This document shows positions 1-59,309 of a stretch of 59,309 nucleotides of DNA, piece by piece. The notes beneath the pieces were generated by a model. The model saw only the letters and a program-made list of their open reading frames with translations, ran no database searches and was not told the origin of the DNA. The stretch is from Aquificales bacterium (GTDB taxonomy: Bacteria; Aquificota; Aquificia; Aquificales; Aquificaceae): positions 1-59,309 of the forward strand of contig JALWBR010000046.1 in the NCBI GenBank assembly GCA_027037055.1. Reading direction: 5' to 3'. The position numbers were made by a program, and so were the translations under genes. Each line of letters opens with the position of its first letter. The stretch's first letter is position 1.

Positions 1-924
1 TTTAAGTGCCTTTATAACTTGCTGGGCTACTATTACCGCAACATTCTCCTGAGATTCATAAGTGTTTGCGCCTATGTGTGGACTTAGGGATACATTTGGA
101 AACCTTGAAAGTTTATCTATCAACTCCCTCGGGGGAGGTTCCTGGGAGTAAACATCTATGCCCGCCCCCCTTACCTTACCGCTTTCAAGGGCTTTTATCA
201 ACGCCTCTTCATTTACTATACCCCCCCTTGCACAGTTGACTATATATACCCCGTCCTTCATAATTTCAAACTCTTTCTCCGATATCATATTTTTTGTTTC
301 GTGGGTCAAAGGTGCATGAATCGTAAGTATGTCAATCTCCTTAAGCATATCATGTAGATTTTCTACAAGTTTTACCCCGAGCTTATCCGCCTTAGCCCTC
401 GGTATATAGGGATCGTAGGCAAGTACTTTCATACCGAAGGCTTTAGCCCTTATTGCCACTTGGGATCCTATATTTCCCAATCCTATGATACCAAGGGTTT
501 TACCGTACAACTCTGTACCCATGAATTTTTTTCTTTCCCATTTACCTTCCTTAACGGACATGTGGGCTTCGTGTGAGTTTCTTAAAATACTAAGCATGTG
601 ACACAGGGTAAGCTCTGTTGCTCCAATTGTGTTTGCGCCAGGTGTGTTTATAACCAAAATACCCTTTCGTGAAGCTTCCTCAATATCAATATTATCAACA
701 CCGACGCCCGCCCTTCCTATAACCTTTAATCTTTCCGCCCTGCTCAGAAGCTCTTTATTAACGGGTGTCCTGCTTCTTGTTATAATGGCATCAAACTCGT
801 GGACTATTTCAAGAAGTTCATCAAAGGGTATATCAGGTTCATTGTAGAGATCAATGCTGTCTTCAGATTGTAATAATTCTATACCTTTTTGTGAGATGGG
901 GTCAGTAACCAGTACTTTAAACAA
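1..924 (-). CDS. serA: D-3-phosphoglycerate dehydrogenase, 5' part (cut by left edge)
   Basis: Oxidises 3-phosphoglycerate in the first step of serine synthesis, in the cytoplasm. 308 codons are visible; the C-terminal regulatory part lies outside the window. The start is a TTG (924-922) seven bases after a GGAGG ribosome site, and the protein opens with [10 protein letters not shown]. The NAD-binding motif GLGNIG, the substrate loop [10 protein letters not shown] and the catalytic SPHIGANT segment are all present. The gene diverges from murJ across only 40 bases, which contain a TATAAT (950-955, minus strand) that may be its -10 box. Family assignment is firm; the TTG start is inferred from the ribosome site and from alignment memory. 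Confidence 0.93.
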
Positions 925-964
925 TTTCCGACCTCCTCAAAGGTTTATTATTATAACAGGAGAA

Positions 965-2440
965 ATGAAGATCCTGAGGGCTTCGGTTGCCTTTTCATTC
1001 GCAACAGCCTTAAGTAGAATAGCGGGGTATATAAGGGATGCGGTTATAGCTTACTTTTTTGGTTCATCCTACATCTCCGATGCCTTCTTTATAGCCTTCA
1101 GATTACCGAATACCCTCAGAAGGCTTGTGGGGGAAGGTGGATTTAATGCGGTCTTTGTACCTTTATATGCGGAAGCTATAAGGGAAGGCAGGGAAAGGGA
1201 TTTTTTGCCCCGCGTTTTCTCTTTTTACATGATTGTGATTTTTGTTCTAACCTTTTTGGGTATAGGCCTTTCCGATTACATAGTCTATATCTTGGCACCT
1301 GGCATAAGGAATACAGAAACCTATGACTTGGCGGTTTATATGGCAAGATGGATATTCTTGTACCTGCCTTTTATAGGTTTGTCCAGCTACTTCATGGGGC
1401 TTTTGAATACAAGGAAAAATTTTTTTATACCCGCCTTTTCACAAGCTGTATTCAACTTTACCTTCCTTACCGTTTTGCTCCTTTCCGCGGGAGCGATCGG
1501 CTATCATGCCCTCGTAGTCGGCGTTCTGCTTGGGGGAGTATTCCAAACCCTTATTTACTTTCCGAGAGTTTATTCTCTTAAGGCTATTGTAAGACCAGTT
1601 TTATATTTCGGCGAGGAGGTAAGAACCCTCCTTAAAAGGTTGATACCGTCATTCATAGGCTTTGGTATAACTCAAGTATCCTTTTTTGTTGATACTTTTT
1701 TAGCTTCCTTTTTGGGAACGGGCAGTGTCTCTTATATTTATTATGCAAACCGGATATTTCAACTTCCCTTAGGGATGTTTTCTGTGGGTATGGCAAACTC
1801 TCTGCTTTCCTTTATAGCTTCGGAAGGTAAGGAAAGGGAGCATCTTAATCTGATAGTTCGTCTTTTGTTTATACTAATAGTACCATCAAGTACTGGGCTT
1901 ATTGTTCTTTCCCTTCCTATAACGGAAGTTCTTTATAAAAGGGGGAGTTTTTCCTTTTCCGATGCGGTGGTCACCTCGGGCATTTTATCAATTTACAGTC
2001 TGAGCCTGATATTCTTTTCCCTTCAAAAGATACTTTCTTCCACCTTTTATGCTAAGGGGGATACTAAGACGCCCACCAAGGTAACCGCTTTTTATGTCCT
2101 GTTTGAATCAAGCCTTTCTTACATATTTGCCTTTGTTCTTGACCTCGGTATTTACGGCCTTTCCTTAGGAACCTTATCAGCCTCCATCATAGCCTTTATT
2201 TATATTTACAGGCTTTCCGGTTACTCCTTTGACAAGCTATCAAGGGCTACCTTTTTAAAGTCAATACTCTCATCTTTAATAATGGCACTGTTTATAAAGA
2301 CTACTGCGATTTACTTGAGCATGTCTTCCCTTCTTCAGGTTACTCTCCTAATACCCTCAGGTGCACTTGTTTATTTTATTTGTCTTATTTTGTTAAAGGA
2401 AGATCTTATCCTTAATGTATTAAGAAGGATGGTAAAATAA
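965..2440 (+). CDS. murJ: Lipid II flippase MurJ (MviN)
   Basis: Integral membrane flippase that moves lipid-linked peptidoglycan precursor across the inner membrane. The 491-residue protein is hydrophobic throughout, with the N-terminal family signature (SRIAGYIRDAVIAYFFG, then SDAFFIAFRLPN) and the usual 12-14 membrane segments. I chose the ATG at 965 rather than an upstream in-frame ATG at 854, because 965 follows an AGGAGA site and begins at the conserved N-terminus; the longer version would run back into serA. It is followed 12 bases later by trpA, so the two are probably cotranscribed. Confidence 0.93.
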   Translation: MKILRASVAFSFATALSRIAGYIRDAVIAYFFGSSYISDAFFIAFRLPNTLRRLVGEGGFNAVFVPLYAEAIREGRERDFLPRVFSFYMIVIFVLTFLGIGLSDYIVYILAPGIRNTETYDLAVYMARWIFLYLPFIGLSSYFMGLLNTRKNFFIPAFSQAVFNFTFLTVLLLSAGAIGYHALVVGVLLGGVFQTLIYFPRVYSLKAIVRPVLYFGEEVRTLLKRLIPSFIGFGITQVSFFVDTFLASFLGTGSVSYIYYANRIFQLPLGMFSVGMANSLLSFIASEGKEREHLNLIVRLLFILIVPSSTGLIVLSLPITEVLYKRGSFSFSDAVVTSGILSIYSLSLIFFSLQKILSSTFYAKGDTKTPTKVTAFYVLFESSLSYIFAFVLDLGIYGLSLGTLSASIIAFIYIYRLSGYSFDKLSRATFLKSILSSLIMALFIKTTAIYLSMSSLLQVTLLIPSGALVYFICLILLKEDLILNVLRRMVK

Positions 2441-2452
2441 CTAAATTCAAAA

Positions 2453-3235
2453 ATGGAGATAAGAAAGAAATTTGAAAGCCTGAAAGAGAATTCGGAAAAG
2501 GCTCTCGTAGCTTACTTTATGGTTGGCTATCCTGATGTCTATACCTCTTTAAAGATTCTTGAAGGTATAGGGGAAGGCGGTGCGGATATTATAGAAATAG
2601 GTATGCCCTTCTCTGATCCCGTTGCAGACGGTCCCACAATCCAAATTGCCCACGAGGTCGCCCTTGAAAGGGGAGTAAGATTCAAAGATGTCTTATATGT
2701 ATCGGAGAAGATTAAGGGAAGATTTCCCCATATTCCACTAATCCTTATGACATACTACAACCCGATTTTCAGAATAGGGCTTGGGGATTTTTGCAGGAAA
2801 AGTAAAGATGCGGGTATCAGCGGTTTAATAGTACCCGATTTACCGCCTGAGGAAGCGGACGAACTAAAAGAGGCAACCTCATCGGAAGGTCTATCCCTCA
2901 TAATGCTTGCATCACCTACAAGCCATCATGAAAGGTTGAAGAAGATATGCGATAAGACGGATGATATGACCTATCTGGTATCCGTTACAGGGACAACAGG
3001 GGCAAGGGATGAACTTCCTTTGGAAAGGATAAGAAGGAAGGTTGAAGAATACAGAACTATCTGCACAAAACCGATAGTTGTAGGCTTTGGGATATCAAAC
3101 AGAACCCATGTGAGACAGATATGTGAATTTGCGGACGGTGTTGTAGTCGGTAGTTTACTTATAAAGCTTGCGGACAAAGGTGAAGATGCGGTAAGTAATA
3201 TGGTAAGAGATCTGAAAGAAGGAACAAGGTCCTAA
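2453..3235 (+). CDS. trpA: Tryptophan synthase alpha subunit
   Basis: Splits indole-3-glycerol phosphate to indole and glyceraldehyde 3-phosphate, then passes indole to TrpB. The 260-residue TIM barrel shows the catalytic Glu in EIGMPFSDPVADGP, the catalytic Asp in LIVPDLPPEE and the phosphate-binding GFGIS near residue 210. Length is normal for the family. No other trp gene is adjacent, which fits the scattered trp genes of Aquificales. The stop codon overlaps the stop of the converging lipoprotein gene by 4 bases. Confidence 0.96.
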   Translation: MEIRKKFESLKENSEKALVAYFMVGYPDVYTSLKILEGIGEGGADIIEIGMPFSDPVADGPTIQIAHEVALERGVRFKDVLYVSEKIKGRFPHIPLILMTYYNPIFRIGLGDFCRKSKDAGISGLIVPDLPPEEADELKEATSSEGLSLIMLASPTSHHERLKKICDKTDDMTYLVSVTGTTGARDELPLERIRRKVEEYRTICTKPIVVGFGISNRTHVRQICEFADGVVVGSLLIKLADKGEDAVSNMVRDLKEGTRS

Positions 3236-3735
3236 GCACAATTTTTCTTTTTCAGATAATCTTCTACCTTGTATTGATTGTAGGCACCTTCAATTACGTA
3301 GTCAATCACACACACCATCGTGCGTGGTTCAAGATATCCCGGTATTCTTAGGACTATTTCGCCCTTTTTGTTGAAGAATATGAGATAAGGGAAAGAAAGG
3401 GCATTAAGAGTTTGGGCAAGCTCCTTCTCGGGAAGGACCATCTCCTTCCCCGTTATATTGGTCTTAACGGGTGTTAAGTTTTCATAGGTTATCTTAAACA
3501 CATCTATATTTTTAAGGGCTTTCTTTAAATTTTCATCCTCTTTCATATCCTTGTCCATCTGTTTACAGTAAATACAGCTTTTACTTTCAACTATGAGAAG
3601 GGCATACTCCTTTTGAGGTATAAGTATCTTTGCTTCTTGCTCAATATTTTGAACTTCGTTTTTTGATGTATCACCACCGCATCCGACGATCAATAGCGCT
3701 AATGTAAAGACAGTTAACAGAACTGCCCTCATCAT
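3232..3735 (-). CDS. Thioredoxin-fold lipoprotein (SoxW-like)
   Basis: Probable periplasmic thiol-redox lipoprotein. Residues 1-19 form a lipoprotein signal ending in the lipobox LIVGC (Cys19). A thioredoxin-like domain follows, with a CIYC redox pair (Cys54/Cys57) and a conserved cis-Pro region (SFPYLIFF). The length of 167 residues suits SoxW-type or thioredoxin_2 proteins. Its ATG overlaps the stop of aspC (ATGA), so it is translationally coupled to aspC, a metabolically unrelated gene. The fold and export signal are seen directly; the partner protein is not known. Confidence 0.75.
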   Translation of the reverse strand: MMRAVLLTVFTLALLIVGCGGDTSKNEVQNIEQEAKILIPQKEYALLIVESKSCIYCKQMDKDMKEDENLKKALKNIDVFKITYENLTPVKTNITGKEMVLPEKELAQTLNALSFPYLIFFNKKGEIVLRIPGYLEPRTMVCVIDYVIEGAYNQYKVEDYLKKKNCA

Positions 3736-4910
3736 TTCATTTCCTCTATGGATAATTTAATACGCTCTATTCCCCTTTCAATATGTTCTACATCAAGTGC
3801 AAAGGACATTCTGAGATATCCTTCCATCCCAAAGGCGGATCCGGGCACCACCGCTACAAGGGCTTTTTCTAACAGATACTCCGAGAATTTTACATCTCCG
3901 CCCGCCCTTTCGGTGTAAGGGGTAAAGTCGGGAAATATAAAGAAGGTAGCTTCGGGCTTTATAACCTTTACACCTTCTATACTCCTTAACCCTTCAACTA
4001 TAGTATCCCTTCTCTTTCTGAACAGATTTTTAACACTTTCTATGAATCTTTTGGATTCAGGGTTTTTAAGAGCTTCAAGGGCACCGTACTGGGCGAAGGT
4101 TGTTGTATTTGAAACAAACTGGCTGTTTAGTCCGCTCAATATCTTTGCATAGTTTTCGGGGCATGCCACATAACCCACGCGCCAACCTGTCATGGAAAAG
4201 GTCTTTGAAAAGGAATTAACCGTAAAGGTTATCTTCTTTATATCTTCGGAGAAAGAAGCTATGCTTTTGAAGGGAAGATTTTCATAGATAAGGTGCTCAT
4301 AGCATTCATCTGATATTATGAGTATATTCCTCTCAAGACATAGCTCTGCTATTTTTTTCAGCTCATCTGGATCAAATACCATACCCGTCGGATTTGCAGG
4401 TGAATTTATAACTATAAGCTTAGTTCTTGTTGTTATATTTTTCTTAACATCCTCGTAAGTTAGTTTAAACTCTCTGCTCGGTGAAAGCTTTATATAAACT
4501 GGTCTTCCCCCGCAGAGTTTTATCTGATCTTCATAGGTTACCCAGTAGGGTGTGGGCAGTAAAACCTCATCTCCTTCATCAAGGAGTGTATAGAATATAA
4601 GATAGAGTGCAAGTTTAGCCCCTACCGTTACAACAATTTCGGAAGGTTTGTATTCAATATTATTTTCCCTTTTAAGCTTTTCCGCTATAGCTTCCCTAAG
4701 CTCGGGTATTCCCGCAGAAGGCGGATACTTTGTTTTTCCTTCCCTTATGGCTTTTATACACGCTTCCTTTATAAAATCCGGCGTATCTATATCAGGCTCT
4801 CCTGCTCCGAAGCCTATAACATCAATACCCTTTTTTATGAGCTCCCTTACTTTTGAAGTAAGGGCTATGGTGGGAGAAGGTTTAAGAACTCCTATTCTTC
4901 GTGATAACAT
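3732..4910 (-). CDS. aspC: Aspartate aminotransferase (class I, PLP-dependent)
   Basis: Cytoplasmic PLP enzyme transferring the amino group between aspartate and 2-oxoglutarate. The 392-residue protein has the PLP-lysine motif SFSKTFSMTGWRVGY, the NSPANPTG segment and a C-terminal substrate Arg in YLRMSFA. It matches the short thermophilic subclass I-gamma enzymes. A closely related prephenate aminotransferase activity cannot be excluded from sequence alone. It diverges from moaE across 75 AT-rich bases that must hold both promoters. Confidence 0.9.
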   Translation of the reverse strand: MLSRRIGVLKPSPTIALTSKVRELIKKGIDVIGFGAGEPDIDTPDFIKEACIKAIREGKTKYPPSAGIPELREAIAEKLKRENNIEYKPSEIVVTVGAKLALYLIFYTLLDEGDEVLLPTPYWVTYEDQIKLCGGRPVYIKLSPSREFKLTYEDVKKNITTRTKLIVINSPANPTGMVFDPDELKKIAELCLERNILIISDECYEHLIYENLPFKSIASFSEDIKKITFTVNSFSKTFSMTGWRVGYVACPENYAKILSGLNSQFVSNTTTFAQYGALEALKNPESKRFIESVKNLFRKRRDTIVEGLRSIEGVKVIKPEATFFIFPDFTPYTERAGGDVKFSEYLLEKALVAVVPGSAFGMEGYLRMSFALDVEHIERGIERIKLSIEEMK

Positions 4911-4985
4911 TGGAGTTAAGTATTATATCAAAACTATGATAAAAGCTATAAAAATTTATAAAAATTATGTTATCTTTGTGGAAGT

Positions 4986-5414
4986 ATGACTTTGTTCCTT
5001 CCTAAGGTTTATCTGGGTGTTGAGTGGCTGGGCGATATCCTGCTGGACAATTTAGAAAAATCAAAGAATGTGGGTGCAGTTGTTACCTTCACTGGGGTGG
5101 TAAGGTCAGCCCCAGAAGACGGTGATGTGGTCTTCATAGAATATGAGGCTTACCCGGAGATGGCAATAAAGGAAATGGAGAGGTTAAGAGAGGAAGTATT
5201 AAAAAAATTCCCAGTTGAAGACATATATGTGCACCACAGGATAGGAAGGGTAGAGGTGGGAGAACCTTCCTTCCTTGTTGTTACAGTGGGAAGGCACAGA
5301 AAGGAGACCTTTGAAGCATGTATCTATGCGGTGGATAGCTTTAAGGAAAGAGTCCCTATATGGAAAAAGGAGTTTATAAAGGAAGGAGAATCAAGATGGG
5401 TTCGGAACAGATAA
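4986..5414 (+). CDS. moaE: Molybdopterin synthase catalytic subunit MoaE
   Basis: Large subunit of molybdopterin synthase; it transfers sulfur from MoaD thiocarboxylate to precursor Z during molybdenum cofactor synthesis. The 142-residue protein shows the family signatures GAVVTFTGVVR, EYEAYPEMA, HRIGRVEVGE and the C-terminal VPIWKKEF. It overlaps moaA by 19 bases, so the two genes are translationally linked. MoaD and MoaC are not in the window. Confidence 0.93.
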   Translation: MTLFLPKVYLGVEWLGDILLDNLEKSKNVGAVVTFTGVVRSAPEDGDVVFIEYEAYPEMAIKEMERLREEVLKKFPVEDIYVHHRIGRVEVGEPSFLVVTVGRHRKETFEACIYAVDSFKERVPIWKKEFIKEGESRWVRNR

Positions 5415-6367
5415 ATTATTTAAGGATTTCCGTTACTGACAGGTGTAACCTCAGATGTTCTTATTGCAGACCCGATAATATCCATTTTTTGCCTTACGAT
5501 CATTTTTTAAGGTATGAGGAAATAAGGGATATAGTTGAGGTTTTTGCGGAATACGGTTTGAAGAAGGTCAGAATAACGGGAGGGGAGCCATTACTTAGAA
5601 GGGATATACATGTACTCGTGGGTATGATTTCGGAGATTGAGGGTATAAAGGATATTTCAATGACTACAAACGGCATACTTATACCTAAATATGGAAAGCT
5701 TTTAAAAGAAAGGGGTTTAAAGAGGTTGAACATAAGCCTTGATTCTTTAAGGGAAGAAAGGTTTCGTAAACTTACGGGTGGTCATTTGAAGGATGTTCTG
5801 AGGGGTATAGATGAAGCGAAGAGGCTTGGGTTTGACCCTATAAAGATAAATGTTGTGCTTATAAAGGACTTTAATGAAGATGAGGTGGAAGATTTCATCC
5901 TCTTCGGAAAAAAGTGGGATCTGCACATAAGATTCATTGAGCTTATGCCTGTCGGATTTTTGGAATTTTTTGACCACTCAAAGGTTGTTCATCTTTCTGA
6001 AATAAAAAGGAGGATAGAAGAGAAGTTCGGCAAGTTAAAGCCCGTGTCCCTTATTTCAAGCGGTGCATCAAGGGATTATCTGATTGAGTCTCTCAGTGTA
6101 CATGTGGGTTTCATATCACCCATGTCTTTACCCTTTTGTGAAGGTTGTAAAAAGTTGAGATTGACTTCCGATGGAAGGCTTAAGTTTTGCTTGAGGGGTA
6201 GTGATGAGATAAACATAAAGGATATTTTAAGGAAAAGGGGTAAGGAGGGCTTGAGGAATGAGATGGAGAACATACTGGAAATGAAGAGGGCTTCAAATAT
6301 AAAAGTAGCGGAAAAGGGATTTATCTTTGAAGAGACTGGAAAATCAATGATTTCTATCGGCGGTTAA
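5396..6367 (+). CDS. moaA: GTP 3',8-cyclase MoaA (radical SAM)
   Basis: Radical SAM enzyme that starts molybdopterin synthesis from GTP. The N-terminal cluster motif CNLRCSYC lies about residue 18, a C-terminal second-cluster motif (C-x2-C-x13-C, CEGC...FC) follows, and the protein ends in Gly-Gly, the tail needed for activity in characterised MoaA. I chose the ATG at 5396, preceded by AGGAG, rather than an in-frame ATG at 5360 that would add 12 residues inside moaE. Length (323) is typical. Its end overlaps the converging proS by 14 bases. Confidence 0.95.
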   Translation: MGSEQINYLRISVTDRCNLRCSYCRPDNIHFLPYDHFLRYEEIRDIVEVFAEYGLKKVRITGGEPLLRRDIHVLVGMISEIEGIKDISMTTNGILIPKYGKLLKERGLKRLNISLDSLREERFRKLTGGHLKDVLRGIDEAKRLGFDPIKINVVLIKDFNEDEVEDFILFGKKWDLHIRFIELMPVGFLEFFDHSKVVHLSEIKRRIEEKFGKLKPVSLISSGASRDYLIESLSVHVGFISPMSLPFCEGCKKLRLTSDGRLKFCLRGSDEINIKDILRKRGKEGLRNEMENILEMKRASNIKVAEKGFIFEETGKSMISIGG

Positions 6368-8060
6368 TAAGATCTAAAAGGAAATCTATAGCCTTTTCCT
6401 TCTCAATATCGTATGTTTTACCTGTATGCCTTTCCCTTATCTCAACCTTTCCCTCTTTTACTTTCTTACCTACTATTATCCAAAAGGGGAAACCTGCAAG
6501 TTCCGCATCCGCAAATTTAAAACCAGGGCTTTTTTCCCTGTCATCATATATAACATCCAGTCCCTTCTCCAGTGCTTCTCTGTATAGTGTTTCCGCAAAC
6601 TCTTTTTGCAATGGATCTGATTCATTAAGAAGTATTATGTCAACCTCAAAGGGTGCAACAGAAAGGGGCCACTTTATACCCTTATCATCATGATACTGTT
6701 CAACTATGGCTGGTATTATTCTTGAGATACCTATGCCATAACATCCCATTACTACGGGCTTTTCCGTACCGTCTCTGTCGGTAAAGAAGGCTTTCATGGG
6801 TTCCGAGTATCTTGTACCAAGCAGAAATATATGTCCCAGCTCAAGACCCCTTTTTATCTCCAAAGGAGATCCGCATTTGGGACAAGGGTCTCCTTCCTTT
6901 ATTTCAGACAGGTCATAAAACTCTCCGTATTCAAAGTCCCTGCCGGGATTAACATTTATGTAGTGATAATCGGGTTCATTTAGTGCGCAAACCAAATTCT
7001 TTTTACCCTTAAGGGAGATATCCCATAAAGTTCTTATATTATCAGGAAGATTAAATATGCCTACAAATCCTTTTTTTGTACCAAGTATTTTATCAATTTC
7101 CTCATCGGTTGCCATCCTGAACTCATCCGTACCCAAAACCGCTTCAAGTTTGTTTTCATCAACTTCCCTGTCCCCCCTGAGCAAAACGATGAATGGTTTG
7201 CTTTCTTTATCAATAAAAAGTATTGCCTTCATTATCTTATGAGGTGGTACCTTTAAAAATTCGGAGAGTTTTTCTATTGTGTCCGTTCCGGGTGTTTTTA
7301 CCTTCTCCAAAGCCTTCTCTTCCTCTCTTTCTTCTTCCCCTTCCGTCAGAGGTATTATCTCCGCATTCGCGCAGTATTTACACCCTTTACAGTATCCCAC
7401 CTTCGCCTCTCCGTATTCGGTTAGAGCTATGAATTCATGGGACATCTTACCCCCTATGGTTCCCACACTTGCTTCCGCAGGCAGGACCTCAATACCCAAT
7501 CTTTTAAAGATCCTCTCGTACACTTCCTTCATCAGGAGATAAGACTTCTTAGCTTCTTCTTCAGAAACATCAAAGGAATAGGCATCTTTCATAATAAATT
7601 CCCTTCCCCTTATAAGACCGAACCTCGGTCTTTTTTCATCCCTGAACTTTACCTGTATCTGATAAAGTATGAGTGGAAGCTGTTTATAGGAAGAAATCTC
7701 TTTTCTTATCAAGTCCGTTATCTCCTCTTCGTGGGTGGGACCCAAACAGTATTCACGACCGTTTCTGTCTTTTAATCTGAAAAGTTCATTTCCGTAAGCT
7801 TCCCATCTTCCAGTCTCTTTCCACAGTTCCGCAGGGTTGAGGACTGTTAACAACAGCTCCTGAGCCCCCGCCCTATCCATCTCTTCCCTTACTACTTTCT
7901 CCACCTTTTTAAGGACTTTATAACCTGCGGGCAGTAATTCATACACACCAGCGGAAACCTGTTTTATGAATCCCGCCCTTAAAAGCAGTTTGTGGGAGGG
8001 TGCTTCCGCTTCAGAAGGATCTTCTTTGAGGGTGTATAAAAAGTATTTGCTCCATCTCAT
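6354..8060 (-). CDS. proS: Prolyl-tRNA synthetase, bacterial type
   Basis: Charges tRNA-Pro. The 568-residue class II synthetase has the bacterial layout: a catalytic domain (GVYELLPAG, motif 2 near PRFGLIRGREF), an inserted YbaK-like editing domain at about residues 225-380 that clears mischarged Ala-tRNA-Pro, motif 3 (YGIGISRI) and an anticodon-binding domain at the C-terminus. It stands alone, divergent from the Lon-like gene across 60 bases. Confidence 0.96.
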   Translation of the reverse strand: MRWSKYFLYTLKEDPSEAEAPSHKLLLRAGFIKQVSAGVYELLPAGYKVLKKVEKVVREEMDRAGAQELLLTVLNPAELWKETGRWEAYGNELFRLKDRNGREYCLGPTHEEEITDLIRKEISSYKQLPLILYQIQVKFRDEKRPRFGLIRGREFIMKDAYSFDVSEEEAKKSYLLMKEVYERIFKRLGIEVLPAEASVGTIGGKMSHEFIALTEYGEAKVGYCKGCKYCANAEIIPLTEGEEEREEEKALEKVKTPGTDTIEKLSEFLKVPPHKIMKAILFIDKESKPFIVLLRGDREVDENKLEAVLGTDEFRMATDEEIDKILGTKKGFVGIFNLPDNIRTLWDISLKGKKNLVCALNEPDYHYINVNPGRDFEYGEFYDLSEIKEGDPCPKCGSPLEIKRGLELGHIFLLGTRYSEPMKAFFTDRDGTEKPVVMGCYGIGISRIIPAIVEQYHDDKGIKWPLSVAPFEVDIILLNESDPLQKEFAETLYREALEKGLDVIYDDREKSPGFKFADAELAGFPFWIIVGKKVKEGKVEIRERHTGKTYDIEKEKAIDFLLDLINRR

Positions 8061-8120
8061 GGTTGATAGAATATGATAAAGGAATCCTGACCGATTTTGT
8101 TATAAAATTCTTAAAAGCTG

Positions 8121-10454
8121 ATGGCTATAAAAAAAATAAGTTCGGAAGAGCTTATCCTCAGGTTCCCCTTCGGTGTATCAACCGAAGAAGTGGAGGGTAA
8201 AGCCGTTTTTTTCGGACAAGATAGGGCGGAAAGGGCTATGGAAATAGCCCTTAGCGTAAAAGGGGAAGGGTACAACATATATGTTGCTGGTCCTGAGGGT
8301 CTCGGTAGGACAACTTTTACCCTAATGAAACTTGAAGAGAAGGCAGGATCAAAACCACCGCCCGAGGATATATGTTATTACCACAACTTTGATGATCCGG
8401 TCAGACCCAAGCTTCTTATATTACCTCCTGGGGAAGGCAGAAAGCTTTCGGAAAGGATAGACGGGATAATTGAAGATCTTAAAGAGAATGCGGTTAAGTT
8501 TTATGAAACAAAGGAATTTTACGAAAGGAGGGAGCATATACTTAAGAGTGCGGAGGAGAAAAGGAGACAACTACTTGAAAAGCTCAGTGCGGAAGCCTCA
8601 AAAAGGGGACTCGGTATAGTTGTTACACCATCGGGAATAAAGATACTTCCCGTTTTAAACGGAAGGATGGCTTCCGAAGGGGAAATTATGGCAAATCCAG
8701 CCCTCAAGGCGGACTACGAAAGGAGGCTTGAGGAGTTCCAGGACCAGTACAGGGAATTTTTAAGACAGCTTAGGCATATTGAATACAGCGTAGCGGAGGC
8801 TATGAAGAATCTCAGGAAAGAGACAGCCAAATACATGATAGATGCTTTGTTTTTTGATCTTGAAGAAGAATATGCGGGGCATCCCGAGATTATTAAATAC
8901 CTCGGATATATAAAAGAGAACATGATAAAGAATGTTGGATTTTTTATAGAGTGGAAAGCGGTGGAGGAGAATATACCCGTAAGAAGGATAGTTGAAAATA
9001 ATATTGAGCTTTTCAGACTTAATGTTGTGGTGGACAACAGCGGTATAAATCATGCCCCGGTTATTTATGAAGAAGTCCCCACCTTTTCCAACCTTTTCGG
9101 CAGGGTTAACTATAAATGGGAGATGGGTGTGCTTTATGCGGATCACAACAGCATAAGTGCAGGCAGTATGCACAGGGCGAGAGGGGGATACCTTGTTTTA
9201 AAGGCGGAGGATGTTCTCAAGAATCCCTTGCTGTGGGACGGTATAAAGAGGACAATACTTAATAAAAAGATATATATGGAGGATTATCCCCTTAGGGAAA
9301 TATTTTCCATATACACGGGTATAAGACCAGAACCCGTTCCCGCTGATATAAAGGTAGTCTTAATAGGAAGTTCTTATCTTTTCCGCTTGTTATCCATATA
9401 CGATACAGAATTTATAAGGCTTTTTAAAGTGAAAGCGGAGTTTGATCCCGTGGTTAGAATAGGTGAGAAGGTGAAGGAGGAATTCCCTTCCTTTGTAAAG
9501 GGGATAATGATAAAGGAAGGTATTAAGAAGGAAGTTTCTCCCGACGGACTTGAAGAGCTTTTCAAATATGCGGTTTCCCTTTCTGGAAGCAGAAACAGAT
9601 TAAATGTTATTTCAGGATACATAACCGATGTACTGAGGGAGGCGGAGATATTTGCGGAAGACGGATATATAAAAGGTGAGGATATAAAAAGGGTCATAAG
9701 GGAGAGAAGATACAGATCAAATCTTATTGAAGAAAAGATGCTTGAGCTTATTGAGGAAGGGAAGATTATAGTTGAGGTGGACGGAAGGCGTGCGGGACAG
9801 ATAAACGGTATAAGTGTTTACGACCTCGGAGATATATCCTTCGGTAAACCTACAAGGATAACCGCAAATGTTTATGCGGGTGAAAAGGGTATAGTTGATA
9901 TTGAAAGGGAGGTTGACCTCAGCGGACCCATTCACAGCAAGGGTGTACTTATACTTTCGGGATACATAGGAGAAAAGTACGGCAGAAACATACCCTTGTC
10001 CCTTTCAGCAAGTATAACCTTTGAACAGTCTTATGATGAGGTTGAGGGTGATAGTGCTTCGGTTGCAGAGCTTGTAGCCATTTTATCCGCCATAGGAAAT
10101 ATAAGCCTTTATCAGGGAATAGGTGTTACGGGATCCGTTGATCAAAAAGGAAATGTTCAGCCCGTGGGGGGTATTAAGGAGAAGGTGGAAGGATTTTTTA
10201 AGGCGTGTAAGATAAAGGGACTAACAGGTAAACAGGGTGTTGTTCTTCCCAGAAGGAATTACGACAATCTTATCCTTGATGATGAGGTAATTGAAGCAGT
10301 GAAAAGGGGCGATTTCCACATATACTGCGTTGATACGGTTGATGATGTTATTGAGATACTATCGGGAATGAAGGCGGATGCCTTCCATAAAAGGGTAGCG
10401 AGGGCTTTGAGGGAATTGTCCGCAACCGTTCACAAGAAAAAACCAATAAAATAG
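8121..10454 (+). CDS. Lon-family protease (LonB/LonC-like, COG1067 type)
   Basis: Lon-type serine protease of the group with an AAA-like N-terminal half and no Lon substrate-binding N-domain. The catalytic dyad is visible: Ser645 in EGDSASVAEL and Lys686 in GGIKEK. The Walker A equivalent (residues 57-65, GPEGLGRTT) has Arg63 where Lys is usual, a change common in this subgroup; a long helical insert follows (about 115-260). Some relatives such as LonC degrade unfolded proteins without ATP. gltX starts 6 bases after its stop, so they form an operon. Confidence 0.85.
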   Translation: MAIKKISSEELILRFPFGVSTEEVEGKAVFFGQDRAERAMEIALSVKGEGYNIYVAGPEGLGRTTFTLMKLEEKAGSKPPPEDICYYHNFDDPVRPKLLILPPGEGRKLSERIDGIIEDLKENAVKFYETKEFYERREHILKSAEEKRRQLLEKLSAEASKRGLGIVVTPSGIKILPVLNGRMASEGEIMANPALKADYERRLEEFQDQYREFLRQLRHIEYSVAEAMKNLRKETAKYMIDALFFDLEEEYAGHPEIIKYLGYIKENMIKNVGFFIEWKAVEENIPVRRIVENNIELFRLNVVVDNSGINHAPVIYEEVPTFSNLFGRVNYKWEMGVLYADHNSISAGSMHRARGGYLVLKAEDVLKNPLLWDGIKRTILNKKIYMEDYPLREIFSIYTGIRPEPVPADIKVVLIGSSYLFRLLSIYDTEFIRLFKVKAEFDPVVRIGEKVKEEFPSFVKGIMIKEGIKKEVSPDGLEELFKYAVSLSGSRNRLNVISGYITDVLREAEIFAEDGYIKGEDIKRVIRERRYRSNLIEEKMLELIEEGKIIVEVDGRRAGQINGISVYDLGDISFGKPTRITANVYAGEKGIVDIEREVDLSGPIHSKGVLILSGYIGEKYGRNIPLSLSASITFEQSYDEVEGDSASVAELVAILSAIGNISLYQGIGVTGSVDQKGNVQPVGGIKEKVEGFFKACKIKGLTGKQGVVLPRRNYDNLILDDEVIEAVKRGDFHIYCVDTVDDVIEILSGMKADAFHKRVARALRELSATVHKKKPIK

Positions 10455-10460
10455 TAAAGC

Positions 10461-11876
10461 ATGGTTTGTGTGAGATTTGCACCGAGTCCTACAGGCTATC
10501 TTCATTTGGGTAATGCAAGGGTAGCAATCTTCAATTATCTTTTTGCAAGACACAACGGAGGCAAACTTATACTAAGGATAGAGGATACGGACAGGGAGAG
10601 GTCAACGAAGGAGTTTGAAGAATCCATAATTGAAGATCTCCAGTGGCTCGGTATAGATTGGGATGAGTTTTACAGGCAATCGGAAAGGTTTGATATATAC
10701 AGGGAGTATGCGGAAAGGCTTCTGAGGGAAGGAAAGGCTTATGAATGCTTTTGTACTCCAGAAGACCTTGAAAGAGAAAGGGAAGAGGCGGAAAAGAAGG
10801 GAATACCTTACAGATATTCGGGAAGGTGCAGGGACTTAAGTAATGAGGAAAGAAGAAGGCTAAGAGAGAGGGGTGTACCTTACACAGTAAGGTTGAGGGT
10901 TCCACCCAACAGGGATGTGAGTTTTAAGGATAGGTTGAGAGGATTTGTTTCTATTAACACGGATGATTTCGGTGACTTTATCATAGTAAGAAGTGACGGA
11001 AGCCCCACCTATAACTTTGTTGTTGTAATTGATGATGCACTTATGGGTGTAACCCATATTATAAGGGGTGAGGATCACCTTTCCAATACACCCAAGCAGA
11101 TACTTATTTACGAAGCCCTGGGCTTTAGTCTTCCCGAATTTATACACCTGCCGGTTATACTGGGAGAAGACAGAAGCAAGCTATCTAAGAGACACGGTGC
11201 GGTATCCGTAAGAAACTACAGGGAGGAAGGTTATGTACCCGAAGCCCTGTTTAATTATCTTGCAACCCTAGGATGGAACCCTTCTGAGGAAAGGGAGATA
11301 TTCACCAAGGAAGAGCTTATAAGAATGTTTAACATAGACGATATAAGCAAGGCGCCCGCCGTGTTCAACAGGGAAAAATTGAAATGGATGAGCGGTATAT
11401 ACATAAGGGAGGTTTTGGATACTGATACACTCTACAGATATGCCCTTCCCTTCATAAGGAATGCGGGATTTGATCTTACCGATGAGGATTATGTTAAAAA
11501 GGTTCTTGAAAAGACAAGGGACTCCTTTGATACTTTTACGGAGATGACGGAAAGGTTAAAGCCCCTTCTTAAGAGGGAAATAGACATGTCAGAGGAGGCG
11601 TTAAATCTTCTTCGCACGGAAGAAAGCAGGATGGTTATAGAAACATTTATTGAAAAGATGAAAGAGGGTATAAACAGTCAGGAAGTAAAGAGGATAGCGA
11701 AGGAAATTCAAAAAGAAAAGGGTATAAAGCCAAAAATTATATGGCAAACCTTAAGGGCTTGCATTACAGGTGAGCTTGAGGGTGTTGGAGTTGACATCAT
11801 AGCGGACCTTTTACCACCGGAAATATGGAAGGAAAGGCTTCAGAAGGGACTGCTGTATGTATCTTCATCAAAATAA
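10461..11876 (+). CDS. gltX: Glutamyl-tRNA synthetase
   Basis: Class I synthetase that charges tRNA-Glu. It shows the HIGH equivalent HLGN (15-18), the IEDTDRERS segment and the KMSKS equivalent KLSKR (240-244). Length (471) is normal. No glutaminyl-tRNA synthetase is seen; in Aquificales Gln-tRNA is thought to be made by amidation. No clear ribosome site precedes the ATG, but the gene starts 6 bases after the Lon-like gene and may be coupled to it. The last 37 bases overlap a converging unknown gene. Confidence 0.96.
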   Translation: MVCVRFAPSPTGYLHLGNARVAIFNYLFARHNGGKLILRIEDTDRERSTKEFEESIIEDLQWLGIDWDEFYRQSERFDIYREYAERLLREGKAYECFCTPEDLEREREEAEKKGIPYRYSGRCRDLSNEERRRLRERGVPYTVRLRVPPNRDVSFKDRLRGFVSINTDDFGDFIIVRSDGSPTYNFVVVIDDALMGVTHIIRGEDHLSNTPKQILIYEALGFSLPEFIHLPVILGEDRSKLSKRHGAVSVRNYREEGYVPEALFNYLATLGWNPSEEREIFTKEELIRMFNIDDISKAPAVFNREKLKWMSGIYIREVLDTDTLYRYALPFIRNAGFDLTDEDYVKKVLEKTRDSFDTFTEMTERLKPLLKREIDMSEEALNLLRTEESRMVIETFIEKMKEGINSQEVKRIAKEIQKEKGIKPKIIWQTLRACITGELEGVGVDIIADLLPPEIWKERLQKGLLYVSSSK

Positions 11877-12607
11877 AATAAACCGCAGATATCGGATTTA
11901 GCGGTAATACCCTTATACCCGTTAATTATTAAGGAAAAATCTATTGTGTAAGGATACTTCTTCAAGTTTCTTATAATCCTTCTCGTTCTTTTATTGTCCG
12001 ATGCATCCTCTTCCTTTACACCTTCCGAATTCAGTATAACCAACATGAATTCCCTGAGATTACCGCGTATGTCAAGAGGAAAGTGAACGGGTTTAATAAC
12101 GAATGCGATAGGATCTTCCCTAAGGGCTACCAAAATATTTTTAACCTCTTTTCTGTATTTTGCACACAACAGGCTGAATATATTTGCTGTTGTTTGAAAT
12201 GCACCTACAACCTTGTCCGAATTATCAAGGTAACTCAAACTGCCTTTAATAGCGTAATAGTTAACAATTGATGTATGTAAATAAGTCCTTATGGAGGGAT
12301 AGAAATATTCGTCATAATCAGTAATGCCTGATACAAAAGCACGCCTTGATAAAAGACCCCTTTTCAACTGATTCAGCAACTCACCCTTTGCCCTTTCTTT
12401 ACTGAAAGCTTTCGGATCTGTTATATAGACAATAAGGTACGGTGTTTCAATAACAACCTTTTTTATATCCATACCACAACTTTTTGCAAAGGTATAAGCC
12501 TCTTCAAGTGTGTTAAGCCCTTTAAAAACAACAACCGCATCTATTTTCAGAAGTGTAAGGAAAATGACTATACATATAACAAGAAGTGTTATGAAAAGGT
12601 TTTTCAA
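11840..12607 (-). CDS. Unknown protein with one N-terminal membrane anchor
   Basis: I do not recognise this 255-residue protein. Residues 5-22 form a strongly hydrophobic segment after MKN, so the protein is probably tethered to the inner membrane with its bulk in the periplasm, or is secreted. The rest is mixed alpha/beta in character with no motif I can name, and four scattered Cys (44, 153, 240 and near). It begins 13 bases past tRNA-Gly on the same strand and may be read from the tRNA promoter. It overlaps the end of gltX by 37 bases. Base composition resembles its neighbours, so there is no sign of recent transfer. Confidence 0.7.
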   Translation of the reverse strand: MKNLFITLLVICIVIFLTLLKIDAVVVFKGLNTLEEAYTFAKSCGMDIKKVVIETPYLIVYITDPKAFSKERAKGELLNQLKRGLLSRRAFVSGITDYDEYFYPSIRTYLHTSIVNYYAIKGSLSYLDNSDKVVGAFQTTANIFSLLCAKYRKEVKNILVALREDPIAFVIKPVHFPLDIRGNLREFMLVILNSEGVKEEDASDNKRTRRIIRNLKKYPYTIDFSLIINGYKGITAKSDICGLFYFDEDTYSSPF

Positions 12608-12619
12608 TTTAATTTCTTA

Positions 12620-12694
12620 TGGAGCGGGCGACGGGACTCGAACCCGCGACCTGCTGCATGGCAAGCAGCCGCTCCACCACTGAGCTACGCCCGC
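12620..12694 (-). tRNA. tRNA-Gly (anticodon GCC)
   Basis: A full cloverleaf can be drawn: acceptor GCGGGCG pairs with CGCCCGC, the anticodon stem GCTGC/GCAGC encloses TTGCCAT (anticodon GCC), and the T arm is CGGGTTCGAGTCCCG. The 3' CCA is encoded (complement at 12620-12622). It diverges from tRNA-Cys; both promoters must fit in 77 bases. Confidence 0.97.
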
Positions 12695-12732
12695 TTATAA
12701 TATATGTTAAATTATATCACAAGCATATCAAG

Positions 12733-12761
12733 TTGCATTAAGGAGCAATAGGATTTATCAT
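12733..12761 (+). promoter_or_regulatory. Promoter of tRNA-Cys
   Basis: TTGCAT (12733-12738) and TATCAT (12756-12761) are separated by exactly 17 bases. The expected start point falls about 4 bases before the mature tRNA 5' end, the right geometry for a tRNA promoter with a short leader. Confidence 0.65.
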
Positions 12762-12771
12762 GTTAAATAAA

Positions 12772-12843
12772 GGCGACGTGGCCGAGTGGTTAGGCGAGGG
12801 ACTGCAAATCCCTTCTACGGCGGTTCGAATCCGCCCGTCGCCT
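12772..12843 (+). tRNA. tRNA-Cys (anticodon GCA)
   Basis: Acceptor GGCGACG pairs with CGTCGCC; anticodon stem GGGA/TCCC encloses the GCA anticodon; the T arm is GGCGGTTCGAATCCGCC. The discriminator is U73, as expected for tRNA-Cys. No CCA is encoded (TAATAAA follows), unlike the Gly and Glu genes here, so CCA must be added after transcription. The next protein gene starts 11 bases later. Confidence 0.96.
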
Positions 12844-12854
12844 TAATAAAAAGC

Positions 12855-13193
12855 ATGAGATTGGAAGGATTGCTATCCGACGATCAGCTTCTTGATGTTA
12901 TAAAGAACATTTGTGATGGGGATGAGTGGATATACGAGGATTTGGAGGAAAAGAAGGAAGAGCTTTTAAGTGGGGTTGAATTGAAAGAGAGACTAAAGCA
13001 TATTTACGAATCCATAAAGAGTTGGAAGGAAAAATTTGGAACATTATCAAAGCATACCGTATTCGTTTTCGTTGACAGTGTCAGTGATCCTTCCGCCCTT
13101 AAGATATATGATACGAGATCACTCGGTTGTGGTACATCCCTTACACCGCCCCGTTGGAAAATATATAAGAGGGAATTGAAGGGTAAGTTGTGA
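12855..13193 (+). CDS. Unknown small soluble protein
   Basis: A 112-residue protein I cannot assign. I start it at the ATG at 12855 (MRLEGLLSDDQ) because the longer open frame runs back into tRNA-Cys. It is charged and mostly helical to about residue 65, then has a beta-like stretch (KHTVFVFVDSV). Its stop overlaps the GTG start of thrB (GTGA), so it is translationally coupled to homoserine kinase. It probably shares the tRNA-Cys transcript, since only 11 bases separate them. No membrane segment or signal peptide is visible. Confidence 0.65.
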   Translation: MRLEGLLSDDQLLDVIKNICDGDEWIYEDLEEKKEELLSGVELKERLKHIYESIKSWKEKFGTLSKHTVFVFVDSVSDPSALKIYDTRSLGCGTSLTPPRWKIYKRELKGKL

Positions 13194-14077
13194 GAATAAA
13201 GGTACCTGCTTCCACCAGCAACATAGGTCCAGGATTTGATACGCTCGGTCTTGCGGTTTCTCTCTACAACATATTTGAGGTAGAAAGGTCTGACAGATTT
13301 GAGATAGAGATACAGGGTTATAACGGTTCAATGACTGATCCCGACAGAAATCTATTTATAAGGTCATATAATAGGGTGTTTCAGCTTTTTGGAGAGGGTG
13401 TTACACCTATCAAGTTGATACAGAGGAACAATATACCCGTTGCAAGGGGATTGGGATCCTCCGCAACCGCCATAGCGGGTGGTATTGAAACAGCCTGCAG
13501 AATGTTAAAAAGGTACCTTACCGTTGAAGAAAAGCTTAAGATAGCCTTTGAGTTTGAACCCCATCCTGATAATCTACTGCCCGCCTTCCTGGGTGGCTTT
13601 GTTGTTGCATGCATGGACGGAGATGGATTGTATTACGAAAAATTACCCTTTCCCGATGATATAAAAATCGTCTTTATAGTGCCGGATATAAAGGTATCCA
13701 CCGAAGAGGCGAGGGCTATCTTACCCGATAGGGTGAGTTTCAGGGATGCGGTCTCAAACATTCAGAGGGTTTCCCTTCTTATATCTTCCCTCATTAATAA
13801 AGATTTTTCAAAGCTGAGAAAAGCTGTAAGTGATAACCTTCATGAGCCTTACCGTTCAAGGTTTATACCCTACTACGATGAGTTGAAGGATGTATGTTAC
13901 AGAAACGGTGCGGAGGCTGTTTTTATAAGCGGATCCGGACCTACCGTAGGTATCTTCACGCTTGCAGGTGAGGAAAGAATAGGTAGAAGCGGAGTTGAAT
14001 TCCTGAGAGGTAAAGGTATAAGGGCTGATTATTTAATTACATCCGTTGATGAAAGAGGTATCCTTGCGGAAGTTTGA
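13190..14077 (+). CDS. thrB: Homoserine kinase
   Basis: GHMP-family kinase that phosphorylates L-homoserine in threonine synthesis. The 295-residue protein begins with the GHMP N-terminal PASTSNIGPGFDTLG, carries the ATP-binding loop ARGLGSSATAIAGG near residue 85, and the third motif SGSGPTVGIF near 245. The start is GTG at 13190, overlapping the upstream stop. The last 41 bases overlap the converging radical SAM gene, the longest 3' overlap in the window. Confidence 0.94.
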   Translation: MRIKVPASTSNIGPGFDTLGLAVSLYNIFEVERSDRFEIEIQGYNGSMTDPDRNLFIRSYNRVFQLFGEGVTPIKLIQRNNIPVARGLGSSATAIAGGIETACRMLKRYLTVEEKLKIAFEFEPHPDNLLPAFLGGFVVACMDGDGLYYEKLPFPDDIKIVFIVPDIKVSTEEARAILPDRVSFRDAVSNIQRVSLLISSLINKDFSKLRKAVSDNLHEPYRSRFIPYYDELKDVCYRNGAEAVFISGSGPTVGIFTLAGEERIGRSGVEFLRGKGIRADYLITSVDERGILAEV

Positions 14078-15128
14078 TATATTTGTAAGCTTTTTTAACA
14101 TTACATCCGAGTTTTCTCAATTGTTCAACATCCCTTATAGTTCTGTATTTTCTGTACTCAATTATCTTTCTGGCTGTTACAGGACCTATACCAGGTACCC
14201 TTATGAGGGTTTCAAAGTCCGCACTGTTTACATCAATGGGGAACAGATCCATATTTTTTTCAGCCCACAGTTCTTTGGGATCCCTGTCAAGGGGTAAGAA
14301 ACCGTTTATAAAGGTAAATTCCTTCGGTGAGAAGCTGTATCTCTTAATAAGGAAATCCGCTTGATATAATCTGTACTCCCTTTCTTTCGGTGTTGGGGGT
14401 TTGTTTTCCATAGGAGTATCTTGGACGGGAAAGAAGGCACTGTAGTATACCCTTTTTACCTTGTATTTCTTATAAAGATAATGGGCGGATCTTAGGAGTT
14501 CTTCATCCGTTTCATCAGAAGTCCCCACCATTATCTGGGTTATTTGGTCCTTCCTTTTGTAATTTTCAAGGAGTTTACTTATTTTTTCTATTTTTAAGAG
14601 CATGTCATTTAAAATACTCTTACCCTTCGCGATGGCTTTAAGTCTCTTTTCATTGGGTGCTTCAAGGTTGACGGATACCCTGTCCGACCACTTGACCGCT
14701 TCCTCCACAGTTTGAAGAGAAACCCCGGGCATTATCTTTGTATGTATGTACCCCCTGTATCCGTACTTTTTTCTCAAGATTATAACCGTGTCTATCATTT
14801 TCTCGGAGACAAATTCAGGATGTTTATATACACCCGATGACAGAAAAAGACCCTTAACTATACCTCTCTCATACATCTTCATAAATACATCCGCAAGCTC
14901 TTCTGGTGATATAAATACCCTTTCCGTCTTTTCCCTGTCCCTTCTAAACATACAGTAAAGACAATTCTTATCACAGTATGAGGTTTGGAGTATCTTAAGA
15001 ACCTTCATTTTACCTTTCGGAGTACATACATCCCTTACACATTCCATGAAGGAAGAAGGAATATCCGTATTTTCCATATCAAAGAGGGCATATTTGCTGA
15101 GTATCTTTATTTTTTCAATCTTATCCAT
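14037..15128 (-). CDS. Radical SAM protein with C-terminal helix-hairpin-helix
   Basis: Radical SAM protein of the family annotated as putative DNA modification/repair radical SAM protein. The cluster motif C-x3-C-x2-C is at Cys52, Cys56 and Cys59 (CDKNCLYC). Residues about 298-342 form a DNA-binding helix-hairpin-helix pair (VPGIGPVTARKI). In other genomes the family usually sits beside a uracil-DNA-glycosylase-like or DUF4130 gene; here the neighbour is a DsrE-like protein instead. The substrate is unknown to me. The gene starts 3 bases after the DsrE gene ends, on the same strand. Confidence 0.82.
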   Translation of the reverse strand: MDKIEKIKILSKYALFDMENTDIPSSFMECVRDVCTPKGKMKVLKILQTSYCDKNCLYCMFRRDREKTERVFISPEELADVFMKMYERGIVKGLFLSSGVYKHPEFVSEKMIDTVIILRKKYGYRGYIHTKIMPGVSLQTVEEAVKWSDRVSVNLEAPNEKRLKAIAKGKSILNDMLLKIEKISKLLENYKRKDQITQIMVGTSDETDEELLRSAHYLYKKYKVKRVYYSAFFPVQDTPMENKPPTPKEREYRLYQADFLIKRYSFSPKEFTFINGFLPLDRDPKELWAEKNMDLFPIDVNSADFETLIRVPGIGPVTARKIIEYRKYRTIRDVEQLRKLGCNVKKAYKYIKLPQGYLFHQRM

Positions 15129-15131
15129 TAA

Positions 15132-15452
15132 TTAGAATGTTAATACCTTATCACACTCCTTGACAAGGTTGTAAAGATCCTGGAGACTTGAAACTGGACA
15201 CAGCTCATTACCTTCTTTGTCCCTTAATTTTAAACATGTACCGCAGGCGTAAACTTTCCCTCCGTTTTCTACAAACATATCCATCTGTTTTTTTATATCA
15301 AACTTTTCATTCCCTATATCTTCCCACTCAACCCCCTTACCCATAAGGAAGATACTTACTTCATCACCTTCCTTAAGTGAAAAATTACAGAATCTTAAAG
15401 CATTCCATACAGTTTCCGCATCGTTTGAATATAAAACCACAGCTATTTTCAT
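15132..15452 (-). CDS. DsrE-family sulfur-relay-like protein
   Basis: A 106-residue protein with the small alpha/beta fold of the DsrE/DsrF/DrsH family (MKIAVVLYSNDAE start, FLMGKGVEW). Cys70 and Cys73 lie in KVYACGTCLK, at the position of the active persulfide-carrying Cys in the family; Cys85 is a third. A role in moving sulfane sulfur, or in supplying sulfur to the neighbouring radical SAM enzyme, is inference. Its start overlaps the upstream small gene by 4 bases. Confidence 0.75.
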   Translation of the reverse strand: MKIAVVLYSNDAETVWNALRFCNFSLKEGDEVSIFLMGKGVEWEDIGNEKFDIKKQMDMFVENGGKVYACGTCLKLRDKEGNELCPVSSLQDLYNLVKECDKVLTF

Positions 15453-15631
15453 AATATCTTCCCCTTTCTCAGAAAAATTGTGGCAAGTCCAACAAATCCT
15501 ATTAGCGATAGCAATATAACCAATTCTTCCGTATGTAAGAAACCAACATGCGTGTGGGGAAAGGGTTTAATGTGTGCAAATGAAGGGTTAAAGGCGGTAA
15601 GCAATATAAAGAAATATTTCCTCATTTCCAA
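15449..15631 (-). CDS. Small exported or membrane protein, His-rich
   Basis: A 60-residue protein, not recognised. A signal-like hydrophobic segment (residues 5-18) is followed by a short His-rich stretch (IKPFPHTHVGF, four His in 15 residues) and a C-terminal membrane helix (about 34-54) ending in RKGKIL. The frame starts with TTG; an in-frame ATG two codons later is the alternative. No strong ribosome site is visible. It begins 8 bases after tRNA-Glu, leaving no room for its own promoter, and overlaps the DsrE gene by 4 bases. Confidence 0.55.
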   Translation of the reverse strand: MEMRKYFFILLTAFNPSFAHIKPFPHTHVGFLHTEELVILLSLIGFVGLATIFLRKGKIL

Positions 15632-15639
15632 ATAAATTT

Positions 15640-15717
15640 TGGCACCCCCAGCGGGATTCGAACCCGCGTTTCCGGCGTGAAAGGCCGGCGTCCTAGGCCA
15701 GGCTAGACGATGGGGGC
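15640..15717 (-). tRNA. tRNA-Glu (anticodon UUC)
   Basis: The cloverleaf has acceptor GCCCCCA pairing with TGGGGGT, anticodon stem CCGGC/GCCGG around CTTTCAC (anticodon TTC), T arm GCGGGTTCGAATCCCGC, discriminator G and an encoded CCA. The first acceptor pair is G1-U72, a wobble where G-C is usual. It carries a perfect upstream promoter and probably leads a mixed tRNA/mRNA transcript. Confidence 0.96.
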
Positions 15718-15735
15718 TGCCACCGACGGTTAATT

Positions 15736-15764
15736 ATTATATACCTTGCCCGTCCGTATGTCAA
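15736..15764 (-). promoter_or_regulatory. Consensus promoter of tRNA-Glu
   Basis: On the minus strand TTGACA (15764-15759) and TATAAT (15741-15736) are separated by exactly 17 bases, a perfect match to the sigma-70 type consensus, ending 18 bases before the mature tRNA. It likely also drives the three protein genes downstream. Confidence 0.88.
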
Positions 15765-15770
15765 AATGTT

Positions 15771-15890
15771 TTAAGCCTTCTTAAACCTTCTTAACAACAG
15801 CACCAGAACAACAAACATCCAAATAAAGGCGGTCTGAGGTGTTACAGTACTACAGTTACCCTTCTTACCTCCGAGCCTTAGGTTGGGTGA
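15771..15890 (-). pseudogene. C-terminal tail of a lost surface-protein gene
   Basis: An open frame of 39 codons plus stop with no usable start codon. It reads GGKKGNCSTVTPQTAF, then a hydrophobic run (IWMFVVLVLLL) and RRFKKA-stop. A Gly-rich stretch with a Cys, then a membrane helix and a basic end, is the layout of C-terminal surface-anchoring signals (GlyGly-CTERM-like). The codons before it in this frame are a stop; a neighbouring frame just upstream (NPYSGNHP) could be the continuation after a frameshift. This is probably the remains of a larger gene. A short functional peptide is possible but lacks a start. Confidence 0.45.
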
Positions 15891-15987
15891 TTACCTGAAT
15901 AAGGATTCTGTTCTTATTTATGGGTTTCATCATAGAATTTGAATGTTTGTACAATAGAATAAACCAAAACCGAGCGAGGTGGGTAAG

Positions 15988-16368
15988 ATGAAGGGTATTA
16001 TTGTTGCAGTAATAGGTTTTTTCCTATTAGCATGGGCTAAGGAAACGCCGGTTATCATTGCTTATTACAATCCTGATTGTAGGTGTTGTACCAAATATTT
16101 TGATCTATTGGAAGATAAAGGCTATAAGATAAAAAGGGTAGAGGTTGATAGTCTTACCCTTTATAAAAAGAAGAATGAAATGGGTGTTCCGGTAGATAAG
16201 AGATCTTGTCATACGATGAAGGTGGGCGATAAGTTTATTGAAGGTCATGTGCCTGTTGAAGGTATAGAAGCCCTGTTAAATTCAAAGAACGCCAAAGGTG
16301 TATATTCCCCTCATGGTACTTCAAGCGGATTCGGTGTTGAAGAGGACATTTACATCATCATAAGGTAA
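15988..16368 (+). CDS. DUF411 family exported metal-binding-like protein
   Basis: A 126-residue protein with a signal peptide (residues 1-17) and a DUF411 domain: CRCC (Cys31, 33, 34) near the N-terminus, then VPVDKRSCHT and EGHVPVEGI, both typical of the family. DUF411 proteins are often found with copper-handling genes, so periplasmic metal binding is likely, but no copper gene is adjacent. I chose the ATG at 15988, with GAGGTGGG just upstream, over a GTG nine bases earlier. A TACAAT (15950-15955) may be its -10 box. Confidence 0.8.
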   Translation: MKGIIVAVIGFFLLAWAKETPVIIAYYNPDCRCCTKYFDLLEDKGYKIKRVEVDSLTLYKKKNEMGVPVDKRSCHTMKVGDKFIEGHVPVEGIEALLNSKNAKGVYSPHGTSSGFGVEEDIYIIIR

Positions 16369-16426
16369 TAAACTTTAAAATCAATACAATTGAATTTGAT
16401 ATTAGAGTGGTGTTTAATGTTTTCGT

Positions 16427-17176
16427 ATGTTTAACAGAAGTTTGTTTTATGGAGAAGGTGTATTTGAAACTATCAAATGGCGGGGAATAACAAAAAAGCT
16501 TAGAAGACACTATGAGAGATTGAAGAACTCTGCGGAATTTTTTTCAATTGGATATCCATCATGGGAAGATTTTATTAATGAAATAGAAAAAAGAACAGGA
16601 GAAGAGAAGGATATATATGTTAAGGTATGTGTTTTTGGTGTAGGAGAAGACCCTTTTTATGAGAAGTCTTCCTCTTATATGTTGAGTGTTGTCAAAAGGG
16701 ATTTACCCTCAATTCCAGATGAGGTTTCAATCACTGTGTCGGATTACAGGAGGCATTCTGGGAACCCCCTTGTTTATCATAAGACTACCAATTATCTGTT
16801 TAATGTGCTTGTAAAAAGAAGTGCTGTAGAAAAAGGGTATTTTGATGCTGTTATCCTTAATGAAAGGGGTGAGGTAACGGAATGTTCTTCTTCCAATATT
16901 GTTATTCTGAGGGGAAGTAGGCTTTATACACCCGCTATTGAGTGCGGACTTTTGTGGGGTACAACGCTTGCAACCTTATATGAAAAGATGGATATTGCGG
17001 AAGAAAGAATAAGGTTGCCGGATCTTTTAAAAGCTGATGCAGTTTACCTTACAAATTCCTTAATGGATGTTGTTCCTGTAACGAATATAGGCGGGGAAAG
17101 GAAAGATTATGATAAAACCCTGTTTGAGGAGATGAAACATATACTAAATCTTGAGAATTCTGTACTTGGCAAGTAG
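16427..17176 (+). CDS. pabC: Class IV aminotransferase, probable aminodeoxychorismate lyase
   Basis: PLP enzyme of fold type IV. The 249-residue protein opens with the SLFYGEGVFETIK motif, has the PLP lysine in YHKTTNYL (about residue 119), the ECSSSNI segment and the C-terminal YLTNSLMDVVPV. These fit 4-amino-4-deoxychorismate lyase, which makes p-aminobenzoate for folate; a branched-chain or D-amino acid aminotransferase is less likely given the length and motifs. It is expressed singly and overlaps the converging secD by 33 bases. Confidence 0.78.
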   Translation: MFNRSLFYGEGVFETIKWRGITKKLRRHYERLKNSAEFFSIGYPSWEDFINEIEKRTGEEKDIYVKVCVFGVGEDPFYEKSSSYMLSVVKRDLPSIPDEVSITVSDYRRHSGNPLVYHKTTNYLFNVLVKRSAVEKGYFDAVILNERGEVTECSSSNIVILRGSRLYTPAIECGLLWGTTLATLYEKMDIAEERIRLPDLLKADAVYLTNSLMDVVPVTNIGGERKDYDKTLFEEMKHILNLENSVLGK

Positions 17177-18640
17177 ATCAAGAAATACTTTTGAATAGTG
17201 GACATTGGATATAAAAGAGGCAATTGTACCTATGGCTAAGGTTGTTGCAAAACCTTTTACCGGACCGCTTCCGAATTGAAAAAGAATTAATGCTGCGACA
17301 AGTAAGGTTATATGTGTATCCCATACCGCACTGAGGCTCCTTCTGTACCCCAGCTCTATGGCTTTCCTTAAGGTGTTACCCAATCTCAGTTCCTCTTTAA
17401 ATCTTTCAAAGATTAGCACATTTGAGTCAACCGCTATACCCATATTAAGAATTATTCCCGCTATGCCAGGTAATGTAAGTGTGGCGTCAAGTAAGACGAG
17501 GCCAGCCCACAGTAGTAGAGCATTGAGAAGAATTGAAAAGGTTGCGGTTACACCTGCTACTTTATACCTTGCTATTATTAATATAACAAGCAATGCAAAT
17601 CCGAGGATACCAGCTTTTATTCCCTGTTCTATGGCATCCTTTCCGAGGGAGGGTCCTACTATCCTCTCCTGGAGTATGTGTAGATCGGTGGGTAAGGCTC
17701 CAGCTCTCAGGACTACAGCAAGATCCCTTGCTTCTTCGGGTGTAAAGTAACCGGTTATCTGACCCCTGCTACTTATCCTGCTTCTTATAACGGGTGCGGA
17801 GACTACCTTGTTATCAAGAACTATGGCAAGTCTTTTACCTATATTATTCTGTGTGAAGTTGCCAAACTTTGAGGCAGCTTCCCCTTTCAATTCAAAGGTA
17901 ACCGCAGGGCTTCCGTATTCATCCGTGCTTTGGTAAGCTGTCTTTAAATCGCCTCCCGTTATAACTGGGACCTTTTTAACAAGGAACCACTCATCGCCCT
18001 TGAGGGACGGCAATATCTCTGTATCCCTCGTAAGCTTTTCTTCCAAGATTTCCTTAGAAGGTGCGGATTCTACAACAAGCTTCAGTTCAAGGGACGCGGT
18101 CTTACCTATTATCTTTTTAGCCCTTTCAAGGTCAAGATAACCGGGCAATTCAATAAGTATCCTTTTTGGTCCTATTTTTGTAATAACGGGTTGTGCCACA
18201 CCGAGGGCATCTATCCTGTTCCTTAATATCTCTATAGCTTGGGATATTATTCCTCTTTCAAAGGATGAAATTTCCCTTGATTTCAACTGTATATGCAAAA
18301 GTCCCTTCTTTTCCCTTTTGACGGTGAAACGGGGAAAATTTTCTTCCAGCTCTTCTAATGCCTTTGAAAGTTGTGGTTCTTCTATGACTTCAATATATAT
18401 ACCGTCCTTTTTAACAAAAACATCAAGTATCTTTACATCCCTTTCATCCAAAAAACTCTCCATATCCATGGCATATTTCTCATACTCCTTTTCAAGTGCC
18501 TTTTGTATATCTGGTTCTAAAACTATGGAAACCCCGCCTTTTAGGTCCAAGCCCAAATTTGTGGGTTTAAGTGTAACTACCGCTACTGAGCCTGCAATTA
18601 AAATGATCAGGAGAATGATGTTGTTTAGTATATTTTTCAT
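17144..18640 (-). CDS. secD: Protein translocase subunit SecD
   Basis: Membrane protein that uses the proton gradient to help pull proteins out through SecYEG. The 498-residue protein has an N-terminal membrane segment, the D1 signature LGLDLKGGVS, the periplasmic head (ALGVAQPVI, RILIELPG), and five C-terminal membrane segments with GIAVDSNVLIFERFKEE. SecF is not adjacent, unlike the common secD-secF pair, and yajC lies about 18 kb away. It follows an unknown 150-residue gene on the same strand by 10 bases. Confidence 0.95.
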   Translation of the reverse strand: MKNILNNIILLIILIAGSVAVVTLKPTNLGLDLKGGVSIVLEPDIQKALEKEYEKYAMDMESFLDERDVKILDVFVKKDGIYIEVIEEPQLSKALEELEENFPRFTVKREKKGLLHIQLKSREISSFERGIISQAIEILRNRIDALGVAQPVITKIGPKRILIELPGYLDLERAKKIIGKTASLELKLVVESAPSKEILEEKLTRDTEILPSLKGDEWFLVKKVPVITGGDLKTAYQSTDEYGSPAVTFELKGEAASKFGNFTQNNIGKRLAIVLDNKVVSAPVIRSRISSRGQITGYFTPEEARDLAVVLRAGALPTDLHILQERIVGPSLGKDAIEQGIKAGILGFALLVILIIARYKVAGVTATFSILLNALLLWAGLVLLDATLTLPGIAGIILNMGIAVDSNVLIFERFKEELRLGNTLRKAIELGYRRSLSAVWDTHITLLVAALILFQFGSGPVKGFATTLAIGTIASFISNVHYSKVFLDLLAKYRILKI

Positions 18641-18650
18641 AGGTTACATA

Positions 18651-19103
18651 TTATAACTTCTGTCCGAAGAGCCTGTAAAGGAAAGATTTTATGCCTTTAT
18701 TTCTTTTGTCTGAGGTTTTTAATGTTAATATGTTATCTTCAAATTTACTTGAAATCCTGCACAGTGTTGCCCTGTCGGATACTATATTCATATCTGCTAT
18801 CTCTTTTAATATTTTGCTTACCTCTTCAAGGGTTCTTATATATCTTTCCGTAAGTACTTTATCGTTTCTGTCAAACTGGGTTATAAAGTTTGTAAGAGGT
18901 GCTTCCAATCCCTCCATGGCTAAAAGCAGGCTGTTTTCAACAGCGTCCCTGTCCTGTATTCCCAAGTTTGCAACTTCAAGCAGTTTTGATTTTAGCTTCA
19001 TTGAAAATTCCATGAGATGATATTCAAAGGGATCGTGCTTGTCTAAATTAATTACAAATTCCGCCACCATTACTTCTATTCTTTCCTTTACACCTTCGGA
19101 CAT
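18651..19103 (-). CDS. Unknown helical cytoplasmic protein
   Basis: A 150-residue protein I cannot assign. It is acidic and almost entirely helical in pattern, with no signal peptide or membrane segment, and ends in a basic tail (IKSFLYRLFGQKL). It lies between an M23 peptidase (12 bases upstream) and secD (10 bases downstream) on the same strand, so all three are probably one transcript. The context suggests an envelope or export role, but nothing in the sequence proves that. Confidence 0.65.
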   Translation of the reverse strand: MSEGVKERIEVMVAEFVINLDKHDPFEYHLMEFSMKLKSKLLEVANLGIQDRDAVENSLLLAMEGLEAPLTNFITQFDRNDKVLTERYIRTLEEVSKILKEIADMNIVSDRATLCRISSKFEDNILTLKTSDKRNKGIKSFLYRLFGQKL

Positions 19104-19115
19104 TTTTACTCCTCC

Positions 19116-20393
19116 TTAACTGTTCATTATTCTTTCAATGTTATTTTTTAACCACTTAGGATCCCACCATTCCAAGGGTGTTACTTCAACACCTTGAACG
19201 ATTATACCGAAATGAAGATGATCACCAAAGGCTAAACCTGTCATATCCGTCGTACCTATTATCTGACCCTTCCTAACATACTCACCCTCTTTAACGAGCA
19301 TACTTCCAAGGTGGGAATATAGACTCATCACACCGAGACCGTGATCTATTATTATGGTATTGCCGTATATACCCAAATCGCCCACATACACAACCACACC
19401 GTTGTTTGCAGCTTGAACCTTAGCATTTTTTATTGAGGCAAGATCATATCCGAGATGTCTGCTTTTACTTACTATCCTTCCCTTATACCTGTAATATCTT
19501 AGCTCTCCAAAGTACGATATTACCTTGCTGTTCTTAAGTTGTAAAAATCTTCCCTTCCACAGTTTCTTAGGTTCAGATTTCTTTCCTATTTCGCTTATCA
19601 TTTTTTCATTTTTTTCTCTCCATTCTTCATTGACCTTTTTAAATGCATCAACGGGGCTTAAACCTTCCCCCTCATCACCGAGTAGTGGCAGTATCTTCCT
19701 CCTTATCATATCATCGGTTATATCAACCACATACCTTTTGAACCTTGTTCTTCTTATTTTTGTGGGCAGGGTTATACTTGCGGTGTTACCCGCCTTGTCG
19801 TAAGCTACTATCTTTATGTAGGTATTAGGATCTTCTTCCACATCAACGGGGAATATACCGAAGAATGTATTTTTGTCCATCTTATAGAGGGGGTACTCCT
19901 TCTTACCAATTCTAACTACAACCTTTTCCGCATCGGTTGCTTGGGTTTTAACCGCACCCGATGAACCTTGCCTTACTGTGGGTGTTGATGCTATGAGGTA
20001 AATTTTTGGAGGTACGGTATCAATGAAGGTGTCAACCGTATAGCTTCTTCTTACAAGGATATACGCATCAATGGTAACCATTACTTTTGCCTTGCCGTCC
20101 TTAAGTCCATACTTCTTAGGTTCTATAAGTAGATTTATAGGTGTTTCACCTCCCATAACGCTGTCTTCAAATATTTTTATCTCCCTGCCCTCCTGAATTA
20201 TTTTTACTGAAACCCTGTTATTGTCCCAGTTAGATATGACTTTTAATGTAACTTCCTTTTTCTTAGGCAGTTTCTGTAACTCCTCTATTCCTTCAATTGC
20301 AGGTCTTCCCTGTATAAACAGAAGGCTTACGTATACCGCGGAGAATATAAGAAAAGCGAATGCGAAGAACCTTATCAATCTTAATATCTTCAT
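19116..20393 (-). CDS. M23 (LytM) family metallopeptidase, membrane-anchored
   Basis: Likely peptidoglycan hydrolase or regulator acting in the periplasm. The 425-residue protein has an N-terminal membrane anchor (about 8-28), a middle region of beta-rich Ig-like repeats (40-210), and a C-terminal LytM domain. Zinc ligands are visible in the conserved HLGYD and HLHFG motifs, so the enzyme looks active. It diverges from the flippase gene across 69 AT-rich bases and is followed by an unknown gene and secD. Confidence 0.88.
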   Translation of the reverse strand: MKILRLIRFFAFAFLIFSAVYVSLLFIQGRPAIEGIEELQKLPKKKEVTLKVISNWDNNRVSVKIIQEGREIKIFEDSVMGGETPINLLIEPKKYGLKDGKAKVMVTIDAYILVRRSYTVDTFIDTVPPKIYLIASTPTVRQGSSGAVKTQATDAEKVVVRIGKKEYPLYKMDKNTFFGIFPVDVEEDPNTYIKIVAYDKAGNTASITLPTKIRRTRFKRYVVDITDDMIRRKILPLLGDEGEGLSPVDAFKKVNEEWREKNEKMISEIGKKSEPKKLWKGRFLQLKNSKVISYFGELRYYRYKGRIVSKSRHLGYDLASIKNAKVQAANNGVVVYVGDLGIYGNTIIIDHGLGVMSLYSHLGSMLVKEGEYVRKGQIIGTTDMTGLAFGDHLHFGIIVQGVEVTPLEWWDPKWLKNNIERIMNS

Positions 20394-20462
20394 TTTTCCT
20401 CCTCTCTTTTGTTTTATAAAAAATTGTAAGACAAAATTGTTTAATATTATTAAGGTATCACA

Positions 20463-21425
20463 ATGAAAAGGACAATTTTTTTGGGATCCATCGGTGTTCT
20501 TATTATAATTTTCTTAAGTTTTTTATATATCCTGTTTAAAACCTTTTCTCGTGAAACCTTAGATGTGCTTTTTTCTTTAAAGAGGAGATATTTATTACTC
20601 TCCTTTTTATGGGTTTTCCTTCTTCATACTTTTGATAATTTAAGGCTATTTATACTGTCAAGGGCGGTAGGGGTTAGATACTCTTTTCTTTACGGTTATG
20701 CGGTTTCCCTTACCAATACCTTTGCTGCAACTGTTACACCCGCCCATATAGGCGGAGAAGCCATGGCTATTTATCTGATAGCAAGAAAGGGTGTCAGTAT
20801 TCCTAAGACCATGAGTATAGTAACCATGAAGACAATATCTGGAATGTCTTTCTTTATACTTGCCTTACCGGTTACCGTAGTGTATTTGATGGATAACAAG
20901 GAAATTGCCTATGACATCCTCAAGCTTCTCGGTGGGGTTTTTATTTTAACGGGTATAGTTTATATCGTTTTCAGAAGGTTTTTTGAGAAAAATCAGCATC
21001 TCAGTGAAAGTTTTATCACTTCCTTAAAAAGGGCGGTCCTTAGGTATTACATTACTCTTAAGATTTACGCCCTGAGAAGGCGTAAGGTTTTACTTTTAGC
21101 TGTTTTGTACAGTTCCCTTCTTTATATAAGTTTCTTGATGATAGCACCCACCCTTCTTAAAGCCTTCGGTTCCGATCAATCCTTTATAGACCTTGCCTAT
21201 CAACAACTGGGACTGCTTTACGCTATATTTATAAGCCCTACGCCGGGGGGAAGCGGGGTAGGTGAGATAGGAGCTCTAAGCACCTTTTCCGCCTTCTTAC
21301 CCGTTTATCAATTAGGCGTTTTCGCCATTTTATGGAGATTGATAAGCCAATACATAAGTGCTTTGCTGGGAGGAATAACCCTTTTTATCTTCCTTTATAT
21401 TGACAGTAGAAGATACGGAAGATGA
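20463..21425 (+). CDS. Flippase-like membrane protein (UPF0104, LPG-synthase TM domain)
   Basis: A 320-residue membrane protein of the family that includes the transmembrane part of MprF. About eight membrane segments are visible, with family motifs THPAHIGGEA-like (VTPAHIGGEA near residue 95) and SPTPGGSGVGEIG near 260. Family members flip or synthesise lipids; the substrate cannot be told here. The stop overlaps the start of lnt (ATGA), which supports an envelope-lipid role. Confidence 0.8.
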   Translation: MKRTIFLGSIGVLIIIFLSFLYILFKTFSRETLDVLFSLKRRYLLLSFLWVFLLHTFDNLRLFILSRAVGVRYSFLYGYAVSLTNTFAATVTPAHIGGEAMAIYLIARKGVSIPKTMSIVTMKTISGMSFFILALPVTVVYLMDNKEIAYDILKLLGGVFILTGIVYIVFRRFFEKNQHLSESFITSLKRAVLRYYITLKIYALRRRKVLLLAVLYSSLLYISFLMIAPTLLKAFGSDQSFIDLAYQQLGLLYAIFISPTPGGSGVGEIGALSTFSAFLPVYQLGVFAILWRLISQYISALLGGITLFIFLYIDSRRYGR

Positions 21426-22795
21426 AAAATATTGTTCCCTTTTTACTTTCCGTATGTTCGGGTATTTTTCTTTTCATAGGGGTTTCCTATAACAATTTCT
21501 GGTTTTTGGTTCCTTTTTCCTTTGTCTTGCTTTTTTATTTAAAAAAGTGGTATCTATGGTTTGTGAGCGGATTTTTGTTTTTTTCCTTTTCTTTATGGTG
21601 GATAAATATATCAATGATTAAATACGGAGGAATACCTTCCTTTATTTCCTACACTATGGTAATTTTTTTATGTTTTTTCTTAACTATTCTGCAGTTCTTA
21701 GCAGTGTATGTGATATGGAGATGGAGTGGTTACAGACCTTATATTATTCCCTTTGTCTGGGTTTTGTTTGAAATTTTGAGATCCTATTTCCCTTACGGAG
21801 GCTTTCCTTGGCTTATCTTGGGAAATATATCCGTTAATATACCTTACTTGGGACTTTCTATAAGATACATTACGGTTTACGGTTTTTCTTTCTTGATTGT
21901 TTTGTTTTCAGCAGGACTCTTTTATATCTTCAGTGAAAAAAAGTATATAAGGGGTGCTATCACGTCTTTCCTTGCTCTTATTATAAGTTTTTCCCTTTCC
22001 TTCATTGCTGATGTCAACATAAAAAAGGATATGGCGGATGCTAACTTTATAAAGATAGGCATAATACAACCTTTTATAGAGCAGAAGATAAAACTTGATG
22101 AGTATGAGTTTAGAAGGGAGTCTTCGGTTTATTTTCCCTTGATGGATAAGGCTATAAAGGAAGGGGCAAAGGTGTTATTTCTACCGGAATATGCCTTCCC
22201 CTTTTTGTTTTCACAGGGTTATGATGAGCTGTTTTTAAGATTGATGGAGGTGTCAGAAAAGGTTCCATTAGTTGTTGGTCTTGTTGATATTCACTACACA
22301 GAAAACCGCGTTGAACCGCGTACATCCGCCTATCTGATATATAAGGGTAGGGAGATTGACAGATATGACAAGATAAGACTTTTACCCTTCGGCGAGTATC
22401 TACCTTTTCCCTTCGGTTTTGCCAAAGAGATATTTGGGGTTATAAGCGGACCCGATTATGTACCCGGCAAGGATTTTACTCCCCTTGAGATGGGTAACTT
22501 AAGGATAGCCACCTTTATATGTTTTGAGGTTGGATATGTTGATCTTGTTAAAAGGATAGCAGGTAAGGGAAATCTTATAGCGGTGCTTACCAATGATGGA
22601 TGGTTTGATAATTCCTTAGGTGTTTATCAACACTTAAACATAGCAAGGGCGAGGGCGGTAGAAAACGGGAAATTTCTTGTGTGGGTGAACAATACGGGAC
22701 CATCCGCGGTAATAAACCCTAAGGGAAAGATAGTGGCTATAATTGATTACGGTTTAAGGGATATACTTGTTGCGGATGTTGCCCTTCTCAAGTAA
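21422..22795 (+). CDS. lnt: Apolipoprotein N-acyltransferase
   Basis: Adds the third acyl chain to bacterial lipoproteins at the inner membrane. Six N-terminal membrane segments (1-195) precede a nitrilase-type domain. The catalytic triad is visible: Glu256 in LPEYAF, Lys317 in YDKIRLLPFGE and Cys367 in FICFE. Length of 457 is slightly short for the family. Its presence fits the lipoprotein at 3232-3735 and a double-membrane cell. The 3' end overlaps the converging rel gene by 8 bases. Confidence 0.94.
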   Translation: MKNIVPFLLSVCSGIFLFIGVSYNNFWFLVPFSFVLLFYLKKWYLWFVSGFLFFSFSLWWINISMIKYGGIPSFISYTMVIFLCFFLTILQFLAVYVIWRWSGYRPYIIPFVWVLFEILRSYFPYGGFPWLILGNISVNIPYLGLSIRYITVYGFSFLIVLFSAGLFYIFSEKKYIRGAITSFLALIISFSLSFIADVNIKKDMADANFIKIGIIQPFIEQKIKLDEYEFRRESSVYFPLMDKAIKEGAKVLFLPEYAFPFLFSQGYDELFLRLMEVSEKVPLVVGLVDIHYTENRVEPRTSAYLIYKGREIDRYDKIRLLPFGEYLPFPFGFAKEIFGVISGPDYVPGKDFTPLEMGNLRIATFICFEVGYVDLVKRIAGKGNLIAVLTNDGWFDNSLGVYQHLNIARARAVENGKFLVWVNNTGPSAVINPKGKIVAIIDYGLRDILVADVALLK

Positions 22796-24881
22796 ACACC
22801 CTACCACATTCCTCAACATTTTCAACCTCTCTTATTGCGGATATGATACTATTGAGATGATCTTTATCCCTTACATCAATTATGAAGTCCATAAGGGCTA
22901 TTCCCGTGGTTAAGCTCTTTGCTTTAGCTTCCCTTATATTTGCTCCTTTTTCCGAAATAACAGAAGTTATCTCCGAAAGTATTCCCATCCTGTCCTTTGC
23001 CAGAACCTTCAAGCGTGCTTTGAATTTACCCTTTGCGTTCCAAGATACCTCAAGAACCTTTTCCGGAAATTTTGCTTTTATATATTTAAGATTTGGACAT
23101 TCTTCATGATGTATTACAACTCCCTTCAGCCTTGTTAACACCCCGTAAACCTTGTCTCCCGCCACGGGCTTGCAACAGTCCGCTACCGAGTACATTACAT
23201 TTTTCAGATCTTCTATTGAAAGTGAACCTTCTGGTTTTTCTTCTTTTACCTTTTTCTCAGAGGGTGACAGCAGGTTTATTATCTGTTTTATGGACAGTTT
23301 ACCCTTTGCTATGTTTATCAGTATGTCTTCTTCGGAAACATATCTTGTTTTTTCTTTTATCATCTCAACAATATTTTCTACGGGCATATTAAACCTTTCT
23401 TTAAGTTTTTCAAGAAGCTTAACACCTTGTGATCTGTACTTTTCCTTCTTTTCTTGATTCAGGGCTTGTTTTATTTTGTTTTTTGCCTTTGAGGTTACAA
23501 CAAAAGAGAGCCACTGGGGATTTGGTTTCTTATGGGGATGTGTAAGGATTTCCACCTGATCTCCCTGTTGGAGCCTATAGCTTAGGGGAACTATCCTTCC
23601 GTTTACCTTTGCTCCCGCACAATGGTTACCTATATCCGTGTGTATGTGATAGGCGAAGTCAACCGGTGTAGCTCCCGCTGGCAGAACTACTATATCACCT
23701 GCGGGTGTAAAGACAAAAACCTCTTCAAAAAATAGATTCTCCTTTATGCTGTTTATAACATCCGCGGTGTTTTTGCTTCCCTTTATGTTTTCAATTATCT
23801 CCTGAAGCCATGAAAAGTTTTCCTTTATTTTCGGTTTTTTACCCTCTTTGTAAGCCCAGTGGGCGGCTATACCTTTTTCCGCCCTTTCGTGCATCTCATA
23901 GGTTCTTATCTGAATTTCTACCATTCTTCCTTTTGGTCCTATAACCGTTGTGTGGAGTGACTGGTAAAGATTGGGCTTGGGAAGGGATATGTAATCGTCA
24001 AACTTTCCGGGGACGGGTTTGAAGATGTTGTGTACTATTCCGAGAACTATATAGCAGTCCCTCACCTCGTTTACTATTATCCTTACCCCGAGTATATCGT
24101 GAACATCTTCAAGCTTTATCCCTTTCCTTATCGTTTTCTGCCATATACTGTAGAGATGTTTTGATCTGTACTTTATATCCGCCTTTATACCCGTTCTGTC
24201 AAGCTCCTTCTTTATGGGCGGAATTATATACTTCTTTATATATGTTTCAAGGGCTTCACGGGATCTGGCTACGAATTTCCTAACCTTTTCGTACTCTGCG
24301 GGAAACAGGTACATGAAACATAAATCTTCAAGTTCTGTTTTTATATCCCACATTCCGAGGCGGTGGGCAATTGGTGCATATATTGACATGGTTTCCTTTG
24401 CTATCCTTATTATCTTCTCCTTGGGCAGAAAGTGTAATGTTCTCATATTGTGTAGTCTGTCCGCGAGCTTTACTATTATCACCCTTATGTCCTTGGACAT
24501 GGCTATAAGCATCTTTCTGTAGTTTTCAACCTCGGGATCCGCTATATTTTTCGGTTTTATCTTGCTTATCTTACTTACGCCGTTTACTATATCCGCCACC
24601 TGTTTACCGAACATACCTTCAATTTCTTCATAGGTTGTATCCGTATCTTCCAAGGTGTCGTGGAGAAGACCAGCAATTACAGTTTCAAGATCCATGTTCA
24701 TATCAAGGAGTATCTTTGCCACCTCTATGGGATGGTTAACGTAGGGTTCACCCGATTTTCTTTTTTGGTGTTTATGTTTTTCATATATAAACTCTATGGC
24801 TTTTATTATTATTTCCCTTTTATCGGGGAACGCATTCAGTATGTCGGTGTAATTCCTTACATCTTTATCGTCCAAAAGCAT
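22788..24881 (-). CDS. rel: Bifunctional (p)ppGpp synthetase/hydrolase RelA/SpoT
   Basis: Makes and degrades the stringent-response alarmone. Domains in order: HD hydrolase (HDTLEDTDT intact, so hydrolysis is likely), synthetase (YQSLHTTVIGP), TGS (VFTPAGDIVVLP), a Cys/His zinc-finger region (CCKP, HHEECPN) and a C-terminal ACT domain. I start at the ATG at 24881 (MLLDDKDVRN), giving 697 residues; a GTG 42 bases upstream would add 14 unlikely residues. No clear ribosome site precedes either. It is divergent from mreB. Confidence 0.93.
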   Translation of the reverse strand: MLLDDKDVRNYTDILNAFPDKREIIIKAIEFIYEKHKHQKRKSGEPYVNHPIEVAKILLDMNMDLETVIAGLLHDTLEDTDTTYEEIEGMFGKQVADIVNGVSKISKIKPKNIADPEVENYRKMLIAMSKDIRVIIVKLADRLHNMRTLHFLPKEKIIRIAKETMSIYAPIAHRLGMWDIKTELEDLCFMYLFPAEYEKVRKFVARSREALETYIKKYIIPPIKKELDRTGIKADIKYRSKHLYSIWQKTIRKGIKLEDVHDILGVRIIVNEVRDCYIVLGIVHNIFKPVPGKFDDYISLPKPNLYQSLHTTVIGPKGRMVEIQIRTYEMHERAEKGIAAHWAYKEGKKPKIKENFSWLQEIIENIKGSKNTADVINSIKENLFFEEVFVFTPAGDIVVLPAGATPVDFAYHIHTDIGNHCAGAKVNGRIVPLSYRLQQGDQVEILTHPHKKPNPQWLSFVVTSKAKNKIKQALNQEKKEKYRSQGVKLLEKLKERFNMPVENIVEMIKEKTRYVSEEDILINIAKGKLSIKQIINLLSPSEKKVKEEKPEGSLSIEDLKNVMYSVADCCKPVAGDKVYGVLTRLKGVVIHHEECPNLKYIKAKFPEKVLEVSWNAKGKFKARLKVLAKDRMGILSEITSVISEKGANIREAKAKSLTTGIALMDFIIDVRDKDHLNSIISAIREVENVEECGRVFT

Positions 24882-24960
24882 TGTAAAATAAATATAGCTC
24901 TTTGGGATAAGACAAACCACCACAATGCGTGGTATTTGGATTGGGAACTTTTATAGATCC

Positions 24961-25050
24961 GGGGTACCCAAATACCGCCTGCTGGGGATATGGGTACTCC
25001 TTCATAGGCGGGATAGAAATACCCCAGCCCAGACTTCAAGGGAAGTCTGG
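24961..25050 (+). ncRNA. Nested-hairpin element before mreB (leader RNA or IS605-type end relic)
   Basis: GGGGTA (24961-24966) pairs with TACCCC (25020-25025); inside it CCGCCT (24975-24980) pairs with AGGCGG (25006-25011), and GGGG/CTCC may cap it. A second, perfect 9-base-pair hairpin (25029-25037 with 25042-25050, loop AAGG) follows, five bases before the mreB ribosome site. No U-run follows, so it is not a simple terminator. It could be a structured mreB leader. The layout, a conserved-looking CTTCA hairpin after a structured stretch, also resembles the right end of IS200/IS605 elements; I cannot decide which. Confidence 0.45.
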
Positions 25051-25063
25051 ATAAAAGGAGAAC

Positions 25064-26089
25064 ATGTTCTTTCGTAAACTGTTGAATTTCTTCTCAAGCA
25101 GTATAGGTATTGATCTTGGGACCGCAACAACGGTGGTTTATGTTCCTGCCAAGGGAATAGTTGTATATGAACCTTCAATAGTTGCCATTGATGTAAGGAC
25201 AAGAAAAGTTCTCGCTGTAGGTCAAGAAGCTAAGGAGATGGTGGGTAAAACACCCGAAAACATACAAGCCATCAGACCATTGAGGGATGGAGCAATAACG
25301 GATTTTGAAGTAACTCAGGTTATGCTTTCCTATTTTATAAAGAGATCACTCGGTAACACCCTTTTCAGACCGAGACCTCTCGTTGTTATAGGTGTGCCTT
25401 CGGGTATCACACCGGTTGAAAAGAGGGCGGTAATAGATGCGGCAAAAAGTGCGGGTGCAAGGGAGGTTTACCTTATTGCGGAGCCTATGGCTGCTGCAAT
25501 AGGTGCGGATCTCCCCATAGATGAGCCTGTGGGTAATATGATAGTTGATATAGGCGGTGGTACAACGGAGATAGCTGTTATATCCCTTGCTGGTATAGTC
25601 GTTGCAAATTCTCTGAGGATAGCGGGGGATGAAATGAATGAGGCTATAATACAGTACATAAAGAAAAACTTTCACATGCTTATAGGTGAGCAGACAGCGG
25701 AAAGGATAAAGATAGATCTCGGTAGTGCGACCATAGAGGAGGAGGAGAGGAGGATGGAGATAAGGGGAAGGGATATGACAGGCCTTCCGAAAACGGTTGA
25801 GATAACTAACAGACAAACAACTGAAGCTCTTGAAGATATTGTTAATTCCATAATTAATGCGATAAAGGCTGCCTTGGAGAAGACACCCCCAGAGCTTGCG
25901 GCGGATATAGCGGATACGGGTATAACCCTTGCGGGAGGCGGTTCGCTGCTTAGGAATCTTGACAAGAGAATAACTATGGAAACGGGTATAAAGGCAAGAT
26001 ACTGTGATGATCCCATCCTTGCCGTGGCAAAGGGGGTAGGAAGGGTGCTTGATAATATAGAGCTTATTCGCAGAGTTTCCATGGAATGA
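25064..26089 (+). CDS. mreB: Rod shape-determining protein MreB
   Basis: Bacterial actin homologue that guides cylindrical wall growth at the inner membrane. The 341-residue protein has the phosphate-binding loop GIDLGTATT, the second loop VDIGGGTTE, EPMAAAIG and the adenosine motif LAGGGSLL. The N-terminus (FFRKLLNFFSSS) looks like the membrane-binding amphipathic helix. A good AAGGAGA ribosome site precedes the ATG. It heads a plus-strand run mreB-mreC-mreD-mrdA, then mrp and the IscS-like gene. Confidence 0.97.
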   Translation: MFFRKLLNFFSSSIGIDLGTATTVVYVPAKGIVVYEPSIVAIDVRTRKVLAVGQEAKEMVGKTPENIQAIRPLRDGAITDFEVTQVMLSYFIKRSLGNTLFRPRPLVVIGVPSGITPVEKRAVIDAAKSAGAREVYLIAEPMAAAIGADLPIDEPVGNMIVDIGGGTTEIAVISLAGIVVANSLRIAGDEMNEAIIQYIKKNFHMLIGEQTAERIKIDLGSATIEEEERRMEIRGRDMTGLPKTVEITNRQTTEALEDIVNSIINAIKAALEKTPPELAADIADTGITLAGGGSLLRNLDKRITMETGIKARYCDDPILAVAKGVGRVLDNIELIRRVSME

Positions 26090-26889
26090 AAAGGAGACTA
26101 ATACATGTTCAAGTAATTGTATTTGTCGTAGTAGGATTGACCATATTCTTTTCTGGTATTTCAACAAGTCCGTTTATTGAACCTATAATAAGGGTTTTCA
26201 ACAATCTCATTTATCCCATTATGAGCGTCAAAAATGCGCTGGTTCACAAAATAGAGGATACTTTGGATACATATGTGTTTCTGGTAAATGTTCAGAAGGA
26301 GAACAGACAACTTAAGGAAAAAATACAGGAGCTTTATCTTTACGAAGCCCTTTACAGGGAGTGTAGCCTTACAGTTGATAAATTGGGAAAGGATCTTAGG
26401 ACCGATTATTCTCTAAGAAGGTATAGGACCCTTAAGGCTTCAATAATAGGATACGATCCTACCGGCAGGGACAACTATGTAGTAATAAATAAGGGTAAGC
26501 AGGACGGGGTAAAGGAGGGCTACATTGCAGTTAGCGGTGATGTATTACTCGGTATTGTGGGCAAAGTATTCCAGAATACGAGCAAGGTTTATACCGTTTT
26601 TAATCCCAAGCTTAAGCTTTCGGTAGTCGTAAGTAAAACGGGTAAAAAATATATCTACGAAGGGGGATGGCCCCTCGGAAGACTGCTTCATGTAAATATA
26701 GGGGATAAGATTGAAAAGGATTTTGAAATAAGATTGAGGGATGTGAAACGCAGGCTTCCCGCCTTTAAAGTTGGCAGGGTTGAGAGGGTTAATATAGGAG
26801 AAGATCCCTTCTTCAAAAGTGTTTATATTAAACCTTATGTTGATGTAAGGGGAGTAGAATTTACCTTGCTTATAAAAAGGAGTTTGTGA
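26086..26889 (+). CDS. mreC: Rod shape-determining protein MreC
   Basis: Periplasmic scaffold linking MreB to the wall-synthesis enzymes. The 267-residue protein has one N-terminal membrane segment (about 8-28), a coiled-coil stretch (about 62-85) and the double beta-barrel region with GYDPTGRDNYVVINKGKQDGV. The start overlaps the stop of mreB (ATGA). Length and order are standard. Confidence 0.92.
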   Translation: MKRRLIHVQVIVFVVVGLTIFFSGISTSPFIEPIIRVFNNLIYPIMSVKNALVHKIEDTLDTYVFLVNVQKENRQLKEKIQELYLYEALYRECSLTVDKLGKDLRTDYSLRRYRTLKASIIGYDPTGRDNYVVINKGKQDGVKEGYIAVSGDVLLGIVGKVFQNTSKVYTVFNPKLKLSVVVSKTGKKYIYEGGWPLGRLLHVNIGDKIEKDFEIRLRDVKRRLPAFKVGRVERVNIGEDPFFKSVYIKPYVDVRGVEFTLLIKRSL

Positions 26890-27333
26890 ATGTTCTATTT
26901 TCTACTTTTCCTTACGGCGCTTGTTCAAAATCTGTTGTTTATTAGTACAAAATCCTTTGTAATATTCTCTCCCAATATAGTTTTGGCTTTTTTATACTAT
27001 CATAGCCTGAAAGAAACAAAGAATCTTGTATTGAAGGGAGCGATAGGAGGTTTATTTCTTGACCTTATGTTTGATACCCTCGGTTTAAACATAGCAATAA
27101 AATCCTTTATATGTTATCTGATATGGATGATAAGGGAGAAGGTGGTATATGTTCACGGGTTTTATTCCCATCTTCTTTTTTTCTTTCTATTATCCTTTAT
27201 TGATCTTCTTTTGAGGTACGGGCTAATAAGATTCGGCTATGCTATTAAGTTTGATATAGTGGTAGTGCTTATATCCATTGTTATAGAACTCGCTGTTTTT
27301 TCCCTGTTATATGCTATTTATAAAAGGTCATGA
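26890..27333 (+). CDS. mreD: MreD-like rod-shape membrane protein
   Basis: A 147-residue membrane protein with about five hydrophobic segments. Sequence conservation in this family is low, so the call rests on size, topology and its position between mreC (zero spacing) and mrdA (4-base overlap). The motif GAIGGLFLDLMF matches the G-x-x-x-D core seen in MreD proteins. Confidence 0.8.
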   Translation: MFYFLLFLTALVQNLLFISTKSFVIFSPNIVLAFLYYHSLKETKNLVLKGAIGGLFLDLMFDTLGLNIAIKSFICYLIWMIREKVVYVHGFYSHLLFFFLLSFIDLLLRYGLIRFGYAIKFDIVVVLISIVIELAVFSLLYAIYKRS

Positions 27334-29102
27334 CAAGAAGAAGATTCCTATCCCTCTTCTTCTTATTGTGTGCCACCTTTTTGATAATTATGGGTAGACT
27401 TATATATCTTCAGATATTTAAAAGGGATTACTACAGGGAACTTTCAAGAAAGAATTATTTAAGGCTAAAAAGGTTATACGCTCCGAGGGGGGATATACTT
27501 GACAGAAACGGAGAAAAGATGGCTTATGATGTTCCAAGATACAGTTTGTTTATTGATCCTGAAAAGATAAAGGACAGGGAAGAATTGGAAAGGATTTCAA
27601 GATACATAAAGGTTCTTTTTAAGGTTGATATTAATGAGATGATAAAGAAGGGTGATCTTGATCCACTTGAACCTCTTAAGATAAAGGATAATCTTACACA
27701 GGACGAGCTTGAGCGATTTTACAACAACAGTTTCAAACTGCCCGGTGTATTTGTAAATACCATCCCCCATAGGGAGTATCCTTACAAAGAAACCATGGCT
27801 CATGTGGTAGGTTATGTGGGATTGCCAGACAGTGGTGATTTCAGGAAGTACGGGGACAAGATAGGACCTAACAGTCTTGTTGGTAAATACGGTATAGAAA
27901 AGGCAATGGATGATATTCTCCTCGGTGAAATAGGCGGGGAGGAAATTATAGTGAATGCCATAGGAAAACCGGTTAAACTTAATAAGAGGAAAAATCCCGT
28001 AAAGGGAAACACCATAGTACTCACCATTGATATAAGGGTTCAACAGATAATAAGGGATGTACTTGAAGAATCCGGATACAGGGCAGGAGCCGCTATTGTT
28101 CTTAAGGCAAAGACGGGAGAGGTGTTGGGCATGTACAGTATGCCTTCCTTTGACCCAAATAAGGTTTACAAGAACTGGAAAAAGCTCGTAAGGAGTAAAT
28201 TAAAGCCTTTCTTCAACAGGGTAACCATGGCTAAGTACCCACCCGCTTCCGTTGTAAAGGTACCCTTAGCATTTGCCTTTCTTGACACCAAAATTGCACG
28301 ATACTCCGAGGTTATCAAGTGTACTGGTAGATACAGGATAGGTAACAGGGTATTCTACTGTTGGAAGAGGGTAGGTCACGGTGATGAGGATATAGTGGGA
28401 GCCATAAGGGACTCATGTGATGTCTATTTTTATCAAAAGGGTTATAAGCTTGGTCCAAGGAAAATGACATATTATCTGAGGCGTTTTTGTTACGGTGAGG
28501 ATATACCCTTTGAACTGAAGATAAATAAAGGGCTTGTGCCTACACCCTCTTGGAAACTTAAGAAGAAGGGTGAGCTTTGGTATGACGGTGATACTTTAAA
28601 CCTGAGCATAGGTCAAGGGTTTATGCTATCAACTTTAATGGAGCAGACCCTTATGATGATGGGTATAGCCAACAACGGTGTCATATACAGACCCACACTT
28701 ATAAGGGAGATAAGGGACAATAAGAACAGGGTAATATGGAAAAACAAAAGAAAGGTATTCAGGGCTATAAAGGGGAGATTAGAATATTTTGCTATTATAA
28801 AGAGGTCCTTGAGGGAAGTGGTAAGAAGGGGTACTGGAAGGGCAGCCTTTTCTAAGATAGTTGATATAGCAGGTAAGACGGGAACAGCTCAGGTTGCGGC
28901 AATAAGGACAAGGGAAAGAAAGAAGGTGCCGTGGAGATTAAGGGATCATGCATGGTTTGTGGGTTTTGCCCCTTACAGGGATCCTTTGTTTATAGTGGGA
29001 GTTGTTATAGAACACGGAGGTTCGGGAGGTACCGCCGCCGCACCTATAGCCAGAAAAATTTTGGAGCGTATTTATATAACTGGCATCAAATCCGAAATTT
29101 GA
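27330..29102 (+). CDS. mrdA: Penicillin-binding protein 2 (elongation transpeptidase)
   Basis: Class B PBP that crosslinks peptidoglycan during elongation. One N-terminal membrane anchor (5-25) precedes the PBP dimerisation domain (RGDILDRNG near 54) and the transpeptidase domain. Active-site Ser307 lies in the SxxK motif SVVK, followed by SCD in place of SxN and the KTGT motif in AGKTGTAQV. Length (590) is normal. RodA is not adjacent. Confidence 0.94.
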   Translation: MTRRRFLSLFFLLCATFLIIMGRLIYLQIFKRDYYRELSRKNYLRLKRLYAPRGDILDRNGEKMAYDVPRYSLFIDPEKIKDREELERISRYIKVLFKVDINEMIKKGDLDPLEPLKIKDNLTQDELERFYNNSFKLPGVFVNTIPHREYPYKETMAHVVGYVGLPDSGDFRKYGDKIGPNSLVGKYGIEKAMDDILLGEIGGEEIIVNAIGKPVKLNKRKNPVKGNTIVLTIDIRVQQIIRDVLEESGYRAGAAIVLKAKTGEVLGMYSMPSFDPNKVYKNWKKLVRSKLKPFFNRVTMAKYPPASVVKVPLAFAFLDTKIARYSEVIKCTGRYRIGNRVFYCWKRVGHGDEDIVGAIRDSCDVYFYQKGYKLGPRKMTYYLRRFCYGEDIPFELKINKGLVPTPSWKLKKKGELWYDGDTLNLSIGQGFMLSTLMEQTLMMMGIANNGVIYRPTLIREIRDNKNRVIWKNKRKVFRAIKGRLEYFAIIKRSLREVVRRGTGRAAFSKIVDIAGKTGTAQVAAIRTRERKKVPWRLRDHAWFVGFAPYRDPLFIVGVVIEHGGSGGTAAAPIARKILERIYITGIKSEI

Positions 29103-29133
29103 GTGACAACAATCATACATAAATTTTTATAAT
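29103..29133 (+). promoter_or_regulatory. Candidate promoter of mrp
   Basis: A perfect TATAAT (29128-29133) lies 41 bases before the mrp ATG, with GTGACA (29103-29108) 19 bases upstream as a loose -35. It suggests that mrp and the IscS-like gene can be expressed apart from the shape operon. Confidence 0.5.
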
Positions 29134-29174
29134 ACTCTATCCTTAACTTAACAACTAACATAGCGGAGGATCGG

Positions 29175-29993
29175 ATGGACGGTCAAATTCCTATGCAGGA
29201 AACTGTATTTGCTAAAAGGTCTGTACCGGGCGTTAGGCGTATAATTCTTGTCGGAAGCGGTAAGGGTGGTGTGGGTAAATCAACTGTTTCCGCCAATATA
29301 GCCCTTGCGCTTAGCAAACTTAACAGTAAAGTGGGTTTACTTGATGCGGATATATACGGTCCGAGCATACCCAAGATAATGGGAGTGGAAGGGAGCAGGC
29401 TTCAGGTATCTGAAAAAAATAAGATAATACCTATAAGTAAGTGCAATATAAGCCTTGTTTCCATGGGCTTCCTTCTGCCCTCCGAAGATGTGCCTGTTAT
29501 ATGGCGCGGTCCCATGCTTATGAAGGCATTGACACAGATGCTGTTTGATGTGGACTGGAATGACCTTGATTATCTTGTTATAGATTTACCCCCGGGTACC
29601 GGAGATGTACAGCTCACCTTGGCTCAAACCATAAAGATAAACGGGGCGGTTGTAGTAACAACACCTCAGGATGTCGCCCTTGCGGATGTCAGAAAGGCTA
29701 CCGCCATGTTCCAAAAGGTTGAGATTCCCGTCTTGGGTGTAATAGAAAATATGGCTTATTTTATATGTCCAGACAGCGGTAAAAAGTACTATATATTCGG
29801 TAAAGGGAAAACTTCCGAGTTCGCATCCGCATACGGCATTAAGGTATTGGGTTCCATACCCCTTGATCCGGAAGTTGCAGAGCTTTCTGATAAGGGTAAG
29901 CCTGTTGTTATTGAAAAGCCTGATTCCGAGGTTGCGAAGGCTTTTATAGCCATAGGTAAAATCATTAAAGAACTTGTAGAAAAGGAGGAGTAA
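29175..29993 (+). CDS. mrp: Mrp/ApbC-type iron-sulfur carrier ATPase (variant CxxS motif)
   Basis: P-loop ATPase of the Mrp/Nbp35 family, which carries and transfers Fe-S clusters as a dimer. The deviant Walker A GSGKGGVGKST (27-37), DADIYGPSIP and DLPPGTGD are intact. The family CxxC that holds the bridging cluster reads CPDS here: Cys198 is kept but the second Cys is Ser201. The N-terminal MIP18-like domain found in many Mrp proteins is absent (272 residues). A GGAGG site precedes the ATG. It is followed 2 bases later by the IscS-like gene. Confidence 0.9.
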   Translation: MDGQIPMQETVFAKRSVPGVRRIILVGSGKGGVGKSTVSANIALALSKLNSKVGLLDADIYGPSIPKIMGVEGSRLQVSEKNKIIPISKCNISLVSMGFLLPSEDVPVIWRGPMLMKALTQMLFDVDWNDLDYLVIDLPPGTGDVQLTLAQTIKINGAVVVTTPQDVALADVRKATAMFQKVEIPVLGVIENMAYFICPDSGKKYYIFGKGKTSEFASAYGIKVLGSIPLDPEVAELSDKGKPVVIEKPDSEVAKAFIAIGKIIKELVEKEE

Positions 29994-29995
29994 AC

Positions 29996-31216
29996 ATGTT
30001 TTTAGAAAAAAAAGGAAAAAGGATAGCTTATATGGATCATATTGCAACAACACCTGTTGCAGAGGAAGTGCTTGAGGCTATGCTTCCTTACTTCAGGAAG
30101 GACTTTGGAAATCCTACATCCCTTCACAGCTTCGGTCAGAAAGCTAAGAAGGCTATAAATGAGGCACGTGAGAAGATAAATGCCCTTATAAACGGAAACT
30201 CTCCCGAAGAGATACTTTTTACATCTGGAGCCATAGAGGCAAACAACATAGCCATAAAAGGTATTGCTAAGGCTTATGAGAGGAAAGGAAAACACATTAT
30301 AACCACAAAAATAGAACATCACTCAATACTTCACTCGTGCAAGTCTATGGAGAGGGAAGGATGGGAAGTAACTTATCTGGATGTTGATAAGTACGGGTTT
30401 GTGGATAAGGATCAGCTCAGGGATTCAATAAGGGAAGATACGGTTCTCGTGTCCATAGGTCATTCAAACAGGGAGATAGGTACAATCCAAGATATTAAGG
30501 AGCTGGTAAAGATCGTTAAAGAAAAGAATCCGAAGATAATATTCCACACTGATGCTGCTCCCACAGTAGGACATTACTACTTTGATGTACAGGATTTGGG
30601 TGTTGATGCGGTATCTTTCACAGCCCATCTTATGTACGGTCCTAAGGGTGTTGGTGCACTGTGGACTAAGAAGGGGGTAAGGATTAAACCCTTTATAGAA
30701 GGTGGAACGCAAGAGAGAGGTATAAGGGCGGGTACGGAAAATGTTCCTGGTATAGTCGGTTTCGGTGTTGCAGCAGAGCTTACAATGAGGGAACTTGCGG
30801 ACAGGGTAGAAAGGCTTTCAAAATACAGGAATATGATGAGATCTGCTTTTGAGTCTGAGATTGATATGATTGATTTTACAGGTCATCCGGAGAAAAGACT
30901 GCCTCACCATCTGTCCATGATAGTCCATCTTATAGAGGGAGAGGCTATGCTTCTTAGACTTGATCTTATGGGTATAGAAACCGCATCGGGATCCGCATGT
31001 GTATCCCTTGCCCTTAAGCAGTCCCATGTTCTTTCCGCAATAGGTATTCCCAAAGAAGTCTCCAACGGTTCAATAGTATTCAGCTTAGGAAGGGAAACTA
31101 CGGAGGAAGATGTCAAATATGTTATAGAGGAATTTCCCAAAGTTATTAAATGGCTTAGGGAGGTATCACCCTTTACAGCGGAAAATTGGGAGAAATATGT
31201 TAAGGGCGGAAAGTGA
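29996..31216 (+). CDS. IscS/NifS-like protein lacking the PLP lysine
   Basis: A 406-residue protein with the overall sequence of class V cysteine desulfurases: MDHIATTP start, EHH at 107-109, Asp186, and Cys335 in SGSACVS at the sulfur-carrying loop. The PLP-lysine position, normally His-Lys before YGPKG, reads His211-Leu212. Two other cofactor contacts are changed: Asn to Arg159 and Gln to Pro189. Normal PLP chemistry is therefore unlikely. The IscS of Archaeoglobus fulgidus also lacks this lysine, so a scaffold role with free sulfide as the sulfur source is possible. It directly follows mrp; no IscU is adjacent. Confidence 0.88.
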   Translation: MFLEKKGKRIAYMDHIATTPVAEEVLEAMLPYFRKDFGNPTSLHSFGQKAKKAINEAREKINALINGNSPEEILFTSGAIEANNIAIKGIAKAYERKGKHIITTKIEHHSILHSCKSMEREGWEVTYLDVDKYGFVDKDQLRDSIREDTVLVSIGHSNREIGTIQDIKELVKIVKEKNPKIIFHTDAAPTVGHYYFDVQDLGVDAVSFTAHLMYGPKGVGALWTKKGVRIKPFIEGGTQERGIRAGTENVPGIVGFGVAAELTMRELADRVERLSKYRNMMRSAFESEIDMIDFTGHPEKRLPHHLSMIVHLIEGEAMLLRLDLMGIETASGSACVSLALKQSHVLSAIGIPKEVSNGSIVFSLGRETTEEDVKYVIEEFPKVIKWLREVSPFTAENWEKYVKGGK

Positions 31217-31691
31217 TACAGCAGAAGGGCTTAAGGGTGTTAGGGGTTGTTGATGTGTATTCGGAAAGGTTTTTGTCTGTAACTGGGTGTTTAAGGCTTT
31301 GGTTTATCTCAATCAACGGATACAGAAAGAAATCCCTTTCAACAAGGAAGGGATGAGGTACTTTTAAGTGAGGAAGGTCAATAATACTGTTTCCGTAAAG
31401 GAGTATGTCTATGTCTATCTCACGCGGACCCCATCTGAATCTGTCTATCCTTCCTACCCTTTTTTCAATTTGTTTAACAATATTGAGAAGTTCTTCCGGA
31501 AGTATGGTGGTTTCTGCTTTAATAACACAGTTAAGAAAAGGTGCTTGGTTTTCAACACCCCATGGGTTACTCTCATACACGGTGGAAACCTTGAGTATCT
31601 TTATATGGTTTTTGAGTTCTTCTATGGCTCTAAGTATGAAAAATGTGCGGTCTCCTATGTTGCTTCCCAAAGCTAAGAATACAGTTTTCAT
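31200..31691 (-). CDS. folK: HPPK, folate biosynthesis pyrophosphokinase
   Basis: 2-amino-4-hydroxy-6-hydroxymethyldihydropteridine diphosphokinase. The 163-residue protein has LALGSNIGDR at the N-terminus, the substrate-binding YESNPWG and the catalytic stretch RWGPREIDIDILLYG followed by LKVPHPF. No other fol gene is adjacent. The last 17 bases overlap the end of the converging IscS-like gene, and the start is 37 bases from the divergent flavin oxygenase gene. Confidence 0.95.
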   Translation of the reverse strand: MKTVFLALGSNIGDRTFFILRAIEELKNHIKILKVSTVYESNPWGVENQAPFLNCVIKAETTILPEELLNIVKQIEKRVGRIDRFRWGPREIDIDILLYGNSIIDLPHLKVPHPFLVERDFFLYPLIEINQSLKHPVTDKNLSEYTSTTPNTLKPFCCITFRP

Positions 31692-31728
31692 TTACAATCA
31701 TTTTATGTCAATTGAAGGGGTATAGGAT

Positions 31729-32841
31729 ATGGCGTTTAAACCCTTGAGAATAGGAAAGGTAGAAGTTCCCATACCCATCATACAAGGTGGTATGGGTGTT
31801 GGTTTATCATGGGAGCGTTTGGCTGGTCATGTTGCAAAGGAAGGGGCTATAGGGGTCGTTTCTGCGGTAGGAACAGGTTATAGACACCCAAACCTTGTTA
31901 AAAGGGATCGTTTTGGTAGACCCATAGGTTCCGTAAATGTCCACAGTAAGGAGGCTCTTACGAGAATTATAAGGGATGCAAAGGATATATCGGAAGGTAA
32001 TGGAGCCATCGGTGTTAACATACTTGCTGCCATAACAGATTACGGTCGTGTTGCGAGGGATGCAGCGGAAGCGGGAGCTGACCTTATTATATCTGGTGCT
32101 GGTCTTCCCTTAAAATTGCCAGAGTATGTTGAAGGTTACGATGTTGCCCTTGTTCCCATAGTATCTTCCGCAAGGGCTGTAAATCTTATATGTAAAACTT
32201 GGAAAAGGCGATACAACCGCTTGCCCGATGCAATCATTTTGGAAGGACCCCTTTCTGGGGGACATCAGGGTTTCAAATATGAGCAGTGCTTTATGGAGGA
32301 GTATCAGCTTGAAAATCTGTTCTATGAAGTGCTTAAGGAAGTTAAGAAATGGGGCAATATACCCCTTATAGTTGCGGGAGGTATATGGTCACATGAGGAT
32401 ATAAAGTATTTCCTTGAAAGGGGAGCGGACGGTGTACAGATGGCTACCAGATTTATAGCGACCTATGAGTGTGATGCCCCTCTTATCTATAAGGAGCTTC
32501 TTCTCAAGACGAGGAAGGAGGATATTATTCTTCTGAAATCCCCCGTCGGTTACCCTTTAAGGGTTATAAGAACACCATTTATAGAAAGGCTTTTGAATGG
32601 GATTAACGGATGGAATGGTTGTGTTTCCAATTGCGTTGTACCTTGCAATAAGGGAGAGGAGGCAAAAAAGGTAGGCTTTTGTATAGCGGACAGATTGGGA
32701 TATGCATGGCTCGGTGACTATGAGGAGGGTATCTTTATAAGCGGTGCAAACGGTTACAGGCTTCATAAGCAGGGAATGATAAGTGTTAAAAAATTGATTA
32801 ATATACTGACGGGAAAAGAAAAAGACCCAACCTTGACCTGA
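31729..32841 (+). CDS. Nitronate monooxygenase / FabK-like flavin oxidoreductase
   Basis: FMN-dependent TIM-barrel protein of the 2-nitropropane dioxygenase family. The 370-residue protein shows PIIQGGMGVG at the N-terminus, GADLIISGAG, LEGPLSGGHQG (catalytic His region) and VAGGIWSHEDIKYFLERGADGVQMATRF. A C-terminal Cys-rich loop (CVSNCVVPC) is present. Whether it works as nitronate monooxygenase or as enoyl-ACP reductase II cannot be settled here; the long N-terminal insert and the C-terminal Cys loop fit the former better. Confidence 0.83.
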   Translation: MAFKPLRIGKVEVPIPIIQGGMGVGLSWERLAGHVAKEGAIGVVSAVGTGYRHPNLVKRDRFGRPIGSVNVHSKEALTRIIRDAKDISEGNGAIGVNILAAITDYGRVARDAAEAGADLIISGAGLPLKLPEYVEGYDVALVPIVSSARAVNLICKTWKRRYNRLPDAIILEGPLSGGHQGFKYEQCFMEEYQLENLFYEVLKEVKKWGNIPLIVAGGIWSHEDIKYFLERGADGVQMATRFIATYECDAPLIYKELLLKTRKEDIILLKSPVGYPLRVIRTPFIERLLNGINGWNGCVSNCVVPCNKGEEAKKVGFCIADRLGYAWLGDYEEGIFISGANGYRLHKQGMISVKKLINILTGKEKDPTLT

Positions 32842-32864
32842 TATAGATGATAAACTCTTAACCT

Positions 32865-33647
32865 ATGAAGGTAGGGATATTTGGCTACGGAAATATGGGT
32901 AGCGGACTTGCCCTGTGCATAGGTAAGACGGTGGGGAGGGAAAATACGGTCATTTATGATATTGACGAAAGTAAGAGAAACAAGGCGGTTGAAGACGGAT
33001 TCGGCAGTGCCATAGACCCTTACTTCCTCTGCGATGTTTCGGATATAATCCTGATAGCAGTAAAGCCTGCGGATGTGAATAGTCTCCTTCGTGATATATC
33101 GGGAAGGATAAGGGAAAAGCTTATAGTAAGTATAGTTGCAGGTCTCAGTACGGAGAAGATAGCTTCCTTGACTGGAGGAAAAAGGATTATTAGGGTTATG
33201 CCTAATGTAAATGTATTGGTGGGTAAGGGTACCATAGCTTACACCTGCGGTGAGGGTGTGAGTAATGAAGATGAGGAAATATTTTTAAAGGTATTTTCGG
33301 GATGCGGTGATATTTTCAAGATAAAAGAAGATCTGATGAATTCCTTTACAGCTTTGTGCGGTAGCGGTCCTGCCTTTGTTTCCCAATTTGTAAGGGCTTT
33401 AAACTTGGCGGGAGTAAGGGAAGGTTTTGATAGCCAAACATCCCTTAAGCTTGTTTTAAGCCTTGTGGAGGGTACTGTTACCCTTATGAAGGAAAAGGGT
33501 ATGGATCCGGATGATATTGTTTATATGGTTTCATCCCCGGGGGGTACGACTATAGAGGGCGTAAGGTACATGGAGGAAAAGGGATTCGGCGGTCTTGTTA
33601 TAAACACTGTAAGGGAGGCGAGGAGAAGGGCGGAAAATATCGGATGA
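32865..33647 (+). CDS. proC: Pyrroline-5-carboxylate reductase
   Basis: Last step of proline synthesis. The 260-residue protein has the NAD(P)-binding GYGNMGSGLA, IRVMPNVNVLVGKG and the C-terminal family signature SSPGGTTIEGVRYME. Its stop overlaps the start of pgeF (ATGA). The run proC-pgeF-KaiC-like-purH is tightly packed on one strand. Confidence 0.93.
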   Translation: MKVGIFGYGNMGSGLALCIGKTVGRENTVIYDIDESKRNKAVEDGFGSAIDPYFLCDVSDIILIAVKPADVNSLLRDISGRIREKLIVSIVAGLSTEKIASLTGGKRIIRVMPNVNVLVGKGTIAYTCGEGVSNEDEEIFLKVFSGCGDIFKIKEDLMNSFTALCGSGPAFVSQFVRALNLAGVREGFDSQTSLKLVLSLVEGTVTLMKEKGMDPDDIVYMVSSPGGTTIEGVRYMEEKGFGGLVINTVREARRRAENIG

Positions 33648-34219
33648 ATTTTTGTCTGCGTTTACCCTACGGAGAGGTCAGGGTTATATATAAGGAGGGG
33701 TTGCCCAAAAATCTTATATTACCGAGGCAAATACACTCCGCTAATGTGCATGTGGTTTACTGCGACAATACGGGTGAGATTGAGGCGGATGCCCTTATAA
33801 CCGAAAGAAAGGGTATTTATATAGGGGTTAAGACAGCGGATTGCCTTGCGATTGCACTCTTATGCAGGGGTAAGGTTGGTGTAATCCATGCTGGCTGGAG
33901 GGGTTTACTGAAAGGTATTATAGAGGAAACCGCTTTATATTTTAATAATCCTTTGGATACTTATGTTTTCTTTTCACCATCCGCTGGTGTTTGTTGTTAT
34001 GAGGTGGGTGATGAATTCAAAAAATACTTTCCGTTAAGTGTTTATAAAAGGAATGGGGTGTTTCTTGATATTAGAAGGGAAGCACGACTTAGGCTTGAGA
34101 GATTGGGCTTTAGAAGGATTGTTGATTTTAACCTGTGCACCATATGTAACGAGAGACTTCCTTCTTTCAGGAGGGAAGGTACGAGGGAAAGGATGTTTAC
34201 AATAGCAAGGCTGGGGTAA
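33644..34219 (+). CDS. pgeF: PgeF/YfiH-type polyphenol oxidase-fold protein
   Basis: Member of the laccase-domain family now linked to peptidoglycan editing (removal of wrongly placed serine) and to purine nucleoside phosphorylase activity. The 191-residue protein is shorter than usual (about 240) because the N-terminal region is trimmed, but metal-site motifs remain: QIHSANVH, VKTADCLAI and IHAGWRGLLKG. A C-terminal CTICNERLPSFRREG matches the family end. Function is inferred from the family. Confidence 0.85.
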   Translation: MNFCLRLPYGEVRVIYKEGLPKNLILPRQIHSANVHVVYCDNTGEIEADALITERKGIYIGVKTADCLAIALLCRGKVGVIHAGWRGLLKGIIEETALYFNNPLDTYVFFSPSAGVCCYEVGDEFKKYFPLSVYKRNGVFLDIRREARLRLERLGFRRIVDFNLCTICNERLPSFRREGTRERMFTIARLG

Positions 34220-34239
34220 AATGTTAGGTGGAGGCTGAA

Positions 34240-35109
34240 ATGGAACAGGAAAGGCATGCGGAGAAGTCCCGTGTAGTTGAGGAAGGTATATGGGTTGCGG
34301 GAGAAGCCTTAAAAAAGGCGCCGGATTTAAGAGGAGTGCCTACGGGTGTAGAAGGACTTGATGAGCTTTTTTATAAAGCTGAGATAAAGGACGGAAAGGT
34401 TGTAAAGAAGCCTCTTGGGGGCATACCCGCCTATGCGGTTGTGAATCTTACGGGTGTATCGGACACGGGTAAATCCCTTATGGTGGAACAGTACACGATA
34501 AAACAGGCAAGCAGAGGAGAAGCTGTAGCCTTTATAACGGTTGAAAGTCCCGCTCCCTTTGTTACCATGAGTCTTAAAGAAAGGGCTACCGCCATGGGTG
34601 TGGACTTTTCTGAGATAGAGGATAAGATAATTCTCATAGATGCGGCAAGCCATGCCTCCCTCAGGGAAAACCTTCCCAACTTATTTGCCACCCTTGCCTA
34701 TGCAATAAAGAATTATAAGGTTAGACATACGGTAATAGACTCCGTAACTGGACTTTATGAGGCAAAAGAGATGATGGCGAGGACTATTGTCAGACAGCTG
34801 TTTAACTTTATGAAGAAGTGGTATCAAACAGCCATATTCGTTTCACAGAAGAGGAGCGGTCATGAGGAATTGACAGCGGAGGCTGCAGGAGGTTATGCTG
34901 TAAGCCATATAGTTGATTGTTCCATGGTGCTTGCCAAGGAACTTATAACATCAAGGATAACCGCCAATTTGTATAAAAAAGAAATAGGGGAAATTGTCAG
35001 ATTGTTTAGAATAGATGGGTGCAGAATGTGCGGTCATGATACGAGGACACATTTTATGGAGATAACGGAGACTGGACTTGTTAAAATAGGTAAACCTATA
35101 GGACAATGA
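34240..35109 (+). CDS. KaiC-like RecA-fold ATPase, single domain
   Basis: A 289-residue ATPase of the KaiC/RAD55 type, more familiar in Archaea. Walker A GVSDTGKS is at residues 72-79, Walker B is HTVIDSV, and VSQKR and the sensor region VDCSMVLAKE follow. A short C-terminal tail carries CRMCGHDTRTHFME, a possible zinc or redox pair. I start at the ATG at 34240 with GGAGG five bases upstream, not the GTG at 34228. Its stop overlaps purH (ATGA). The role is unknown; signalling or DNA-related functions are both seen in the family. Confidence 0.8.
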   Translation: MEQERHAEKSRVVEEGIWVAGEALKKAPDLRGVPTGVEGLDELFYKAEIKDGKVVKKPLGGIPAYAVVNLTGVSDTGKSLMVEQYTIKQASRGEAVAFITVESPAPFVTMSLKERATAMGVDFSEIEDKIILIDAASHASLRENLPNLFATLAYAIKNYKVRHTVIDSVTGLYEAKEMMARTIVRQLFNFMKKWYQTAIFVSQKRSGHEELTAEAAGGYAVSHIVDCSMVLAKELITSRITANLYKKEIGEIVRLFRIDGCRMCGHDTRTHFMEITETGLVKIGKPIGQ

Positions 35110-36611
35110 GGGCAATAATATCCGTTTATTATAAAGAGGGTGTTGAGAAGATAGGGAAAGTATTGGCTGATTTAGGTTATGAAATAGTCTCAAGTGGAGG
35201 CACTTATGATTACCTCACTTCTAAAGGTATTCCAGCGGTTAGGGTAAGTGATATTACAGATTTTCCGGAGATATTGGACGGAAGGGTTAAGACTCTACAT
35301 CCCGTTATCCACGGAGGTATACTTGCACGGGAGAAGGACATACCCTCAATAAGGGATATGAACATAGAACCGGTTGATTTTGTGGTTGTTAATCTTTATC
35401 CCTTTGAGGAGAAGATGAAAGAGGGTTTACCCGAGGAGGAACTTATTGAGTTTATAGATATAGGCGGTCCAGCCCTTATAAGGGCATCAGCCAAAAACTT
35501 CCACAGGGTTACCGTAGTGACGGATCCTGCGGATTACGAATGGGTTGCGGAAAAAATAAGAAACGGATCCCTTACCCTTGAGGATAGGGCTTTTTTAGCC
35601 TACAAGGCTTTCTCCCTTACCGCTTACTATGACTCGCTTATAGCGGAGAAGATAAGGATTATATATGATGTAGAAATGTCTTCTTTTATGACACTTCCTA
35701 TGAAAAGGATAAGAACATTGAGATACGGCGAGAATCCGCATCAAAAGGGAGTTCTTTATGGAGATCCTTTTGAAGACATAGGTATTGCGAGGGTTCGTAT
35801 ATTACAGGGAAAAGAGATGTCTTTCAACAACTACCTTGATGCGGATAGTGCGGTAAAGGTGGTTTCAGAGCTTGCGGGGAAATCTTGTGTTATAGTTAAG
35901 CATAACAATCCTTGCGGTGTTGCTACTGCGGAAACTGTTGCTGATGCATTCAGAAGGGCAAGGGATGCGGATCCAGAATCCGCATTCGGAGGTATAACCG
36001 CCTTTAACGATACGGTTGACGGTGAAACAGCGGAAGAGCTTACTTCCATGTTTTTAGAAGTTATTGTTGCACCTGACTATGACGAAAACGCCTTGCAGAT
36101 CTTATCAAAAAAGAAGAATTTGAGGGTGCTTAAATACGATGGTATTCAGAGAAGCTATGATATTAAAAGGATAAGCGGAGGTTATCTTGTTCAGGACGAG
36201 GATGTTAAGCTGTTGGATGAATGGAAGATTGTGACTCAAAGGGAACCTTCTGAAGAGGAAAAGGAAGATCTTCTTTTTGCGTGGAAGGTATGCAAGTATG
36301 TTAAGTCAAATGCTGTTGTTATTGCCAAGGGGAAGCGGACCTTAGGTATAGGATCGGGCAATGTATCAAGGGTAGCCAGTTTAAAGTGTGCGGTTGAAAA
36401 GGCAATGCAGTTCGGTCATGATCTTAAGGGAGCGGTCTTGGCTTCCGATGGCTTTTTCCCTTTCAGGGACAGTATAGATTTTGCTGTTAAGTATGGTATA
36501 TCCTCAATAATACAGCCGGGTGGTTCAATAAGGGATGAGGAGGTTATAAGGGCTTGTAACGAGCATTATATATCAATGGTGTTTACGGGAACGAGACATT
36601 TCAGGCATTAA
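35106..36611 (+). CDS. purH: Bifunctional AICAR formyltransferase / IMP cyclohydrolase
   Basis: Last two steps of purine synthesis. The N-terminal cyclohydrolase domain (about 1-190) has SSGGTYDYL, DGRVKTLHPVIHGGIL and FIDIGGPALIRASAKN; the C-terminal transformylase has LRYGENPHQKG, NNYLDADSA and VIVKHNNPCGVA. Length (501) is near the usual 510-530. It overlaps the KaiC-like gene upstream and, by 4 bases, the converging yajC. Confidence 0.96.
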   Translation: MRAIISVYYKEGVEKIGKVLADLGYEIVSSGGTYDYLTSKGIPAVRVSDITDFPEILDGRVKTLHPVIHGGILAREKDIPSIRDMNIEPVDFVVVNLYPFEEKMKEGLPEEELIEFIDIGGPALIRASAKNFHRVTVVTDPADYEWVAEKIRNGSLTLEDRAFLAYKAFSLTAYYDSLIAEKIRIIYDVEMSSFMTLPMKRIRTLRYGENPHQKGVLYGDPFEDIGIARVRILQGKEMSFNNYLDADSAVKVVSELAGKSCVIVKHNNPCGVATAETVADAFRRARDADPESAFGGITAFNDTVDGETAEELTSMFLEVIVAPDYDENALQILSKKKNLRVLKYDGIQRSYDIKRISGGYLVQDEDVKLLDEWKIVTQREPSEEEKEDLLFAWKVCKYVKSNAVVIAKGKRTLGIGSGNVSRVASLKCAVEKAMQFGHDLKGAVLASDGFFPFRDSIDFAVKYGISSIIQPGGSIRDEEVIRACNEHYISMVFTGTRHFRH

Positions 36612-36970
36612 TCCTTTTCTTGGGAAGGCTGATAAGAAGAGATAGCTTCTTTTGAAAAGGTTATCCTTGTATTGGCATCCACCTTCAAGGTAACCGTTTT
36701 ATCTCCTATCTCCGTGATAGTACCCCATATACCCGATGATGTTATAACCTTATCTCCCTTTTTCAGATTTGCCAAGAATTCTTGATGTCTCTTTCTTTGC
36801 TTTTGCTGGGGTCTTATTATAAGGAAATAGAACATGGCAAATATTCCCACGAAGAAGAGTATCTGAAAGAGGATTGCCACAACTGGATTGCCTTTCTGTG
36901 TGGTTTCTTGGGCAAGAGAAAAACTTACAATTATCGCAGAAAGTAAAAGTATATTTACTAACATGGTCAC
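36608..36970 (-). CDS. yajC: Preprotein translocase subunit YajC
   Basis: Small membrane partner of SecDF. The 120-residue protein has an N-terminal hydrophobic segment, a second one at about 27-50 (FQILFFVGIFAMFYFLIIRPQQKQRKRH, quoted in part by its RPQQKQ end), then a basic domain with GDKVITSSGIWGTI and VDANTRITFSKEAI, all typical. It is the last gene of the minus-strand run nfi-kdsC-lptC-lptA-HU-yajC. Confidence 0.93.
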   Translation of the reverse strand: MTMLVNILLLSAIIVSFSLAQETTQKGNPVVAILFQILFFVGIFAMFYFLIIRPQQKQRKRHQEFLANLKKGDKVITSSGIWGTITEIGDKTVTLKVDANTRITFSKEAISSYQPSQEKD

Positions 36971-36982
36971 CTCCGTCTGAGA

Positions 36983-37267
36983 TCAGGATTTTTTGCTGTT
37001 TAGAGCTTTTTTCATAAGCTTACCCATTCTGAAGTAGGGGACATACTTTTCCTCAACAAACATCTCCTCCCCTGTCCTCGGATTTCTTATAAAGCGTGAG
37101 GGTCTTCTCTTTAATCTAAAGGAGCCAAGCCCCCTTATCTCTACCTTTTCGCCCCTTGCTATGGCTTTGGTTATCTCTTCAAACATTAGGTCAACAACCT
37201 TTTTAACTTCTTTCTTTGAAATCTTAAGATCCTCCGCCACCTTATTCACTATGTCCAGCTTTTTCAT
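36983..37267 (-). CDS. HU/IHF-family DNA-binding protein
   Basis: Nucleoid protein of 94 residues that bends DNA. It has the helical dimer base (1-40), EIRGLGSFRLKRRPSRFIRNPRTGEE with the RNPRTGE DNA-inserting arm, and a basic tail. The start lies inside the 3' end of lptA (26-base overlap) behind a GAGGTGGG site. Whether it is the main HU or an IHF-like subunit cannot be told. Confidence 0.92.
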   Translation of the reverse strand: MKKLDIVNKVAEDLKISKKEVKKVVDLMFEEITKAIARGEKVEIRGLGSFRLKRRPSRFIRNPRTGEEMFVEEKYVPYFRMGKLMKKALNSKKS

Positions 37268-37697
37268 CGCCCACCTCTTCCGCGTAGAAGGTTTTTACCC
37301 TTCCGCCCATCCCTCTTGCAACAGCCCTTCCCGAATCCACATAGTATGTTATCTCTTCCGCTTCAATGAAATTCTTACCTTCCTCTATCCTCGCTTTACC
37401 TTTAAGAATTATAACATTTTTGGTCATGTCATGAATTATTTCTTTGGCTGTCGCCTTTCTGTTGTCTTCCTTATAAACCGCATTACCCTCCGCCATAACC
37501 TTTTCCGCTTTACCCTTTTCACCAAGGAATATGATTATCTTATCCGCTTTTAGGATGCCCTTTCCCCTTTTTAGGATTGCATTGCCTTCATATATCATCT
37601 TATTTCCCTCATAAACCAAGGAGTCAGCCTCTACGGAGATGGCTTGGGCTAACAGGGGACTTATAAGCATAAACAGACTAATCAGTATATACCGCAT
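37242..37697 (-). CDS. lptA: LptA/OstA-like periplasmic LPS transport protein
   Basis: Periplasmic bridge protein carrying lipopolysaccharide to the outer membrane. The 151-residue protein has a signal peptide (1-19, ending AQAIS) and OstA repeats (EADSLVYEGNKMIYEGNA, VMAEGNAVY). It sits between lptC (20-base overlap) and the HU gene, the classical kdsC-lptC-lptA order. Its presence, with LptC and KdsC, points to a real LPS outer membrane. Confidence 0.88.
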   Translation of the reverse strand: MRYILISLFMLISPLLAQAISVEADSLVYEGNKMIYEGNAILKRGKGILKADKIIIFLGEKGKAEKVMAEGNAVYKEDNRKATAKEIIHDMTKNVIILKGKARIEEGKNFIEAEEITYYVDSGRAVARGMGGRVKTFYAEEVGDEKAGHSE

Positions 37698-38172
37698 CCG
37701 CCCTTTTTATTATAGCCCTGAACGGATTAAGGTACAGGGTGAAACCCTCGCCCTGGATTGTATGACCGTTCCTCATTATTTTGATCTTTCCGTCACCTTT
37801 GAGTATGTTTCTGTTCATATCAAGAAACATCTCATCCGTTTCCGCTCTGAAGTTTTCCCCTATTATTTTTATGTTACCTTCTACCCTTCCCGTCTTCTTT
37901 ACCCTATCAACTTCAGCAAAGTCCGCATTTATAGTGTAACCGTCAAGGGTTAAAGACGGCTTACCAAAGTAAACCACGGGTTCCTCTATATTAAGACTGT
38001 CTCCCTTTACCGTCCATTCCATTCCTCCCTTTCCGAATACTTTTATCTCAATATTGACAGCTTCATTAATATGCTCTTCGCCCTTAAGATTTTCTATACT
38101 GAGGTTGTTGACAGCGGTGCTTATAATTGCCACTATAAAAAGTATTATCAGATTAAAAACTAAGGGCATCAT
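37678..38172 (-). CDS. lptC: LptC-like LPS export protein
   Basis: Inner-membrane-anchored partner of LptBFG that hands LPS to LptA. The 164-residue protein has one N-terminal membrane helix (4-21) and a beta-jellyroll-like remainder with repeated GK/G-V-E-G-N strands (TGRVEGNIKIIGENFRAET). The call rests on this layout plus position between kdsC and lptA, since the family diverges quickly. Confidence 0.82.
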   Translation of the reverse strand: MMPLVFNLIILFIVAIISTAVNNLSIENLKGEEHINEAVNIEIKVFGKGGMEWTVKGDSLNIEEPVVYFGKPSLTLDGYTINADFAEVDRVKKTGRVEGNIKIIGENFRAETDEMFLDMNRNILKGDGKIKIMRNGHTIQGEGFTLYLNPFRAIIKRADAVYTD

Positions 38173-38696
38173 TTCATAAACTCTTTAATCAAATCCTCAA
38201 AGTCCCCCCTTAATTTTAATATAAACTCAACCGCTTCCCTTACAGCCCCCTTTCCACCTTCGCTTCTTGTCGTATATACAGCTATGTTTTTAACCTCTTC
38301 CACCGCGTCCGCAACCGCTATGGGAAAACCCACCCTTTTCATAACGGGTATATCAACATAGTCATCTCCCATATAGGCTATCTCCTCATATTTTAGGGAA
38401 TTTTCTTTTACTATGTCCTCAAGGGCTTCTATCTTCTTTTCATTACCCGTATAAACCCTTTCTATTCCCAGATCCTTCAGCCTTTTGTGTAAGGGATGAG
38501 AGTTCCTTGCTGATACAACGCCCACCTCTATACCCGCTTTACGAAGCAGTTTTATACCAAGCCCGTCCTTAACATTGAACACCTTTATCTCTTCCCCTTC
38601 CTTTGTGTAAAAGAGGGATCCGTCTGTCATAACACCGTCCACATCCAAAAGAAACATCTTTATTTTTCTTGCCCTTTCCTCAATTGAAGGATTCAT
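38169..38696 (-). CDS. kdsC: KDO 8-phosphate phosphatase
   Basis: HAD phosphatase that releases KDO for LPS core synthesis. The 175-residue protein has the catalytic DVDGVMTDG (nucleophile Asp18), VVSARNS and the metal-binding [14 protein letters not shown], with the short cap of subclass C0. It overlaps nfi and lptC by 4 bases on either side. Confidence 0.93.
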
Positions 38697-39349
38697 TTTA
38701 TATAACCCCTTCTTACCTTCTGAAGCAGATTGTGGGCTAATCTCGTGGGTTCTGGTATTCTATAAATGGAAGTTTTAAGAACAAGGTCTATGGATGTTTT
38801 TAAAGATATCCTGTGACCCACGGATACAAATACGGGTGCGGTATTTTCCTTTGTTCTAACAACAGCTCCGACAATGTCGCCCTTGTATCTCAAATAGGAG
38901 AAGCTTCCCCTTTCTGGGGGAGGTTCCTTGTAATATCCGAAAAGTTTAGTTTTTGCTACACCGACACTTACACTGCCCGTTTCAACACCGAAATGGGACG
39001 CTATACCGCATCCCCTGGGATGGGCTGTACCTTGTCCGTCAATAAAATATACATCCGGTTTCATCTTAGCCTTTTCATGGAGCTGTTTCAATAAGGGCAG
39101 TTCTCTGAAGGCTAAGAAGGTGGGTATATAAGGAAATCTGACCTCATCTTCTATCACCTCGGTATATACGGGCTTAAGAGTGTTGATATCAATTATCACG
39201 ATACTTGCCCAAGCCCTTGTGGGTGTTGTTTCAAGGTCCTCAAAGGTTATATCCATTCCCCCTATGTATCTTACTTTTTGGAAATCATCCTTTTTTATTA
39301 CCTTTTTTGCACAATTGATTTGGATAGCCTTTAGTTTTTCTATTTCCAT
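38693..39349 (-). CDS. nfi: Endonuclease V (deoxyinosine repair)
   Basis: Cuts DNA next to deoxyinosine, the product of adenine deamination, a useful activity at high temperature. The 218-residue protein has the metal-site Asp in [41 protein letters not shown] and the late GHRISL. It heads the kdsC/lpt operon, an unusual partnership, and diverges from the FUN14 gene with only 20 bases between starts. Confidence 0.93.
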
Positions 39350-39369
39350 TTCAATTATAATTTTACCTT

Positions 39370-39651
39370 GTGAATTTGATGTATGATATCGGTTACGGAG
39401 CCATAGTGGGTTTTGCGGTAGGATTTGCCCTTAAAAGGATATTTAAATTTTTTGTTTTAATAACGGGTGTTTATATTCTGTCACTGATATATCTTTCGGA
39501 AAAAGGAATAATAAGTGTAAACTGGGAGGTTATACACAACTATTTTAATCTGTCTTTGATTTCCTTCGGGGATTTGATAGAGAAGACTATTAATGCTTTT
39601 GCCTTCTCTGGTGCTTTTGTGGGTGGTTTTTTAATCGGTTTAAGGGTATGA
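39370..39651 (+). CDS. FUN14-family small membrane protein
   Basis: A 93-residue membrane protein with the FUN14 layout: [17 protein letters not shown], a membrane helix, [15 protein letters not shown] and a C-terminal [10 protein letters not shown]. Its role in prokaryotes is unknown. The start is GTG at 39370 or ATG at 39379 (MYDIGYG); no clear ribosome site helps. It is followed 12 bases later by the NSS transporter. Confidence 0.75.
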
Positions 39652-39663
39652 TAATATATTCCA

Positions 39664-41202
39664 ATGCCTGCAAGGGGTAGGGAAACCTGGACAACCCGTA
39701 TAGGTCTAATCCTCGCAATGGCGGGTAATGCGGTAGGTCTGGGTAATTTCCTTAGATTTCCCGTTCAGGCTGCGGAGAACGGAGGGGGCGCATTTATGAT
39801 CCCTTACATAATAGCCTTCCTTCTTATAGGCATACCCTTGATGTGGGTGGAGTGGGCTATAGGAAGATACGGCGGTTCAAGGGGTCATGGCACGACGCCC
39901 GCCATATTTTCTCTGCTATGGAAAAGCAAAATATCTCCTTTCATAGGCGTTTTAGGATTATGGATCCCCCTCGTAGTTGTTATATACTACATCTATATAG
40001 AATCTTGGACGCTCGGCTATGCCATTTATTTTTTGCTCGGCCTTAATCCGCAAATACCAGCGGATTTCAGTACCCCTGAAGAAGCCTTAAAACCTTTCAG
40101 CGAGTTTCACAGCCGTTATGTGGGAGAGGGGGAAGTTTTTGTTAAACCTTCCTTGAAGGCTTATATTTTTTTCCTCATAACCTTCGTTATTAATTTGTTT
40201 ATACTCTACAGGGGTGTAAGCAGGGGAATAGAAGCCTTTGCAAAGATAGCTTTGCCTACCCTTTTTATTCTCGCAGTGATACTCGTTGTTCGTGTTTTGC
40301 TTATAGAAACTCCGAACGGTACTGCAATGGACGGCTTGAATTTCCTTTGGTATCCGGATTTTTCAGCCTTAGCGGATCCCCAGATATGGATTGCCGCTGC
40401 GGGTCAAATATTTTTTACTCTAAGCTTGGGATTTGGAGCTATAGTCACTTATGCTTCCTATGTTAAGAGGAATCAGGATATAACCCTTAGTGGTCTAACC
40501 GCTTCAACCATAAATGAAACAGCGGAGGTAATACTCGGTGGATCCCTTGTCATACCTGCTGCCATAGCCTTCTTCGGGGTCAGTAATGCGGTTGCCATAG
40601 CGGAATCAGGTGCCTTTACCCTCGGTTTTATGAGCTTGCCCGCCATATTCTCAGGTATGAGCGGGGGTCAGTTTCTCGGTTTTCTGTGGTTTTTCTTACT
40701 CTTCTTTGCGGGTTTAACTTCATCCATAGCATTGATGCAACCTGTTATTGCCTTTTTTGAGGATGAGTATCAGCTGTCCCGTAAGGCTTCCGTAACCATA
40801 ACGGGACTTATAGTATTTGTAAGCGCCCATTTAGTCATATTTACAAAGAAATCTCTTAATGAAATGGACTTCTGGGCGGGTACCATCGGTGTTGTAATTT
40901 TTGGTCTTATTGAGCTTATACTTTTCATGTGGATATTCGGAGGTAAAAGGGCGTGGAAGGAGATAAACAGGGGAGGAATAATAAGGGTTCCGAGGTTTTT
41001 CTATTTTGTTATAAGGTATATAACACCCGCCTACCTTATTATCCTTATAGGTGTATGGGGTTATTCTTATTTGCCCACATATTTAAAGGAAAAAGGACCG
41101 GATGTGTGGCTTGCCAGGGGTTATATAATCTTTTTATTCTGTATATTGGCTCTGTTAGTCTTCCTTTCAAAGAAAAGGCGGAGGCTTGAGGTTGAAGGGT
41201 AG
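39664..41202 (+). CDS. Sodium-dependent NSS-family transporter (MetP-like)
   Basis: Secondary transporter using the sodium gradient to import an amino acid or related solute. The 512-residue protein has 12 membrane segments and the NSS motif [25 protein letters not shown] near residue 10, AAENGGGAF and [15 protein letters not shown]. The tiny gene that overlaps its end resembles MetS, the small subunit of methionine/alanine transporter MetPS, so a MetP-like function is likely. The exact substrate is not visible. Confidence 0.9.
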
Positions 41203-41353
41203 TGCCCTTTTGTTTATGATCCTCTCATGGCTTATTATATGGGGGTTGCTTGTTTTTTGCTTTACCTTGCTTTTCACTAAGGGTGAGGAGGTAATTGAAA
41301 GGTTTACCTCAAAGCGTGAAGAATTTGCAGATGATGAAGAGGAAATTACTTGA
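41192..41353 (+). CDS. MetS-like small subunit of NSS transporter
   Basis: A 53-residue protein with one strong N-terminal membrane helix ([20 protein letters not shown]) and an acidic tail (DDEEEIT). It starts with TTG at 41192, seven bases after a GGAGG site that lies inside the transporter gene, and overlaps that gene by 11 bases. Size, topology and position match MetS proteins that accompany NSS transporters. The end overlaps the converging tsaB by 8 bases. Confidence 0.78.
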
Positions 41354-41927
41354 TATATACGGGTTCTAATTTAAATACATCCTCTCCTTCTTTAAAATCT
41401 TTAAGCTTTTCGTAGGCGTACATACCTCCGAAGGCTGAGAATGGAAAGAAGGGAAGGACTATATTGCTTTTGCATATTCTATCTTGCCAGAAGGGAAGGG
41501 TTATTCCCATACCATCTATATCTTCTCCTTTATATATTTTTATTTCGGATATTTTATCCTCTTCCGCTATCCTGTAGATGATATGGGAGCTTACCTTAAG
41601 ATAAGGTATCTTGGGATAGTCTGAATGTGTATATCTTGCAAGTATTTCAAGATTTTCGTAAGAGACAACAGGTCTGTCGTATAAATAAGCCCATGTTTTT
41701 ACAAAGGTTATACCTATTCTTAAAGATGTTAGATAACCTACACCCCTTGACACCGCAAAGGCGGAGAATTCTGATATGTCTATGTTTAGTTCTTCAAGTA
41801 GCTTTGGCATGTTTTCTAAGGTTTTTTTGTCCGTGTGTAGATAATGAAGGAGTTCTAACTTTCCGTTGCATATTACCGATATATTTGTAAAGGCAAAGGA
41901 TGTGTCTATTGAAAGTATTTTAAACAT
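41346..41927 (-). CDS. tsaB: TsaB-like protein of t6A tRNA modification
   Basis: Probable partner of TsaD in making threonylcarbamoyladenosine at tRNA position 37. The 193-residue protein has the ASKHA-type start ILSIDTSFAFTNISV and the region SRGVGYLTSLRIG, which corresponds to the usual GPGSFTGLRIG but is clearly degenerate. The rest is divergent. It starts 8 bases inside the end of the MBL gene. Identification is good but not certain. Confidence 0.7.
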   Translation of the reverse strand: MFKILSIDTSFAFTNISVICNGKLELLHYLHTDKKTLENMPKLLEELNIDISEFSAFAVSRGVGYLTSLRIGITFVKTWAYLYDRPVVSYENLEILARYTHSDYPKIPYLKVSSHIIYRIAEEDKISEIKIYKGEDIDGMGITLPFWQDRICKSNIVLPFFPFSAFGGMYAYEKLKDFKEGEDVFKLEPVYIK

Positions 41928-42684
41928 TTATGTAATCCCCGTCTTTAAGGACGGTAATGTGAGGTAGTTTTTCTTCAATCTCCTGGGTTACTTCATTATA
42001 GCAGAAGGGTTTTATATGCATTGCATATATTTTAATATCTTCCCTTTTCAGATTTTCCATATCTTCTTTCAAGGTTTCGGGTGTGTTGTGTTTGCTTGCC
42101 AAGGCTATATCATCCATGTAGGAAGGGAAGGACACATCCGTTATAACCGCCTTGATCCTTGAATCTTTGTTTACTATTTCCCAGGTTTTACTATTCTTGT
42201 AGGTATCACCGGTAAACAGTATAGCCCTATCTCCCCTGTATATTATGTAACTCAGGGCTTTCACCGAGTGATTGCTTTCGTAGGGGTATATCTTCATATC
42301 TTCAAGATTAAAGCTTCTTCCCGGTTTTATATCAATGTAGTTTATGGCATAGTCAGAAGTTTTAAGGAGTCTTATGGAGCTGAATTCGGGCCAAATATCC
42401 CAGTTCATTATGTGGTTTTTGAGTGCATCAAGCGTTTCTTTATGTCCGTAAATATTAAGGGGTTTTGTCCTTTCTTTAAAGGTGAAATCTATAAGGAATG
42501 CTATGTCTATAATATGATCAAGGTGGGCGTGGGTAAGTAGTATGTTGTCTATTTTTATACAGTCTTTACCGAGCCCTTCTATTATGTTACCCGCATCTAT
42601 GAGGGTCTTCTCTGATAGTTGAATACATGTGCTTTTCATATTCTTGAATATGCTTCCGTGGGACCCCAATATTTTTATTTCCAT
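41920..42684 (-). CDS. Metallo-beta-lactamase hydrolase, cyclic-nucleotide PDE class II-like
   Basis: A 254-residue MBL-fold hydrolase. The zinc motif H-x-H-x-D-H is at 52-57 (HAHLDH), with more ligands in ESNHSVKAL, LFTGDTY and the C-terminal MHIKPF. The sequence around the metal site resembles class II cAMP phosphodiesterases more than glyoxalases or RNase Z. It ends one base before the start of the HD-GYP gene's stop region on the same strand, and lies near a nucleotide cyclase, which supports the reading. The substrate is inferred. Confidence 0.72.
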   Translation of the reverse strand: MEIKILGSHGSIFKNMKSTCIQLSEKTLIDAGNIIEGLGKDCIKIDNILLTHAHLDHIIDIAFLIDFTFKERTKPLNIYGHKETLDALKNHIMNWDIWPEFSSIRLLKTSDYAINYIDIKPGRSFNLEDMKIYPYESNHSVKALSYIIYRGDRAILFTGDTYKNSKTWEIVNKDSRIKAVITDVSFPSYMDDIALASKHNTPETLKEDMENLKREDIKIYAMHIKPFCYNEVTQEIEEKLPHITVLKDGDYINV

Positions 42685-42685
42685 A

Positions 42686-43774
42686 CTAATCTCCGTATCT
42701 TTCCTTTATCCTTAAAACCTCATCCATATTTTCAATAAGTATATCCGCAAATTCAGGATCAAAGATCTTTCCCCTGTTTTCTTTTACAAAATCTATAACC
42801 TTCTCAATGGGCCAAGGTTCCTTGTAGGGTCTTTTTGATGTAAGGGCATCAAATACATCCGCAACCGTCGTCATTCTACTGAATGGATTTATTTCCTTTC
42901 CTTTTTTGCCATGCGGATAACCCTTTCCGTCCCATCTTTCATGATGTTCCAAGGCTATAATTGCAGCCATCTGTAGCAACTCACTTTCACTATCTTTTAG
43001 GATCTCATAACCTATTAGTGTGTGCTTTTTCATTATCTCCCATTCTTTTTCATCAAGTCTGCCCGGTTTTGTTAGGATTGAATCTGGAATACCTATCTTT
43101 CCTATGTCGTGCATGGGTGATGCTATCATAACATTTTCGCAGTCTTCCTTTCTGTAGCCTGACTTTTCTGCTATTAATCTTGTTATTAATCCTATCCTAA
43201 TTATGTGGTTGTATGTTTCCGGATCCTTGTATTCCGCAGCGTAGGATAGTCTAAGAACCGCTTCCTTATAAGCGTCATAGATTTTTTTATAAAGCAACGA
43301 ATTTTCAATAACCGATGCGGCATAAGCACCTATGAATGTAAACAGTTCAACATCTTCCTTACTGAAGGTACCTTCTTTTTTGTTTATTGCTTCAAACACA
43401 CCCAATATGTTTCCCTTTTTGTCATAAAGGGGAATGGCGAGAATATTCCTCGTTTTGTAACCGGTAGTCATATCAATTTCCTTGTTGAATCTCGGATCCT
43501 TGTAGGCATCGTGTATTACAAGTGTTTTCCCCGTAGTGGCTACAAAGCCTGCTATACCCTTATCCGCTGGTATTTTTATCCTTGAGACGCCGTGGGCTAC
43601 CTTTGTCCACAGTTCTTTTTTTTCTTTATTGAGTAGGAAAATACTGCATCTATCTACTTCAAGCAGATCCCTTGAAAGGTCAGATAACATTATAAGCAAT
43701 TTGTCCGTATCCCGTTCTTCACTTATAATCTCAGCCGCTTGAAGAAGCCTTTTTAACTTATCAAATTCTTTCAC
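42686..43774 (-). CDS. GAF / HD-GYP phosphodiesterase
   Basis: A 362-residue signalling protein. A GAF sensor domain spans about 20-165 and an HD-GYP domain about 170-355. Key residues are present: HD at 222-223 (MHDIGKIGIPD), HH at 277-278 and GYP at 285-287 in DGKGYP, so it should hydrolyse cyclic di-GMP or a related cyclic dinucleotide. The MBL phosphodiesterase-like gene follows after one base. The gene diverges from the subtilase-cyclase operon across 56 bases. Confidence 0.9.
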   Translation of the reverse strand: MKEFDKLKRLLQAAEIISEERDTDKLLIMLSDLSRDLLEVDRCSIFLLNKEKKELWTKVAHGVSRIKIPADKGIAGFVATTGKTLVIHDAYKDPRFNKEIDMTTGYKTRNILAIPLYDKKGNILGVFEAINKKEGTFSKEDVELFTFIGAYAASVIENSLLYKKIYDAYKEAVLRLSYAAEYKDPETYNHIIRIGLITRLIAEKSGYRKEDCENVMIASPMHDIGKIGIPDSILTKPGRLDEKEWEIMKKHTLIGYEILKDSESELLQMAAIIALEHHERWDGKGYPHGKKGKEINPFSRMTTVADVFDALTSKRPYKEPWPIEKVIDFVKENRGKIFDPEFADILIENMDEVLRIKERYGD

Positions 43775-43830
43775 ATCGGTAAAAGTACCTGTCCCTTTAT
43801 TTTAGTCCATATTATCCTATAAGTATAGAT

Positions 43831-45918
43831 ATGTGGTTTATACTGCTTTTAACGATATTCATCTTCTCCTTCTCTTACGGTGAAAGGATTATAGTGAAAC
43901 CTAAGAACGGTGGCTATGTAAAGACTTTGGGATTTCAAATTAAAAAGCATATAGAGAGGGCGGGTATATATGTAATAGAGGTAGGTGAGGGTGAAGTCTA
44001 TGAGGTGTTGGAGAAGTTAAGAAAGGATCCCTCCGTTGAGTATGCGGTTAAGGATTTTATTATTAAGGCTCAGACTATCTGTCCGCTTCCTCAAAATCAG
44101 TGGTGGATGAATATGATAAATCTCGCGGGAGCTAAAAATTTTTGTAACAGTTATAATCCTGTGACCGTAGCGGTTATAGACACGGGTGTTGATTACAATC
44201 ATGAGGATCTTCAGGGGAGGATATGGATAAATGCGGGTGAGGTATGCGGTAACGGTAAGGACGATGACAACAATGGTCTTATAGATGATTGTGTGGGTTA
44301 TGACTTCGTGAACGATGACGGAGACCCTTCAGATGACAACGGTCACGGCACCCACATTGCGGGCATAATATCTGCCGTTGAAGACATTGATGACAATGTG
44401 GAGGGGATAAATGCTGGAGCAAAAATAATGGTTATAAAGGTTCTTGACAGTCAGGGGATGGGTTATGTCTCCGATCTTATTGAGGGTATCTACTATGCGG
44501 TGGATAATGGGGCAAAGGTTATAAATCTTAGCTTGGGGTCGGAGATATCCTTTGTGTGTGATGATATAAATATGCTTTTAAAACCTTTGGAGGAGGCATT
44601 TGTTTACGCCCAAAGCAAGGGAGTATTGATAGTTTCTGCTGCAGGTAATGAAAACCTGAATCTTGACAACACCCTTTATATTCCCGCTTCTATAAGAACA
44701 GACAATCACATAGTTGTGGGGGCGGTAAATCCTTCTATTGAGAGGGCGGACTATTCAAATTATGGTATAAGAACGGTAGATGTGGGAGCACCAGGGGGTG
44801 ATGTGGGTACGGGAAACTCTTCTGAGATATGCAGTTTGGCTCCAGGTAACGGTGAAGCCCTTATGGTGGGTACTTCTATAGCGGTACCTTTCGTATCGGG
44901 TATAGCATCCTTAATATATTCATGCACGAACGAAACAGATTTCAGGAGGGTAAAGGCGGGCATTTTGTTATCCGCATGGGAAAACAGGGTGCCTTCCCTT
45001 CAAGGTGTATTTATGACGGAGGGTGTGGTGAATGCAAACGATTCCCTCAATTTGTTTGACAAACCCGCCATATTCAGTATAGAACCTTCTCTTGCTTCTC
45101 CTGGAACTCTTATAAGAATAAAGGGTGTAAATTTCGGATCTCCCGGCAGTGTATATATTGACGGTGTACCCATTACGCACCAGAGTTGGACGGATACACT
45201 TATAGAGGTTAAAGTCCCTACTAATATTAATGTTGACCCCAATAATCCCCTTAAATCCGTTGAGGTTGAGGATAATAATTTGGTAAGGAGTAATAGCTAT
45301 CTACTGCAGGTTTACTCTAACAATGTATCTCCGAATGTCAGACTGTGTGCAGATAATTTGTCCGGTCCTGCGCCCCTTGAGGTAACGGTTAAAGCCTTTG
45401 CGGATGACCCAGACGGCTACATCGTGGATTACAGGTGGAATATACCCAGATCAGTTACCTATAAGGTCAATAAGGATACGGAAAAGGTTATAGTCTTTAA
45501 TGAGCCAGGCACTTATACAATAAGTGTTACCGTTGTTGATAACAAAAACGGGGAAGCTTCTGATAAAATAGGTGTGCTTGTTACTTACGGACCCTCATCC
45601 GGTACCAGGAAAGGATGTTTTATAGCGAGTGCGGTTTATGGCGAAGATTCACCCTTTACCGAAATCTTGAGGAATCTAAGGGATACTGTACTCTTTAAAT
45701 TTGAATTAGGAAAAAACTTGGTGGAGCTTTATTATAAATACTCTCCCCCTATTGCTGAATTTCTTAAGGCAAACCCCTACTTATCGTATATAACCTTTTT
45801 CATTCTCTTGCCCTTGGTTGCCTTCTCATGGTTTATGCTGTATGTTTCCCTTCTATTTAAGTTTGTGCTTCTTTTTGCCTTTATCCTGCTCTACTACCTG
45901 AGGTATGAGAAAAAATAG
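43831..45918 (+). CDS. Secreted subtilisin-like protease with TIG, PKD and CFI-box tail
   Basis: A 695-residue exported serine protease. Order: signal peptide (1-17), inhibitor-like propeptide (18-80), S8 domain with Asp117, His172, oxyanion Asn273 and Ser349 (GTSIAVPF) and an Asp-rich probable calcium loop (141-153), an IPT/TIG domain (about 405-490), a PKD domain (about 505-595), a CFIASAVYG box (about 600), and two or three membrane segments (640-690) that anchor it. The end overlaps the cyclase gene by 14 bases. Confidence 0.9.
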   Translation: MWFILLLTIFIFSFSYGERIIVKPKNGGYVKTLGFQIKKHIERAGIYVIEVGEGEVYEVLEKLRKDPSVEYAVKDFIIKAQTICPLPQNQWWMNMINLAGAKNFCNSYNPVTVAVIDTGVDYNHEDLQGRIWINAGEVCGNGKDDDNNGLIDDCVGYDFVNDDGDPSDDNGHGTHIAGIISAVEDIDDNVEGINAGAKIMVIKVLDSQGMGYVSDLIEGIYYAVDNGAKVINLSLGSEISFVCDDINMLLKPLEEAFVYAQSKGVLIVSAAGNENLNLDNTLYIPASIRTDNHIVVGAVNPSIERADYSNYGIRTVDVGAPGGDVGTGNSSEICSLAPGNGEALMVGTSIAVPFVSGIASLIYSCTNETDFRRVKAGILLSAWENRVPSLQGVFMTEGVVNANDSLNLFDKPAIFSIEPSLASPGTLIRIKGVNFGSPGSVYIDGVPITHQSWTDTLIEVKVPTNINVDPNNPLKSVEVEDNNLVRSNSYLLQVYSNNVSPNVRLCADNLSGPAPLEVTVKAFADDPDGYIVDYRWNIPRSVTYKVNKDTEKVIVFNEPGTYTISVTVVDNKNGEASDKIGVLVTYGPSSGTRKGCFIASAVYGEDSPFTEILRNLRDTVLFKFELGKNLVELYYKYSPPIAEFLKANPYLSYITFFILLPLVAFSWFMLYVSLLFKFVLLFAFILLYYLRYEKK

Positions 45919-47989
45919 GATAAGGATATTTTTAGCTTCCGTGATATTTTCAGCTGTTTCCATTGCTATATTTTTTTACTTCGGTTTGCTTGATTATTTT
46001 AGGATGCAACCCTTTGATCTTATAACTAAGATTGCGAGGGAGGATTCAAAGATCAGTGACGATATTGTTGTAATTTTGATAGATGAAACAACGCTTAAGG
46101 CTATGGATCCGGTTGTGGGCAGATGGCCCTGGCCAAGGTGGGTTCATGCGGAGGTTATAAGATTCCTTAAGGATGCTGGGGCAAAGGCTATTATCTTTGA
46201 TATTCTTTTTACGGAAAGATCCGAGGATGATAAATTCCTTGCGGAAGCTACAAAGTATGCGGGCAATGTTATCCACAGCGCCCTTATTTACAGGGATGAG
46301 GGCGAAGGCTTTGATGTAGGAAGACCCCTTCCAGAGGAATTTATTAAAAGATTCGGTATAAAAGTGAAGGGAAACTTTTATGATAATAACAACAACTTTA
46401 CCCTTCCTGTGCCCGATCTTATCGCTACATCCAGGGGGATAGGTATAGTTACGGTTGAATCGGACAGTGACGGGGTTTACAGAAGGATAAAGGTCTTCAG
46501 AAAATACGGTAACGTATATTTCCCGTCCCTTTTTATCTCTCCGTACATATACCTTAACGGTATAAAGGAGGCGGAGTTAAGGGAAGGAATATTAAAGGTT
46601 GGTGCTTTTAATATACCTGTTGATGAAAAGGGTATGTTGTTGATAAACAACTACGGTGTAGTAGAACCTTATTCTATGAGTGCAATACTTAAGACAATTC
46701 AAGCTATCAATCGCGGTGAGCTTTCAGAGATGGAAATAGATCCTACCCTTTTTGATGGGAAGATAGTTTTTATAGGGGCGAGTGCAGTAGGTCTTGAAGA
46801 TCTTAAAAATATACCAGTGGGAAATGCAAAGCCAGGTGTTTATATGCATGTTTTTGCTTTGAGCAATCTTTTAAAGGGTGATTATGTTATAGAAATAGAT
46901 AGGCTTTGGGAGTTTTTTTTAACACTCGGTGCTTCCTTTCTTATAGCGGGTATTATTTCTTTTTCTAACAATCTTTATCTCCAAGTATTTTCAATACCGG
47001 TGATCGTAAGTTTACTGATCACCCTTTCCTACATGCTTTTTATCAGCGGATACTTCCTTTCCCCCGTGTATCCTGTTTTCTTTACGGTTTCCTCTTCTGT
47101 GTTTTCCTTAGCCTTGAGAAGTGCAACTGAAGGCAGGGAGAAAAGGAAAATAAGGAGATTCCTTGAACAGTATGTATCTCCCGCCATAGTTGCCAAGATA
47201 GTTGAAAACTATGAGGAATTTATAAAAGCGGGGCAGGGTAAGAGGGCGTACATCTCAGTGTTATTTGCTGACATCCGCGGATTTACAGCCCTTTCGGAAA
47301 AGAAAACACCAGAAGAGGTTGTAAGGTTTCTTAACAGCTATTTTGCCCTTATGTCAGAGATTGTCTTTTCTAATAAGGGGACCCTTGACAAATTTATAGG
47401 CGATGCCCTCATGGCATTTTGGGGTGAGCCTGTGGAGGTGGAAAATCCCTCTTTTATGGCTGTAAAAACTGCCTTAGAGATGCGTAAAAAGTTGGAGGAA
47501 TTTAACAGGAAAAGTGTCGCGGGTTTTCCGCCCGTAAGGGTAGGCATAGGTATAAACAGGGGTTATGCGGTTGTGGGAAACATAGGATATGAGAAGAAGC
47601 TTGACTATACCGCGATAGGGGATGTAGTCAATACCGCTTCCCGCCTTGAAAACCTTACCAAGGATGTGGGGGCAACAATACTGATATCTCGGAATGTTTA
47701 TGAAGATGTAAAAGATAAGGTTGTGTGCAGGTATGTGGGTAGTTTCCTTTTAAGGGGAAAGATGCACAGGATTAGGGTTTATGAACCCCTTATGCTTGTA
47801 GAAGAGGTGGAGCGTACCTATATTGAAACCGTGGAACATTTAAACAAGGGAGTTATCTTATGGGAGGGGGGCAAGAGGGAAGAGGCTTATGATGTTTTCA
47901 AATATGTTGCGGAAAATTGTGGTGATAATTACCTAAAAGATATTGCAAAAAGACATATGAATATAATAAAAGGAGGTGCGGAAAAATGA
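45905..47989 (+). CDS. CHASE2-domain class III nucleotide cyclase
   Basis: A 694-residue membrane cyclase, probably making cAMP. One N-terminal membrane segment, an extracytoplasmic CHASE2 sensor (about 35-330, with DETTLKAMDPVVGRWPWPR), three membrane helices (about 335-405) and a class III catalytic domain. Metal-binding Asp456 (FADIRGF) and Asp500, Lys496 (GTLDKFIGD) and DYTAIGDVVNTASRLE are present, so it looks active; Lys plus Asp/Thr favours ATP over GTP. It is overlapped by the protease upstream and the SH3 gene downstream. Confidence 0.9.
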   Translation: MRKNRIRIFLASVIFSAVSIAIFFYFGLLDYFRMQPFDLITKIAREDSKISDDIVVILIDETTLKAMDPVVGRWPWPRWVHAEVIRFLKDAGAKAIIFDILFTERSEDDKFLAEATKYAGNVIHSALIYRDEGEGFDVGRPLPEEFIKRFGIKVKGNFYDNNNNFTLPVPDLIATSRGIGIVTVESDSDGVYRRIKVFRKYGNVYFPSLFISPYIYLNGIKEAELREGILKVGAFNIPVDEKGMLLINNYGVVEPYSMSAILKTIQAINRGELSEMEIDPTLFDGKIVFIGASAVGLEDLKNIPVGNAKPGVYMHVFALSNLLKGDYVIEIDRLWEFFLTLGASFLIAGIISFSNNLYLQVFSIPVIVSLLITLSYMLFISGYFLSPVYPVFFTVSSSVFSLALRSATEGREKRKIRRFLEQYVSPAIVAKIVENYEEFIKAGQGKRAYISVLFADIRGFTALSEKKTPEEVVRFLNSYFALMSEIVFSNKGTLDKFIGDALMAFWGEPVEVENPSFMAVKTALEMRKKLEEFNRKSVAGFPPVRVGIGINRGYAVVGNIGYEKKLDYTAIGDVVNTASRLENLTKDVGATILISRNVYEDVKDKVVCRYVGSFLLRGKMHRIRVYEPLMLVEEVERTYIETVEHLNKGVILWEGGKREEAYDVFKYVAENCGDNYLKDIAKRHMNIIKGGAEK

Positions 47990-48450
47990 AGGTATTGATA
48001 TCTTTGTTGGGATTTATTTTTATCTTTGCCAATGCCCAGACCATGTATGTTAAGAGCTTGAGGGCAAAAATATACGAAAAACCCCACATAGGTTCAAAGG
48101 TTGTAGCTACAATAAAGAAAGGGGAGAAGGTGAAAGTCTTGGATAAGAAAGGTAACTGGCATTTTGTAAAGTACGACGGTGTTAAGGGATGGGTGTATTC
48201 TTTACTTATAGGTCCAGACAAACCGCCTGAAGGGATTCCCGTTTTGGGGGGTGAGAAGGAATCTGATATTATAAAGGGTAGGAAAAGGAGCTCAACCAAT
48301 ATAACCGCCGCTGCATCAAGGGGTCTCACGGAGGATTTCAGAAAGAGGAAGAAGGAAAAGTATGTATCAAATTACAGAAGCCTTCAGAAGGTGGAAGCTA
48401 TAAGGATAAGTAAGGAAGAGATTGAAGAGTTCGGGGAGAAGCTAAAATGA
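47986..48450 (+). CDS. Exported SH3-domain protein
   Basis: A 154-residue protein with a signal peptide (1-17), a bacterial SH3 domain (about 20-75: KVVATIKKGEKVKVL, GNWHFVKYDGVKGWVY) and a basic helical C-terminal part with ITAAASRGLTEDFRKRKK. It is coupled by 4-base overlaps to the cyclase and to the M48 protease. Such SH3 proteins often bind peptidoglycan or act as sensors; here it may link the cyclase to the wall, which is inference. Confidence 0.8.
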   Translation: MKVLISLLGFIFIFANAQTMYVKSLRAKIYEKPHIGSKVVATIKKGEKVKVLDKKGNWHFVKYDGVKGWVYSLLIGPDKPPEGIPVLGGEKESDIIKGRKRSSTNITAAASRGLTEDFRKRKKEKYVSNYRSLQKVEAIRISKEEIEEFGEKLK

Positions 48451-49232
48451 GATTTCTTTTGTGTTTGCTTATTTTTTCTTTTTTTATTTCCTTTGCTGAC
48501 GAAAATTTTAGAACAAGGAAGCATGTTGAAAGATGGTACAAGGTTACCGATGAGGATATAAGGGCTGAGGTCCTTCTCGGCAGGGAGGTTGCAGCCAAGA
48601 TATTGGGCAAGTATGATCTTGTGGATGACGAAGCCCTTCAAATTTATGTAAATAAGGTTGGTAAATATCTTGCCTTATATTCGGGCAGGGGGGAACTTGA
48701 TTTCAAGTTCGGGGTTGTTAATTCCGAAGAGATAAACGCTTATTCAACTCCTGGAGGGTATGTTTTTGTAACCCTCGGGGCGATAAAAAGGATGAGGAAT
48801 GAAGCGGAGCTTGCAGGGGTTTTAGCCCACGAGATAGGTCATGTTGCTCATATGCATGTTATAAAAGACCTTGACTTTAAAGGAAAGGGTATGCCCTCTT
48901 CCAGTCTTGTTATGATATTATCCGGTGGTACACAAACTATAAGTGTTACCTTTTCGGAACTTATTGACAAAGCAACGGACATTTTGTTTGAGAGAGGTTT
49001 CAGAAAGGAGGAAGAATTTGAGGCGGATGAAACGGGGGTTATCATAATGGCGATGGCGGGATATGATCCAGAGGCGTATGTGGAATTTTTAAAAAGGACA
49101 AAATATGAATCCGTAACCCATCCCAATAATAAGGAAAGGGTTGAACGTTTAATGCATGTTATAGATGAACTTAAGTTTCAAGGCGGTAAAAGGATGGGAG
49201 AAAGGTTTGTAAAAAATGTTAAGGGTTTTTAA
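48447..49232 (+). CDS. Exported M48-family metalloprotease (BepA/LoiP-like)
   Basis: Periplasmic zinc protease of 261 residues with a signal peptide (1-17). The zinc motif HEIGH is at 128-132, and the third-ligand Glu lies in EEEFEADETG. The substrates of the family are damaged or misassembled outer-membrane proteins. It overlaps the OMP gene that follows by 17 bases, a natural partner. Confidence 0.88.
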   Translation: MRFLLCLLIFSFFISFADENFRTRKHVERWYKVTDEDIRAEVLLGREVAAKILGKYDLVDDEALQIYVNKVGKYLALYSGRGELDFKFGVVNSEEINAYSTPGGYVFVTLGAIKRMRNEAELAGVLAHEIGHVAHMHVIKDLDFKGKGMPSSSLVMILSGGTQTISVTFSELIDKATDILFERGFRKEEEFEADETGVIIMAMAGYDPEAYVEFLKRTKYESVTHPNNKERVERLMHVIDELKFQGGKRMGERFVKNVKGF

Positions 49233-50451
49233 ACTTTCACTGATTTTGCTTTTTTCCTGCTTCTTCACTTCTTATGGGGATGAGTTTCACTATAAAAATA
49301 TTCCCATAGGAGGAAGGGGTGGTTATATGGGAGGTGCATATACCGCCGTTTCCGACGATCCCTCGGGATGTTTTTATAACCCCGCGGGTATAGTATATAA
49401 GGTCGGAAGGTCCCTTTCTTTGAGCGGTAATATATACACAATATCGGAAAAGAGATACATAGGTCCCCTTAAGGGTATAGACGGTAGTCGTTACGATTGG
49501 GTGCTTGAGTCATCAAAACTCTCACCGAGCTTCTTCGGTATAGTTGATGAGATCGGAAATTTGAAGGTGTGTTTTTCCTATGCGGTACCAGATTATATAT
49601 TCAGGGATCAACATCAAATCTTTTACAATGTAAGATCAATCTTTCCAGACAATCCCATTTCAACTTATATCATAGACATCTACGATGTTGATAACACCTA
49701 TCTTGTAGGTCCTTCCGTAGCCTATGAAATAAGCGAGAGGCTTTCTGTGGGGTTAACCTTGTATCTCCACTACAGAAGTGTTGATATTTTAAGAAACCAT
49801 CTTCTTATTTTCTCCAAAGGTGAATCGGTTCAGGCTAACTACAGGGAATCCCTTGAGGAGTATGGTATAAAGCCCATCATCGGATTGATGCTTACCCCCT
49901 TTGAAAAGTTTTCCGTAGGATTAAAGGCTTCCAAGAATTTCATCTTTTACAGCGATAAGTTTATTCAAGGTATGATGTCTCCGATAGGACTTACTGGCGG
50001 TTTATCTTACGATTATATTTCCGACAGAACACCCAGAAAGACTCCTTACGAATATACGGTCGGTTTTGCTTGGTTTCCCTCTCCTTCCTTTTTACTTGCC
50101 CTTGATATAGATTATTTCCCCCGCCCGAGTTCAGAATATATAGATGTTTACAACTTTTCTGTAGGATCAGAAATTTACATAAGGGATGATATCGCTTTAA
50201 GATTAGGGGCATACACGGATTTTTCAAATGTACCGCCTTTGAAGGAAAATGAGGTGAACCAGAGGGAGAAGCTTGATATCTACGGTTTGTCCGCAAGTAT
50301 AAGTTACTTTACCTTTTCTTCGGAGATTACATTGGGAGTGGGTTATCAGTTCGGTACGGGAAAGGCTCAAGTTATAGCGGGCAGTCCTGAAATTCAGGAT
50401 ATAAGCTATAAAAATATAATCCTGTCCCTTTCAACTGTTTACAATTACTGA
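49216..50451 (+). CDS. Outer-membrane beta-barrel protein (UPF0164/OMPP1-like)
   Basis: A 411-residue exported protein with a signal peptide (1-21), the N-terminal motif GRGGYMGGAYTAVSDDPSGCFYNPAG seen in OMPP1/FadL- and PorV-like barrels (quoted here for its NPAG end), and alternating amphipathic strands to the end, finishing YNY. It is the last gene of the subtilase-cyclase-SH3-M48 chain. Transported substrate is unknown; the end overlaps the converging small gene by 7 bases. Confidence 0.82.
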   Translation: MLRVFKLSLILLFSCFFTSYGDEFHYKNIPIGGRGGYMGGAYTAVSDDPSGCFYNPAGIVYKVGRSLSLSGNIYTISEKRYIGPLKGIDGSRYDWVLESSKLSPSFFGIVDEIGNLKVCFSYAVPDYIFRDQHQIFYNVRSIFPDNPISTYIIDIYDVDNTYLVGPSVAYEISERLSVGLTLYLHYRSVDILRNHLLIFSKGESVQANYRESLEEYGIKPIIGLMLTPFEKFSVGLKASKNFIFYSDKFIQGMMSPIGLTGGLSYDYISDRTPRKTPYEYTVGFAWFPSPSFLLALDIDYFPRPSSEYIDVYNFSVGSEIYIRDDIALRLGAYTDFSNVPPLKENEVNQREKLDIYGLSASISYFTFSSEITLGVGYQFGTGKAQVIAGSPEIQDISYKNIILSLSTVYNY

Positions 50452-50663
50452 GTTTTCTTTTTAAAGGGGGGAAGATACTTCCTCAACTGGAATAATACAT
50501 ATATGATAAGGCCCAGAACTGTTAGTATAACTGCGGTTATATTTGCACCCCTTTCCATGATCCTTATAAGGGTATCGTAGATAAACAGATATATAAGATA
50601 AAAACCGTAAAGTACTAATAGATTGGAAAATATCTGCCACAAATAGTGGAGCGCTTTTCTCAT
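50445..50663 (-). CDS. Small membrane protein, unknown
   Basis: A 72-residue protein with two membrane helices (about 10-30 and 41-60) and a basic end (RKYLPPFKKKTQ). I do not recognise a family. It starts 16 bases after the deacetylase gene on the same strand and is the last gene of the long feo-hyuA-leuS run. Confidence 0.6.
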   Translation of the reverse strand: MRKALHYLWQIFSNLLVLYGFYLIYLFIYDTLIRIMERGANITAVILTVLGLIIYVLFQLRKYLPPFKKKTQ

Positions 50664-50679
50664 TTGGCTATTTATTATA

Positions 50680-51609
50680 TCAGTATTCGTAGCATATTCT
50701 GAGGGTGCTTACCACATTCCTCCCGAGGGCATTCAGGTTGTAGCCCCCCTCTAAGCTGAAAAGTACGGGTATGTTAATCTCTTTGCATACACCGAGGATA
50801 CTTTCAATTATCAATTCTATTCCCTTATCTGTAACCTGAAGCATGGTTAGTGGATCCTCTTCGTGAAGGTCATAGCCTGCGGATACAAGCATTATGGACG
50901 GTGAAAACCTTTTGACAGCTTCGGGTAATATTGTTTTATATGCCTTTTTGTATTCCTTATCACCTGCATAGGCGGGCATTGGGATGTTGAGGGTGTAGCC
51001 TTCTCCTTTGCCCCTTCCCCTTTCCGCTTCGCTTCCAGTACCTGGGTAAAAGGGAAACTGGTGGGTTGAAAAGTAGAAGACTGTATCATCCTCATAGAAG
51101 GAGCGTTGTGTTCCATTACCGTGATGGGCGTCAAAGTCAACTATGAACACTTTTTCGTATCCGAGTTTTTGTGCATATCTTGCACCTATCGCTATATTGT
51201 TGAATATGCAAAATCCCATAGCCCTTGAATATTCCGCATGATGTCCGGGGGGTCTTACAGCACAGAATACCGCTTCCGCATCTCCCTTCTTTATAAGATC
51301 TATACCCTTAGTAACACCTCCTACCGCATAAAGGCTTACCTCATAAGTATAACTGTTTGCATAGGTATCGGGATCAAGGTATCCTCCACCGCCTTCACAG
51401 AATTCTTTTATCTCTTGAATATACTGGTAGTCATGAACTTCTCCTATATCCTCAACCTTAGCCCTTACGGGTTTTTCAATCGGTATCTTGTCCTTTAACT
51501 CACTGCGTTTAAAGTGTTCCATTATGGATTCAAGTCTACCTTTGTGTTCGGGATGACCTTCCGCATTATGTTTCAGATATATATCATCGTATATAAGATA
51601 GGTTCTCAT
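50680..51609 (-). CDS. Histone-deacetylase-family (acetylpolyamine amidohydrolase-like) enzyme
   Basis: Zinc-dependent deacetylase fold, 309 residues. Motifs: [20 protein letters not shown] with the His pair, the zinc-binding [24 protein letters not shown] and [13 protein letters not shown], and SLEGGYN near the end. Bacterial members act on acetylated polyamines, acetoin-related substrates or proteins; which one applies is not visible. The start overlaps the end of the LeuRS gene by 4 bases. Confidence 0.9.
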
Positions 51610-53408
51610 CCGAAAACCTCATGAATCCTTTTCTTAAGATCTTCAATATCATCATCTTCGCTGATACCTAAGTGTTCCATCAGTTTTCCTATGCTTACCC
51701 ACCTCTTTAAAACCATACCTTGTGTAAGGAGGTATTCAAAGGGTTCTTCGTCCTTAACCAAGCCCAGATCGTAAAGGAATTTCTGAAAGAATCTCGCATA
51801 TAAAAGGTGCAGGACCGCATGTTCTATACCGCCTATGTATATATCAACGGGCATCCAGTAATCAGCTTTTTCCTTTGAAAATGGCTCTATACTGTTTGTG
51901 GGATCGCAGTATCTTAAAAAATACCATGATGAATCAAAGAAGGTGTCCATCGTGTCCGTTTCCCTTCTTGCGGTACTTCCGCATTTAGGACATTTTGTTT
52001 TTACGAATTCTTCCGAGGTGGCTAAGGGGTTGCCCTTACCCGTGAACCTTACATCCGTTGGAAGTTCAACGGGAAGATCTTCATAAGGTACAGGCACGAT
52101 CCCGCATTTGTCACAGTATATAACGGGTATAGGTGTCCCCCAGTATCTCTGCCTTGAAATGTTCCAGTCCCTTAGTCTGTATGTAACCTTGGGTTCACCG
52201 AACCCCTTTTCTTTGAACCAATTGGGCATCTTCCTTTTTGCTTCAGAGGAATGCATACCGGTAAATGGTCCAGAATCCTTCAGAATCCCTTCACCCTCGT
52301 AAGCCTTATCCCTTATTTCTTCTGCGGGCATCACCACATACTTTATGGGTAGGCGGTACTTCATTGCAAATTCGTAGTCCCTTTGATCGTGAGCTGGGAC
52401 CGCCATTATTGCGCCGGTGCCGTATTCGTAAAGTACATAGTTGGCGGTCCATACGGGTATCCTTTCCCCGTTTGCGGGATTTTCTGCATAAACTCCCAAG
52501 AATTCACCTTCCTTTTCTTTTACAAGACTCCTTTCTCTTGTAGAAAGCCCTTTTAGTTTTTCAATAAAAGCCTTTACTTCCTTATATCTTCCACCCTTCT
52601 TCGCCAGTTTTTCTACCGATGGGTGTTCTGGTGCGAGAATGAGGAAGGTTGCACCGAAAAGGGTATCTGGTCTTGTGGTGAATACCTCAATCGTTTCATC
52701 TTCTACTTTGAATCTTATAAGGGCGCCCTCCGATCTTCCTATCCACTGCCTTTGTTGGGCTATAACCCTTTCGGGCCATTTACCTTCAAGTTTTTCAAGA
52801 TCTTTAAGTAGCCTCTCCGCATAGGCGGTTATCTTCAGATACCATGAGGGAACACTCTTCTGAATTATTTCCGTTCCGCATCTCCAACATTTACCGTCTA
52901 TGACCTGTTCATTGGCAAGGACCGTTTCATCATGAGGACACCAGTTGACCGTTGCTTCCTTTCTGTAAGCTATACCCCTTTCAAGCATCTTCAGAAATAT
53001 CCATTGATTCCACCTGTAATAATCCTTTTTACATGTTGCTATCTCCCTTGACCAGTCATAGGAAAATCCTAATCTTTTTAGCTGATTTTTCATATAAGCT
53101 ATGTTTTCATCTGTCCACTTGGCGGGATGTATGCCCTGTTTTATTGCCGCATTTTCAGCAGGAAGACCGAAGGCATCCCATCCCATGGGGTGCAGAACAT
53201 TAAATCCTTTCATTTTATGTATCCTTGCTATGGCATCCCCTATGGTGTAGTTCCTTACATGACCCATGTGTATCCTGCCGGAAGGATAGGGAAACATTTC
53301 AAGAACATATTTCTTTTTTCCTTTCCCTTCCGAGCTTTTAAATACACCCTCTCTTTCCCATATCTTTTGCCATTTTTCCTCTATTTCGTGAGGATTGTAA
53401 CCCTTCAT
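51606..53408 (-). CDS. leuS: Leucyl-tRNA synthetase alpha subunit (split type)
   Basis: Catalytic N-terminal part of a heterodimeric leucyl-tRNA synthetase. The 600-residue protein has the HMGH motif (47-50), the zinc region CWRCG, the CP1 editing domain (about 220-400, with [11 protein letters not shown] and the catalytic [19 protein letters not shown] region) and [11 protein letters not shown]. It ends shortly after [12 protein letters not shown], before the KMSKS loop and anticodon domain. That is where Aquifex LeuRS is divided into alpha and beta. No frame continues the protein: the stop overlaps the deacetylase gene, so this is a true split, not a frameshift. The beta gene is outside the window. 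Confidence 0.94.
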
Positions 53409-53419
53409 GGGTAAATATA

Positions 53420-55393
53420 TTAAACCACTTCTATTATTAGATTATTGTATTTATCAACTGTAAGCTTATAGCCGGGTGGTACAACGGTTGTTGAAGAGTA
53501 TTCAACTATTACCGCAGGTCCTTCCAAATAGGTTCCGTGATTCAGTTTTTCCCTGTTATATATGGGTGTATCAATCCATTCATGATTGAAGAAAACCTTT
53601 CTTTTAAATAGGAAGGCATCCTTTAAGGTGTCCTTCCTTTCAAATTCCTTGAAGGACGGTTTTTCCGTCGTTCCTATCACCCTGACCCTTATATTAACGA
53701 TTTCTACCTTTCTGTCTTCCATTTTATAGCCGTAAAGCCTTTCATACTCCCTTTCAAAATCAATCCTCGGATTTTCCCCAGACCATCTGACTATTAATTC
53801 ATAAGATTGACCTGCATATCTCATATCCAAGAGTCTTTCCGTAAGTATATTCTTTTCCTCTATCCCTTCCTTTAATAAGTCCTCTATTCCTTTCTTTTCA
53901 AGCATAAGGAACATTTCACCTATATGTTCAACAGATGTTTCCTCCGCATCAAGCATTACGGTTGTGGAGTAATCCCTTATAAAATCCGTTGTAATAAGCC
54001 CTATTGCTGACAATAAACCCGGATTTCTCGGAACAAGTATCTTTTTTATATTCATAAGCTCCGCCACATAGCATGCATGCATACCCCCTGCACCTCCGAA
54101 GGAAACAAGTGTAAAATCCGCAGGATCGTAACCCCTTTCAACGGATATAACCCTTACAGCCTTTGACATGTTTGTGTTTGCCACGGACACTATACCCCAT
54201 GCAAGCTCCGTAGGTTCCATATCCTTTTCCTTCGCAAGTTTATCTATAAACTCCCTACTTCTTTCCGGATAGATATTCATTTTTCCGCCCAAGAAGAACT
54301 CGGGTACAAGTCTGTTAAGATAGAGGTTTGCATCGGTTACCGCTACCTTTTCCCCTTTTCCGTAACATGCTGGTCCTGGATCCGCACCGACGCTTTCTGG
54401 TCCTACCCTTAAGGCTCCGCCCTCATCAAAGTATGCTACCGATCCTCCGCCCGCTCCTACCGTGTGAATGTCAATGGATAGCACCTTCATAGTAAAATTG
54501 CCCACGCTTATGTCCGTTGTTATGGAAGGTCTGTTATCCCTTATAAGGGACACATCTGTGGATGTTCCTCCCATATCAAAGGTTATAAGGTTTTTAAAAC
54601 CTGCCAGCTTACCTATATAATTGGCTCCTATAACACCTCCCGCTGGTCCCGACAGAACGGTTTTTACCGGCTCTTTAAGGGTCAATTCAAGGGGCGAAAT
54701 CCCGCCGTTAGAATGCATTATATTTATCCTTACATCCTTACCGAGACAATTTTTTATATCCGCAAAGTACTTTGAGATTATGGGTATTACACATGCATTG
54801 GCAACTGTTGTTATGGTCCTTTCATACTCTCTGAACTCTCCGAGGATCTCGTGGGATAGAGATACATGTATATCAAGCTCAGCCAAAGCCTTTCCTATCC
54901 TTTTCTCATGTTCCGGATTTGCGTATGAGTGCAACAAACATATCGCTACAGCTTCCGCCCCTTTTTCTCTTATCCACCTTTTAATATGCTCAAGCTCATC
55001 CCTTTCAATATCCTTAATTATTTCTCCCTTATAATCAATCCTGCAGTCTATTCCTATCCTCATTTCCCTCGGTACTGGTACTTTGCCCTTTCTGTAGTGA
55101 AGGTTATAGAGTTCTTTCCTGTTTTGCCTTCCTATCTCTATAACATCCTCAAAACCCTTGTTCGTTACCAATACGGTTTTTGCTACCTTGCCTTCCAACA
55201 GGGCATTTGTTGCAACCGTCGTCCCGTGTATAAGAATTATTCCGGATGTGGCAGACAGATCACTAAGGCCTTTGCATATAGCAAGGGATGGATTTTTCGG
55301 AGTTGAAGGTATTTTATATATTCTTAATTCATTACCATCAAATAAAACAAAATCGGTAAAGGTTCCTCCTGTATCAACACCTACTATTTTCAT
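53420..55393 (-). CDS. Hydantoinase A-family ATPase (HyuA/oxoprolinase-like)
   Basis: A 657-residue protein of the hydantoinase A / 5-oxoprolinase / acetone carboxylase beta family, whose members couple ATP to ring opening or carboxylation. The N-terminal [33 protein letters not shown] and [14 protein letters not shown]-like ([12 protein letters not shown]) motifs are present. The start is ATG at 55393, overlapping the stop of the small Cys-rich gene (ATGA). The usual partner HyuB is absent from the neighbourhood; the gene sits between feoB and leuS. Substrate unknown. Confidence 0.85.
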
Positions 55394-55491
55394 TGACCGC
55401 AACAATCACCCTTTGACTTCTTTCTTGTTGACCTGTAAACCAGAAAAGCTCCCAAGATACCTATAAGCAGTAGGAAAATAATTTCATCCAA
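55390..55491 (-). CDS. FeoB-associated Cys-rich membrane peptide
   Basis: A 33-residue protein starting with TTG at 55491: one membrane helix (about 4-19) and a basic tail ending KGDCCGQ. It overlaps the end of feoB and, by ATGA, the start of hyuA. Size, position and Cys pair match the FeoB-associated Cys-rich peptides seen after feoB in other bacteria. No separate ribosome site is clear; coupling to feoB is likely. Confidence 0.75.
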   Translation of the reverse strand: MDEIIFLLLIGILGAFLVYRSTRKKSKGDCCGQ

Positions 55492-57547
55492 TTAACTTAC
55501 CCCCCTGATATGTCAAAAAGGCAACCGCCCATGCTACAACAAAGCTGTAAACTAAGAAGATAAGGGAATACTTTATTCCTATCTCCCTTGCCATGGTTGC
55601 AACGGTACCAAGGCACGATGTGTATATAAGTATAAATATCATAAAAGAGAGGGCGGACAGAGGGGTGAAAGAGTTTTTTATTACAGCTCTGAGGGATTTA
55701 TCTTCTTCCTCTTCAACTTCTGCAATACTTAGTGAAGGACTAAAAACGCCTACTATTCCATCCTTAAGGGCATTGCCGAAACCCTTTATGAGTTCAACTC
55801 CTTTCTGGGAAAGATCTTCCTTTTCATACTCTTTTTCCTCTTCTCCTGCATAAATTGTACCCATTGATCCTATTACCACTTCCCTCGCAAGGAAGGCGGG
55901 TATTAAGGATGTGGTAGCCTTCCAATCGTCTATTCCTATGGGTGAAAAAACCGGGACGAGGACCCTTCCTATCTTTGAGGCTACACTCTTTGACATGTCC
56001 TCACCGGGCGGTATATTTATGAGTAACCATATAAGTATGGATGTACCGAATATAAGGGTTCCAGCCCTGTAAAGAAAATCCTTTACATGTATCCATACTA
56101 TGGTAAGTACCGAAAATAAGGGGGGAAACCTGTAGGGCGGAAGCTCCATGACAAAATGGGAAATGGTTTCTTTAATGAAGAATTTTCTTAATATGAATGC
56201 TGTTATAACTCCTACAACAATTCCTATGAGGTAAAGGGAACCTATTACAAGGGCGGGTCTTTCAAAGAACAGGACCGCAAAAAAGGAAAATACTACAAGC
56301 CTTGCAGGACATGACATGAAGGGTATCATGCTTATAACTATCAATTTTTCCTTCAGGCTCGTTGCGGTTCGTGTTGCTACTATGGCGGGTACATTGCAAC
56401 CGAATGCTAACATGATGGGTATAACATGTTTACCGTGAAGGCCAAGCTTATGCATTACCCTATCCGCCAGAAAGGCTATCCTCGGTAGATATCCAGACAT
56501 TTCAAGGTAGGTGAGGAGAAAGTAGATAACACCTATGAGCGGAACAAAGGTGAGAACAAAACCCACACCGCCCACCACAGCCTCGCTGAAAAAATCCATG
56601 AGCCACACTGGAGCATTGACCGATAAAAGCAGGTTTATAATCAAAGCACCTACGAACTCATTTATTGCAAAGTCAACCCAGTCTACGAAAGGTGTTGAGA
56701 AATCAAAGGCTATTTTAAACATCAGGAATATTATTACGACCAAGGAAATTATTCCCATAAATGGATGGAGAATTATCTTATCTATGGTATCCGTGATATC
56801 CTTGTAATGTTCACCCTTCCTTTTAAAGACCTCATGGAATAAACCATTTGCAAAGGCATATCTCTCATCTCTTATTATGTCTTCTATGTTTTTACCGTAC
56901 AACTTTTCAAACTTTTCCCTTACTTCTCTGTATTTTTCGGAGGAAATGATAAGTTCAAGGGTTTCCCTTGTTGTTTTGTTCTCTTCCGATTTTATTTTAT
57001 CAATGACTTTTTGGAGCTCATCGGAGTAATTAAGCTTAGGTTTTTTCTCCGCTGAGATAGCATCTATGATGGCGGGAAGTATATTATGTACACCTTTACC
57101 TTTATTACCTATGGTTTTTACTATGTTAACATTTAGAAGCTCAGCCATTTTTTCTGTGTCTATCTCTATTCCCATCTTGTCCGCTTCATCAATCATGTTA
57201 AGAACTATGACCGTCGGTATTTCAAACTCCAGTAGCTCTACTGTAAGATTCAGTGCCCTTTCAAGATTCGTAGCTTCAACGATGTTGACAATAACATCCG
57301 GTTTTTCCTTTTTCAAAAAATTAACCGCTATTTTTTCGTCTTCAGAAAGGGGTTCAAGGGTATATATGCCGGGTAGATCAATTATCTTTATTGTGTAACC
57401 GCTGAATTTTACTGTTGCTTCCTTTTTCTCTACTGTGGTGCCTGGCCAGTTTCCTACCTTAAGGTTTAACCCTGCAAGTCTGTTAATGATGGTGGTTTTT
57501 CCTACATTGGGATTTCCTGCAAAGGCTACCTTTATCAGAGATTGCAT
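55484..57547 (-). CDS. feoB: Ferrous iron transporter FeoB
   Basis: Inner-membrane Fe(II) transporter of 687 residues. The N-terminal GTPase domain has G1 GNPNVGKTT (11-19), the DLPGIYTL switch and NMIDEAD (G4 position), followed by the helical GDI-like domain (about 170-265). The membrane part has two Gate motifs with CNVPAI and FMSCPARL. FeoA is immediately upstream (1-base overlap region) and a Cys-rich peptide downstream, completing a small feo operon. Confidence 0.96.
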   Translation of the reverse strand: MQSLIKVAFAGNPNVGKTTIINRLAGLNLKVGNWPGTTVEKKEATVKFSGYTIKIIDLPGIYTLEPLSEDEKIAVNFLKKEKPDVIVNIVEATNLERALNLTVELLEFEIPTVIVLNMIDEADKMGIEIDTEKMAELLNVNIVKTIGNKGKGVHNILPAIIDAISAEKKPKLNYSDELQKVIDKIKSEENKTTRETLELIISSEKYREVREKFEKLYGKNIEDIIRDERYAFANGLFHEVFKRKGEHYKDITDTIDKIILHPFMGIISLVVIIFLMFKIAFDFSTPFVDWVDFAINEFVGALIINLLLSVNAPVWLMDFFSEAVVGGVGFVLTFVPLIGVIYFLLTYLEMSGYLPRIAFLADRVMHKLGLHGKHVIPIMLAFGCNVPAIVATRTATSLKEKLIVISMIPFMSCPARLVVFSFFAVLFFERPALVIGSLYLIGIVVGVITAFILRKFFIKETISHFVMELPPYRFPPLFSVLTIVWIHVKDFLYRAGTLIFGTSILIWLLINIPPGEDMSKSVASKIGRVLVPVFSPIGIDDWKATTSLIPAFLAREVVIGSMGTIYAGEEEKEYEKEDLSQKGVELIKGFGNALKDGIVGVFSPSLSIAEVEEEEDKSLRAVIKNSFTPLSALSFMIFILIYTSCLGTVATMAREIGIKYSLIFLVYSFVVAWAVAFLTYQGGKLIG

Positions 57548-57768
57548 TATCCCTTAACTTTTATATATTCCGCAAGCTTTTTATCAAGAACCACCCTTAA
57601 AGAATTTATCTTTATAACAAGATTCCTACCGCTTTTCATTAAAAGTTTAACCCTCTTACCCTTTTTTATACCCATGGCTTCAAGTCTTTTAACCAACGGA
57701 CTGCCATTATTGGTTATCTCAACTATTTCAACCTCACTACCCGTTTTTACATTTCCCATGCATTCCAT
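57547..57768 (-). CDS. feoA: FeoA-domain protein
   Basis: A 73-residue SH3-like protein that assists FeoB. Motifs: ALMGI-type core (LEAMGIKKGKRVKLL) and a C-terminal beta stretch. Two ATGs are possible, 57768 and 57759; the first has GAGGTGG at a suitable distance. Its stop abuts the feoB start. It heads the long minus-strand run that extends to 50445. Confidence 0.92.
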   Translation of the reverse strand: MECMGNVKTGSEVEIVEITNNGSPLVKRLEAMGIKKGKRVKLLMKSGRNLVIKINSLRVVLDKKLAEYIKVKG

Positions 57769-57792
57769 GACCTTACCACCTCAGTTGAGATT

Positions 57793-57821
57793 AAGATACA
57801 ATATCAATTGAAGTTTGTCAA
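57793..57821 (-). promoter_or_regulatory. Promoter of the feoAB operon, with internal palindrome
   Basis: Minus strand: TTGACA (57821-57816), 17 bases, then TATCTT (57798-57793), about 25 bases before feoA. The spacer contains the palindrome TCAATTGA (57804-57811), a possible operator for an iron regulator; it does not match a classical Fur box. The promoter is seen; its control is inference. Confidence 0.62.
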
Positions 57822-57850
57822 TGTGAGATAAGACATAAAAATAACCCGTA

Positions 57851-58717
57851 TTAAGTTTTTTCCATAAAATCCCTGACAAGCTCTTCCGCCCTTCTTTGAC
57901 TATACTTGTAATATGTATCTATGGTAAGTCTTACATTTGAGTGACCCGCAAACTCTTTAACTACTTCTGCAGGAAATCCTTGATTTACAAGATTGGTTAT
58001 ATAAGTGTGTCTGAAACTGTGAATACTGAAATCAATATTCAATCTCTTTGATAACCTGTCCGTATAAACTTGAAGAATACCCCTCTTTATCCTGAAGTTG
58101 TCTTCAAAGTTTTCTATCCATTTAAGTAATTTATTTGTTGCATTGTATGTTTCCTGTTTTGAAGCCCCTAATATTGGGACGAGCCTCCCTTTATACCTTT
58201 TGGTCATATGAGGTTCAAGTTTTATCCACAGAATACCGCTTTTATCCAGATAAAAACACTTTTGGTTAAGTGATTCAAACTCTATGAGTCTTATTCCGCT
58301 GTATAAAAAGAGGGTGTATATTTTTTCATATTTTTTACCTTTGACCGCATTCATTATGTTTTCTACCTCTTCTTTTGTTAAAGCCCTCGGATAAACGGGT
58401 GTTTTCCTTACATTAATTTCTTCCCTTACATCTTCTATGGCTTTTTCCAATTCAACATAAAGATCCTTGTCTATATAATTCCTTTTGTGTAAGAATTTGA
58501 AAAAATGTTTTGCAGCGGATAGATGGGCTAAGATGGAAGAAGGTTTAAGATTTGTATTGTCAATATATTTGTAGATAGCTGTCGGATTCAAATCCTCTAT
58601 ACTGTTTAAACCTGTTGTATTTATAAACTTTTTCATGTGCCTTACATAGGAGTCAATAGTTTTTTGACCTTTTGTCTTCTCAAGATTTTTCTTCCAGGCA
58701 TCTATAAGCCTATCCAT
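57851..58717 (-). CDS. Tyrosine recombinase / integrase (XerD-like)
   Basis: A 288-residue site-specific recombinase. An N-terminal SAM-like core-binding domain (about 5-95) precedes the catalytic domain with Arg143 (SGIRLIEFE), a beta-hairpin Lys (about 173-176), His233-x-x-Arg236 (HSFRH), His259 (AGHS) and Tyr269/270. All catalytic residues are present, so it should be active. Its start lies within the last bases of the upstream HTH/coiled-coil gene (8-base overlap). This suggests an integrated element rather than the chromosome-dimer XerC/D system. Confidence 0.88.
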   Translation of the reverse strand: MDRLIDAWKKNLEKTKGQKTIDSYVRHMKKFINTTGLNSIEDLNPTAIYKYIDNTNLKPSSILAHLSAAKHFFKFLHKRNYIDKDLYVELEKAIEDVREEINVRKTPVYPRALTKEEVENIMNAVKGKKYEKIYTLFLYSGIRLIEFESLNQKCFYLDKSGILWIKLEPHMTKRYKGRLVPILGASKQETYNATNKLLKWIENFEDNFRIKRGILQVYTDRLSKRLNIDFSIHSFRHTYITNLVNQGFPAEVVKEFAGHSNVRLTIDTYYKYSQRRAEELVRDFMEKT

Positions 58718-59309
58718 TTCCTTCTCCGAGCTTTGATTTTAACTTCTCTATCTCCATATCCTTATTCAATATATCACGATCCTTTTCCAATATAACCCTT
58801 TGTATTTCAATGTCTTTTGAGGCTAATTCGTGTTCATACTGCCTTAGCTTTGTTTCAAGTGTTTTAATTTCCTCTTTAAGATGCTTGAGTTCTTCTTTAA
58901 GCGACTCAACCTCCGCCTTTTTTTCGTCAAGATTTTTTATCAGCTGTTCCTTTTCCCTTTTAAGAAAATCTATTTCTCTTTCCTTTACTGCAAGCAAGGT
59001 TGATAGACTTGATATCTCATGAAAAAGTTCTTCTTTTTGAATATCTTGCAATCTCTGTATTTCTATGTAGGTGGCTATGAGATTACCTTCAAATTCACCT
59101 TTAAGTTTTTCAATAGTTTCCTTAAGCTGGGCTTCCCTTTCTTCTTTCTTCTGATTACTCTTTATTATGTGCTCGTATTCATCAGGTGATATGTAAACAT
59201 ACCATATACCGTCTTCTTCCTTTGCCCCCTCAAGCACACCAGCCCTTATCCTGTTCTTTACCGTATTAAGGGAAACACCTATAAGCTGTGCATATTCACT
59301 TGCCTTCAT
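58710..59309 (-). CDS. HTH (excisionase-like) protein with long coiled coil
   Basis: A 199-residue protein: an N-terminal helix-turn-helix of the MerR/excisionase type (residues 1-50: MKASEYAQLIGVSLNTVKNR, then GIWYVYISPDEYE), then an almost continuous coiled coil (about 53-195) rich in Glu, Lys and Leu. It starts at the very edge of the window, so it may begin earlier. It overlaps the recombinase gene by 8 bases and is probably its regulator or directionality partner; the long coiled coil is unusual for that role. Confidence 0.78.
   Translation of the reverse strand: MKASEYAQLIGVSLNTVKNRIRAGVLEGAKEEDGIWYVYISPDEYEHIIKSNQKKEEREAQLKETIEKLKGEFEGNLIATYIEIQRLQDIQKEELFHEISSLSTLLAVKEREIDFLKREKEQLIKNLDEKKAEVESLKEELKHLKEEIKTLETKLRQYEHELASKDIEIQRVILEKDRDILNKDMEIEKLKSKLGEGNG

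Follow-up and report, generated by a model that had tools for sequence, protein, structure and literature searches.

An IscS homologue without its PLP Schiff-base lysine is conserved across the Aquificales and may act as a partner of IscU

An iscS-like gene with an altered PLP pocket

The window analysed here is a stretch of 59,309 nucleotides from the draft genome of an Aquificales bacterium; the Aquificales are bacteria of hot springs and vents. At 29996..31216 on the + strand, the window carries a single uninterrupted frame that encodes an IscS-like protein of 406 amino acids in which the lysine that forms the Schiff base with PLP is absent. The product is a class V aminotransferase (Aminotran_5/IscS; PF00266, 259.6 bits) and scores 321.7 against NCBIfam NF002806, the broad 'IscS subfamily' model with a cut-off of 304. 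For each of the equivalog models (NifS, IscS and NifS-epsilon) its NCBIfam score falls short of the cut-off, consistent with a diverged member of the IscS group.

To assign residue states, the product was aligned to E. coli IscS. The counterpart of Lys206 is Leu212 (codon CTT; 30629..30631, +), preceded by His211. The PLP contacts Asn155 and Gln183 are replaced by Arg159 (30470..30472, +) and Pro189 (30560..30562, +), respectively. These three substitutions had been proposed in a preliminary description of the window and were borne out by the alignment, which revealed two more: Thr76, a contact of the PLP phosphate, is Ile80 (30233..30235, +), and the conserved active-site Arg354 is Val361 (31076..31078, +). 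The residues kept are His108 (E. coli His104), Asp186 (Asp180), His211 (His205) and Cys335 (30998..31000, +), the counterpart of the persulfide-carrying Cys328. Ser333-Ala334-Cys335 and Leu340 are also retained. Measured against an active cysteine desulfurase (EC 2.8.1.7), the protein therefore has membership of the IscS subgroup of fold type I, class V enzymes and the loop cysteine, and lacks both the internal-aldimine lysine and the contacts made by Thr76, Asn155, Gln183 and Arg354. A missing catalytic lysine together with a loop cysteine is the combination that marks the IscS of Archaeoglobus fulgidus.

The gene immediately upstream (29175..29993, +) encodes a 272-amino-acid Mrp/ApbC protein, an NBP35-type Fe-S carrier P-loop NTPase (Pfam PF10609, 350 bits), and ends 2 bp before iscS. 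Of the loci with enough upstream sequence, 69 of 69 show this adjacency, on the same strand. Downstream, a convergent ORF of 163 amino acids (31200..31691, −), folK-like by eye, overlaps the final 17 bp of iscS and so bounds the mrp-iscS unit; the order is the same at the same-genus locus L105. A promoter and terminator scan returned nothing above chance.

In the window's family iscS sits beside mrp and iscU lies elsewhere. In the window's genome iscU heads a run with genes for a ThiI-PP-loop/NFACT-R protein, TusA, a DUF1858 protein and Nfu. The two groups are joined in one run in the sister family: mrp, iscS, iscU, a ThiI-like gene, tusA (in some cases), nfu and aroE. As a side observation, the gene 3′ of iscU across the Aquificales (L095:3776-4810, +, in the window's genome) encodes a 344-amino-acid protein with ThiI-PP-loop and NFACT-R_2 domains, a CxxC within NPCVDC and no rhodanese match; it may be a tRNA thiolase that uses sulfide.

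The Lys-less state is fixed and under purifying selection

A first search of relatives gave a match in 52 of 61 genomes. The preliminary description had asked whether Leu212 is fixed in the Aquificales. The lysine position is Leu in 35/35 sequences of the window's family (f1) and Tyr in 12/12 sequences of the sister family (f3), presumably the Hydrogenothermaceae, so it is the Lys-less state that is fixed. All 47 orthologues share Ile80, Arg159 and Cys335 and have Pro or Ala at position 189, and Val361 is found in each of the 46 whose sequence reaches that site. A broader tblastn tally, taken across every locus retrieved, gave the pocket pattern I-R-P/A-L/Y-V for the Lys-less clade, which includes loci from metagenome-assembled genomes named Aquifex, Thermocrinis, Hydrogenobacter, Hydrogenobaculum and Aquificaceae. 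At the same five sites the Lys-bearing relatives have T-N-Q-K-R, with a single exception (Ser for Thr in L141).

In a FastTree phylogeny 48 Lys-less orthologues from the two families form one clade with a support of 1.0. The A. fulgidus IscS was placed among the Lys-bearing proteins, so that, with few outgroups sampled, the loss of lysine there appears to have been separate. Lys-less proteins from beyond the Aquificota were sampled through the PDB and published papers.

Between the window and L105, dS is 0.49 and dN 0.007, giving a dN/dS of about 0.015; more distant pairs with measurable dS gave 0.03-0.10. These ratios rule out drift of a pseudogene. As judged from the substitution pattern, the Lys-less iscS is under strong purifying selection, for what would be a function other than that of the textbook enzyme. 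An error of sequencing or assembly, with lysine present in relatives, had also been raised as an explanation, and the genome is indeed a draft in 54 contigs. Not one of the 47 orthologues has the lysine, however, and the same residues recur in dozens of independent genomes; an error can be discounted almost entirely.

Desulfurases and scaffold proteins in Aquificales genomes

The window's genome is 99.96% complete in its 54 contigs. It contains one significant match of the IscS/NifS type, which is the protein described above; two extra alignments, at E 0.007 and 0.09, were marginal. Class V aminotransferase matches numbered six. Just one further match was strong: G000:C18, which resembles aspartate-glyoxylate and phosphonate aminotransferases and was rejected as a second desulfurase on its likeness to the former, and the remainder were rejected as SufS because they scored under about 41 bits. 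The search for a second, lysine-bearing IscS or SufS that had been suggested at the outset thus found none in this genome, of either the IscS/NifS or the SufS type. There was no SUFBD_core match either, and SUF was rejected as an alternative Fe-S system here given the absence of SufB/D. IscU is present as one copy on another contig (L095 3307-3774) and is complete, with Cys35, Asp37, Cys62, Cys106 and the LPPQK motif. The genome also encodes six rhodanese domains across four reading frames.

A second desulfurase with the lysine is present in most genomes of the sister family, and a few genomes from the window's family have one too (G005, G007, G022 and G028). Where one is present, the Lys-less protein is not the sole desulfurase homologue. 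These Lys-bearing proteins (L045-L052, L063-L067, L069 and L070) are of the HKINAPK or HKFHAPK type and are 30-38% identical.

Two further arrangements were seen within the order. A 99%-complete Aquificaceae genome (G025; L104) has the iscU gene run and no IscS match at E <= 1e-5; this may reflect a dispensable IscS partner or an assembly that lacks a contig. One genus from another family of the same order (G037, G039, G041, G043, G045 and G049; L091-L094) is without IscS and IscU and encodes a protein of the SufB/D type, some 320 amino acids long. Given that genus, the order seems to have undergone an exchange of Fe-S systems.

Predicted structure and comparison with known systems

With 17 window and locus sequences as input, AlphaFold2 predicted a type I desulfurase fold for the window's IscS with a mean pLDDT of 88.9 and a pTM of 0.89. 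Low confidence is confined to a few short stretches, amongst which is the loop of Cys335. The model and the alignment together agree with the earlier view that Cys335 and the fold are kept. The closest solved folds to the model are those of A. fulgidus IscS, either alone (4hvk), with IscU (4eb5) or as the D199K mutant (4r5f).

The PDB also holds seven distinct 406-residue chains of a single orthologue that is 78% identical to the window's IscS. All 404 printed residues of the wild-type chain A of 9wfy are identical to locus L008 of genome G005 (presumably Aquifex aeolicus), and chain D of the same entry is an exact match to the IscU of that genome (L073). In 9wfe the orthologue carries the reversions R159N and L212K, and the set then grows by V361R (9wfb), P189Q (9wf8), I80T (9wew), I16A (9wer) and further neighbours (9wep). 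The G005 orthologue has the same five pocket states as the window's IscS, and Cys335; it differs in coming from another genus, and from a genome with a Lys-bearing protein (L052) where the window's genome has none. None of the seven entries was among the 50 best matches in the fold library, which covers releases up to 2026-04-08, so their release is probably later than that date. We found no paper in the open library that describes the series or the Aquificales protein. The preliminary description had called such a protein little-studied: this is correct in part, given the seven entries for the orthologue in the PDB. A Lys-less IscS with its IscU is already in the PDB by way of the orthologue; what is added here is breadth, across the order.

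The parallel with A. fulgidus drawn in the preliminary description is correct. In that IscS the lysine is replaced by Asp199, there is no desulfurase activity, and the cysteine is a ligand to the [2Fe-2S] cluster of IscU (PMC7585200). The protein, A. fulgidus IscS-2 (4eb5, 4eb7 and 4hvk; D199K in 4r5f), is the best structural match to the model at 44-45% identity, and like the window's IscS it lacks the lysine, keeps the cysteine and has IscU as its partner. It differs in that the lysine has become Asp and His205 Asn, whilst Thr and Asn are kept at other pocket sites. IscS1 of Methanosarcina acetivorans, which we compared by its published description, has likewise been reported to lack the catalytic lysine and been likened to A. 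fulgidus IscS (PMC7585200); it is archaeal and one of several iscSU copies.

Two minimal systems invite comparison. In MIS (MisS and MisU) an IscS-IscU core is the main Fe-S system, as in the window's genome, but MIS has been described with a cysteine desulfurase and without a carrier (PMC12192291), whereas in the Aquificales the desulfurase chemistry would be gone and the Mrp and Nfu carrier genes are linked to iscS and iscU. SMS (SmsC/SmsB) of Methanocaldococcus jannaschii takes sulfide as its sulfur source and has no cysteine desulfurase (PMC12192291). In this it resembles the system proposed here, but its scaffold is of the SufBC family, and the window's genome has no SufB-type scaffold.

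Proposed function and alternatives

Assembly of the ISC type is taken to begin with a cysteine desulfurase. Judged from the sequence, PLP-based desulfuration of cysteine is very unlikely with five pocket residues changed. We think it probable, by analogy with A. fulgidus, that the window's IscS is an inactive protein that serves IscU in an ISC system fed by sulfide. The reading is supported by the loss of the pocket, its order-wide fixation, purifying selection, a genome with no other desulfurase of the IscS or SufS type and no SUF, the presence of a complete IscU, and the linkage of the gene to mrp and, in the sister family, to iscU. Tight conservation despite the lost lysine and pocket suggests that the protein probably only helps IscU to build clusters from environmental sulfide, and that Cys335 is retained and IscU is complete speaks for the A. 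fulgidus model. A pairing with IscU is also suggested by 9wfy, which contains the orthologue (78% identical) together with the IscU from its own genome.

The mechanism would run as follows. Sulfur would not be released from cysteine, as the internal aldimine with PLP could no longer form. The protein would most likely still dimerise and dock IscU, and Cys335, on its mobile loop, could act as a temporary ligand or a shield whilst a [2Fe-2S] cluster forms on IscU. That cluster would be assembled out of Fe2+ and inorganic sulfide, in line with the proposal for A. fulgidus IscS; Nfu and the Mrp/NBP35 carrier encoded beside iscS would hand it on. We infer in this scheme that PLP and activity are absent, that sulfide is the sulfur source and that Cys335 is a cluster ligand. 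A precedent for the sulfur source comes from E. coli, where H2S under anaerobiosis rescues an iscS mutant and not an iscU mutant (PMC13015791). Together with the use of sulfide by SMS, this indicates that sulfide can feed IscU without IscS.

Some observations count against a role as an inactive scaffold partner: the second, Lys-bearing desulfurases of other genomes, the G025 genome with IscU and without IscS, and the rhodanese and TusA proteins that could load Cys335. The last of these would be central to a persulfide relay, in which a rhodanese, TusA or polysulfide charges Cys335 and the sulfur goes to IscU and to tRNA thiolases, making the protein a sulfurtransferase rather than a scaffold partner. 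The invariance of Cys335 and its loop, the tusA gene within the iscU operon and the six rhodanese domains are all consistent with such a relay. On the other hand, the cysteine of A. fulgidus IscS is a cluster ligand (PMC7585200), and the residues through which E. coli IscS contacts TusA (W45, E49 and D52) are not kept, although this last point is weak because the Lys-bearing L141 seems to be without them too. For the same reason we dropped loss of a TusA-binding surface as a sign that the protein is no longer a sulfur hub. Overall, we regard the relay as unlikely.

Residual catalysis is a good deal less probable. Here PLP, or a PLP-cysteine adduct, would be held without a Schiff base and a slow desulfuration would suffice for growth. 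His108 and Asp186 are retained, and the K206A mutant of E. coli IscS still binds some PLP and has been argued to undergo a very slow partial reaction; the same mutant, however, had no desulfurase activity (PMC9978102), and the Lys-less IscS has four further pocket residues replaced and fixed. We give equally little weight, or slightly less, to a role unrelated to IscU, for example as a partner of Mrp only. That idea draws on the window's family, where iscS is beside mrp and away from iscU, but the Lys-less gene of the sister family sits directly between mrp and iscU, and 9wfy appears to show IscU binding for the orthologue.

If the inactive protein does serve IscU, then the structural role of IscS on the scaffold is separable from the supply of sulfur and has been kept for a very long time. 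An order with a fixed inactive IscS, and without a second copy in most of the window's family, would let the contribution of IscS to IscU beyond sulfur donation be tested in nature, and its place in an ISC system would bear on sulfide as an early sulfur source for Fe-S proteins. A broader claim stands at about an even chance in our judgement: that most of one bacterial family makes all of its Fe-S clusters without a cysteine desulfurase, an inactive IscS holding the scaffold, joined in nif clusters by an inactive NifS-like copy with which some species mature nitrogenase, and sulfide providing the sulfur.

Lys-less NifS-like copies in nif clusters

Five relatives of the window have a more diverged Lys-less copy, in which the lysine position is Tyr, Ser or Phe and Arg159 is retained. 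One of them is in genome G035 (L056/L149), and the gene context given here is that of the other four. These NifS-like proteins of Aquificaceae nif clusters are encoded at L146:4739-5932 (−), L147:5121-6188 (−), L148:5027-6133 (−) and L103:2190-3353 (+). In all four genomes (G029, G020, G011 and G031) the copy has an aldehyde-ferredoxin-oxidoreductase-like gene on one side and a homocitrate-synthase-like gene on the other; nifB is nearby, as is nifH in G029. This suggests that Lys-less NifS-like proteins have also been recruited to the maturation of nitrogenase.
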